DNA from: a virus
Reading direction: 5' to 3' (one strand)
IMG/VR virus record: IMGVR_UViG_3300024265_000131
Location: 1-38,093 of that record
DNA length: 38,093 bases
Part shown: positions 1 through 38,093 of the stretch, in pieces
Layout: each line of letters begins with the position of its first letter
How positions within the stretch are numbered: the first letter of the stretch is position 1
Notes under the pieces: model-generated
What the model was told of the DNA's origin: nothing
Seen by the model: the letters and a program-made list of their open reading frames with translations, nothing else
Database searches by the model: none
Translations under genes and position numbers: made by a program

Positions 1-11
1 AATTCCTTTTT
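1..11. other. Inverted end artefact
   Basis: These 11 bases are the exact reverse complement of bases 45-55 and do not match the sequence that precedes base 12 in the circular genome (bases up to 37967). A short inverted copy lying about 33 bases from its source at a contig end is typical of a snap-back chimera from amplification or assembly. A genuine terminal hairpin is the alternative but is unlikely, because the other end runs continuously through this point. Confidence 0.7.
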
Positions 12-137
12 AATGTTGCTCAAAGTGAATTCATAAGGAACATCAAAAAGGAATTGCATAAAGAAGGAATAATAATAAATATAATTGAAGTTACTAATAC
101 CCGGAATAAAGACAGGCGCATTCAATCAATGCATGGG
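12..137. repeat. Terminal direct repeat, left copy
   Basis: Identical base for base to 37968-38093 (126 bp). It lies inside one reading frame, the large terminase, which continues correctly across the join. This shows the contig is a closed circle of 37,956 bp in assembly terms. Such overlaps arise from a circularly permuted, terminally redundant phage genome or a replicating circle, and the overlap length probably reflects the assembler rather than a biological end. Confidence 0.95.
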
Positions 138-308
138 ACGGTTGTTAATAATGTCTATTTCAGGAATGACTGGGATAAAGCATATCCAGAAGCAATGAGA
201 CAATTGTTTTTATACCCTGACCATAAATTCAAAGATGCTCCTGATGCGTTGGAAGGCTTAACTCAAATAGCTTCAGGGAAGAAGGAACCAAATGTCAGAT
301 TCATTTAG
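12..308 (+). CDS. terL: Terminase large subunit, C-terminal part
   Basis: This is the 3' end of the terminase gene that begins at 36894; bases 12-137 duplicate the end of the window and 138-308 supply the last 56 codons, giving a complete protein of 456 residues. The part here holds the end of the RNase H-fold nuclease domain that cuts concatemers at packaging: the acidic EGN motif lies just after the junction copy begins, and the late segment DAPDALEGL matches the final metal-binding aspartate region of the family. There is no real start here; the TTG at 54 is only an internal codon. Confidence 0.93.
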   Translation, partial: NVAQSEFIRNIKKELHKEGIIINIIEVTNTRNKDRRIQSMHGTVVNNVYFRNDWDKAYPEAMRQLFLYPDHKFKDAPDALEGLTQIASGKKEPNVRFI

Positions 309-456
309 AAGATGTCATAAATGTAAGAAGAAAAAGAAGTTAAATGCTAATAACTTCAGAAGGTATTGGAGCGGTATCGGCGGTCAGCATTATTATCATA
401 CATGGTGCAGGGAATGCGAGAGGGAATACCAAAATAAGAGAAGAAAGAAAAAATAG
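292..456 (+). CDS. Small zinc-finger-like protein, 54 aa
   Basis: A 54-residue, very basic protein with two CxxC pairs (C8/C11 and C39/C42) about 27 residues apart, the layout of a four-cysteine zinc site, and a lysine/arginine-rich tail. It starts inside the last codons of the large terminase (ATG at 292, preceded by AAGGAACC), so the two are translationally coupled. Its position between terminase and portal suggests a packaging or HNH-like accessory role, but HNH histidine/asparagine residues are not clear, so no function is assigned. Confidence 0.7.
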   Translation: MSDSFRRCHKCKKKKKLNANNFRRYWSGIGGQHYYHTWCRECEREYQNKRRKKK

Positions 457-478
457 CTAAAAATAGCTAAAAGGGTTC

Positions 479-507
479 TTGCCTATTATCAATATACCAG
501 ATATATT
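479..507 (+). promoter_or_regulatory. Possible promoter abutting portal ATG
   Basis: TTGCCT at 479-484 and TATATT at 502-507 are spaced by 17 bp, a fair match to a sigma-70/A promoter (-10 matches 5 of 6). The predicted start of transcription, 6-7 bases later, falls at or next to the portal ATG at 514. The portal has no Shine-Dalgarno sequence, so a leaderless message is possible. In AT-rich DNA this pairing can arise by chance. Confidence 0.3.
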
Positions 508-513
508 GCAGTC

Positions 514-2574
514 ATGCTTATAAAAGTATTAGGCAAAGAAATTTTATCAATAGGAAAAGCTCCAGTGGTTCTACCTTCTCTTGAATCGGTATTAAGATAT
601 TTTGAAACAATAGACCGGAGCGAAGGGAAAATCAATCAAAAGAATGCATATAAGAAACAAGCGTGGATATATTCTATTGTTAGTTTGATAGCGGGGAATA
701 TCGCAAGGGCTCCATACAGAATATATTCTGACCCTTTATTTGAAAACGAGATAACATCGGGCCCGGCGTTTAACTTCTTCAATACAGTTAATCCTTTTTT
801 GTCTAAGTTCCAATTGTGGGAAGGGACAATGACTTATAAGAGTTTAAGAGGGGAATCCTTTTGGCGTGTTATGCAAGCGGGGAATGTCACTGAAATGGAA
901 TTTTTAGAACCATTGAATATGAAACCTGAAGTGAGGGACGGGGAATTGATAGGATGGACATTCAGGACTGACAAGGGAAATATTCCTCTTGCTCCTGAAG
1001 AAGTGTTCCATATTAAATATTTTAATCCTGATGATAGTATCCGGGGGCAGTCTCCTTTACAAGCAGCCATGAAGTCAATCAATATAGATTTCGCAGCAAT
1101 GAATTTCAATGAGTCATTAATGAAGAACGGAGTATATCCGTCAAGTGTAGTTGAAGTAGAACATCAAATGACAGACCCTAGTTTTGAAAGATTCAAACTG
1201 CAATTAGAGCAAAGACATAGAGGTTCAGAAAAAGCCGGCAAATTAATGATTTTGGAAAACGGCGCAAAATATATAGAATTGAAATTGACCCCTGAAGAAG
1301 TGAAATACATTGAGCAGCGTAAAATGAGCAAAGAAGAAATGCACGCTGTCTATCATGTGAATATGGCTTTGACTGGCGCAACTGAAAAATTAAACAGAGC
1401 AAATATAAATCCGATATTGACTTCTTTTTGGAGTATGAGACTACAACCCGAAATGACAGCAATAGAGAATGCGTTACAGACTAATTTCTTTCCTATATAT
1501 TTCCCTGGACAAAATATATTCGGTAGATTTGATACTTCTGAAATACCTGAATTACAGGAAGCTTTAGAAAGCAAAATAAAATCAGCTAAAGAATTATTCA
1601 CTATGGGCTTTACTGCAAATGAAATAAATAAAAAATTAGAGTTAGGCTTTGAAGACAAGCCGTGGCGTGACGAATGGTGGATTCAATTCAATATGATTCC
1701 TGCCGGTGATGCAGGAGAAGCGACTACTCCCCCTGAAAGAACTCCCCCTATAGAAGACATGGTTAATAAATTTAAAAAGTTGGGTTCTAAATATAAAAAA
1801 GAACAGGATGGATTGAAAAAGCATTATATACATTGGAAATTATTTATTAATCAGGTTCAGCCAATTATAAATAAATACAGAAAGGCACTTGAAAAGTTTA
1901 TTTTCGAATTAAGAAGTGAAGTGCTGAATAGCTTCTTTGAAAGTGCTGACCAGATAGTAGCTGAGACAGAGAGGTATATTGCGGACCAGGCAGAAAATAA
2001 AGAAGTCAAAATAGATGTGCCATTATTCAATAAAGAAGAAGCCACTAAGAAATTGATTGAGATGTCTGCTCCCCATATTGAAACGGCAATAATAGCAGGC
2101 GGGAATTTGGCTAATGCTGAAATCGGCGTTGACGCTGCTTTTGAAATTGTAAACGATGCTACTATTAATTTCTTCAATACTCAAAAAGCAGAAGTTGCGC
2201 AAATACTTGATACCATTGAATTGAATCTGGATTTAAGTATATCAAGAGGCATTGAAGCAGGTGAAACTATAGATGATATTGCAAATAGTGTAAGGCATAC
2301 AATGAATGTTTCTATTAATCGGTCAAAACTCATTGCAAGGACTGAAGTAATAGGAAGTGCAAATGGCGGAAGGTTTAACTCTTATAAAGAACATGGCGTT
2401 GAGAAAAAACAATGGATAAATTCTTTTGATGATGATGTAAGGTCGTCACATCAAATATCAGAAATCATTCCGCTTGACCAGTTGTTTAGTATGGGGCTTA
2501 GATGGCCCGGAGATAAAAGCGGAGATGTATCTGAAATAGCAAATTGTCGGTGCACTTTAGGTGCGGTTATATAG
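514..2574 (+). CDS. Portal protein fused to MuF/SPP1 gp7-like domain
   Basis: 686 residues. The first ~400 residues resemble HK97-family portal proteins, which form the dodecameric ring through which DNA enters the head. The C-terminal ~80 residues match the phage Mu F / SPP1 gp7 minor head domain: RTEV at 609-612, a DDDVRSSH segment near 639-646 and a closing CRC at 678-680. In most phages these are two genes; here they form one chain, joined by a charged, helix-rich stretch around residues 410-600. The ATG at 514 lacks a good ribosome site and no other in-frame start lies close upstream. A protease gene follows 12 bases later, the normal head order. The portal assignment is strong; the exact domain boundary is inferred. 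Confidence 0.9.
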   Translation: MLIKVLGKEILSIGKAPVVLPSLESVLRYFETIDRSEGKINQKNAYKKQAWIYSIVSLIAGNIARAPYRIYSDPLFENEITSGPAFNFFNTVNPFLSKFQLWEGTMTYKSLRGESFWRVMQAGNVTEMEFLEPLNMKPEVRDGELIGWTFRTDKGNIPLAPEEVFHIKYFNPDDSIRGQSPLQAAMKSINIDFAAMNFNESLMKNGVYPSSVVEVEHQMTDPSFERFKLQLEQRHRGSEKAGKLMILENGAKYIELKLTPEEVKYIEQRKMSKEEMHAVYHVNMALTGATEKLNRANINPILTSFWSMRLQPEMTAIENALQTNFFPIYFPGQNIFGRFDTSEIPELQEALESKIKSAKELFTMGFTANEINKKLELGFEDKPWRDEWWIQFNMIPAGDAGEATTPPERTPPIEDMVNKFKKLGSKYKKEQDGLKKHYIHWKLFINQVQPIINKYRKALEKFIFELRSEVLNSFFESADQIVAETERYIADQAENKEVKIDVPLFNKEEATKKLIEMSAPHIETAIIAGGNLANAEIGVDAAFEIVNDATINFFNTQKAEVAQILDTIELNLDLSISRGIEAGETIDDIANSVRHTMNVSINRSKLIARTEVIGSANGGRFNSYKEHGVEKKQWINSFDDDVRSSHQISEIIPLDQLFSMGLRWPGDKSGDVSEIANCRCTLGAVI

Positions 2575-2586
2575 GAGGAATATATA

Positions 2587-3411
2587 ATGGCTGAAATAAT
2601 GAAAAAGATTAAAAAACTTATTACTGTTAAGGTTGAAAAGACTAAAGATCCTCGTGTATTGAAGTTTATTGGTACGGATGAAACTGTTGACAGAGACAAT
2701 GAAATAATGACAACGTCCGGGTGGAAAATAAATCATTATAAAAAGAATCCCGTTATTTTATGGGCTCATAACCATAGAGAGCTGCCTATTGCTAAAACTG
2801 TTAAATTGCAATTGTCAAAAGAAAAAGGAATGGTATTCTTCGGGAAGTTTCCTGAAAAGGATATCCATCCTTTTGCAGATACAGTTTTTAAATTGTATAA
2901 AGAGAAATATCTAAATGCTTTTTCAGTGGGGTTTATGATTCTTAAAGATGGGTACGAAAGACAGGACGGAGACAAGCCTAATTTGATAACAAAAAAAGAA
3001 TTATTTGAAGTGAGTGCTGTTCCTGTTCCTGCGAATCCTTCAGCTTTGCAGACTGAATCTTTGAAGTCGGCAGTTAAGGACGGAGTTATAAATGAGCAAG
3101 AATATCTTGAATGCAAAACCCAGTCTGAAAAGTTTTTAGAGATGTTTGTAAAAAGCAATGATGAAGAAGATTTTATGAAAGAAGGTGACGAAATCATCTT
3201 TGATAATGAAGAAGATGAAATAAAGACTGAAGAACCAGAGGCGGAAGAACCCGAAGCCGTCATTCCTGAACCAAAAAAAATAGAGCCAATATCTAAAAAC
3301 GTTTATGATGAAATATTATCCATTAAAGAGCTTAAGACCGATAAAAAGTCGGAACCATTAAGCACCAATTTAATGGCGAATATAAAAGATGCTATTCCAA
3401 AGGAGGAATAA
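2587..3411 (+). CDS. Prohead protease, HK97 family
   Basis: 274 residues, HK97-type prohead serine protease (peptidase S78/U35 fold), which trims the capsid protein's delta domain during maturation. Family signatures are visible: TDETVDRDNEI near residues 30-40, the histidine in LWAHNH (H61), the serine in NAFSVGF (S113), and the later ELFEVSAVPVPANPSAL segment. After about residue 180 the chain becomes very acidic and proline/glutamate-rich, a scaffold-like tail that may help assembly. The ATG follows a clear AGGAGG site and the gene lies directly between portal and capsid. The tail after residue 190 is low in complexity. Confidence 0.92.
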   Translation: MAEIMKKIKKLITVKVEKTKDPRVLKFIGTDETVDRDNEIMTTSGWKINHYKKNPVILWAHNHRELPIAKTVKLQLSKEKGMVFFGKFPEKDIHPFADTVFKLYKEKYLNAFSVGFMILKDGYERQDGDKPNLITKKELFEVSAVPVPANPSALQTESLKSAVKDGVINEQEYLECKTQSEKFLEMFVKSNDEEDFMKEGDEIIFDNEEDEIKTEEPEAEEPEAVIPEPKKIEPISKNVYDEILSIKELKTDKKSEPLSTNLMANIKDAIPKEE

Positions 3412-3415
3412 AACA

Positions 3416-4810
3416 ATGAAAATTTTAATGTCAAACATATTTATTATGTTATGTGTTTTATGGAAAGGGTTTGAAATCTTTTCTTATAAGTTCGTAAGTG
3501 CTTTTGCGTGTGACCTTGCACCAACTGCTCCTCCAGTTGCTCCTGTAGTTCCCCCCGTTGTGCCGGCCGTTTCTGCTCCTGAAAAATCGTTGGAAGAACA
3601 ATTGAAAGAATTGCTTCCCGAAATAGTGGCTTTTAAAGATATCTTAGGCGATGCAGTTAAAGACCATTCATCCGTTAAGGATTTGAAAGAACAGTTGAAA
3701 AATCTTGACGGCTCTGTCACTGATTTAAGCTCTAAGATTATCAAGTTAGGTAAAAGGGAAATCAATGTTCGTGCTACTGGATGGGACGCAGAAAAGAAAA
3801 TGGACTTCGTTAAATTTGTTGTCGGTGTAGGACGGATAGGGAAAAACTATCCTAATGCCGAAAAAAGCTTTGGCACTATAAAAGAAGTTCAGGCTAAATA
3901 TGTAGGTTATGGGAAAGACCCTGACTTAAATATAGGCACTGATGCTGACGGTGGATTTTTGGTTCCTGAACCTTTTAGAGACCAAATCTGGCGTATAGCT
4001 GAAGACGCTTCACTGGCTTTACAAATGGCTACGATTGCTCCATTGACAAGAGGGAATAAAATCCCTGTATTGTCTTTAGGAAGTTCTGTGAGTGCTTTTT
4101 GGACTGCTGAAGCAGCTCCATTAACTCAAAGTGATCCTACATTCGCCAAAGACGAACAGGAAGCAAGAAAACTTGCTGCTTATTCTGTTATGTCAAATGA
4201 AATCCTTGAAGATGAAGAAGTCGGCGTTGCCGATTTACTTGTTACTTTATTCGGCGAAGCTATGGCAATCAAAATTGATGCACAGTTTTTTAATGGGCTT
4301 GGTACTGGCGTTGCTTTACAGCAACCTTTTACCGGCATTATGCAGAAAGCTGGAATCAATTCTGTTATTATGGCAGGTGCGGGTTTTTCAAGTATTGACT
4401 TTGATGATATGGCCGATAGTATTACTCAAATAAAAAGGTCAGCACTTAACGGCGCTAAGTTTGTCATGCATAGAACCATTGAGAATATTTTTAAGAAAAT
4501 AAAAGATTCTGATGGTAATTACATTTGGGGCCCGCCGACTGCCGGCTCTCCTGCGACTATCTGGGGATGGCCTCGTGAACTTAACGACCAAATGCCTGCG
4601 CTTACGGATTCTGATGCGAATACTCCTTTTGTTATTTTTGGGAACCTGAAAAATGTTCTTATTGGAGTTAAAGCGGAAATGTCTATTCGCGTGACTGACC
4701 TTCCTTTTATCTTGACTGACCAGACCGTCATGGTTGTTAGACGAAGGCTGGCGATTATCGTTGCTCTGCCTGGAGCTTTTTCTGTTATCAAAACCGGAAC
4801 TGGAAGCTAA
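3416..4810 (+). CDS. Major capsid protein, HK97 family
   Basis: 464 residues from the ATG at 3416, which sits 8 bases behind AAAGGAGGAA; an ATG nine codons upstream is inside the protease gene and has no site of its own. Residues ~50-110 form the predicted coiled-coil delta domain (scaffold), followed by the HK97-fold shell from about residue 170, where GGFLVPEPF marks the usual start of the mature protein. Unusually, residues 1-40 are strongly hydrophobic, like a signal or membrane segment, and are followed by an Ala/Pro/Val-rich linker. No alternative in-frame start removes it. The leader would be lost if the protease cleaves before the shell domain. A terminator follows directly. Confidence 0.93.
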   Translation: MKILMSNIFIMLCVLWKGFEIFSYKFVSAFACDLAPTAPPVAPVVPPVVPAVSAPEKSLEEQLKELLPEIVAFKDILGDAVKDHSSVKDLKEQLKNLDGSVTDLSSKIIKLGKREINVRATGWDAEKKMDFVKFVVGVGRIGKNYPNAEKSFGTIKEVQAKYVGYGKDPDLNIGTDADGGFLVPEPFRDQIWRIAEDASLALQMATIAPLTRGNKIPVLSLGSSVSAFWTAEAAPLTQSDPTFAKDEQEARKLAAYSVMSNEILEDEEVGVADLLVTLFGEAMAIKIDAQFFNGLGTGVALQQPFTGIMQKAGINSVIMAGAGFSSIDFDDMADSITQIKRSALNGAKFVMHRTIENIFKKIKDSDGNYIWGPPTAGSPATIWGWPRELNDQMPALTDSDANTPFVIFGNLKNVLIGVKAEMSIRVTDLPFILTDQTVMVVRRRLAIIVALPGAFSVIKTGTGS

Positions 4811-4825
4811 TAAAACGCTATAAAT

Positions 4826-4865
4826 AAGGGGACTTGCTTTATAGTATAGAGTAAGTCCCCTTTTA
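4826..4865 (+). terminator. Intrinsic terminator after capsid gene
   Basis: Perfect 10-bp stem AAGGGGACTT (4826-4835) with its complement AAGTCCCCTT (4853-4862), 17-base loop, stem ending in a T run. It begins 15 bases after the capsid stop and no promoter is evident before the next gene, so it probably works as a partial terminator that gives capsid mRNA higher abundance than the tail genes. Confidence 0.9.
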
Positions 4866-4880
4866 TTAAGGAGAAAACAA

Positions 4881-5075
4881 ATGCCAAAAAAAAATGGGAA
4901 AATAGAAATCAAAATGAAAGCGAATGCTAAAACGCCTACTATGGATTATGCCATTGACCATATTTACAAAGTATCAAAAAAGGAATATGAATTAATAAAA
5001 TTATCCTGTATGCTTATGAAAGATATCAGGGCTCATAGGGAGAGAATGGCCGGCCATGAAATTCTAACAAAATGA
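4881..5075 (+). CDS. Small basic hypothetical protein, 64 aa
   Basis: 64 residues, lysine-rich start followed by a helical stretch (DHIYKVSKKEYELIKLSCML). It has a good ribosome site (AAGGAGA) 9 bases before the ATG, just downstream of the capsid terminator, and its last codons overlap the next gene. No family recognised. The position between capsid and connector genes suggests a structural or assembly accessory role. Confidence 0.7.
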   Translation: MPKKNGKIEIKMKANAKTPTMDYAIDHIYKVSKKEYELIKLSCMLMKDIRAHRERMAGHEILTK

Positions 5076-5329
5076 AATACGAATACCAAATAAAAATGAT
5101 TTGCAAACTCTGTGGTTCTAAACATAACTTTACAAATGGAGTAGAGATAGAGAATAAAACAAAAGATAAAATAATGTCTGGATATAAGAACAGGGTTTGC
5201 GAGAATTGCGGTGGAAAGTTGGAAATGGATAAAGGATATAAATATTTAGTAGATAAAAAAACAAAGAATGGAAAAAAAATCACTGAAATAAAAGATAAGG
5301 AATTAATTTATGGGCCTGTTGGAAGATAG
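5072..5329 (+). CDS. Small zinc-ribbon protein, 85 aa
   Basis: 85 residues with two CxxC knuckles (CKLCGSKH and CENCGGK) about 33 residues apart, the classic zinc-ribbon spacing, then a lysine-rich tail. It overlaps both neighbours (ATGA-type overlap at its start, and its end runs into the LamG-like gene), so it is part of one translationally coupled run. Similar short ribbons are common beside phage head genes; no function is established. Confidence 0.7.
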   Translation: MKYEYQIKMICKLCGSKHNFTNGVEIENKTKDKIMSGYKNRVCENCGGKLEMDKGYKYLVDKKTKNGKKITEIKDKELIYGPVGR

Positions 5330-6053
5330 TTGTATAGGTTGGTGGAAATTCAATGGTAATGCACTTGCAGAAATAGGACTTCCGGGAATTTGGACTGGTT
5401 CTGAATTATATCAAGCAGTTAAATTTGCTAATGGTATTGAAGTTGATGATAGCGGTCCAGCTGCTAATTTTGTAGTAGCTCCTGATAATTCCACTTTTGA
5501 CCCTAACGATTTTGCTCTTGAAATTTATTTAAAACCTGATTGGCCAGTAACTAATGGAGCCAGTGGATTAGCACAACAGGGTTATTTTGGCTGGTTTAAA
5601 AATTCTAATAATGTTATTATTATGGACACTATAGCGGGAAGTACTCGCTTTCTTATTAGAATAAATGGAGTATTCACTATATATACAATAACTACCGGAT
5701 ATACATGGTTAGCGAATTCTGTTAATTATTTATTAATTGCGTTTAAAAGGACTGGTATTGACGGGGGAGCGACCATAATGGAACTCCGATTAAACGGAGT
5801 TCCATTATTTTCTTCTGTAGTAGCGCCATTAAATCAGTCATTAAATAATGGCGATTATTATTTCGGCACTTTTCTTACAACAGGGATTGCAAAAGGATTC
5901 GATGGAGGAATAGATAATTTTAGATTTTATGGAGGAGTGACTGGAAATTTGCTTACATTGATTGAAGGTAATAAAGAAAACGAGGGCTTCCCGGTATCAG
6001 GGCGGCCAATAGCGAATAAATATAATTTTGAAAGATATAGAGGCGCAGCATGA
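5310..6053 (+). CDS. LamG/concanavalin-like structural protein
   Basis: 247 residues. The pattern WWKFNGNA near the start, FALEIYLKPDW, a long run of alternating beta strands, and the closing IDNFRFYGG are typical of LamG/jelly-roll (concanavalin A-like) domains, which bind carbohydrates. Lying between capsid and connector genes, it may decorate the head or act as an adsorption accessory. The gene contains two DNA-level hairpins (5775-5808 and 5824-5853). It overlaps the next gene by ATGA. The fold is a confident pattern call; location on the virion is inferred. Confidence 0.72.
   Translation: MGLLEDSCIGWWKFNGNALAEIGLPGIWTGSELYQAVKFANGIEVDDSGPAANFVVAPDNSTFDPNDFALEIYLKPDWPVTNGASGLAQQGYFGWFKNSNNVIIMDTIAGSTRFLIRINGVFTIYTITTGYTWLANSVNYLLIAFKRTGIDGGATIMELRLNGVPLFSSVVAPLNQSLNNGDYYFGTFLTTGIAKGFDGGIDNFRFYGGVTGNLLTLIEGNKENEGFPVSGRPIANKYNFERYRGAA
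5775..5808 (+). other. Perfect 14-bp hairpin within coding sequence
   Basis: ATAATGGAACTCCG (5775-5788) is followed after six bases by its exact reverse complement (5795-5808), then TTTTCTTCT. This resembles an intrinsic terminator or a translation-pausing hairpin inside the LamG-like gene. The reading frame passes through it (TIMELRLNGVPLF), so both DNA and protein constraints apply. Confidence 0.75.
5824..5853 (+). other. Second intragenic hairpin
   Basis: CGCCATTA (5824-5831) pairs perfectly with TAATGGCG (5846-5853) across a 14-base loop, only 15 bases after the first hairpin. The two may act together as an RNA element, or the second may be chance. Confidence 0.5.
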
Positions 6054-6523
6054 TTATAAAAAGAAACATTATAAAAGAGTTGCCTGTTATCTTGATTGAT
6101 TCTAGCGATTTTGTTACTGGGTTATCCGGGAAGGTTTTCGGGGATATCACCTGCAAATATTTAAAAGAAGGTAGCAATACATGGATTACTAAAACTATTA
6201 ATGCAGGGAATTGGAAAATAAATACTAATCAACCTGACGGCTATTATAGAATAAGTTTCACTGCTGCCGAATTAAATACAAATGGCATATTTGAATACAA
6301 TGTTTTCAGTGCTGACTCTTTAGTTTATCCGGGATTGTTTGAGATTAGAGATAATACAAATGATGATATAAAAATCGATACGGCGTCTATAAAATTAAAG
6401 ACAGATAATTTGACAGACGAGCCAACCGATGAAGTGGTAGCCGAGGCTAATAAAGATGAGATAATAGCAGAGGTAGACGAAAATGAAGACCTCGTAAAAA
6501 AAATTAATATGGTGCCGGAATAA
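6050..6523 (+). CDS. Hypothetical structural protein, beta-domain plus helix
   Basis: 157 residues. Residues ~1-100 look like a single beta-sandwich domain of the type found in baseplate or fibre proteins (IKELPVILIDSSDFVTG, YYRISFTAAELNTNGIFEY), followed by an acidic helical tail rich in heptad-like Leu/Val (KLKTDNLTDEPTDEVV). Similar two-part proteins serve as spacer or trimer-forming structural parts in phages. It is linked to both neighbours by overlapping stop/start codons. No specific family assigned. Confidence 0.65.
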   Translation: MIIKRNIIKELPVILIDSSDFVTGLSGKVFGDITCKYLKEGSNTWITKTINAGNWKINTNQPDGYYRISFTAAELNTNGIFEYNVFSADSLVYPGLFEIRDNTNDDIKIDTASIKLKTDNLTDEPTDEVVAEANKDEIIAEVDENEDLVKKINMVPE

Positions 6524-7452
6524 TGAGTGTAAGAAGAACCGTAGCAGTAATTAATGCTCCACTTGATTTGAGAGGACGTTTTAGGTATCCTGATTCTAAT
6601 CAAGTCTTTGACCCTTCAGAAATAAGTCAGGTAGAAATAATTGATTCTGCTACTGGCGATATATTACAGACTATTACTTCAATTACAAATATATCCACTG
6701 GGCTTTATAAAGTAATAACCAGTGACAGTTGGAACACTACGCCTCGAACAATAATAGATAGATGGAAATTCAAAAAGACTTCCGCAAGTGATTTTGAATT
6801 TCAAGAAGGCTATGCAATAATTACAGAAGTTCAAGCCGCTTCTTCTGAAACCAGTATAGTTACATTATCAGAAATAAAAGATTTCTTAGAGATAACGGCA
6901 GGGGATAAAGACACATTGCTCAATTTATTAAAAGGAAAATGCACGAGTTTCATTGAGACGCTCTTGAATAGGAAATTAAGTTTGGTAGCTCATAAAGAAT
7001 TGTATAGCGGAAGTGGTGAAACTAAGCTCATTATTGACAATATTCCTGTTGATGTTGTTTCTGTATTATCGCAAAGCCTTGATTTCGAGAACAAAACATA
7101 CCAGAGTCCAATAAGTGATAATTTAATGTTTATTCAAAATGCTTCCGGGATAATAGAGTTGTTTAGTGATTCTTTTTTACCAGGTCAGAAAAATGTATAT
7201 ATAGAATATACTGCTGGATATGATACTGATGATATGCCTCCTGATTTAAAATTAGTTGTGTTGGAATTGATTGCTAAAAAGTTTTATGATGTTGATGAAA
7301 AGAGATTCGGTATAACTACTAAAAACGTTATGGGAGAGAATATCAATTTTGTTATTACAGATATATCAAAAGCTAATCAAGACTTAATAAAAGCTTATAG
7401 GAAAATGCCTTCATTGAAAGGCGTAACAGTTACCGGATGGAGTGAAGTGTAA
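6523..7452 (+). CDS. Head-tail connector, gp6-like, with extra N-domain
   Basis: 309 residues. The C-terminal ~190 residues (from VTLSEIKDFLEI) match the HK97 gp6 / phage head-tail connector pattern: helices around DKDTLLNLLKGKCTSFIE, a beta insert, and LKLVVLELIAKKFYDV near the end. Such proteins form the ring under the portal. The first ~110 residues form a separate beta-rich domain (LRGRFRYPDSNQVFDPSEI) not found in the short connectors, so this appears to be a fusion. It sits in the expected order before the gp10-like and tail-terminator genes. Confidence 0.78.
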   Translation: MSVRRTVAVINAPLDLRGRFRYPDSNQVFDPSEISQVEIIDSATGDILQTITSITNISTGLYKVITSDSWNTTPRTIIDRWKFKKTSASDFEFQEGYAIITEVQAASSETSIVTLSEIKDFLEITAGDKDTLLNLLKGKCTSFIETLLNRKLSLVAHKELYSGSGETKLIIDNIPVDVVSVLSQSLDFENKTYQSPISDNLMFIQNASGIIELFSDSFLPGQKNVYIEYTAGYDTDDMPPDLKLVVLELIAKKFYDVDEKRFGITTKNVMGENINFVITDISKANQDLIKAYRKMPSLKGVTVTGWSEV

Positions 7453-7453
7453 T

Positions 7454-7939
7454 ATGGAATTGGCAATAAAATTTGATAAAGACAGAACTGAATTGAGACT
7501 TAAAAAATTCATTGCTAATGAAAAGAATGATGTGTTAAAAGGAGTATTTAAAGCAGGACATCATTTAAGAACTGCGGTCGATATTGCACTGGCAAGGGGG
7601 ACATATAAAATCAAAACCCGCAAAGGTGGATTGAGGGCTTCTTTAGGAGTTGTCGCACGGATTATAAGCGGTGGAGCTGTTGGAATAATGGGGACTAATT
7701 TAATCTATGCTAGAATACAAGAGAAAGGCGGGAAGATAAATGTCACACAAAGGATGTCTCGATTTGCATGGTATAAATTCAGTGAAACTGGTGACACGAT
7801 GTGGAAGGCTATTGCATTAAGTAAAGGTAGACAGATTACTATCCCGGCTCACTGGTATATGAGAAAGACCGCTCAAAAAGAAAAAAAAGAAGTGTTAAGA
7901 ATTGTATCAACTACATATATGGATGGATATAAATCATGA
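7454..7939 (+). CDS. HK97 gp10-like head-tail joining protein
   Basis: 161 residues from the ATG at 7454; an upstream GTG at 7442 is too near the GGAG site (7438-7441) to be used. Patterns seen are an N-terminal helix, a central IYARIQEKGGKI segment and a C-terminal IPAHWYMRKTAQK, all typical of the HK97 gp10-like/minor tail family that joins head and tail. Its end overlaps the next gene's ATGAG. The family call rests on sequence pattern and gene order. Confidence 0.78.
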   Translation: MELAIKFDKDRTELRLKKFIANEKNDVLKGVFKAGHHLRTAVDIALARGTYKIKTRKGGLRASLGVVARIISGGAVGIMGTNLIYARIQEKGGKINVTQRMSRFAWYKFSETGDTMWKAIALSKGRQITIPAHWYMRKTAQKEKKEVLRIVSTTYMDGYKS

Positions 7940-8418
7940 GTAGACGAGATGATATATTAGATAGAATTATTTCAAGACTTGGAGCAATTAAACCTGCTAA
8001 CGGATATTTGACTAACGTAAAACTAGTAAGTGATAGACTGAAGGCCCCGGAAGAATTAAAGACAGGCCAGTTCCCTGCTTTGTTTGTAATTGATACAGAC
8101 GAGCGCAAAGATGATTCTGATGTTGACGAATTGGATGATGAATTGGATATTATTATTAGTGGATATACAAAAGACCCTGAAGACCCCGATACTGAAAGAA
8201 GGAAATTGCAATCAGATGTTGAAAAAGCATTGACCCGGAATCAAATAAACGGAGATGTAGTAGACCATTTTTTAACTGATGATATAGGCGCAAATGATTT
8301 GCAAGTGAAGAATGTAAAGCCTAACAGTATAACCACTGACCACGGCACTTTACTTCCTTATGCTATATTTGATTATAAATTCAGAATACTATATTTTCAA
8401 AATTACGGAACTCCATAG
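7936..8418 (+). CDS. Tail terminator/completion protein
   Basis: 160 residues. The N-terminal helix (RRDDILDRIISRLG), the FPALFVIDTDERKD strand with acidic patch, an LDIIISGYTKD strand and the helix with RRKLQSDVEKALT match small tail-completion proteins (lambda gpU/HK97 gp11 type) that cap the tail tube. It sits directly between the gp10-like gene and the tail tube gene, as in most siphoviruses. Assignment is by pattern and synteny. Confidence 0.7.
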   Translation: MSRRDDILDRIISRLGAIKPANGYLTNVKLVSDRLKAPEELKTGQFPALFVIDTDERKDDSDVDELDDELDIIISGYTKDPEDPDTERRKLQSDVEKALTRNQINGDVVDHFLTDDIGANDLQVKNVKPNSITTDHGTLLPYAIFDYKFRILYFQNYGTP

Positions 8419-8426
8419 GAGGAATT

Positions 8427-8621
8427 ATGAAGTTTAAATATTTAGGCGGTGGAAGAAAACAAGTGAATGGGAAACAAATTAAAATCGGTGATATCGTTGA
8501 TATGCCTGATAGCTTTAGACATCTTTTATTTGAGCCTGTTGTTGAAAAGAAAAACAGAATAAAATTCAATGATTTGAAAATAAATAAAAAAAATAAAAAA
8601 ATACGGAGGAAAAAGAAATGA
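8427..8621 (+). CDS. Small hypothetical protein before tail tube
   Basis: 64 residues: a short beta domain (YLGGGRKQVNGKQIKIGDIVDMP) followed by a very basic, lysine-rich tail. A strong AGGAGG site lies 6 bases before the ATG, and its stop overlaps the tail-tube start as ATGA. The small head domain resembles short phage proteins often found next to tail tube genes, but no function is known. Confidence 0.65.
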   Translation: MKFKYLGGGRKQVNGKQIKIGDIVDMPDSFRHLLFEPVVEKKNRIKFNDLKINKKNKKIRRKKK

Positions 8622-9613
8622 GTCCAAAATTAATATCGAATATTGGTTATATTGGAATAGCATTGCAGGCAGCTAAGGGAACTAAAGCAGTTTCGTCTGA
8701 TTATTTCATTAAATATAATGATGAGGGCTTTACTCCTGAATTTGATACAGAGCCGCTAAGGGAAGGCGGAGACGATGAGCTTATAGGCGAAGTCGTAAAA
8801 AACCAGCATAGAGAAAAATTCACTTTGACTGCCCGGGCCCGTCCTGAATTAGTTGCGTATGCATACGCTTGGTTATTAGGGAATGATACAAAGACAGGTT
8901 CTGTTGATCCTTTTACTCATATAATAACAAGAGGGACTGAAAGAGGCTGGCTAACTATACGCAGGAAAATTGACACTGATGTCATTCAGGTTTTAATTGA
9001 TGCTAAGATTGAGAAGTTGACTATTGAAGCTGAAGCGGGAAAACCTGTCATGGTAACATTTGAAGGGAACGCATTGACTGCTGATGAAGAAACTGTAGAA
9101 GAAGTTCCTGTATATGAAGACTGCATTCCGTTTATGTTCTATCATGGAAAAGATAATTATAAAATCAATAGCGTTGTAACAAACAACATTAAGAAGTTTA
9201 CTATATCCTATACAGTGGCTTCTCAGGAAGGATTACAAACTGATGATATCCTGCTTGAAGACTTACCTGATATCAAAGTTGATGTTGATTGCTCTTTTGA
9301 ATTATATGCAGAAAACACTGTTGATTTTTGGAAGAAAGTCAATTACAATAATGAAGATACCCCACAGGAAGGATTATTTTCTTTTGCGTATGAGCAGGAT
9401 TTAGTTTTCACTGAAAATGTAGCTAATGACAGACAATTCAAAATCAATATAGGCAAAGTGGTTGCTGAAGTAGTTCCCGGAATAAACTTAAAGGGAGACC
9501 CCGAAGCAGAAGTCCAGACTTTAGCCGGGATTGCAATTAAACCAGCTGCAGGAGAATTGTTTACAGTGACAGTAAAGAATGATATCTCAACAGATATTAT
9601 TTCTAATTCATAA
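8618..9613 (+). CDS. Major tail tube protein
   Basis: 331 residues. The start (IGYIGIALQAAKGTKA), the long alternating beta strands and two repeated half-domains (TEAEAGKP-like strands near 150, another near 300) are typical of siphovirus tail tube proteins, which polymerise around the tape measure. It stands directly before the frameshifted chaperone gene and the tape measure, which is the diagnostic position. Clear AGGAGG-type site (CGGAGGAAAAAG). Confidence 0.85.
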   Translation: MSPKLISNIGYIGIALQAAKGTKAVSSDYFIKYNDEGFTPEFDTEPLREGGDDELIGEVVKNQHREKFTLTARARPELVAYAYAWLLGNDTKTGSVDPFTHIITRGTERGWLTIRRKIDTDVIQVLIDAKIEKLTIEAEAGKPVMVTFEGNALTADEETVEEVPVYEDCIPFMFYHGKDNYKINSVVTNNIKKFTISYTVASQEGLQTDDILLEDLPDIKVDVDCSFELYAENTVDFWKKVNYNNEDTPQEGLFSFAYEQDLVFTENVANDRQFKINIGKVVAEVVPGINLKGDPEAEVQTLAGIAIKPAAGELFTVTVKNDISTDIISNS

Positions 9614-9638
9614 AAAAAAAGAACAAGGAGAGAAAATT

Positions 9639-9971
9639 ATGAAGCGTTTAGAGATGAAAGAGTTTTTACCGGAAGCAGGAGCGGAGATTGAAGACCAGAA
9701 GACAGGAAAGGTCTTCAAAGTTACTGCCGATATCCCCACTCCAATAATCAGGGATTTTGTGGCGTTAGCTAATGCCGATTCCGAAAAGCCTACTGTAGAA
9801 GACTATGACCTGTCAATTAATATAGTGAAAAAAATATTGTATATCCTGAATGAGAAAAAAGCTGTTGATGATTTTGTTGATAGATTAAATCAGAAAGAAT
9901 TTGGCTATGTCATGGAATTCATAGGCGAATATATGAAAGAAGCAAAAGAGACTGCAAAAAAAAAGGCTTAA
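9639..9971 (+). CDS. Tail assembly chaperone, short form
   Basis: 110 residues, starting at the ATG at 9639 behind ACAAGGAGAG; the in-frame upstream extension lies inside the tail tube gene and is not used. It is mostly helical and acidic, with an EYMKEAKETAKKKA end. It corresponds to lambda gpG: it coats the tape measure during assembly. The last codons hold the slip site A AAA AAG, so part of the ribosomes continue into the downstream frame to make the longer GT-like form. Confidence 0.85.
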   Translation: MKRLEMKEFLPEAGAEIEDQKTGKVFKVTADIPTPIIRDFVALANADSEKPTVEDYDLSINIVKKILYILNEKKAVDDFVDRLNQKEFGYVMEFIGEYMKEAKETAKKKA

Positions 9972-10165
9972 AAGAGCTTCTTAATATATTAATCCGTTGT
10001 CGGGGAGTGGTGTCTTTTGAAGAGATTAATTCTTCAGGTATATTGTATTTGACTTTAAGGGATATTGCTTTAGAACAGCAGGCGGGAGAAAATGTCGAAT
10101 TTGAATCTTATAAAGATTTGAAAATAAAATCAGTACAAAAGAGGTTGAGAACCGGACGTGGCTGA
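9639..10165 (+). CDS. Tail assembly chaperone, frameshifted long form
   Basis: A -1 slip at 9959-9965 joins the first 109 codons to 66 further codons in the new frame (from the G at 9965 to the stop at 10163-10165), giving about 175 residues. The added part (GLKELLNILIRCRGV then ILYLTLRDIALEQQ) is helical and has no start or ribosome site of its own, as in lambda gpGT and its relatives. The end overlaps the tape measure start at 10158. Function is tape-measure loading and tail tube recruitment. Supported by the conserved position in siphoviruses. Confidence 0.85.
9959..9965 (+). promoter_or_regulatory. -1 frameshift slippery heptamer A AAA AAG
   Basis: In the zero frame the codons are AAA AAA AAG (9957-9965) in a run of nine A. 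This A AAA AAG heptamer is the same as the well-known slip site of E. coli dnaX. The zero-frame stop comes two codons later (TAA at 9969), and an open -1 frame continues to 10163. A 12-bp AT palindrome lies at 9981-9992 but is too weak to claim as a stimulator. Confidence 0.85.
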
Positions 10166-11921
10166 AGAAAAAATAAACATAACCATAAAAGGTAATTCTG
10201 TCTCTGCAAAGACTGCTCTATCTACTGTAGACAAATCTTTAAAAAAGACTGAAACTGCTACAAAGAAAACTTCTGCTTCTTTTGCTAAATTGAAAACAGC
10301 CGCTAAGATTGCCGGAGCTGCCATATTGGCTGGTGCTGTTATAATGGCCACTAAATCCGTGAAGGCCGCCGCATTCCAGGAAGAACAACAAATATTATTA
10401 GCGCAAGCAATGAAGACTGCCGGCACTTTTACAAAGGCTGCTTTTCAGGAAAACTTAAAATATGCTTCTTCACTTCAGACAATGACTAAGTTCGGGGATG
10501 AAGCAATATTAGGCGTGCAAAGAATGCTTACCAATTTCGGGGTTGAAGGAGAGATGTTAAAAACCCTGACGAAATCAACTCTTGATTTGGCTACTGCAAA
10601 AGGAATGGATTTGAAAGCGGCTGCGGATTTGGTCGCCAAGTCAGTTGGTTCTTCTACTAATGCTTTGACAAGATACGGGATTGAAGTAACCGGAGCAGCT
10701 GGTTCTACTGAAAGAATGCAAACTGCTGCTGAAAATATTTCTAAATTATTCGGGGGAGCTGCCGTTGCTTCTGCTAAAAGTTTTTCGGGCCAATTACAGC
10801 AAATGAAAAATTCAATCGGCGATTTGATGGAAATAATCGGGACTGAATTAATCAAAGCTATTATTCCGGTAGTAAGAGAGATTACTAAATTCGTGCAATC
10901 TAAAGAAGGAATTGAAGCCGTTAAAAATACAGTGAGGGGAGTTGTTACCGGGTTCGTTGTTTTATTTGGAGTATTAAGGACTGTTGTAAATTCAATAGAA
11001 ATAGCAGTGCAATCAATAGTCGGTTTTTCGCTTGCTGTTGCGGCCTTTGTTGCTAATTTTAAAAAAGGAATGGGCGCAGCTAAAGACGCTTTTGCGGATG
11101 AATGGGGACAGATGGTTGAGCTTAATAAAAAAGATACTCAAGATATTGCTGATACATGGGTAGGGGTATCAGATTTATTAAAAGAAATATGGACTGATAC
11201 CGGAACTGATTTTGAAGAATTATTAAATATTCAATCAGCGGCACAACAGCAACAAGACGAAGCAATGAGAGCCGGCATTATAAAAAATTCTGCTTTTGCC
11301 AGGTCGATGCTGGCACGTGATGCGGCAATAGCCAAAACAATAGCAACGTCAGAATTGAAAGCAATTAAAAAAGGCGAAGCGTTAAAAAGGAAAGCAATCA
11401 AAGCTACTAACGCAGTTAAATTGCAAGTCATGCAGGCAGGGTTGAGTGCTGTTATTGATTCCGCTTCTGATGAAATGGCTACTGCTGGAAAAGTGGCGCA
11501 AGCAGTAATAACTTCAATGGCAGACGCATTATCTAATATAATGAAAATGCGTGCGTTGGCTGCTTTAGCTACTGGACAATTTGGAGCAGCCGCTGGATTC
11601 ACTTTAGCGGCAATAGCGATAAAAGGGATAGGTCAAAAAGTTGGTCAGGCAATAGCAGGTGAAGCAGTCAAGCCGATTAAATTAGCTGAAGGCGGTATAA
11701 TTGACGAACCAGTCAGAGGAGTAGGGTTGAGAACAGGAAAATCTTTTTTAATGGGAGAGGCAGGGACTGAAACGGCAACTAAGATTACTCCTGAAGGCAG
11801 AGAGAATGAAGGTGCAATATTTATAAATGAGCTTATAATTCAAGCAGTAGATTTTGAAGATGTTAAAAGTCAGTTTATGAATTTGCATAGATTGACAAAT
11901 TCGCAGGCGGTACCGAGATGA
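10158..11921 (+). CDS. Tape measure protein
   Basis: 587 residues starting with GTG at 10158, overlapping the chaperone end. It begins with a coiled-coil-like Ala/Lys/Thr-rich segment, has a hydrophobic stretch (AGAAILAGAVIMA) near residue 55, the tape-measure helix pattern ALTRYGIEVTGA, a long membrane-like segment near 250-300, and an Ala/Gln-rich region near 470-510. Length sets tail length; by the usual rule of about 0.15 nm per residue this is near 90 nm. Position after the frameshift pair is diagnostic. Confidence 0.92.
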   Translation: MAEEKINITIKGNSVSAKTALSTVDKSLKKTETATKKTSASFAKLKTAAKIAGAAILAGAVIMATKSVKAAAFQEEQQILLAQAMKTAGTFTKAAFQENLKYASSLQTMTKFGDEAILGVQRMLTNFGVEGEMLKTLTKSTLDLATAKGMDLKAAADLVAKSVGSSTNALTRYGIEVTGAAGSTERMQTAAENISKLFGGAAVASAKSFSGQLQQMKNSIGDLMEIIGTELIKAIIPVVREITKFVQSKEGIEAVKNTVRGVVTGFVVLFGVLRTVVNSIEIAVQSIVGFSLAVAAFVANFKKGMGAAKDAFADEWGQMVELNKKDTQDIADTWVGVSDLLKEIWTDTGTDFEELLNIQSAAQQQQDEAMRAGIIKNSAFARSMLARDAAIAKTIATSELKAIKKGEALKRKAIKATNAVKLQVMQAGLSAVIDSASDEMATAGKVAQAVITSMADALSNIMKMRALAALATGQFGAAAGFTLAAIAIKGIGQKVGQAIAGEAVKPIKLAEGGIIDEPVRGVGLRTGKSFLMGEAGTETATKITPEGRENEGAIFINELIIQAVDFEDVKSQFMNLHRLTNSQAVPR

Positions 11922-14900
11922 GTTTATTAAACGAAGCGATATTAATTAATTATGGACACAGGGTTTCTTTCAACAATATAGATTTAAACAAAATAGGTGC
12001 TACAGATGATATTCTGATTCGCTCACTTGATACAATTTCGGGAGATACCGCTTCTGTTAGGAGATTCGGAATTGATTATTTTATAAAAGAAGTTACTGAT
12101 ATTTCGGCTGTTGGCGGTATTAGCAGGAAAGTAGAGATTTTTTCAATTGATGATACACTGTTAGGAACTTGGGATGGTGGAACAGGAACATTTACTCAAG
12201 GTGCAGTTTTAGCCACTGCTCAAAGTTGTTATCTTCTATTTACAAAAATCCTTGTAGGCCCGGCTATTCCGTTAGATGCAATAACTATTGATACAGATGT
12301 AGATGTCGGGGGGCTTACTTTAGCAGACCCTCCTGACACTTTGGCAGGAAATGGAGATACTCTTATACTTTATATTGGTAGTGGCGGTTCTACTTATTAT
12401 GATGTCGGTTTGAAGTATGGTGGAGCAAGGAAAAATGGAACACTTAATAATCCATTGACCCCTTTTTTTACAACAAAAGATGCTGTTGATAGTCTTAATA
12501 GTGCTAATGATGGAGTAGTAGTATTGGATTCTGAAAGATATGAAGAAGAAGGGATAGACCACGATGAAGCGACTAGTTTGATTCAAGCAAGTCTAGGACA
12601 GACTCCGATAATATCATACGGAGTAGGAGCGAGAGCAGGAGTCATTCCATCAACAATCTATCATAGCTTCAATGCTATATTTTTCAATAAGAATGGAGAC
12701 GATGCAAATGATGGAACATGGCACTTGCCAAAAAAAACAATTGCAAATGCAATAACAAACAGGGGGGCTTTTGCTGTTGTTTATGGTGGAAGTGGAGCAT
12801 CTGCATCTGAAACCTTTACTGAGAATTTGGATTTGGATAATGGATGTGTTCTTGAAGCAGACCATGATTATATAGTTACAATAAAAGGGGAGCATACAGG
12901 ACTTGGAACAATTGAGTTTAGAAATTTCAAATTAGATGCAAATGGTGGTGATTATGTATTTACAAAAGTCGGTGTTGTGATTGTTAATGTGACTTTAAGT
13001 AATTGTGATGTATTTAATTCTTCAATAATTGCGGTTAATCATTTGGCTATTGGTGATATAAGTCTTGAAAATTGTAATATATATAACAATGCAAATGTTT
13101 TACTTTGTCAAGATGTTAATAATAGAACTGTTGATATATTAAAAAGTTCTGTTCATAACAATACTGGGGGTTTTCTCATTACAGGTGGAAATTCAACTAT
13201 TGCTATTGATATTCAAAATAATGTTTTCTATGATAATGCTGGAACTGACATAATTCTTAAATCAGTAACCAATTTAATTGTCAACGGTGACCTGGACCAT
13301 AATACTTTTTATAATGGAGAGAATGGAATTGAACTGGACAATTCTGGTTTAGGCTTTACAATGAACGGTAGTATTGACAATAATATTTTTGAATCATATT
13401 CTGACCATGCAATAGAATCTGATTTCGCGCATACTGTTGACAATAATATTTTTTATGAAAATACAAATAATTATAATGTAAATATAACAAGCACGAATGA
13501 GATTTTGACAAATCCTCAATTTGCAAAAAAAACAATCCCATATAAATTAGGTATTGATCCCAGGGGTTCCGCATATAGAACCGCAAGCGATAATGATGAT
13601 GTTGGTGCAATTCTTAGAATATATGAAATTAACGCAAGCAATATAACCATTAATGGAATTACTTTTGATGGCAGGGAGTTTTATAATACAGGAGTTTTTA
13701 TATTAGATACCGTGAACCATACAGGACTCTCAATGAAATGGACTGACTTCAAAGAGTTTCAAGGTTCCGGTTGGGATTTATATGATGATGATACGAATTT
13801 GAACTCTGATATTATAGATTGTAAATCTTATAATAATGGTATTGGTGGTAGTTTTTCTTATGGAGGGAACACTATTCAAAGATGCTTGATTTATAATAAT
13901 TCATTAACTGGGTTATATTTTCAGAATCCAAATAATACAATTAATCATAATGTTGTATTTGGCAATGGAACAGGAATATATTTTGATTCGGCATCAAGTG
14001 CATTAATAATAAAAAATAATATTATAGTGGAGAATAGTTTGTTTGGAATATTTTCCGAGGTCAATATAGCGATTACTTTTTGTTGTATAACAGATGCCGT
14101 TAATAATGTTGACATCAGTGATGTCTCAAATGTGACTGATGCCCCGAATTTCATAAATACAAATGAAGGTGAAGAAAATTTCAGATTAAAAACTGTCGAA
14201 AATGGATTTGTAAAAGATTCCCCCTGTAAAGACGCTTCCGATGATTCCCCTGCTATTGATATTGGAGCTTATGAAATTGATAGAGATGTGACGCAGGACT
14301 ATTGGCGCAAGCATGAACTGGTATTTAATCCTAGAAATATAGACTTTCAAACTACAGTCCCTGGGCTTACTAAATTCATTAATGCAGTTGGCAATTTAGA
14401 TTTATTTGGCAAGGATGATAAACAGATATTCGTTTTTAAATACGGCAAGAGGCAATCATCAAATGAAATTGACCGAAAGAAATCAAGATATTTATCAACG
14501 CTTATAAAGACCAGGACAAATGAATTGCCTGACGATCGGGTAATAATGAGGATATCTTTTTTACCTTCGCAGAATTTAGAAAATGGAACCGGAGCAACTA
14601 TAGATCCTACTTTAAAAAGCATAACCGATTCCGCTTTGAATTTGGTTGAAAATGAATGGAAGGGATTCTGGGCCGGGTTGATATTTGAAAGTGATACAGG
14701 AAACGGAACTATTGACGCGACTGCAAAAACGTTGACTGTATCTCCTTCACCTTCTTTTATCGTAAATGAATTTGAACCGGATGGACTGAAAAGGTTTTAT
14801 TTTCACCATAACGGATATTGGTATACTGTATTATCAAATACGGCAGATGTTTTGACTTTGTCTGACCCGGAAGATAGATTGACAAATCAAAGTAATATCG

Positions 14901-15124
14901 ATTGGAATATAGAAAAATATTTTAAAATAACTTCCTGCTTTGAGAATGAAATATTCCTGGCGGACCCTAACAGTGAATTGATTTCAGGTTCTTTTGATTA
15001 TTATATAGGGTTTATAGAAGTAGTTATGGCCCGTCCGGGATTTTCATTTATACAAACACGATACTTCTTTCAGCAGGAAACATGGAAAACCGGATATCAA
15101 TTAATATTTCAGGAAGTATCTTAA
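11918..15124 (+). CDS. Large tail protein with two beta-helix modules
   Basis: 1068 residues, the longest gene. After an N-terminal ~130-residue attachment-like part come two right-handed parallel beta-helix modules rich in short Asn-rich turns (NCDVFNSS, NNVFYDN, NNIIVEN). Each ends with a similar sign-off: SDNDDVGAILRIYEI near residue 557 and DDSPAIDIGAYEID near 775, which suggests internal duplication. The last ~280 residues are a different beta-rich domain ending in the tail-tip family style. Such beta-helices commonly bind or cut surface polysaccharides; no catalytic residues can be named. Starts with ATG overlapping the tape measure stop. Role as receptor-binding fibre/spike is inferred. 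Confidence 0.75.
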   Translation: MSLLNEAILINYGHRVSFNNIDLNKIGATDDILIRSLDTISGDTASVRRFGIDYFIKEVTDISAVGGISRKVEIFSIDDTLLGTWDGGTGTFTQGAVLATAQSCYLLFTKILVGPAIPLDAITIDTDVDVGGLTLADPPDTLAGNGDTLILYIGSGGSTYYDVGLKYGGARKNGTLNNPLTPFFTTKDAVDSLNSANDGVVVLDSERYEEEGIDHDEATSLIQASLGQTPIISYGVGARAGVIPSTIYHSFNAIFFNKNGDDANDGTWHLPKKTIANAITNRGAFAVVYGGSGASASETFTENLDLDNGCVLEADHDYIVTIKGEHTGLGTIEFRNFKLDANGGDYVFTKVGVVIVNVTLSNCDVFNSSIIAVNHLAIGDISLENCNIYNNANVLLCQDVNNRTVDILKSSVHNNTGGFLITGGNSTIAIDIQNNVFYDNAGTDIILKSVTNLIVNGDLDHNTFYNGENGIELDNSGLGFTMNGSIDNNIFESYSDHAIESDFAHTVDNNIFYENTNNYNVNITSTNEILTNPQFAKKTIPYKLGIDPRGSAYRTASDNDDVGAILRIYEINASNITINGITFDGREFYNTGVFILDTVNHTGLSMKWTDFKEFQGSGWDLYDDDTNLNSDIIDCKSYNNGIGGSFSYGGNTIQRCLIYNNSLTGLYFQNPNNTINHNVVFGNGTGIYFDSASSALIIKNNIIVENSLFGIFSEVNIAITFCCITDAVNNVDISDVSNVTDAPNFINTNEGEENFRLKTVENGFVKDSPCKDASDDSPAIDIGAYEIDRDVTQDYWRKHELVFNPRNIDFQTTVPGLTKFINAVGNLDLFGKDDKQIFVFKYGKRQSSNEIDRKKSRYLSTLIKTRTNELPDDRVIMRISFLPSQNLENGTGATIDPTLKSITDSALNLVENEWKGFWAGLIFESDTGNGTIDATAKTLTVSPSPSFIVNEFEPDGLKRFYFHHNGYWYTVLSNTADVLTLSDPEDRLTNQSNIDWNIEKYFKITSCFENEIFLADPNSELISGSFDYYIGFIEVVMARPGFSFIQTRYFFQQETWKTGYQLIFQEVS

Positions 15125-16239
15125 TGTTGCCACGAGTAGAATTATTTGACGGAACTGATATTTATAAACTAGGATATATTGATAAACTGCCTAAAATAGC
15201 CGAGAGCAAAACACTTGGAAGGGATAAATTAGTTCAAAACGAAGCTGTTTTCAATGTGAATAACTTTGATAATTTCTTCAGTGTTGATAATCCTAAATCT
15301 AACTTCTCTAATACAAGATGGAGATATAAATCTATTAAATGGTTTGATGAAGACGGGACATTAAGATGGGATGGGATTATAAGGGATATCATTTCACTGC
15401 ATGCAAAGAATAAAAAAACAGGAAAACTTGTTTCCAATAATGTTCTTTCTAAATTCCTTAATCATAATATAGAATATGAATCAGCCACCTGGGAATCCCC
15501 GGCGCAAGTGTTTTTAAAGATTTGTGATGCAATAGGTTTTAAGGCTATTAATTTAAGAAGCATTGAGGCTAGTGATGCTTTGTATCAAAATAACAATTGT
15601 TTTATAAAGGCCTTTTTTGGACGTGAAGACGATATCACTTTTCAGCAGGCTGTTGATAAAATAGCCATGTTAGGTGCTGCCGATATATATGGACACAATA
15701 ACAATCTGTATTTTGATTTGTTTAGGGAATTCACTGGAGGGGTTGTCTATACTATAAATGATACTGATATGATTTCCCTTCCGGTTGTTAAATCTTTAGA
15801 ATCGGAATTAATAAATAATTATTCTATTAATTATGTTGACAGTAACGAAACCCCTGCTACTGATTTGAATTCCAATAATTTAGGTCGAATAAGTAGGAAG
15901 GAAGAAAACAACGGCATACATGATATGGCAGAGATTGACGGAGACGAGGGGAATGATATTGAAATAAAAGACAAAGTTTCTGCTGTCTATTTAGGTGAAC
16001 AAAACGTAAAAAGAACACATAAAAATCTTGATAATTCAAGAGCCGGTTCTTTAAGGGAAATACTATTTGAAATGTCTGAAAAATTTAAAAACTTAATAGA
16101 CATAACTACTTTTTTTAGAATGAATTTGTCTGACGAAGGATGGAATAATAAAATATTTGAAACTTATGGAGCTGAAATTGATTCTGATAGAAATATTTTA
16201 AAATTAATTGCTATAGAGAGAGAGAAAAAGAATGCGTAG
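15124..16239 (+). CDS. Tail tip/baseplate protein
   Basis: 371 residues from the ATG at 15124, which overlaps the previous stop by one base and follows AGGAAG; a longer version from 15082 would have no ribosome site. The beginning (LPRVELFDGTDIYKLGYIDKLP) and domain layout, with several beta domains and an internal helix pair (QVFLKICDAIG, FQQAVDKIAMLG), resemble phage hub proteins of the gp27/late-control D type or a tail-associated attachment protein. It sits where Tal/hub genes occur. A broad class call only. Confidence 0.6.
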   Translation: MLPRVELFDGTDIYKLGYIDKLPKIAESKTLGRDKLVQNEAVFNVNNFDNFFSVDNPKSNFSNTRWRYKSIKWFDEDGTLRWDGIIRDIISLHAKNKKTGKLVSNNVLSKFLNHNIEYESATWESPAQVFLKICDAIGFKAINLRSIEASDALYQNNNCFIKAFFGREDDITFQQAVDKIAMLGAADIYGHNNNLYFDLFREFTGGVVYTINDTDMISLPVVKSLESELINNYSINYVDSNETPATDLNSNNLGRISRKEENNGIHDMAEIDGDEGNDIEIKDKVSAVYLGEQNVKRTHKNLDNSRAGSLREILFEMSEKFKNLIDITTFFRMNLSDEGWNNKIFETYGAEIDSDRNILKLIAIEREKKNA

Positions 16240-16687
16240 AGAAGGTACTAAAGACAGACCTAACAAAAATCATTTACTTGCTGGGATTATTCAAAACGGA
16301 CAAATATTCCCTTTACTTCAATCTTCAAAATCAACAAATTTAACCACTTATGCTGTAGTATCTAATGTGATTATTGATGTTGATTTAATTAAGAAATCAA
16401 AAGTTAAAGATATGCGATTGGTAGCCAGGAGTGCTTCTGTTGGTGGCGGGGGATTAAGCGTGCAGCTTTTTGATAATGATGCTGCTGCTGAAGTTGGGGT
16501 TGTCAGTTTTTTAGGTTCGGAAGACCAAACAATAAAATCCGCAAGCGTGAAATCTTATTTGTCAGGTCTAACCGGAAGGGCTTTTTTCACATTAAGAATA
16601 AAAAAAGACGGGCCAACAGGACCATCGACAGTTAGAAGTGTAGCGCTTGAATGCTATGGAAAACTGTCAGGGACTAAAGGAGAATAA
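16232..16687 (+). CDS. Small tail-region protein, 151 aa
   Basis: 151 residues, beta-rich, with a short basic start and Gly/Ser-rich strands (SASVGGGGLSVQLFDND, AFFTLRIKKDGPTGPS). It overlaps the end of the upstream tail gene and ends just before the next gene's strong ribosome site. Looks like a single jelly-roll-like tail accessory domain; no family recognised. Confidence 0.6.
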   Translation: MRREGTKDRPNKNHLLAGIIQNGQIFPLLQSSKSTNLTTYAVVSNVIIDVDLIKKSKVKDMRLVARSASVGGGGLSVQLFDNDAAAEVGVVSFLGSEDQTIKSASVKSYLSGLTGRAFFTLRIKKDGPTGPSTVRSVALECYGKLSGTKGE

Positions 16688-16688
16688 T

Positions 16689-17255
16689 ATGGGAATGCAT
16701 ATTATAAAACAGATGAAATATTGTGAAGAATGTGAAGGCTGGTTTGAGTATGAAGGATATGATTCTGAAGAACCAGACGAAAAATGTCCTGAAGATGAAG
16801 GACATACAACTAGAAATCATACCATAATTGAAGTCATTGATGCCGGGGAAGTTTTCTTTTTTCCTAATCACGATTCCCATTATGGGAATTTCGCAAGTAG
16901 AAGTATTGAAGCAAATTCAGAAGACTATTTCACTTTTTGTGTACCTACTGATTTCAGAGAATTAATTTCAGCAGATATGATATGTATTCCGGAAGGTTCT
17001 GTTGATGATAAAAATATTGATATTGATTCTGAATATTGTAAAGCAGGCGAAGCAAAAGACAATCACGTTGAATCTGATTCTGATTCCATTTATTCATTTG
17101 TAGCAGACAAGTTAAGTGAATTAAATCTATCAGGGATATTATCAGAAATCGAAGCAGGTGACTCAGTTGGAATTCATATTAATCATCAAAGTATTGGAAC
17201 AACAATACATTATATCGCCATTAGATTAAAATATAAAATAAATCACTGGAAGTAA
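16689..17255 (+). CDS. Tail-region protein with N-terminal Cys cluster
   Basis: 188 residues from the ATG at 16689 behind AAAGGAGA; a longer form from 16647 overlaps the previous gene without its own site. The first 35 residues have a zinc-ribbon-like set of cysteines (CEECEGWFEYEG then EKCPEDEGH), followed by a beta-rich domain that closely parallels the size and rhythm of the preceding gene's product. Probably a second small receptor-side tail protein. No function assigned. Confidence 0.6.
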   Translation: MGMHIIKQMKYCEECEGWFEYEGYDSEEPDEKCPEDEGHTTRNHTIIEVIDAGEVFFFPNHDSHYGNFASRSIEANSEDYFTFCVPTDFRELISADMICIPEGSVDDKNIDIDSEYCKAGEAKDNHVESDSDSIYSFVADKLSELNLSGILSEIEAGDSVGIHINHQSIGTTIHYIAIRLKYKINHWK

Positions 17256-17267
17256 AAAGGATTGATT

Positions 17268-17420
17268 ATGCCAAATGGGAATACTATAAAAGAAAGATTG
17301 ATGGCTTTGGAAGTGAAAATGAAATTGATTATATGGCTGTTGGCATTGATGGTTTTGCAAATCCCCGCTTTGATAATATACGCTTTAAAGATAATAGGAA
17401 AAAATTTATTCGCGAGGTGA
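17268..17420 (+). CDS. XhlA-like membrane peptide, 50 aa
   Basis: 50 residues, ATG at 17268 behind AAAAGG. It has a short amphipathic helix (KERLMALEVKMK) followed by one membrane helix (LIIWLLALMVLQIPALIIYAL) and a basic tail. This matches the layout of XhlA-type hemolysin/holin helpers, which sit beside holin and lysin genes. It is the first gene of the lysis module and ends four bases before the lysin ATG. Function inferred from layout. Confidence 0.7.
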   Translation: MPNGNTIKERLMALEVKMKLIIWLLALMVLQIPALIIYALKIIGKNLFAR

Positions 17421-17423
17421 ATT

Positions 17424-17840
17424 ATGGATATTAAATCAAGAGATATTTTAGCTAAGACATTATATTTTGAAGGTGGAAGCACTCAGGGGCTTTTTGATAT
17501 CATCTTTGTAGCATGGGTAATAAGAAATAGAATGAAAGCACAAACATGGATGGGAAAAACTTATATTGAAGTTTGCCTTAAGAAATATCAATTCAGTTGC
17601 TGGAATGGAAAAACTCTTGAAGAAATAGAGGCTATAGAAATGAATGGTTCTTTTAGATGGAGAAAATGTTTAATGGTTGCGGAATATGTAATGGAAGAAC
17701 CTGAAAAAGAGAATCCGTTTCCGGGTGAACTTTCTCACTATTGTAATCCTATGCTTGTTTCTCCAAAGTGGGCGCGGAATATGAAAATGGTTTCACCTAA
17801 TTTGAGATTAGACCATATATTTTTAATGGAGGATAACTGA
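17424..17840 (+). CDS. Endolysin, SleB/CwlJ-type cell wall hydrolase
   Basis: 138 residues. The start LAKTLYFEGGS with Glu16, followed by VAWVIRNRM, then the QFSCW segment and a late LSHYCNP motif, match the SleB/CwlJ hydrolase family (Hydrolase_2), which cleaves peptidoglycan. Glu16 is the likely catalytic residue by family analogy. Compact, one-domain form without a binding domain. ATG at 17424 has GAGGTGA before it. It lies between two small membrane proteins, as expected for a phage lysis module. SleB-type lysins occur in phages of both Gram-positive and Gram-negative hosts. Confidence 0.85.
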   Translation: MDIKSRDILAKTLYFEGGSTQGLFDIIFVAWVIRNRMKAQTWMGKTYIEVCLKKYQFSCWNGKTLEEIEAIEMNGSFRWRKCLMVAEYVMEEPEKENPFPGELSHYCNPMLVSPKWARNMKMVSPNLRLDHIFLMEDN

Positions 17841-17957
17841 ATGGCTAAAAAGAAAATCACTACTGAAAAAGTTATTAATGTTATTTTATTAATCCCTGCG
17901 ATTATAAATAGCATAAAGGCTTTAATTGAAGCAATCAAGAAAAGAAAATCTAAATAA
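17841..17957 (+). CDS. Short membrane peptide of lysis module, 38 aa
   Basis: 38 residues starting directly after the lysin stop (ATG at 17841, GGAGGATAAC in front). It has a basic N-terminus, a hydrophobic stretch (VINVILLIPAIINSIKAL) and a Lys/Arg-rich tail. It might be a second holin, an antiholin or a regulator; the short length allows only one membrane pass. Not recognised as a known family. Confidence 0.65.
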   Translation: MAKKKITTEKVINVILLIPAIINSIKALIEAIKKRKSK

Positions 17958-17973
17958 AAGGAGGTGAGGTCAA

Positions 17974-18261
17974 ATGGATATAGCATCAATAAAAGCATTA
18001 TTGACTATGCTCTTAATAACCACAGCTTATTTATTTCCGATAGTATTGCTGATAGTTGGATTTATCAAAAGTAAATTCAATACTACTGGTAACACTACTT
18101 TTATAATCAGCTTGGTTATTTCGCTTCTCATTGCAGTAGGCTATGGTTTGTTATCTACTTTAATTTATTGGCAGATAATAATCTTATATATCATGGTTGC
18201 AATTGCGTCTAATGGCGGATATACTGTAATGCAGAATATAATCAATAAGAAGAATCCTTAA
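17974..18261 (+). CDS. Holin, three membrane helices
   Basis: 95 residues with three hydrophobic segments: residues ~5-31, ~41-63 and ~64-80, and a short basic tail (NKKNP). Preceded by a very strong ribosome site (AAAGGAGGTGAGG). In the lysis module with the lysin and two short membrane peptides, this is the best holin candidate, making holes through which the lysin passes. The stop codon (18259-18261) is only two bases from the consensus promoter. Confidence 0.8.
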   Translation: MDIASIKALLTMLLITTAYLFPIVLLIVGFIKSKFNTTGNTTFIISLVISLLIAVGYGLLSTLIYWQIIILYIMVAIASNGGYTVMQNIINKKNP

Positions 18262-18262
18262 C

Positions 18263-18290
18263 TTGACAATTAAAAATCACAGTGTATAAT
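18263..18290 (+). promoter_or_regulatory. Consensus promoter of small RNA
   Basis: TTGACA (18263-18268), 16-bp spacer, TATAAT (18285-18290): both hexamers match the sigma-70/A consensus perfectly, the best promoter found in the genome. It begins two bases after the holin stop and points toward a terminator less than 80 bases away, so it drives only a very short transcript. Confidence 0.88.
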
Positions 18291-18296
18291 GAAATA

Positions 18297-18361
18297 GGGA
18301 ATGGCTTACCGCTGTTTCTCCTTGTCTATAGGTCAGGTGTTTCTCCACCTGGCCTTTTTTG
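18297..18361 (+). ncRNA. Predicted small RNA, anti-ribosome-site
   Basis: Expected RNA of about 65 nt, from roughly 6-7 bases after the -10 box to the end of the terminator. It has an open middle with TTTCTCCTTGTCTAT (18315-18329) that is the reverse complement of the ribosome site motif in front of many early genes (11-13 contiguous bases at 18665, 19133, 20800, 21864, 22683 and 29576; with one G-U at 25851). The short piece GTTTCTCC occurs twice, at 18314-18321 and again in the terminator loop (18339-18346), as in regulatory RNAs with C/U-rich seeds. A 21-codon open frame (ATG at 18301) overlaps it, but the ATG directly follows AGGGA with no spacing. No database family recognised. Confidence 0.6.
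18330..18361 (+). terminator. Strong terminator, end of late operon and small RNA
   Basis: AGGTCAGGTG (18330-18339) pairs with CACCTGGCCT (18346-18355) with one G-U, loop TTTCTC, then six or seven T. It closes both the lysis/late transcript coming from upstream and the short RNA from the promoter at 18263. Confidence 0.92.
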
Positions 18362-18624
18362 TTTGAATGCCCCTCTACAATACCCTTTAAAATCATATTA
18401 AGCCATGTATCAGGAGACTTATTTCATTGTAGGCGTATTGGTATCAGAAAAAGACATCTCGGAAACTTTGAAAAAAACGACCATTATTTTCCCTATTATA
18501 TATATATGTTATGTATATACTAAAATGAATAGTAATAGGCTAAATAATGGATTGAAAATGAGCATCATATTTTCAGAATGCATTCTGCTGTATTTTAATT
18601 ACTAAAATAAATAATAAATATACC
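18362..18624. other. AT-rich intergenic control region
   Basis: About 263 bases without a convincing gene. It holds a run of TA repeats (TATATATATG around 18496-18510), a 14-bp palindrome at 18574-18587, and no ribosome site. A 66-codon frame (18405-18605) exists but has no site and no coding-like features. The position between late and early operons, the AT run and the palindrome make it a candidate for an operator or replication origin; neither is proven. Confidence 0.5.
18574..18587. repeat. 14-bp palindrome, copy 1
   Basis: CAGAATG followed by CATTCTG is a perfect inverted repeat about 40 bases upstream of the early promoter. Copy 2 at 29633-29646 keeps the same palindrome and neighbouring bases (TCAGAATGCATTCTGC then GTAT and TTT), although the two read in different frames. 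Likely a dimeric protein's binding site; the phage's own HTH proteins are candidates. Confidence 0.6.
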
Positions 18625-18652
18625 TTGACTTCTTGTTTGAAGGTGTTATAAT
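18625..18652 (+). promoter_or_regulatory. Early promoter 1
   Basis: TTGACT (18625-18630), 16 bp, TATAAT (18647-18652). It is followed within about 13 bases by TAGACAAGGAGA and the first early ATG at 18681. It is one of three similar promoter-plus-leader units (others at 20768 and 25819). Confidence 0.85.
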
Positions 18653-18664
18653 ATACTTGTAATT

Positions 18665-18676
18665 TAGACAAGGAGA
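18665..18676 (+). promoter_or_regulatory. Early ribosome-site motif, 12-nt sRNA match
   Basis: TAGACAAGGAGA in front of the ATG at 18681. It is the exact reverse complement of 18317-18328 in the predicted small RNA. Confidence 0.75.
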
Positions 18677-18680
18677 GAAA

Positions 18681-19130
18681 ATGAAAACAAATGCTTACAA
18701 ACAGACTACAATTCACTGGGGGAAATCACAAGCTAATATAATGACTTTACTTGAAAAGCAGGGAGTAGAAGACATAAGGTTTACATTTCTGCAATCCAAA
18801 AATGAGCTTATTTGTGAATTCAATTATCCGTGTGAAATAGATAATAAACAATTATCTTATGGAGTAAGGATTGTTGTTCCTGTAGCTTCCAATGATGATA
18901 AATTTAAAAATCAAATACATAGAGCATTATTTTATTATTTGAAAACAAAATTCGAAGCTTTGAATTTTGGATTAGTAGAATTCGTTAAAGAATTCATGCC
19001 TCATTTAGTAATCACAGATAAAAATGGAATGAGTAAAACTTTGCATGAAATCATATTGCCACAATATAAAAAAGGATTAATAAATGGAGAACAGGGAGAT
19101 ATTAAAATGCTTCCTGAAAAATCAAAATAA
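18681..19130 (+). CDS. Early protein of a phage family, 149 aa
   Basis: 149 residues. Mixed alpha/beta with a start (YKQTTIHWGKSQANIMTLLEK) and middle (RALFYYLKTKFEALNFGLVEFVKEFMPHL) that look like a family of early phage proteins of unknown role, often placed near recombination genes. First gene of the early operon, with the strongest promoter and ribosome site. No catalytic motif seen, so no function is assigned. Confidence 0.75.
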   Translation: MKTNAYKQTTIHWGKSQANIMTLLEKQGVEDIRFTFLQSKNELICEFNYPCEIDNKQLSYGVRIVVPVASNDDKFKNQIHRALFYYLKTKFEALNFGLVEFVKEFMPHLVITDKNGMSKTLHEIILPQYKKGLINGEQGDIKMLPEKSK

Positions 19131-19132
19131 TC

Positions 19133-19144
19133 AGACAAGGAGAA
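19133..19144 (+). promoter_or_regulatory. Early ribosome-site motif, 12-nt sRNA match
   Basis: AGACAAGGAGAA, before the ATG at 19151; exact complement of 18316-18327 in the small RNA. Confidence 0.7.
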
Positions 19145-19150
19145 TTGATA

Positions 19151-19300
19151 ATGAGTTACTTTGACGAATTAGTAAACGCAGACGATAGTCAGCAGGCAGA
19201 AGAAGCCAGCGAGCATGAGGAAGAAGACTTCAATCACGAATGCGAAAATGCAGATAATAATTACCACGATAGAAAACTGGAGGAATCAAATGGTATTTAA
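19151..19300 (+). CDS. Acidic small protein, 49 aa
   Basis: 49 residues, strongly acidic, with runs of Glu/Asp (EEASEHEEEDFNHECEN) and no hydrophobic core. Its site is the shared AGACAAGGAGA motif and its end overlaps the next gene's start. Acidic small proteins of this kind in early regions can be DNA mimics or inhibitors of host proteins; here that is only a possibility. Confidence 0.65.
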   Translation: MSYFDELVNADDSQQAEEASEHEEEDFNHECENADNNYHDRKLEESNGI

Positions 19301-19448
19301 AGGGTCAGCTTCTAAAGAAAATGTTTTACAATCCATAAATGTGTTGGTTTTATTTTTTAGATATAATGATAAAACCCAGTTTGTATCTATGGAATCATTA
19401 GAAGCGGAGTTGTTAGAATTGGAAGAAGAAATCAAGGAAGGTGAATAA
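19290..19448 (+). CDS. Small hypothetical protein, 52 aa
   Basis: 52 residues from the ATG at 19290, preceded by GGAGGAATC; the longer in-frame start at 19215 lies inside the acidic gene and lacks a site. The C-terminal half is a Leu/Glu-rich helix (LEAELLELEEEIKE), a likely coiled coil. It ends as the next gene begins (TAATG overlap). Not recognised. Confidence 0.65.
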   Translation: MVFKGSASKENVLQSINVLVLFFRYNDKTQFVSMESLEAELLELEEEIKEGE

Positions 19449-19726
19449 TGACAGCTCTGTATTTCAATAAAGAATTATTTGCATACCTGATATTGAAAAA
19501 CGAAATATTCAACCTGCATAAATTAGCTGATAAATTAAAGGTCGATTATAATACTGTAATCAGATGGAGAAACGGAACTACAAAACCACTGGTTGAGAAT
19601 GTAAATAATATCGCTAAATATTTTAAGGTTGAATTGAAATCACTTTATAAAACGAGTGATACGGATATTGATAATAACAAATTGAGCAATGAATATACGA
19701 AGGAGTTTTTGAATGAGAATAATTAA
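19448..19726 (+). CDS. HTH (Cro/CI-type) regulator
   Basis: 92 residues, with the Cro/CI helix-turn-helix pattern around FNLHKLADKLKVDYNTVIRWRNGTTKP (residues ~20-47) followed by VNNIAKYFKVEL and a short acidic tail. It is expected to bind operator DNA. It lies early in the early operon and overlaps the next gene, which is another HTH protein. No integrase or long CI-like repressor was found, so these may control a lytic gene switch rather than lysogeny. Confidence 0.8.
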   Translation: MTALYFNKELFAYLILKNEIFNLHKLADKLKVDYNTVIRWRNGTTKPLVENVNNIAKYFKVELKSLYKTSDTDIDNNKLSNEYTKEFLNENN

Positions 19727-19964
19727 ACCAGTCAAATATAAATTCCAGGGGAAATTATTGAAGGGTTTACTTGAAATGAGTGCAAGTTGCAGGTGGATGA
19801 AAAAATCAGAGATGAGAGCTTATATTTGTAAATGCTTGAATATATCCCGTCCACGATTGAGTTTATATGAAAAAGAAAAAGTAATGCCAAATATCAATCA
19901 CATATTGTGGTTTATGAATTTCTTCAAAGTATCGGATATCAAATCATTCGTGAAAGTCAAATGA
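19713..19964 (+). CDS. Second HTH protein
   Basis: 83 residues with the XRE pattern in reduced form: AYICKCLNISRPRLSLYEKEKVMPNINHILWFMNFF. The N-terminal 35 residues are extra and basic. It overlaps the end of the first HTH gene by 14 bases, with its own AAGGAG site 9 bases before ATG. A pair of small HTH proteins is consistent with a Cro-like bistable or timing switch; targets could be the palindromes at 18574 and 29633. Confidence 0.7.
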   Translation: MRIIKPVKYKFQGKLLKGLLEMSASCRWMKKSEMRAYICKCLNISRPRLSLYEKEKVMPNINHILWFMNFFKVSDIKSFVKVK

Positions 19965-19977
19965 GGAAGAAAAGAAA

Positions 19978-20130
19978 ATGTTAGTGAAGTCAGGATTATT
20001 AAAAGAGGAAAATCCATTGATTAAAAAATGTCCCAGGTGCAAAGTCAGGATGATATTAAGAAAAGGGAAGTTCGGAGCGTTTTATGCTTGCCCTCGATAT
20101 CCATTCTGTAAAATAACAGTTAGTATATAG
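19978..20130 (+). CDS. Topoisomerase-type zinc ribbon, 50 aa
   Basis: 50 residues with CPRCKVRMILRKGK then FYACPRYPFCK, i.e. the C4 zinc finger common to the C-terminus of type I topoisomerases (Cx2C...Cx4-5C). As a free protein it could bind single-stranded DNA or be a remnant. ATG at 19978 behind GAGGAAGAAAAG. Confidence 0.7.
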   Translation: MLVKSGLLKEENPLIKKCPRCKVRMILRKGKFGAFYACPRYPFCKITVSI

Positions 20131-20138
20131 GAGTAGAT

Positions 20139-20414
20139 ATGAAGAATTATATATTTAAGAAAACCTGTGGAAGTTTTCCTGCACAATGGGAAATCAAATT
20201 ATTTAAAACATGGTATTATATGAGATATAGGTTTGATAAATTTACTATTGGAAAAGGGAAAAACATAAATAAAGCAGTTGAGAACATTTCTTATTACAAA
20301 CGGATTTGCAGGAGCAAAAACAATTGTGGCTATTGTGGTTGTATGCCGACACAAGAAATGTTGAAATATTTTATACCTTTTTTACTGGGGATAATTAAAA
20401 CCAATAAGGAGTAA
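20139..20414 (+). CDS. Hypothetical basic protein, 91 aa
   Basis: 91 residues, basic and aromatic-rich, with a C-terminal Cys cluster (CRSKNNCGYCGC) and hydrophobic end. Good AGGAG site. No family recognised. Confidence 0.6.
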   Translation: MKNYIFKKTCGSFPAQWEIKLFKTWYYMRYRFDKFTIGKGKNINKAVENISYYKRICRSKNNCGYCGCMPTQEMLKYFIPFLLGIIKTNKE

Positions 20415-20421
20415 GTGAATT

Positions 20422-20760
20422 ATGATAAATAACAATCAAGTAATAGAACAATACAGAATAAAGACAGGCCCGATGGCTTCCAATTCTGCATTTGGAAATA
20501 ATGGATTATTCCTTATTCAAGGAATGAGAATAATTTGTTCCGATGGGATGGGATGGGACCACGTCAGTGTCTCATTAGAGACCAGGACTCCAACATGGGA
20601 AGAAATGTGTTTTATAAAAGATTTATTTTTTGCTGAGGATGAAACTGTAATCCAATATCATCCTAAAAAAGCTGTATATAAAAACCTTCATCCGTATTGT
20701 TTGCATTTATGGAAGAAGAAAAATATTGATTTCGAAACTCCCCCCGGGAGTATGATATAA
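20422..20760 (+). CDS. Phage protein, DUF7694-like
   Basis: 112 residues. The signature WDHVSVSLETRTPTWEEM, a FFAEDETVIQYHP stretch and HPYCLHLWKKKN near the end match a family of short phage proteins often named after this WDHVSVS motif (DUF7694). They sit in early or replication regions; no biochemical function is established. AAGGAG site before the ATG at 20422. Confidence 0.7.
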   Translation: MINNNQVIEQYRIKTGPMASNSAFGNNGLFLIQGMRIICSDGMGWDHVSVSLETRTPTWEEMCFIKDLFFAEDETVIQYHPKKAVYKNLHPYCLHLWKKKNIDFETPPGSMI

Positions 20761-20767
20761 AAAATAT

Positions 20768-20796
20768 TTGACTTTGGAATGAATGTCATTAATATA
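20768..20796 (+). promoter_or_regulatory. Early promoter 2
   Basis: TTGACT (20768-20773) with TAATAT/AATATA 16-17 bases downstream (20790-20796); the -10 is weaker than in the other two. Five bases later comes TAGACAAGGAGG and then the recombinase ATG. With a start 6-7 bases after the -10, the message would begin at about AGACAAGG, a very short leader. Confidence 0.6.
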
Positions 20797-20799
20797 AAA

Positions 20800-20811
20800 A
20801 TAGACAAGGAG
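20800..20811 (+). promoter_or_regulatory. Early ribosome-site motif, 12-nt sRNA match
   Basis: ATAGACAAGGAG before the ATG at 20818; exact complement of 18318-18329 in the small RNA. Confidence 0.75.
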
Positions 20812-20817
20812 GATAGC

Positions 20818-21882
20818 ATGAAGAAAAAGAAAAAGGTTAAGGAAAAGACTGTAAAAACCAAAAAGAAAACTACAAAAAAGAAACCCGTAAAACCCACGGC
20901 AATAGTTAAGAAGAAAAAGAGAAAGAAGAAATCAATAGAGGTTGCAAAACCAGCTCCAGTATTATCTCCTCTCCCTAAAGTAACCGAGAAGATTTTAAGT
21001 GATTATTTATTTGGTACTAAAACCAAATTGACTGATGGACAAAAAATAATGTTCTTTCAGATTGCAAAAATAAATAATCTTAATCCTTTTAAAAAAGAAG
21101 TATATCCGGTTTTATATGAGGAAAAGAATTTCGGCAAATCTTATAATCCACCTGTTTTTAATTTGGTAGTAATGACAGGGTATGAAGTCTATTTGAAAAG
21201 AGCAGACCGAAGTGGTCAGCTTGCCGGATGGAATACTTCTATATCAGGAACCGGAGAAGACAGAGAAGCAAAAATAGTAATATGGCGAAAAGATTGGAAT
21301 GAACCATTCACTCATTTTGTAACGTGGAAAGAATTCGGAAAGTCAACTCCAATTTGGAAAAGCATTCCTGATTTCATGTTGAAAAAAGTGGCAATATCCC
21401 AGGGGTTCAGGTTAGCATTCCCAAATGAATGTGGGGATTTGCCATATATAAGTGAAGAAATGAAAGACGTTACTCCTGAAGGAAATGTAGAAATCGGGCC
21501 CGCACCAAAACAAATAGAATCCAGTAAGGTGGAAATCAAAACTCCGGACAAATACACATTGCCTAAAGACATAAATCCTGATACCTTATGTGCCGTTGGC
21601 CCGTATAAAAACAAGCCTAAAAAATATAGTGACATATCTCTTGACAGGTTATTGATTCTTCATAAGAAATCAGAAAACCCAGAAGAACTTACTCCTGCAT
21701 TGAGACATATAGTTGATAATTTAATTTTGAATGCTTGTAAACTCAAAGGGCTTGAATTTGCCGAGCTGAAGAAATTAATCCAGCGAAAATTCAAAAAAGA
21801 TAATTTACTGGACTTGAAACTGGATAAAAAATTAGTTATATTAAAAGAAGTAGGAAAAATAAAAGACAAGGAGAAAAAATAA
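20818..21882 (+). CDS. RecT/Bet-type ssDNA-annealing recombinase
   Basis: 354 residues from the ATG at 20818 (motif ACAAGGAGG just upstream); the ATG at 20779 lies in the leader. The core has the Bet/RecT signatures FFQIAKINNLNPFKKEVYPV, MTGYEVYLKRADRSG, FVTWKEFGKSTPIWKSIP and VAISQGFRLAFPNECGDLPY. It binds and anneals single-stranded DNA in homologous recombination. It is followed by an exonuclease, the usual pair. Unusual: residues 1-45 form an almost pure Lys-rich tail (KKKKKVKEKTVKTKKK). The C-terminal ~120 residues are extra helical. Confidence 0.9.
   Translation: MKKKKKVKEKTVKTKKKTTKKKPVKPTAIVKKKKRKKKSIEVAKPAPVLSPLPKVTEKILSDYLFGTKTKLTDGQKIMFFQIAKINNLNPFKKEVYPVLYEEKNFGKSYNPPVFNLVVMTGYEVYLKRADRSGQLAGWNTSISGTGEDREAKIVIWRKDWNEPFTHFVTWKEFGKSTPIWKSIPDFMLKKVAISQGFRLAFPNECGDLPYISEEMKDVTPEGNVEIGPAPKQIESSKVEIKTPDKYTLPKDINPDTLCAVGPYKNKPKKYSDISLDRLLILHKKSENPEELTPALRHIVDNLILNACKLKGLEFAELKKLIQRKFKKDNLLDLKLDKKLVILKEVGKIKDKEKK
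21864..21876 (+). promoter_or_regulatory. Early ribosome-site motif, 13-nt sRNA match
   Basis: AGACAAGGAGAAA before the ATG at 21882, and it is also the last codons of the recombinase. Best match: exact complement of 18315-18327. Confidence 0.75.
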
Positions 21883-22070
21883 TGCGATATAATAAAACAT
21901 ATCAAAGATTGGATGGGAATAATAATGTTATAACATTCCCTTTTAGAGAAAAAGTCGGTATTTACAAAGGGGTTGTAAAATCAGGCTTTTTGAAATTCAA
22001 ATTAAGCGGAAAGATGGAATGTATAATCAATGGTGGAAAATATCGGGAGGTGAATAATGCGAAATCATGA
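21882..22070 (+). CDS. Small protein between recombinase and exonuclease
   Basis: 62 residues, beta-rich and basic (FREKVGIYKGVVKSGFLKFKLSGK). Its ATG overlaps the recombinase stop (TAATG) and its end overlaps the exonuclease. The tight coupling suggests a helper of the recombination pair, but no family is recognised. Confidence 0.6.
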   Translation: MRYNKTYQRLDGNNNVITFPFREKVGIYKGVVKSGFLKFKLSGKMECIINGGKYREVNNAKS

Positions 22071-22680
22071 AGATTTCAAAATCAGGGACGGAATCCGTTT
22101 TGATTCGGTCACTACCTCGTTAGGGATAATAAGGAAACCCAGTCTTGAAGAATGGCGCGGAAATGTTGGGAATAAAATGGCTGATGAAACTTTGAAAACG
22201 GCAGGAATATTCGGCGATGAAATCCATGAATATGTAAACATGATAAATAACGGAAATGGTTATGAAATAGACATTAAGAAACTGGAGCCTCGTAAAGCTT
22301 TTTTAGTATCATGGTTTAAGGATTGGTTTTTCGAGAATGTTCAAGAAGTTATTTATAGTGAAAAAGAAGTTTTTAGCGAAAAGCACAGATACTTCGGACA
22401 TTTAGATTCGATATACTTATTGAAAAATAAAAAGAAACCGGATATAATTGATATTAAAACGGGTTCTATTTTAGACAAGTCGGTTAGATGGCAGACGAGC
22501 GCTTATTTGGAAGCAGCAAAAGAAGACCTTGACATCAATATTGATAATCGTATAATAATCTGGTTGCCTCGGAAAAACAAAAAATGTCAAGCGATTTATT
22601 TAGACAAGTCAACGCATGAAATTGATTTTTTAGGTTTTATACATGCAAAAGAATCGTATAAAATCTGGAATCAAAAATAA
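22057..22680 (+). CDS. PD-(D/E)XK exonuclease, RecB/Cas4-like
   Basis: 207 residues. Motifs of the RecB-type nuclease family are visible in order: GDEIHEYV with His57, a Glu-rich helix, YFGHLDSIY with Asp117, DIIDIKTG with Asp132 and Lys134, and QTSAY with Gln146/Tyr150 (the QxxxY motif). Such 5'-3' exonucleases prepare single-stranded DNA for the annealing protein encoded just upstream. A Cas4-like iron-sulphur cysteine set is absent. Good GGGAGG site before the ATG. Confidence 0.85.
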   Translation: MRNHEDFKIRDGIRFDSVTTSLGIIRKPSLEEWRGNVGNKMADETLKTAGIFGDEIHEYVNMINNGNGYEIDIKKLEPRKAFLVSWFKDWFFENVQEVIYSEKEVFSEKHRYFGHLDSIYLLKNKKKPDIIDIKTGSILDKSVRWQTSAYLEAAKEDLDINIDNRIIIWLPRKNKKCQAIYLDKSTHEIDFLGFIHAKESYKIWNQK

Positions 22681-22682
22681 AA

Positions 22683-22693
22683 AGACAAGGAGA
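22683..22693 (+). promoter_or_regulatory. Early ribosome-site motif, 11-nt sRNA match
   Basis: AGACAAGGAGA before the ATG at 22699; exact complement of 18317-18327. Confidence 0.7.
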
Positions 22694-22698
22694 GGATA

Positions 22699-23517
22699 AT
22701 GGAAGAAAACAAAAATGAAAGTATTCAGGTTATTCCACCGGCAGGAATAAAAACAAAAGAACGGATTTTAGCAAGTGACGTTTTTGAATCTGATATTGAG
22801 GTTAAGAAAACCCTTGATAGTCTTGACAGTATCACTGATGATAGTATCAAGCTGGAAGTAAATTCAGTAGAAGACAAAGCAAGGGCGGCCGATATTAAAA
22901 AGGATATCAAGGATGCCGGGAAATTGATTAATGATTATCGTAAAAATATAACCGATGAATTTAATAACAAAATCATTAATCCCCTTATTGCCCAGGCGAA
23001 AATTTACAATACTATTTTAGACAAGGCGGAAAAAGTCATTGAAGGCAAAGTCAGGGTTTTTATTATTGCTCAAAGAGCTGAGCAGAAGAAAGCAGAAGAA
23101 AAAGAGCGGTTGAGATTGGAAAAGGAAGCTACAGCAAGAGAAGAAGCGGAGAAAAAAATAGAGGACGCTAAAAAGAAAGTATTTGAAGCTTCTACCCCTG
23201 AAGAAGAAGAAGAAGCGGCTAATTCTGTTGAGGAAGCAGAGAAGGCAACTGACAAAGCAAAACTCAAAGCTCCTATTAATATTCCTATAGTTGAAACTAA
23301 AGTGAAGACTGAAAAAGGAACTATGTCTGAAAAAGATAAATGGGGAATAGAAGTGCTTGATAAAAAAGAATTAATTAGATATGCGATTGAAGAAGGGTTG
23401 TGGGATTTAATCAATGTGAATATGAAAGAATTAAAACCCCTTGCAAAAGTCTACAAAGACAATAAGAAGATTCCGGGTTGTCGGGTTTATTGTGAAATAG
23501 GTTTTAGTAATAGATAA
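22699..23517 (+). CDS. Coiled-coil recombination accessory protein
   Basis: 272 residues. A long Glu/Lys/Ala-rich coiled coil runs from about residue 100 to 195 (AEEKERLRLEKEATAREE). The N-terminal part (SVEDKARAADIKKDIKDAGKLIND) resembles the family found after RecT/exonuclease genes in many phages (DUF1351-like or similar), and the C-terminal YAIEEGLWDLINVNMKELKPLAK segment is also typical. Likely helps recombination or replication; biochemical role not established. A terminator follows. Confidence 0.65.
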   Translation: MEENKNESIQVIPPAGIKTKERILASDVFESDIEVKKTLDSLDSITDDSIKLEVNSVEDKARAADIKKDIKDAGKLINDYRKNITDEFNNKIINPLIAQAKIYNTILDKAEKVIEGKVRVFIIAQRAEQKKAEEKERLRLEKEATAREEAEKKIEDAKKKVFEASTPEEEEEAANSVEEAEKATDKAKLKAPINIPIVETKVKTEKGTMSEKDKWGIEVLDKKELIRYAIEEGLWDLINVNMKELKPLAKVYKDNKKIPGCRVYCEIGFSNR

Positions 23518-23533
23518 TCCCCTCCATTGTCTG

Positions 23534-23571
23534 GGGGATGGGTTCCTGTTGGGTGAATCCATCCCCTTGTT
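23534..23571 (+). terminator. Terminator after recombination genes
   Basis: GGGGATGGGTT (23534-23544) pairs with AATCCATCCCC (23556-23566) with one G-U; the tail is TTGTTTTT. Clear stem but only a moderate T run, so readthrough into the replication genes is likely, as there is no evident promoter before 23596. Confidence 0.7.
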
Positions 23572-23595
23572 TTTGAAATACATTCAGGAGGGGAA

Positions 23596-24114
23596 ATGAA
23601 AAAGGAAATTCAAGAAGTAATTAGAGACGATAATCTCACCATGACTGAAAAGTTGTTAAAAATAGCTATAGTCGTTGATGATAAAGATAAAGACTGGTTA
23701 TTTGAATTAAGCGAAATATTCGGTTATTCAGTTGAGATGATAAAAAACTGGGACTTCGGGAAGGTTAATAAAAAAACTGAAGAACCTAAAGAGTTAAATG
23801 GCTTGCAAGCCTATATAGATATATTTCATAAATGCTATGAGAATATATATAAAAGGAAATTCGAATTCATCGGAAAAGAAATAGGGCAGCTTAAAAATAT
23901 AAAAAAATCTATGAATAAAAAGAAATTCAGGGATATATTAGTTTTGATATACCGGATATATAAACAGCGTGAAAAGGGAGTGAAATTAAAAACTAATACA
24001 TGGAATTTTATACTTGATAATCTTTCTCCATCAATAATATTTAATCAGTATAATTTCATTATGAATCAAATGAATGAAAGTAAGAAATCTAAAAGCAAAA
24101 AATGGGAATGGTGA
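23596..24114 (+). CDS. Putative replication initiator/loader partner
   Basis: 172 residues, mostly helical and basic. It lies directly before the homing nuclease and DnaC-like loader, where phage replication initiators are usually found. The N-terminal helices (MTEKLLKIAIVVDD, IFGYSVEMIKNWDFG) could be a winged-helix or HTH DNA-binding region. Strong AGGAGGGG site. No specific family recognised, so the role rests on location. Confidence 0.5.
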   Translation: MKKEIQEVIRDDNLTMTEKLLKIAIVVDDKDKDWLFELSEIFGYSVEMIKNWDFGKVNKKTEEPKELNGLQAYIDIFHKCYENIYKRKFEFIGKEIGQLKNIKKSMNKKKFRDILVLIYRIYKQREKGVKLKTNTWNFILDNLSPSIIFNQYNFIMNQMNESKKSKSKKWEW

Positions 24115-24446
24115 TGGAAGAATTCAAAAGGATAAAAGGATTTAAAAACTTGTATCTGATTAGCAATTATGGCCGGGTTATTAAATTCTATAAAAGTGGA
24201 AGGCAAATTGAATTAAAGCAATACAAACAGCACAATGATTATTTAGTAGTTCATTTATGGGACGGGCATGGAAATAGAAAAAAAATGAGAGTTAATAGAT
24301 TAGTAGCGGCACATTTTATTCCTGATGGGAGAACCGAATTCAAAACGCAGGTACATCACTTGAATAATGATATAATGGATAATAAAGTATGGAATTTAAA
24401 ATGGGAAACGCAAGTTGACAATTTAAGAGGAAGGAGTTTTTCTTAA
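24114..24446 (+). CDS. HNH homing endonuclease with NUMOD4-type start
   Basis: 110 residues from the ATG at 24114, which overlaps the previous stop (TGATG). It begins with FKRIKGFKNLYLISNYGRVI, the NUMOD4 motif, and has the HNH core RVNRLVAAHFIP then VHHLNNDIMDNKVWNLKWE. These proteins cut unoccupied cousins of their own site and spread themselves. It interrupts the initiator/loader pair, a classic place for an intergenic homing gene. No intron is evident. Confidence 0.85.
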   Translation: MEEFKRIKGFKNLYLISNYGRVIKFYKSGRQIELKQYKQHNDYLVVHLWDGHGNRKKMRVNRLVAAHFIPDGRTEFKTQVHHLNNDIMDNKVWNLKWETQVDNLRGRSFS

Positions 24447-24447
24447 T

Positions 24448-25173
24448 ATGAAAAGAATAGCTGAAAAGAAAATCAATATAATTAATAAATATAAGCTCTG
24501 TCCTTATTGTAGAGCAAAGTTAAAAGATATTAAGGTATATGATTCGCCTAACGTCCGTATCGAACGTCCAGTGTTCTCCTGTAACTGTTTACAGAAGGAG
24601 TATGAAATAAAAGAAATGCAGATGAATGAATCTAAATACAGGCAGATAATGGATGAATCCCGGATTGATTTTGAATTCAGGTATAATGATTTTGAAATTG
24701 ATAGGGAAGAATTCAGGGAGTATTATGATGATTTATCCTGGTTGAAAAGAGGCGAAAATATATTAGTATACGGAATGCCTGGGAACCATAAAACAGGGAA
24801 TGTATGTTTGATAGCAAGGCAGGCAGCGAAAAAATTATATACTGTATTGTATATGAGAGCATCAAAAATACCTGACATATTTATAAATGATAAAAGAATG
24901 AAAAGTTTCGCGTATGAAGCTGATTTAGTTATTGTTGATAATCTGGGAAAACATCGAGTTGAAGTTGTAGGCGATTTAACATTTAATTTCTTTGATTATA
25001 GAATTCATAATAAAAAATCAATAATAGGAATAACAAATGGAGGTATAGCTGAAGTGGCGGACATTTATGATCCTCCAATGATGTCCAGATTAAGGGGGGA
25101 GGATTTCAAGAATCGGATAGGGCCAATAGGCGAAGAAGGTCAGGATTTAAGGAGAGGGAAAACTAAAAAATAG
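24448..25173 (+). CDS. DnaC-like helicase loader ATPase with Zn finger
   Basis: 241 residues. The N-terminal CPYC (C18/C21) and CNC (C45/C47) form a probable zinc site, as in DnaC/DnaI-type loaders. The ATPase part has a Walker A like GMPGNHKTG (109-117), where His replaces the usual Gly before the Lys; a Walker B LVIVDN (160-165) with Asn after Asp; sensor ITN (195-197) and Arg214-Arg216 as arginine finger candidates. It would load the host DnaB helicase on the phage origin, and no phage helicase is seen. The site AAGGAAGGAG precedes. Confidence 0.82.
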   Translation: MKRIAEKKINIINKYKLCPYCRAKLKDIKVYDSPNVRIERPVFSCNCLQKEYEIKEMQMNESKYRQIMDESRIDFEFRYNDFEIDREEFREYYDDLSWLKRGENILVYGMPGNHKTGNVCLIARQAAKKLYTVLYMRASKIPDIFINDKRMKSFAYEADLVIVDNLGKHRVEVVGDLTFNFFDYRIHNKKSIIGITNGGIAEVADIYDPPMMSRLRGEDFKNRIGPIGEEGQDLRRGKTKK

Positions 25174-25196
25174 TTTCAAGTTAAGGAGAGTGACGT

Positions 25197-25547
25197 ATGA
25201 ATATTATCAAGGCTTTTAATGAGGGTCAGAATAAATATGATATGCGAAAGTTTGATGTTAAGACTTTTAGTTTGCAATTAGTTGAAATGAAAACTGGAAG
25301 ATTTACAGATATGCCAATATACGAATGGATAAACAATCCAAAATATGCAGTAGTGGAAACGCTGTCAAGTATAGAAGCGGTGAGGGATGATTTTAGAGAA
25401 TGGATGAAAATGAAAGGAACATATTACACAACATCTGATACTATTCTTTTATGTGGAATTCCTGTTTATAGATTTGAAAAACAAATGCTAAAAGGCTACT
25501 GGCAGGACTACATTTTGAAGCAATTAAATAAAGGAGGTGTCAAATGA
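25197..25547 (+). CDS. Hypothetical protein, 116 aa
   Basis: 116 residues, alpha/beta, with a run of aromatic residues. It has a good AAGGAGAG site and overlaps the next gene's GGAGG by its last codons. No family recognised; its position beside the replication genes suggests an early accessory role. Confidence 0.6.
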   Translation: MNIIKAFNEGQNKYDMRKFDVKTFSLQLVEMKTGRFTDMPIYEWINNPKYAVVETLSSIEAVRDDFREWMKMKGTYYTTSDTILLCGIPVYRFEKQMLKGYWQDYILKQLNKGGVK

Positions 25548-25792
25548 CACAGAAAAAAATTAATATCAATTCACTTTATAAGGCTATTAAGCATTATGAA
25601 AATTTTATTGATGAAAATGGTGAAATCACTAATCAGGAACAGCATAATGTGTGCTATGAAATGATTAAAAATGATTTGGACATGTTTATTGGAGAGGAAA
25701 TAAGGGATGAATTACAAGAAGAAGCTAAAAAGCTAAAATCAATTATTAAAAATCATATTCATAAAAACGGAAAGGTTTATATTGAGATGTAA
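25544..25792 (+). CDS. Hypothetical helical protein, 82 aa
   Basis: 82 residues, helical and strongly charged (SLYKAIKHYENFIDENGEIT, EEIRDELQEEAKKLKS). The ATG follows AAAGGAGGTG and overlaps the previous stop. No recognised family. Confidence 0.6.
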   Translation: MTQKKININSLYKAIKHYENFIDENGEITNQEQHNVCYEMIKNDLDMFIGEEIRDELQEEAKKLKSIIKNHIHKNGKVYIEM

Positions 25793-25818
25793 CCAGCAAG
25801 GAGTAGTATAAATAAAAC

Positions 25819-25846
25819 TTGATTTCAAAAAATCAAAATATATAAT
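25819..25846 (+). promoter_or_regulatory. Early promoter 3
   Basis: TTGATT (25819-25824), 16 bp, TATAAT (25841-25846). It is followed five bases later by TAGACAGGGAGG and the TTG start at 25869, so the message leader is very short, as for promoter 2. Confidence 0.75.
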
Positions 25847-25850
25847 ATAA

Positions 25851-25862
25851 ATAGACAGGGAG
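25851..25862 (+). promoter_or_regulatory. Early ribosome-site motif with one G-U
   Basis: ATAGACAGGGAG before the TTG at 25869. It pairs with 18318-18329 over 12 bases with a single G-U in place of A-U. Confidence 0.6.
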
Positions 25863-25868
25863 GATAGA

Positions 25869-26402
25869 TTGAAAAAAACAGACAACTTCAAGAAGCGAAT
25901 GCAAGAAAAAGAGAGAGAAGACAAGGCTTTATCTGCTCATAATCAGGTTTTAAAATATCGAAATACAATAGTATTCAATAGGTTCTTATATGTTATGAGC
26001 CTTCGTGTTATTGTTCAGAATGAATTCTGGAGGGAATTAGATTGTGAAAGTTTCGAGATGTATCATTGCCAGCCTGAAGTTGATATCGGTTTAATTCCAG
26101 CTACTGTAAAAAAGTATATAAAAATCATTGATGATTTATTGGATAAAGGAATGGATGAATCTGATATGAAAGAATTGACTATAAACAAATTGGATATAAT
26201 GAGGAATGCAAGGAAGCCTGTTGACTGGGTTGACTCTGCTAAAACTTTAGGGTATTCAGATTTGAAGAAAGAAATATATAAAAAGGAAAAGGGCATAGAG
26301 CCTATGGATGAAGTTGAAAAGGCATTGAAGGAAGAACGTTCCGGGACTCTTGAAGTATGTAAGAATATGAAAAACGGGAAATGTCAATTAGGAGCATTTT
26401 GA
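25869..26402 (+). CDS. Hypothetical protein after early promoter 3, 177 aa
   Basis: 177 residues, TTG start at 25869 behind GGGAGGATAGA. Basic first half, then a helical DDLLDKGMDESDMKELTINKLDIM segment and charged tail. The VDIGLIPATVKKYIKII part resembles a helix-turn-helix, but the match is weak. First gene of a promoter-driven unit that runs toward the methyltransferases. Confidence 0.6.
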   Translation: MKKTDNFKKRMQEKEREDKALSAHNQVLKYRNTIVFNRFLYVMSLRVIVQNEFWRELDCESFEMYHCQPEVDIGLIPATVKKYIKIIDDLLDKGMDESDMKELTINKLDIMRNARKPVDWVDSAKTLGYSDLKKEIYKKEKGIEPMDEVEKALKEERSGTLEVCKNMKNGKCQLGAF

Positions 26403-26788
26403 TGGATGATTATAGAGGAAAATGTATTCATAAAAACAGTGAAGGCGAATGCCCTGTATTTGAAGTATATCAAAAATGCAGCGAAATAAAAGAATGCCCT
26501 TTAGGTGAAGAACAGGTCATGCAGGATTACAACCAGAATAAATATGGCGTTGGCGTGAATGAAGTAAAGATTGAAGACTTCGGCTATTGCAGTATAGGTA
26601 AGTACCAGAAAAATCCTATTAAGTGGCCGGATGTTCCAACTAAATATCTTGAATATCTTTTGAATAAAGAATGCTATACCAGTCAGGAGAATAAAAATAA
26701 AGCAGCAAAGGTTTTGGCAGTGAAGGGCTTAAAGAAAGGTCAATTAGAATCTGATTTATTAAAAGACCCGGCGAAGGTGAAAAAATGA
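26402..26788 (+). CDS. Cys-rich protein with DUF3820-like C-terminus
   Basis: 128 residues starting from the ATG at 26402 (TGATG overlap); a longer frame from 26381 lies inside the upstream gene. It has an N-terminal Cys set (CIHKNSEGECPVF, CSEIKECP) that could bind zinc and a later IGKYQKNPIKWPDVPTKYLEYLL segment similar in rhythm to the 'GKYKG...PDEYLLWL' motif of DUF3820/exonuclease-X-like small domains. A weak call. Confidence 0.45.
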   Translation: MDDYRGKCIHKNSEGECPVFEVYQKCSEIKECPLGEEQVMQDYNQNKYGVGVNEVKIEDFGYCSIGKYQKNPIKWPDVPTKYLEYLLNKECYTSQENKNKAAKVLAVKGLKKGQLESDLLKDPAKVKK

Positions 26789-27402
26789 AAGGAATATTAT
26801 TCAAACCCGATATGATTAAGGCGACAACTGATTTGAGGAAAACTCAAACAAGGCGAGTGTGTAACCCGCAACCGTTTTTTGATAGGGATTTGGCGAAATG
26901 GAGTAAAGGCCCTTGGATTCAATTTCCTGCTGCAAGAACCGTTGTGGATATTAATGACAAGACTATTAACCCTTCAAATTATGCCAAATATGAAAAAGAC
27001 GAAATTGTCTATATAAAGGAATCATATTACTATGACCATATAGACCATTTAGGATATTTGCCAAAGGAAAAACCTGACTGGTTTAATTCTGAATATATGT
27101 ATTATAGAATTGACGGCGACTGTTGTCATCAAATACCTGAATGCTGTTGTGCGGAAGTCGGTAAACCAAAATGGACTAACAAGATGTTTATGGCTGAATG
27201 GATTAGCAGAACCAAAATACAGATAATAAATGTGAGGGTTGAGAAATTCAATCAAATTTCAAAAGCCGATGCAATAGCCGAGGGGTTTAATAGCATTCAG
27301 GAGTTTTTCGATTGCATTGAAAAAATACATAAGCCAAAAGATATCATTGAATTTTTAAAGAATTATTGCTTTGCTTATGATTTTAAAGTGGTGAAAAAAT
27401 GA
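26785..27402 (+). CDS. ASCH/PUA-like phage protein
   Basis: 205 residues. The start ILFKPDMIKATTDLRKTQTRRVCNPQP, the middle KDEIVYIKESY and KWTNKMFMAEWISR, and VEKFNQISKADAIAEGF match a widespread phage family with an ASCH (PUA-like) fold, thought to bind RNA or nucleotides. The chain has an extra cluster of cysteines (CCHQIPECCC) near residue 115. Overlaps both neighbours. The fold is fairly secure; the function is unknown. Confidence 0.72.
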   Translation: MKGILFKPDMIKATTDLRKTQTRRVCNPQPFFDRDLAKWSKGPWIQFPAARTVVDINDKTINPSNYAKYEKDEIVYIKESYYYDHIDHLGYLPKEKPDWFNSEYMYYRIDGDCCHQIPECCCAEVGKPKWTNKMFMAEWISRTKIQIINVRVEKFNQISKADAIAEGFNSIQEFFDCIEKIHKPKDIIEFLKNYCFAYDFKVVKK

Positions 27403-27611
27403 TTTATATAATAAAATGGTTCCATAATATCCTGCATAATTATAATTCATATACTTCAATAATGTTTTTATTTGATTTGATATTTATAATAATGATATTA
27501 GGAGTATTGTATTTAATCGGGTTTTCATTGTTAGCCGGATTGATAAAAAGGATATTAGATACAATGAATAGATTTCTAGATAATGCAGAGAATAAAATAA
27601 ATGAAGATTAA
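27399..27611 (+). CDS. Small membrane protein, 70 aa
   Basis: 70 residues with one or two membrane helices (IMFLFDLIFIIMILGVLYLIGF) and a charged tail. Overlaps both neighbours. No family recognised; could be superinfection-related or structural. Confidence 0.6.
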   Translation: MIYIIKWFHNILHNYNSYTSIMFLFDLIFIIMILGVLYLIGFSLLAGLIKRILDTMNRFLDNAENKINED

Positions 27612-27990
27612 AATAGATTCAACAGATACTTTGTTCAGTAATTATATCAGGCTAAGAGATGGATATATTTGTCAAAGGTGCGGTACTTATTATCCTGAAG
27701 GCAAAAGGGGAGGATTGCATTGCAGCCATTATTTTGGGAGAGCGAGGGAGAATACCCGGTTTGACCCGGAGAACTGCGATGCTTTATGCTTCGGATGTCA
27801 TCAGATTTGGGGCAGTGAAGACAAAGAAGGATATAGAGAATTCAAAATCAAGCAGTTAGGACTGAATGGGTTTAATAAATTGCAGGTCAGGTCGTTTGCT
27901 TTTAGAAAAAGAAATCTAAGAATGTTTGAAAAGAAACGGATTAGAATATTAATCAAGGAATTAAATGAAGGAGAAAACAAATGCCGTTGA
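27601..27990 (+). CDS. NinG/Rap-like HNH protein
   Basis: 129 residues. Cys24/Cys27, His40-Cys41-His43 and Cys63/Cys66/His67 with FDPENCDALCFGCHQIWG match the NinG/Rap recombination family (HNH-like, zinc-bearing). These bind branched DNA and aid recombination. It overlaps the small membrane gene upstream. Fits the early recombination set (RecT, exonuclease). Confidence 0.82.
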   Translation: MKIKIDSTDTLFSNYIRLRDGYICQRCGTYYPEGKRGGLHCSHYFGRARENTRFDPENCDALCFGCHQIWGSEDKEGYREFKIKQLGLNGFNKLQVRSFAFRKRNLRMFEKKRIRILIKELNEGENKCR

Positions 27991-28241
27991 TTTTATGTCT
28001 TTTGATTTTTGTTGTGCCTGTATTAATTATCTATTTGTCATTTGATAAATCTGATATATCTTCTACTGTTTATTTGCATAGAATATTATTGCACAGAATG
28101 GAACTTCATAAAGGGATATACTGTAAAGATTGTATCAGTATAAAAAAAATGGAATCGGGGAATTATGGTTGTAGGTATCCATATAGAGTTAGAGAAGAAG
28201 AAAAGAACCCCGGAGATTGTTATCAGTATATTCGCAAGTAG
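27981..28241 (+). CDS. Membrane-anchored Cys protein, 86 aa
   Basis: 86 residues, N-terminal membrane helix (LILCLLIFVVPVLIIYLS) then a polar part with CKDC, a Cys-Arg-Tyr-Pro patch and a closing CYQYIRK. Strong AAGGAGA site within the upstream gene's end. No family recognised. Confidence 0.6.
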   Translation: MPLILCLLIFVVPVLIIYLSFDKSDISSTVYLHRILLHRMELHKGIYCKDCISIKKMESGNYGCRYPYRVREEEKNPGDCYQYIRK

Positions 28242-28251
28242 TGAAAATAAG

Positions 28252-28434
28252 ATGGCAGATAAAAAAGAGATAGATAGGTTGAATGCATTATTAGCGAATC
28301 CGAAAAGTCTTTTATGTCAACGGATATATACCACTATTCACGATGAAAAAGTAAAAGAGTATAATGATAAATCAAAAGCACTTAAATTTCATAACGATTT
28401 AAAGAAGAATATAAATGAAGCTATTAAAAAATAA
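28252..28434 (+). CDS. Small helical protein, 60 aa
   Basis: 60 residues from the ATG at 28252, chosen because the 28165 start would lie deep inside the upstream gene. Basic, helical. No clear ribosome site; could be reached by coupling with the upstream stop at 28241. Not recognised. Confidence 0.45.
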   Translation: MADKKEIDRLNALLANPKSLLCQRIYTTIHDEKVKEYNDKSKALKFHNDLKKNINEAIKK

Positions 28435-29005
28435 AGACAAAATCATTCTTGATTTATGCGGCGGAACTGGAGCGTGGAGTAAACCATATAAAGATGCCGG
28501 TTATGATGTAAGGTTGATTACTTTGCCGGAGAATGATGTGTCTTGTTATATTCCGCCTGAAAACGTTTATGGTGTTTTATCAGCTCCTCCCTGCACTATG
28601 TTTTCTTTTGCCCGAACAAATGCAAAAACGCCTCGAAATTTAGGCGATGGAATGAAAACAGTAATTGATTGTTTAAGTATTGTTTGGCGATGTCAATATA
28701 AAACAAAAAAAGAACATCAAAGAAAACCTCCTTTGAAATTTTGGGCTTTAGAAAATCCGAATGCTGGATTAAAATGGTTTTTGGGTAGGTCTGTTTATAG
28801 ATTCCAACCGTATGAATTTGGCGATAAATATACAAAGTGTACTTGCTTATGGGGGTATTTCAATGAACCAAAAAAACAAATTTATTTTAATATGGGATAT
28901 AAGAGCATACATCATGAAGAAGATTGGACTACAAGAAACCGGCAAGAAATAAGAAGTATAACTCCCCCGGGATTCGCAAGGGCTTTTTATGAAGCTAATA
29001 AATAG
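28415..29005 (+). CDS. C5-type DNA cytosine methyltransferase-like
   Basis: 196 residues. The SAM-binding start IILDLCGGTGAWSKPYKDAGY, Cys60 in SAPPCTMF (the catalytic PPC motif), ENPNAG (113-118, like motif VI) and late RSITPPGFARAFYEAN follow the C5-methyltransferase order. It is compact, with little room for a target-recognition domain. Presumably modifies phage DNA against restriction; no restriction enzyme is seen. Family call good; specificity unknown. Confidence 0.75.
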   Translation: MKLLKNKDKIILDLCGGTGAWSKPYKDAGYDVRLITLPENDVSCYIPPENVYGVLSAPPCTMFSFARTNAKTPRNLGDGMKTVIDCLSIVWRCQYKTKKEHQRKPPLKFWALENPNAGLKWFLGRSVYRFQPYEFGDKYTKCTCLWGYFNEPKKQIYFNMGYKSIHHEEDWTTRNRQEIRSITPPGFARAFYEANK

Positions 29006-29033
29006 ATTAATTAGATTATGGAGGTTATTTGTT

Positions 29034-29597
29034 ATGAAGAAAGTAATTAATATTGATTGTGAAGGAACGGCTTATTTAGACATAGACGAATTAAAGAACT
29101 TCCAGGGGAATTTAAAAGAGCTGCATGAAGACGATTACAATAAATTGAAAGAAAGCATATTATCAGAAGGGTTCAAATTCCCTGTTTTTATCTGGGGTAA
29201 AAATATCATTGATGGTCATGGCAGGATTTTTGTTGTCAGAAAATTAATGTCAGAAGGATATAAATTGAGTGGCAAAATACCAGTGATTAAAATAAATGCT
29301 AAAAATGAAAAGCAGGCTAAGAAATTAATATTATTATTAAACAGCAAATATCAGAAAATAACTAAGCAGGGTTTATATGAATTCATAGAGGAAAGCGGGC
29401 TTGATTTTGATGAATTGAAAAATCAGATAATTATTCCTGAAATCAATTTGGCTTATTTTGAGAATGAATTTTATAAAGAAGGCGCGGAACTTCCTGAAAT
29501 GCCTGACCTTCCTAAAGCGAATACTACAAAAATAAAATATAAATGCCCTAAGTGTGGACATCAATGGCAAACAAAAGACAAGGAGAAGAAGAAATGA
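29034..29597 (+). CDS. ParB/Srx-domain protein with zinc tail
   Basis: 187 residues from the ATG at 29034 behind GGAGG (the 28989 start has no site). The DYNKLKESILSEGFKFPVFIW and IIDGHGR (59-64) motifs are of the ParB N-terminal/Srx fold, followed by NEKQAKKLILLLNSKYQK. A zinc knuckle YKCPKCGHQW lies near residue 169-178. Such domains are often joined to DNA methyltransferases in phages; here the methyltransferase is a separate gene just downstream. Role is probably DNA binding or targeting. Confidence 0.78.
   Translation: MKKVINIDCEGTAYLDIDELKNFQGNLKELHEDDYNKLKESILSEGFKFPVFIWGKNIIDGHGRIFVVRKLMSEGYKLSGKIPVIKINAKNEKQAKKLILLLNSKYQKITKQGLYEFIEESGLDFDELKNQIIIPEINLAYFENEFYKEGAELPEMPDLPKANTTKIKYKCPKCGHQWQTKDKEKKK
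29576..29587 (+). promoter_or_regulatory. Early ribosome-site motif, 12-nt sRNA match
   Basis: AGACAAGGAGAA, before the ATG at 29594 and also coding for the end of the ParB-like protein; exact complement of 18316-18327. Confidence 0.6.
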
Positions 29598-29689
29598 TAT
29601 TGAATAAAAGCGGAGGGGATTTACCTGTTAATCAGAATGCATTCTGCGGTATATTTTTTGCTTCACTGAATAAAAAGGATTTAAGTTGA
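29594..29689 (+). CDS. Tiny coupled ORF, 31 aa
   Basis: 31 residues starting with ATGA overlap to the ParB stop (29594-29597) and ending with TTGA overlap to the methyltransferase start (29686-29689). The double overlap and the shared ribosome motif suggest it is translated. It carries palindrome copy 2 (29633-29646). No family recognised. Confidence 0.5.
   Translation: MILNKSGGDLPVNQNAFCGIFFASLNKKDLS
29633..29646. repeat. 14-bp palindrome, copy 2
   Basis: Same perfect inverted repeat as at 18574-18587, with matching flanks (TCAGAATGCATTCTGC, then GTAT and T run). The two copies are read in different frames, so the likeness is at DNA level. Confidence 0.6.
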
Positions 29690-30426
29690 AATTAAGCGAT
29701 TATGAATATTTTAGAAATGACTTAGGTGTGATATATAAAGGTAATAACCTGCAGGTATTGCCTCTAATCAAAGAGGAGAATGCTTTATTATATACTGATC
29801 CACCTTATAAAATTTCAGCAAGTGGAGGCGGCTTTTTCAATAAAACAAAAAGGAAATATATTGAAAATATAAAGAAGAATGTTGGCGTTAATTTTGACCC
29901 ATCTCTATTTTTGGATATCATAAAAAACAGATTTAATAATATTTATATATGGTGTAGCAAGGATTTGCTGTATTCTTATTTTAGATTTGCTATAGAAAAT
30001 AAATATAATTACAATTTATTGACGTGGGTTAAAGTTAATCCTATGCCAATTAATAATAATACATATTTGCCAGATACTGAATATTGTGTATTTATGAGAA
30101 AAGGAAAAACGTATTTTAACAGTGATTTTCCGATGAAGTATTATAAAAAATGCATATTAACGGCCGTGGGTAAAAATAACTACGGGCATCCGACAGAAAA
30201 ACCAGAAAAAGTAATATATAATCATATTAAAATTAGTAGTCCTGATAATGGTTTGATTATAGACCCTTTTTTCGGATCGGGAACAACTGGCGCCGTATGT
30301 GAAAAACTCGGTAGACGTTGGATAGGAATAGAAATATCAGAAAAATATTGCGAGATGGCAAAACAGAGAATAAACAAGAATAAAGGAGAACCCGAGCTGA
30401 ATTTCAGAGGGGAAAAACCTTATTAA
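29686..30426 (+). CDS. DNA N4/N6 methyltransferase, beta class
   Basis: 246 residues, TTG start at 29686 behind AAAAAGGA. DPPY at 38-41 is motif IV and DPFFGSGT at 193-200 is motif I; the order with motif IV first marks the beta class, with the target-recognition region between. Methylates adenine N6 or cytosine N4 in a target unknown from sequence. Overlaps the tiny ORF and stands after the ParB-like gene, typical of phage DNA-modification sets. Confidence 0.88.
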   Translation: MKLSDYEYFRNDLGVIYKGNNLQVLPLIKEENALLYTDPPYKISASGGGFFNKTKRKYIENIKKNVGVNFDPSLFLDIIKNRFNNIYIWCSKDLLYSYFRFAIENKYNYNLLTWVKVNPMPINNNTYLPDTEYCVFMRKGKTYFNSDFPMKYYKKCILTAVGKNNYGHPTEKPEKVIYNHIKISSPDNGLIIDPFFGSGTTGAVCEKLGRRWIGIEISEKYCEMAKQRINKNKGEPELNFRGEKPY

Positions 30427-30497
30427 AATTATGGAAAAGCGATTGAAAAAAATATATATTAAAAACGGAAGAATGCATTTTTCATGGGAGTAGCGAT

Positions 30498-31076
30498 TTG
30501 AAGTTTTTTGGTATAACTATTGGCAAAGGTAAAAAGAAACGCTCTGCGAGCTTGCCTGCAAGGGAAAAGCACAGGAAAAAGACCGTAAAACAAAAGATAA
30601 TGAAAAAGGCAGCTAAAAGCGCAAATATTACTGATGATGATTTAAAGATACTCAAAGGGACAAAAGGGAAAAAGGCTACTTATATGGAATCTTTGGATAG
30701 GCAAAGTCAAATTGAAATATTATTAGCCGGGGGATATTCAAGGCCTTCTATTATACAATATTGTAGAATGAATTTTGACATCGGTAATGCTCAAGTAGAT
30801 AAATATATAGCTAAGATAAAAGACAGGTGGAAGGAAACACTTGAAAGAGACCATGCTAAAAATTTAGCGTTAGCAATTAAAAGGCGTGATGCTTTACTGG
30901 ATAAAACTATGAAGGAAAAGGATCATAGAACTGCATTGTCTGTATTGGATAGCACTGATAAATTAAAAGGGCTGTTTAAAGAGAAAATAGAACTGTCTAA
31001 GGGAATAGCCGATGTTGAAAAGGATGAAATAGATGATATGCTGAAAGCAATAGACAAAAAAGGAGTTAAAAAATGA
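30498..31076 (+). CDS. terS: Probable terminase small subunit
   Basis: 192 residues, TTG start at 30498. After a basic stretch it has SLDRQSQIEILLAGGYSRPSIIQYC with a helix-turn-helix, then QVDKYIAKIKDRWKE and a helix pair (KRRDALLDKTMKE, TALSVLDSTDKLKGLF) like phage TerS proteins, which bind the pac/cos site and hand DNA to the large subunit. The next structural gene in the packaging path, the large terminase, lies 5.8 kb away, unlike the usual adjacent pair. Assignment moderately strong. Confidence 0.65.
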   Translation: MKFFGITIGKGKKKRSASLPAREKHRKKTVKQKIMKKAAKSANITDDDLKILKGTKGKKATYMESLDRQSQIEILLAGGYSRPSIIQYCRMNFDIGNAQVDKYIAKIKDRWKETLERDHAKNLALAIKRRDALLDKTMKEKDHRTALSVLDSTDKLKGLFKEKIELSKGIADVEKDEIDDMLKAIDKKGVKK

Positions 31077-31474
31077 AGGATTTCTGGAGTTGGTATAATA
31101 AGAAGTATGGACTGAAGGATTTTGAAGAGAGGCAAAAAGGGATAGATATCGAACGGGCTAAAACAGATATCAATCATTTTGCAGATAAGATGCTGGGAAT
31201 GAAATCCCCTTTTATTAGCCAAAAGATGATTGATATTATAAAGAAGACGGAAAAACAAAAAGACAATATAGATAAAATGATTGATGGTATGGATGATAAA
31301 CTTAGTGAAGATGTATTGACAGGAGATGCTTTTTTTCATACAATATTCCCTACTGATATGCCTCCTATAAGTTTCGGTCATTTCAATTGTGCAGGTGATT
31401 GGATATCTCCTGATGGAACTAATTGCGGGAAGCCTTTTGATGATAAAGAAGGAGACGAAAAGGAACATGAATAA
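31073..31474 (+). CDS. Hypothetical protein, 133 aa
   Basis: 133 residues, basic helix-rich first half and acidic tail (EDVLTGDAFFHTIF, CAGDWISPDGTNCGKPF), coupled to the small terminase by an overlapping ATG. No family recognised. Confidence 0.6.
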   Translation: MKDFWSWYNKKYGLKDFEERQKGIDIERAKTDINHFADKMLGMKSPFISQKMIDIIKKTEKQKDNIDKMIDGMDDKLSEDVLTGDAFFHTIFPTDMPPISFGHFNCAGDWISPDGTNCGKPFDDKEGDEKEHE

Positions 31475-31607
31475 AACCTTTCAGCAACAATGCAAAGAAA
31501 TGAATGAAGCTTTTAATCAGTTAGGATTGTCAATATTTCATGCTTTGAAATTAGACAAGTTTTGCGGGTGGCTTAATAAAATATTAAATAAATGGAGTAA
31601 AAAATAA
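31467..31607 (+). CDS. Small helical protein, 46 aa
   Basis: 46 residues from the ATG at 31467 (AAAAGGAAC in front); a longer frame from 31389 is inside the preceding gene. Amphipathic helix-rich. TAATG overlap with the glycosyltransferase. Not recognised. Confidence 0.55.
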   Translation: MNKTFQQQCKEMNEAFNQLGLSIFHALKLDKFCGWLNKILNKWSKK

Positions 31608-33460
31608 TGAAGAAAATCAAAATAGTTATGATTGCAGATGCTTTGATGGCTGGGTTTACTTTTGCCAAAGGGAAAAAATATACAGTTGATTATCAGACGT
31701 ACCAGTGTATAAAGCAGTCATGCGAAATAAGGGAAGCAGGGAAAAAGGAAAAGAAGCCATTCCCTGAATTGAAACATATATTAGTGGTTGTATCTCACGG
31801 ACTTGGAAACATAATCAATAAAACGCCGATGCTGAAAAAGATAAAAGAGTTATGGCCCGATATCAAAATAGACTTATTAATGAGAAAGCAGTATGTGAAT
31901 ATATTAAAAGACTGGGATATAATTGACAATTGCATAGCACACGAACCCGAAGCAAATAAGTTTGCATTATCAAGTATTAAATATGACCTGATTATAAATA
32001 GCCTTCCTACTGCAATCAATATAAACGTATTAGATTTAAAAGGTGATGTTATCAGTGGCGAATCTCAATGGTTCCAGGTCATGCATGAAGTAGAAGCCAA
32101 TATAAAGATACTTGAAACCTATTTAGATGATATATTAGATGTGCCAACTCCTTATATCCCTATGAAGAAAGTATCCGGGTATGAGACGGGGAAGTATATA
32201 GGTATATGTGCCGGATGGGATGGGAAGGAATACTGGAGCATAAAAAACTGGGGATATAAAAGGTATGCAGAATTGATTGTTCAGTTATTAAAAAGACATT
32301 ATACATACAAAATAATTGTATTTGGAATAGGAAAAGACAAAAAAGTATTAGATAGCTTCATGAAGGGAATGACTATTAAAGCATCGTATCTTGTTAATGC
32401 AGTTGACAAATACACTGTCAATGAGACTGCATACCTTATAAGTAAATGTGATTTTTTAGTTTGCAATGATACTGGACTGGGCCATGTTGCTTCTGCTGTT
32501 GGTACGAAAACTTATAGTATCTTTGCCGGTTCTTCTGTGGTTAAAAATCATCCATATTTAAAAAGCAATATAATATCTAAAGGGCTTGACTGTCAACCTT
32601 GCCAATTTACAAACAGATGGCCATTATGCAAAGATGCTAAGTGTATGAATATTTCGCCTGAGCAAGTGTTTGACATTATCATTAAGAATGAGAAGAAAAT
32701 TAAAAAATCAAAGTTGGGAATAGTAATCGCAACGTATAACAGGCTTGAATTATTAGAGAACCTTTTTATTAGTTTATATAGGTGCATCAATTTCAAGGAT
32801 ATAGCAATTGCTTTGGTTGACGATGGGACGGATGACAACAGGCTAGATAAAATACTGGATATATGGATTAAGCTATTCAAAAAGAGTGATGTTGATTTAA
32901 AGATAGTTACGCATAAATATAATTATGGCAAGAAGAAATTCAGCAAAACAATAAAAGACGGGGTTGATGCTTTGAGTGAATCAGAATACATTCTGTTTAT
33001 GCCGGATGATATTATAGTTAATCCTTATTTGTTCGATGTGATTAAATGTAGCTATAAGTATTTCAAAGGAAAAATGCAATGTATAAGTTATATGGCAGAT
33101 ACCAGGGCGATACCAGTAAGGGGATTTAAGTCATTATATACTCCGATAAAAGAGCATGATAAATATTTTGACCGGGTAGAATGGGCGGACGGGTTCCTGA
33201 CCTTGTATAAAAATGATACTTTGAAGAAATTGAAGTTTCATAATAATGCTACTGGAGAAGGGAGTGGCTTTTGGACAAAGATAAATGAGCAATTGAAAAG
33301 CAAAGGCATAATTCAATTAAGGTATAAAGAGAGTTTGTGCCTGCATATTTGCAGTGATACAAGCAAAATGAATCCTGAAGAAAGGGAGGTGAAGCCAATA
33401 CAGACGATAGAATGTAATTTATTAAGTAAACCAAAAATATTAAGCAAGGAGAAAAACTAA
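31607..33460 (+). CDS. GT9-GT2 fused glycosyltransferase
   Basis: 617 residues. The N-terminal part has the GT9/ADP-heptose transferase pattern: ILVVVSHGLGNIINKTPML near 60 and CNDTGLGHVASAVGTKTYSIF near 286. From about residue 369 a GT2 (GT-A) domain begins (KLGIVIATYNRLELLENLF), with the metal-binding pair Asp467-Asp468 (FMPDDII). The two domains are usually separate proteins; fused here. Probably acts on host surface sugar or on sugars attached to virion parts. It leads a cassette of surface-sugar genes. Confidence 0.82.
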   Translation: MKKIKIVMIADALMAGFTFAKGKKYTVDYQTYQCIKQSCEIREAGKKEKKPFPELKHILVVVSHGLGNIINKTPMLKKIKELWPDIKIDLLMRKQYVNILKDWDIIDNCIAHEPEANKFALSSIKYDLIINSLPTAININVLDLKGDVISGESQWFQVMHEVEANIKILETYLDDILDVPTPYIPMKKVSGYETGKYIGICAGWDGKEYWSIKNWGYKRYAELIVQLLKRHYTYKIIVFGIGKDKKVLDSFMKGMTIKASYLVNAVDKYTVNETAYLISKCDFLVCNDTGLGHVASAVGTKTYSIFAGSSVVKNHPYLKSNIISKGLDCQPCQFTNRWPLCKDAKCMNISPEQVFDIIIKNEKKIKKSKLGIVIATYNRLELLENLFISLYRCINFKDIAIALVDDGTDDNRLDKILDIWIKLFKKSDVDLKIVTHKYNYGKKKFSKTIKDGVDALSESEYILFMPDDIIVNPYLFDVIKCSYKYFKGKMQCISYMADTRAIPVRGFKSLYTPIKEHDKYFDRVEWADGFLTLYKNDTLKKLKFHNNATGEGSGFWTKINEQLKSKGIIQLRYKESLCLHICSDTSKMNPEEREVKPIQTIECNLLSKPKILSKEKN

Positions 33461-33711
33461 TGATAAAAAGACCGATAATATTTATAATTTTAATTGTAGC
33501 TTTAGTGCTTTTACAGTTTGCAGTATGTCACTATTTCCCGGACAAAGTAGAAGCAGCAAAGAATTATAGGTTTGATGTTCAGCATAAAGAGACTGACAAG
33601 GACGGATTTACTTATAAAATAGTTTATGATATTCAGACACGTCAGTATTATCTTATTGTCAGTAGTGGTCATAGGAGTATAGGGATAACTCCGCTAAAGG
33701 GAGTAAAATAA
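33460..33711 (+). CDS. Small membrane-anchored/exported protein, 83 aa
   Basis: 83 residues with an N-terminal membrane or signal helix (IIFIILIVALVLLQFAV) and a C-terminal beta-rich part (YKIVYDIQTRQYYLIVS). Coupled to the glycosyltransferase by overlap, ribosome site CAAGGAGAAA shared with the early motif over ten bases. No family recognised. Confidence 0.6.
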   Translation: MIKRPIIFIILIVALVLLQFAVCHYFPDKVEAAKNYRFDVQHKETDKDGFTYKIVYDIQTRQYYLIVSSGHRSIGITPLKGVK

Positions 33712-33743
33712 TCAAAGACTACACTGAAGAAGAAAAAAGAGTA

Positions 33744-33833
33744 TTGAGAAATATAGCTGAGCAATATAAGAAGTGGTCAGAAGCTTATAGAGAAGCAAGA
33801 AAAAAACTAAAGGAGGATAATCATGGTAGATGA
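33744..33833 (+). CDS. Possible tiny coiled ORF, 29 aa
   Basis: A coding-like stretch (EEKRVLRNIAEQYKKWSEAYREARK) runs in one frame from about 33708 to 33833 and overlaps the next gene's ATG. It has only a TTG at 33744 as a standard start; upstream codons are open but without ATG/GTG. A -1 slip from the gene above or an unusual start are alternatives. Weak. Confidence 0.3.
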   Translation: MRNIAEQYKKWSEAYREARKKLKEDNHGR

Positions 33834-34140
33834 CAAAACGATTAATGAAATTTTGTATTGCATATGTCATCATACAAGTGGACAAGTCGATACTGAAAAG
33901 ACAAAACTAAAGCTTCGAGAAAAAGGGGTTTTAGAACCATTGCCAACGTCATTGGAAAATGCGAGGGCGAGGCAATTAAGTCATGCTGGTTTTGTGGGGG
34001 AAGTTACGTATAAAATATATTCAGCACAAATCAAATACTATGAAAAAGCGATAGATGAAGAACTAAATAAAAGGGCTAAAGCTCAAAATAAAATAAGTGA
34101 TTTATTGATACAGATAAAAGAACTACAGGAGGAAAAATGA
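33823..34140 (+). CDS. Hypothetical protein, 105 aa
   Basis: 105 residues, ATG behind AAAGGAGGA. Cys/His residues near the start (ILYCICHHTSG) and a long C-terminal coiled coil (SAQIKYYEKAIDEELNKRAK). No recognised family. Confidence 0.6.
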   Translation: MVDDKTINEILYCICHHTSGQVDTEKTKLKLREKGVLEPLPTSLENARARQLSHAGFVGEVTYKIYSAQIKYYEKAIDEELNKRAKAQNKISDLLIQIKELQEEK

Positions 34141-34895
34141 AATACAAATTAGGAATAATTACCCCCGTACACATAAAAGCAAGAAGGCATGATATAACTT
34201 TAGCGTGGATTGATAGTATGTTGAGAAGTCAAATATACTATCCGATAAAACATGTTATTATTAATGACGGCTCTGAAGAATGCGGGAATACTTTATTGGC
34301 AAAGTATCAAGCAGAAGCTTCTACTGTTCAACCGAACCTGCATATATTTGAATTGTATAATGAGAAGCGGAAGGGGAAATGGTTCTTAGCAAAGAACTTC
34401 CTTCAGGGATTATCAGAGATGAAAGACTGCGAATATATATTGTCATGCCCTGACGATGTGTTGTTAAATCCGTGGATATTTGAAGCTATAAATGTCAGTC
34501 TTCCTTTACTGGAGAAAGTCTCCGGGATAACCTTCTTCAAAGATATTCGCGCTAATATGTGGAATCTCATTCCTAATCATGGGAATAGATACGACAATCA
34601 TTTTAATCGCTGCGGTTCCTGCGATGGGTTTTTACTGGTATGCAAAAATAAAGTTTTCAATGAAATGGTAGAAGACATAGACCCGGACTTTGCAAGAGCG
34701 CAAAAGGCTACTTTAATCTGGCGGTATGCAAATAAGAATCATCTCAAAGGTGATATACTTGAATACAAAGAAAGCTTGTCTCAACATATAGGAAATCCAT
34801 TTAGTGCAATGACGAATGAGACAAGGAAGCTTGAAAGATTTATATATGCAAGAGATGTTAATTTATGGCGCAAGCCGGATATATTAGGAGCGTGA
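34137..34895 (+). CDS. GT2-type glycosyltransferase
   Basis: 252 residues. IITPVHIK near the start, IINDGSEE and the metal pair CPDDVL (Asp106-Asp107) identify a GT-A/GT2 enzyme; it is clearly related in pattern to the C-terminal half of the fusion gene upstream (FMPDDII), so it may be a paralogue. It acts with the other sugar genes of the cassette. The sugar and acceptor are unknown. Confidence 0.82.
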   Translation: MKYKLGIITPVHIKARRHDITLAWIDSMLRSQIYYPIKHVIINDGSEECGNTLLAKYQAEASTVQPNLHIFELYNEKRKGKWFLAKNFLQGLSEMKDCEYILSCPDDVLLNPWIFEAINVSLPLLEKVSGITFFKDIRANMWNLIPNHGNRYDNHFNRCGSCDGFLLVCKNKVFNEMVEDIDPDFARAQKATLIWRYANKNHLKGDILEYKESLSQHIGNPFSAMTNETRKLERFIYARDVNLWRKPDILGA

Positions 34896-34896
34896 A

Positions 34897-35592
34897 ATGA
34901 ATTTGTTGGATTTATCCTGGGATAATCTTATAATCCTTGATGCTTGCAGATTTGATACATTTCTTCAAGTTAACGATATAAAAGGATTGTTAGTGAAACA
35001 AAAATCAGTCGGCACTTCCACCTGGCAATGGTTTAAGAATACATTCAAAGAACAGTTTTATAATATTGATTATTTCAGTTGTAATCCATATATAAGTTAT
35101 TTATATTTTGGTCAGAGCAGGAAGACTAAATTTAAATATTTATATAATCTCTGGGAAATAAAATGGGATATTAATTGCAATACCGTTCAGCCTTCCAGTG
35201 TGAATAAATTTGTAATGAAGAATTATTCAGGACGGAAAACAATAATACATTATATGCAGCCTCACCTGCCTTTTATCGGTGACATGAAATACGTTTATAA
35301 TGGTTTCAGATACAATAAAGAAATAATTGAAGGGCTTAAAGTCAAAAAGTCTGATAATGTTTGGTCGAAATTCATTAAGGGAGAAATAACTAAACCTCAA
35401 ATTTATGGAGCATATAAAAAAACATTAAAATTAGTCTTGAATGAAGTCAAGGAATTGATACCTGTATTGCAAGGGAGAACAGTTATTGCTTCAGACCACG
35501 GAAATGCATTCGGCGAGCAGGGGCATTATGCTCATAAACAAGATACATGGATTCCTTGTCTGTATGAAATCCCCTGTTTATTTGTTGAATAA
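34897..35592 (+). CDS. Alkaline-phosphatase/sulfatase superfamily-like protein
   Basis: 231 residues. LIILDACRFD (Asp15/Asp20) at the start and SDHGNAFGEQGHYAH (Asp200, His201, His210/His213) near the end give the metal-binding parts of the alkaline phosphatase/sulfatase superfamily. It is short for the family, and a classic nucleophile region (C-x-P-x-R or similar) is not evident; GTST near residue 39 could stand in. In a cassette with glycosyl- and methyltransferases it might add or remove a phospho- or sulfo-group on glycans. Activity is uncertain. Confidence 0.65.
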   Translation: MNLLDLSWDNLIILDACRFDTFLQVNDIKGLLVKQKSVGTSTWQWFKNTFKEQFYNIDYFSCNPYISYLYFGQSRKTKFKYLYNLWEIKWDINCNTVQPSSVNKFVMKNYSGRKTIIHYMQPHLPFIGDMKYVYNGFRYNKEIIEGLKVKKSDNVWSKFIKGEITKPQIYGAYKKTLKLVLNEVKELIPVLQGRTVIASDHGNAFGEQGHYAHKQDTWIPCLYEIPCLFVE

Positions 35593-35605
35593 TAAGGAGT
35601 GAAAA

Positions 35606-35764
35606 ATGAAATGGCGAAAACCTTCTTTATCAAAAAACGAAAAGGAATATTTAAAATGGATTGATGAATTAAATAAACTTATATGGCAAATAGCTACAAG
35701 AGCTACTTTTGAATTAGAAAAAACAGGAGCTAAAAATGAAACTAAATCTAGGTTGCGGAAATGA
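35606..35764 (+). CDS. Small hypothetical protein, 52 aa
   Basis: 52 residues with a strong AATAAGGAGTG site 5 bases before ATG at 35606. Helical and charged (EKEYLKWIDELNKLIWQIATR). Overlaps the methyltransferase downstream. Not recognised. Confidence 0.6.
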   Translation: MKWRKPSLSKNEKEYLKWIDELNKLIWQIATRATFELEKTGAKNETKSRLRK

Positions 35765-36242
35765 TATTAAAGAGGGGTATATTAATATTGATATAAGGAC
35801 TCCGGTATCTATGAAAAAATGCACTACCATTGATTTTATGATGCATGATTTGAAAATTACTCTCCCTGTTAAAAATAATACAGCAGACTACATTCTGGCT
35901 AAGGACGTATTAGAGCATTTTTCATGGCGTGATACTGAAAGGATATTCACTGACTGGGTACGGGTATTGAAAAAGAAAGGAAAGTTGAGATTAGTTGTTC
36001 CGAATATTGATGTTCATATTAAATGGTATTTAGAAAATAAAGGAAAAGGGAATGGAGAATATAAAAATGTGTTATCATGTTTGAGAGGAAATTTGTTTGG
36101 CGGTCAGGATTATTCAGGGAATTTCCATAAAACTTGTTTCAATCCTGACTCGGTGAAGGATTTATTTAAAAAAAACAAATTATATATGATTGAATTCGAT
36201 TTAAGCGAAAGAGCTGTAATCGCAGTAGGAGAGAAAAAATAA
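35736..36242 (+). CDS. SAM-dependent methyltransferase, type 11
   Basis: 168 residues. LNLGCGND (3-10) is the SAM-binding motif I, with Asp19 next, and ILAKDVLEHF the following strand. Typical of small sugar or small-molecule methyltransferases in surface polysaccharide clusters. Likely caps or modifies sugars built by the glycosyltransferases upstream; the substrate is not known. Confidence 0.82.
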   Translation: MKLNLGCGNDIKEGYINIDIRTPVSMKKCTTIDFMMHDLKITLPVKNNTADYILAKDVLEHFSWRDTERIFTDWVRVLKKKGKLRLVVPNIDVHIKWYLENKGKGNGEYKNVLSCLRGNLFGGQDYSGNFHKTCFNPDSVKDLFKKNKLYMIEFDLSERAVIAVGEKK

Positions 36243-36886
36243 TGTTTAATATTAAAAATTTAGATACTTTGAGGACTTATTCTTCCTACCCTGATGATTC
36301 TTTGGGATTGTTTTTATTGCAGATGATTATGCTTTTCAAGCCTAAGAATATAGTTGAGACAGGATTTTATAATGGCTATGGTTCCATTTTTATGGCTAAG
36401 GGAATACAGTTGCTGAAAAATTCAGGAAAAATCATTTCTATTGATATCAATGAGAAGGCTAAAAAACAATATGATATATATGTCAAGGGAAACAAACTGG
36501 ATGACATTATAAAATTAATCATAAAGGATTCTGCCAAAGCGTTGGTTGACGTGAAGGCTATATTTAATAATGGAATAGATTTGTTGTTTATAGACGGAGA
36601 CCATTCTTATGAAGGTTGTAAAAAGGATTGGTTGACTTATAATGAATGCCTTAATAAGGGATCCGTCATATTGATTCATGATTTTACTTTGCCTGGAGTA
36701 AATAAATGTATACAAGAAATAAAGCAGCATGTTTCTTTTCATGATGAATATGATTTTATGCATTTCCCGATTTATCATAATATGGTTGTTATGCGAAAGA
36801 AGGATTATGTATTGAAAAAACAGGAAGGGCAAGTTGCTTTTAATTTAGATATAATGTCAGATATAATTAATTTTAGAACAAAATAA
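36242..36886 (+). CDS. SAM-dependent methyltransferase, Methyltransf_24
   Basis: 214 residues. ETGFYNGYGSIFMA (39-52) binds SAM, IISIDIN follows with Asp68, and LLFIDGDHSYEG (114-125) is a signature of the Methyltransf_24/CmcI-like family, O-methyltransferases often found in sugar clusters. TAATG overlap with the previous methyltransferase suggests the two act together. Confidence 0.82.
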   Translation: MFNIKNLDTLRTYSSYPDDSLGLFLLQMIMLFKPKNIVETGFYNGYGSIFMAKGIQLLKNSGKIISIDINEKAKKQYDIYVKGNKLDDIIKLIIKDSAKALVDVKAIFNNGIDLLFIDGDHSYEGCKKDWLTYNECLNKGSVILIHDFTLPGVNKCIQEIKQHVSFHDEYDFMHFPIYHNMVVMRKKDYVLKKQEGQVAFNLDIMSDIINFRTK

Positions 36887-36893
36887 ATCATGT

Positions 36894-38093
36894 ATGCGAA
36901 ATGTAACAGCAAAAGAATTAAAAATCAAAAGGGAAGGCTTCAGGAATCTTTATTTCTTGACGAAGCACATTCTCGGATATAAGGAATTAGAAGAAAGGGT
37001 TCACAAACCATTATGCGATTTTATTCAATACACTCCGGGCCGGCTGTATGATTTAGAGCCTAGAGATACTTTCAAGACTACCTGCGGTTCAGTAGGTTAT
37101 TCTATTTTCTGCATTATAAACAATCCCAACATAAGAATATTATTGAGCCATAAGACCACTTCAAAAGCAAAAGAAATATGCGGTGAAATAAAATCCCATT
37201 TTCAAGAAAACGAGATGTTCAGAAGGTTCTATGGAGACTGGGTAGGGAGTAGTTTCTGGGGCGTTGAAGGGTTTACAGTAAACAGGCGGAATAAAGTTGT
37301 CAGAGAGCCAACGCTGACCCCTGGCGGTACGAATAAGGAAGCTACTTCAGCTCATTATGATTTGCATATCAATGATGATTTGGCAGGTTTGAAGGATATG
37401 TATTCTCTAGCAGAGCGGGACGCGGTATTGAGGTATTATAAAGCGCAAAAATATTTAAGAGATAAAGGGAAGTTCATAAAAGAATTGAATATCGGGACTC
37501 GATGGCACTTAGACGATATTGCTTCTTATGCTATGGGATTAAAAGGGATGAATATAAGAATCAAGCAGGCATTAATTAAATCGGGTAGAGGTTATAAGGC
37601 TTATTTCCCTTCCCGGTATACAGTCAAAGAATTATTAGCCGAGCAGGAAGAAGACCCGGTATTTTTTGCTTCTCAAAGAATGAATAATCCCCGTCCTTCA
37701 GAAATGCAATTATATAATGCAGATAAATTAAACTATTTTGAAATGGATGGATTTAAGCCGAGTTACAATATAGGATATATTGACCCTGCATTCGGGAAGG
37801 ATAACAAAGGGAAGCCTTGCTTTCTCAGTTTTCCTATTGGAAGTATCATACATGATAAAATACATATAATAGACTGGCCAACAAATAGATATACGGCTGC
37901 TAAAAATGAAATATTAATTATTTCCAAAATAAAAGAACATAACCTGCAAGCTTTAGGTATAGAAGGCAATGTTGCTCAAAGTGAATTCATAAGGAACATC
38001 AAAAAGGAATTGCATAAAGAAGGAATAATAATAAATATAATTGAAGTTACTAATACCCGGAATAAAGACAGGCGCATTCAATCAATGCATGGG
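36894..38093 (+). CDS. terL: Terminase large subunit, N-terminal 400 codons
   Basis: 400 codons to the window end; the gene finishes at 308 after the circular join (456 residues in all). ATPase signatures: Walker A-like PRDTFKTT (56-63, where Asp replaces the usual Gly), Walker B-type YDLHINDD (155-162), and the coupling motif GTRWHLDD (201-208). The nuclease part begins with YIDPAFG (Asp297) and continues with ALGIEGN (Glu357). It drives DNA into the head and cuts it. The ATG at 36894 has no good ribosome site and starts 7 bases after the methyltransferase stop; an ATG at 36890 is out of frame. Confidence 0.93.
   Translation, partial: MRNVTAKELKIKREGFRNLYFLTKHILGYKELEERVHKPLCDFIQYTPGRLYDLEPRDTFKTTCGSVGYSIFCIINNPNIRILLSHKTTSKAKEICGEIKSHFQENEMFRRFYGDWVGSSFWGVEGFTVNRRNKVVREPTLTPGGTNKEATSAHYDLHINDDLAGLKDMYSLAERDAVLRYYKAQKYLRDKGKFIKELNIGTRWHLDDIASYAMGLKGMNIRIKQALIKSGRGYKAYFPSRYTVKELLAEQEEDPVFFASQRMNNPRPSEMQLYNADKLNYFEMDGFKPSYNIGYIDPAFGKDNKGKPCFLSFPIGSIIHDKIHIIDWPTNRYTAAKNEILIISKIKEHNLQALGIEGNVAQSEFIRNIKKELHKEGIIINIIEVTNTRNKDRRIQSMHG
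37968..38093. repeat. Terminal direct repeat, right copy
   Basis: Identical to 12-137. Together they close the assembly and place the large terminase across the join. Confidence 0.95.

Follow-up and report, generated by a model that had tools for sequence, protein, structure and literature searches.

A predicted phage small RNA complementary to a repeated ribosome-site motif of early genes

Introduction

Several antisense RNAs of phages have been characterised. The c4 RNA of P1 and P7 is reviewed as an antisense RNA that blocks the ant ribosome site (PMC12197685), and lambda OOP and P22 sar are short antisense RNAs, each directed against one phage gene; aQ is covered in the same review (PMC12197685). 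PreS of lambda and VpdS of VP882 are trans-acting phage sRNAs whose reviewed targets include host RNAs (PMC12197685). Overall, most of the antisense RNAs covered there have either a single phage gene or host RNAs as their targets (PMC12197685).

On the side of the targets, Cluster K mycobacteriophages carry the SAS motif GGGATAGGAGCCC, which contains a Shine-Dalgarno (SD) sequence and is repeated before non-structural genes (PMC3203893). SAS is longer than rRNA pairing explains, and the authors left open whether its reader is an RNA or a protein (PMC3203893). A SAS-type motif, GGGAAAGGACCCC, is present in Cluster EF Microbacterium phages (PMC7302621).

Antisense RNAs of phages that cover a ribosome site, and SD motifs that recur before early genes, have each been described on their own. 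An earlier note on the DNA studied here had stated that no phage RNA of this exact type is described; with c4 and SAS each on record, that statement has to be softened (PMC12197685, PMC3203893), and what stands is that no publication joining an antisense RNA with a repeated early SD motif was found in the open-access literature searched. The motif described below shares the features of SAS: it is repeated, contains an SD sequence, precedes early starts, has conserved bases outside the rRNA pairing and lies mostly in one orientation. It therefore resembles SAS on the target side, although its sequence and the phage that carries it are unrelated to Clusters K and EF. A transcriptome analysis has reportedly been carried out for ZoeJ, a Cluster K phage.

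The phage genome and its small RNA locus

The window, i.e., the whole stretch of DNA analysed, is 38,093 bases long and comprises one virus record. Its ends overlap (about positions 1-137 against 37957-38093), with 117 of 117 compared bases identical, so the record probably represents a complete genome that maps as a circle; the gene for the terminase spans the joined ends. The main genes run rightward, with structural and lysis genes up to 18261, the early region next and the terminase last. No tRNA was found in the window, no Rfam family matched at gathering score anywhere in it, and no integrase was seen among the subset of proteins scanned.

Megablast against phages returned no near relative of the genome, single-protein scans of viral and bacterial contigs returned no close relatives of the genes neighbouring the small RNA, and pattern scans returned no homologs of the small RNA itself. 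Twelve relaxed-pattern matches lacked the hairpin and terminator layout and were rejected as chance. Geobacillus phage GBK2 is distant kin (portal, 27%), while TerL alignment identified one true relative, an 8.3-kb fragment (L156; terminase 47%) that spans only the terminase, portal and neighbouring genes, with the small-RNA region outside it. Across the megablast, protein, pattern and TerL searches, no relative covering the small-RNA region was found. The phage carrying the locus is previously undescribed and is represented by a single orphan genome.

The locus separates the late (lysis) module from the early one and comprises the following features.

18263-18290, plus strand: sigma-70 promoter for the predicted small RNA, TTGACA-16-TATAAT, 12/12 consensus positions
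18297-18361, plus strand: predicted small RNA of ~65 nt, with a putative start ~7 nt past the -10 box and a putative end in the T run
18297-18319, plus strand: 5' hairpin of 9 pairs (folding)
18320-18329, plus strand: single-stranded linker CCUUGUCUAU, 10 nt, candidate seed or toehold (P unpaired 0.65-1.00)
18330-18361, plus strand: intrinsic terminator with a 10-pair stem and U tail (folding, region-wide hairpin comparison)

The earlier note had read here a full-consensus promoter followed, after ~65 bases, by a strong terminator. The promoter indeed matches the consensus throughout, and the terminator hairpin (18330-18355) with its T run ranks first in the 18-37 kb region both by pairs and by G-C pairs. 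Recurrence of GTTTCTCC near the terminator loop was likewise found again. The stretch 18315-18329 had been taken as unpaired, which holds for 18320-18329, the sole single-stranded segment of the predicted fold; positions 18315-18319 are mostly paired within the 5' hairpin (P unpaired 0.07-0.32), whose 3' arm GUUUCU lengthens the complement. The small RNA folds at -24.5 kcal/mol (z -4.4), and none of 200 shuffles folded equally well. With its own promoter and intrinsic terminator, a length within ~50-150 nt and no ORF, it has the layout expected of phage trans-acting antisense sRNAs.

Judging from its place after 17974-18261, the terminator probably also ends the late operon. As it lies where the late operon must end, readthrough of late transcripts might add to the small RNA. 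Only one other promoter within 18-37 kb is a 12/12 match; it is located at 22529-22556, within the exonuclease gene and upstream of the target gene 22699.

Predicted target sites in the early region

The complement of the small RNA recurs before seven start codons spread over 11 kb, at spacings of 5-8 nt. The sequence AGACAAGGAGA precedes the starts at 18681, 19151, 21882, 22699 and 29594. The sites are listed below together with the first early promoter; ranks refer to interaction energies among 64 start regions and serve as a consistency check.

18625-18652, plus strand: early promoter TTGACT-16-TATAAT ahead of 18681, 11/12 consensus positions
18666-18676, plus strand: target site AGACAAGGAGA before ATG 18681 (149 aa), 12-nt match, rank 6/64
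19133-19143, plus strand: target site before ATG 19151, 12-nt match, rank 7/64
20802-20812, plus strand: target site (AU)AGACAAGGAGG before ATG 20818 (RecT-like annealing protein), 12-nt match, rank 1/64
21864-21874, plus strand: target site before ATG 21882, 13-nt match, rank 4/64
22683-22693, plus strand: target site before ATG 22699 (exonuclease PHROG match), 11-nt match, rank 3/64
25853-25863, plus strand: target site (AU)AGACAGGGAGG before TTG 25869, pairing through one G-U, rank 2/64
29576-29586, plus strand: target site before the 31-codon ORF 29594, 12-nt match, rank 5/64

The six complementary runs previously reported, of 12 nt (18681, 19151, 20818 and 29594), 13 nt (21882) and 11 nt (22699), are exact, and both the pairing through a single G-U at 25869 and the shorter run of 10 nt at start 33460 were confirmed. 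For 29594, which had been called an early gene, the 12-nt match stands, and the reading frame is an ORF of just 31 codons, overlapped at its end by the TTG of the methyltransferase gene at 29686. Similarly, the 3' end of the 21882 ORF overlaps the exonuclease gene 22057. Through these two overlaps, translational coupling could extend an effect on the ORFs to the exonuclease and the methyltransferase. For three of the targets, a promoter-like site (18625, 20768 or 25819) lies ahead and the target is the first gene behind it; the rest lie inside operons.

On the minus strand, AGACAAGGAGA has a single copy in the window, at 18317-18327, inside the small RNA. Because no start codon lies behind this copy, it cannot serve as the SD sequence of a gene on the minus strand, a possibility that was considered and ruled out.

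Other features overlap some of the sites. Two of them (21864-21880 and 29576-29597) coincide with the final codons of the preceding genes, namely those of the RecT-like protein and of a 202-aa protein (28989-29597), both of which end in KDKEKK before the stop codon; the protein sequence therefore constrains both sites too. The sites at 20802 and 25853 lie ~7 nt past -10-like boxes, so that AUAGAC could partly mark the transcript start. Separately, the palindrome AGAATGCATTCT, embedded in TCAGAATGCATTCTGC-GTAT, occurs in exactly two copies, one upstream of the early promoter 18625 (18575-18586) and one within the 31-codon ORF 29594 (29634-29645). A phage regulator, perhaps the helix-turn-helix protein encoded at 19448, probably uses it as its operator.

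Chance controls and interaction energies

The complementarity is real and lies well beyond chance. In line with the shuffled-control check that the earlier note had proposed, none of 10,000 dinucleotide shuffles of the small RNA equalled the observed matching by reaching six start regions at >=11 nt (maximum 5, mean 0.08). When 65-nt windows were slid along the whole plus strand, none but the small RNA matched at least three start regions at >=11 nt. Permutation of the ten linker bases never yielded seven sites at -12 kcal/mol (0/200, maximum 2), nor did any of the 200 permutations match the mean energy of the best seven. The small RNA thus exposes an accessible seed that is complementary to several start regions in trans beyond chance, as members of the sRNA class do.

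A more demanding control kept the CTCCTT core and shuffled the rest, whereupon 52 of 5000 sequences (1%) reached six start regions. The anti-SD-like core therefore accounts for the matching only partly and is insufficient alone.

Interaction energies were calculated as RNA-RNA cofolding minus self-folding for 64 start regions that we selected from ORFs and SD scores. The seven targets occupy ranks 1-7 of the 64 (mean -15.9 vs -5.7 kcal/mol by cofolding), a result that serves as a consistency check and not as an independent discovery, since the targets were known beforehand from complementarity; real control comes from the permutation tests.

Proposed mechanism

Since promoter, fold, complementarity and target specificity were all computed and agree with it, the best-supported reading of the locus is an antisense sRNA that acts in trans to block early translation, and on sequence grounds we consider it probable. 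The earlier note had favoured a trans-acting RNA on early messages, and the energy ranks (1-7 of 64, with targets preselected), the linker permutations (0/200) and the failing case for a ribosome-tail match (see below) point the same way. Transcription of the small RNA, its pairing in the cell, the repression and its timing are what we infer from these computed features.

In this model, a dedicated strong promoter at the junction of the late and early modules would drive transcription of the ~65-nt RNA. The linker would act as a toehold on the AGACAAGG part of the extended SD motif of seven early genes, and pairing would next invade the 5' hairpin, so as to cover GGAGA too. With the ribosome site masked, initiation would be blocked on the leading gene in each of three early transcription units. 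Initiation would also be blocked on recT, on the exonuclease (via the overlapping upstream ORF) and on the methyltransferase leader ORF. The predicted outcome is a coordinated shut-off or damping of early expression.

Repeated start motifs in other phages

A motif of GBK2, GAGGGGTAAA, stands before six genes and has no antisense copy. An antisense copy was found in this phage for just one of the top motifs, a 10-mer that itself precedes two genes only. A repeated start motif alone therefore needs no RNA. In the 25 records reached via TerL, AGACAAGGAG occurs at most once in each.

Cluster K offers a closer comparison, as one inverted SAS copy is mentioned in four of its phages (PMC3203893). In Angelica (HM152764), the inverted SAS lies at 58634-58646, within a structured region (58613-58664) near the right genome end that is conserved (homologs L023-L036) and often unannotated. 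In six divergent K1 phages, a strong hairpin carries the inverted copy CCTCCTATCC as its apical loop, which is exactly complementary to SAS positions 1-10. The loop is invariant, and two pairs of the stem are changed on both sides, which lends the hairpin modest support. Other Cluster K clades have ~15-20 unchanged SASs with a loop that is different or missing. Co-variation of loop and SAS thus fails outside K1; we do not claim a general mechanism for Cluster K, and our estimate for any such claim is kept low. Either K1 gained an RNA reader independently or the match there is fortuitous. In AnnaSerena (Cluster EF), no inverted SAS was found within 20-56.7 kb.

That start-region motifs repeat without an antisense RNA in GBK2, and in Cluster K SAS outside clade K1, would suit a protein reader. 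On such a reading, AGACAAGGAG is the site of a RegA-like phage translational repressor, and the inverted copy on the minus strand arose by chance or is a relic. A repressor protein predicts no antisense copy exposed in a promoter-terminator RNA, however, and the window containing this copy is the sole one of its kind in the genome; we therefore judge the protein reading very unlikely.

The AGAC part of the motif and ribosome pairing

Usual 16S tails (CCUCCUUUCU-type) do not pair with GACA. AGAC stands before A[A/G]GGAG at 7/18 early sites versus 0/5 late sites, and in the whole set at 7/39 versus 0/25 (p=0.025); the AGAC part is absent from all late genes, in line with the earlier note, by which late genes mostly use GGAGGA-type sites lacking GACA. 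Tetramers other than AGAC occur at this position <=2 times each, genome-wide on the plus strand.

These counts bear on the view that the motif is merely a strong SD sequence fitted to the 16S tail of the host, with the small RNA a chance anti-SD look-alike. CUCCUU within the complement is indeed the anti-SD core, and keeping the core raises chance matches. Yet the seven sites are not the best ones for the usual anti-SD tail, and late genes lack AGAC. Moreover, among the 118 matches to GGATCACCTCCTTGTC listed from bacterial and archaeal genomes, about the number expected by chance, none was a 16S gene end; the listed matches include no 16S tail ending CCTCCTTGTC and no bacterial 16S ending CCUCCUUGUCU. 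On these listed matches, a host 16S tail as the source of GACA is not supported. Together with the core-kept shuffles, this upholds the former claim that SD conservation alone is insufficient, and makes the look-alike most unlikely. That ribosome pairing does not explain the AGAC part appears, from the sequences compared, a strong but not complete case.

Discussion

Two further readings were weighed. The promoter and terminator lie upstream of the early genes on the same strand, an arrangement that might represent antitermination control of the downstream early operon, similar to lambda pR'-tR'/6S RNA, with complementarity secondary. A separate 11/12 promoter, at 18625, belongs to the early operon, and antitermination leaves the linker match to seven start sites without a reason, which renders it just as improbable as the look-alike. 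Least probable of all is the opposite effect of the same pairing, i.e., protection or activation of early messages, for example at 5' ends at 20818 and 25869, where the sites lie at presumed transcript starts, ~7 nt past -10-like boxes, because pairing covers the SD core GGAG 5-8 nt from the start codon and would normally block initiation.

If the antisense RNA does repress early translation as proposed, 65 nt of DNA would switch a whole early gene set after transcription. The locus also points to a concrete way of testing SAS motifs, which were described in 2011 in phages growing in a laboratory host (PMC3203893). Phages might repeatedly evolve a regulon of shared ribosome sites read by one antisense RNA, the present locus and the K1 hairpin being independent inventions. 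We regard this idea as doubtful; if true, it would answer what reads SASs.

Among described systems, c4 of P1 and P7 and lambda OOP are the closest precedents, together with SAS on the target side. With c4 the predicted RNA has in common that a phage antisense RNA would act over a ribosome site with its complement exposed in a structured RNA (PMC12197685). Unlike c4, which is described as acting on the ant message, one RNA here fits seven start sites and has its own promoter and terminator, and its predicted targets are recT, a nuclease, a methyltransferase leader and further genes in place of an antirepressor. It would act in trans on many genes, unlike lambda OOP and P22 sar, and its predicted targets are the early genes of the phage itself, which sets it apart from PreS and VpdS.
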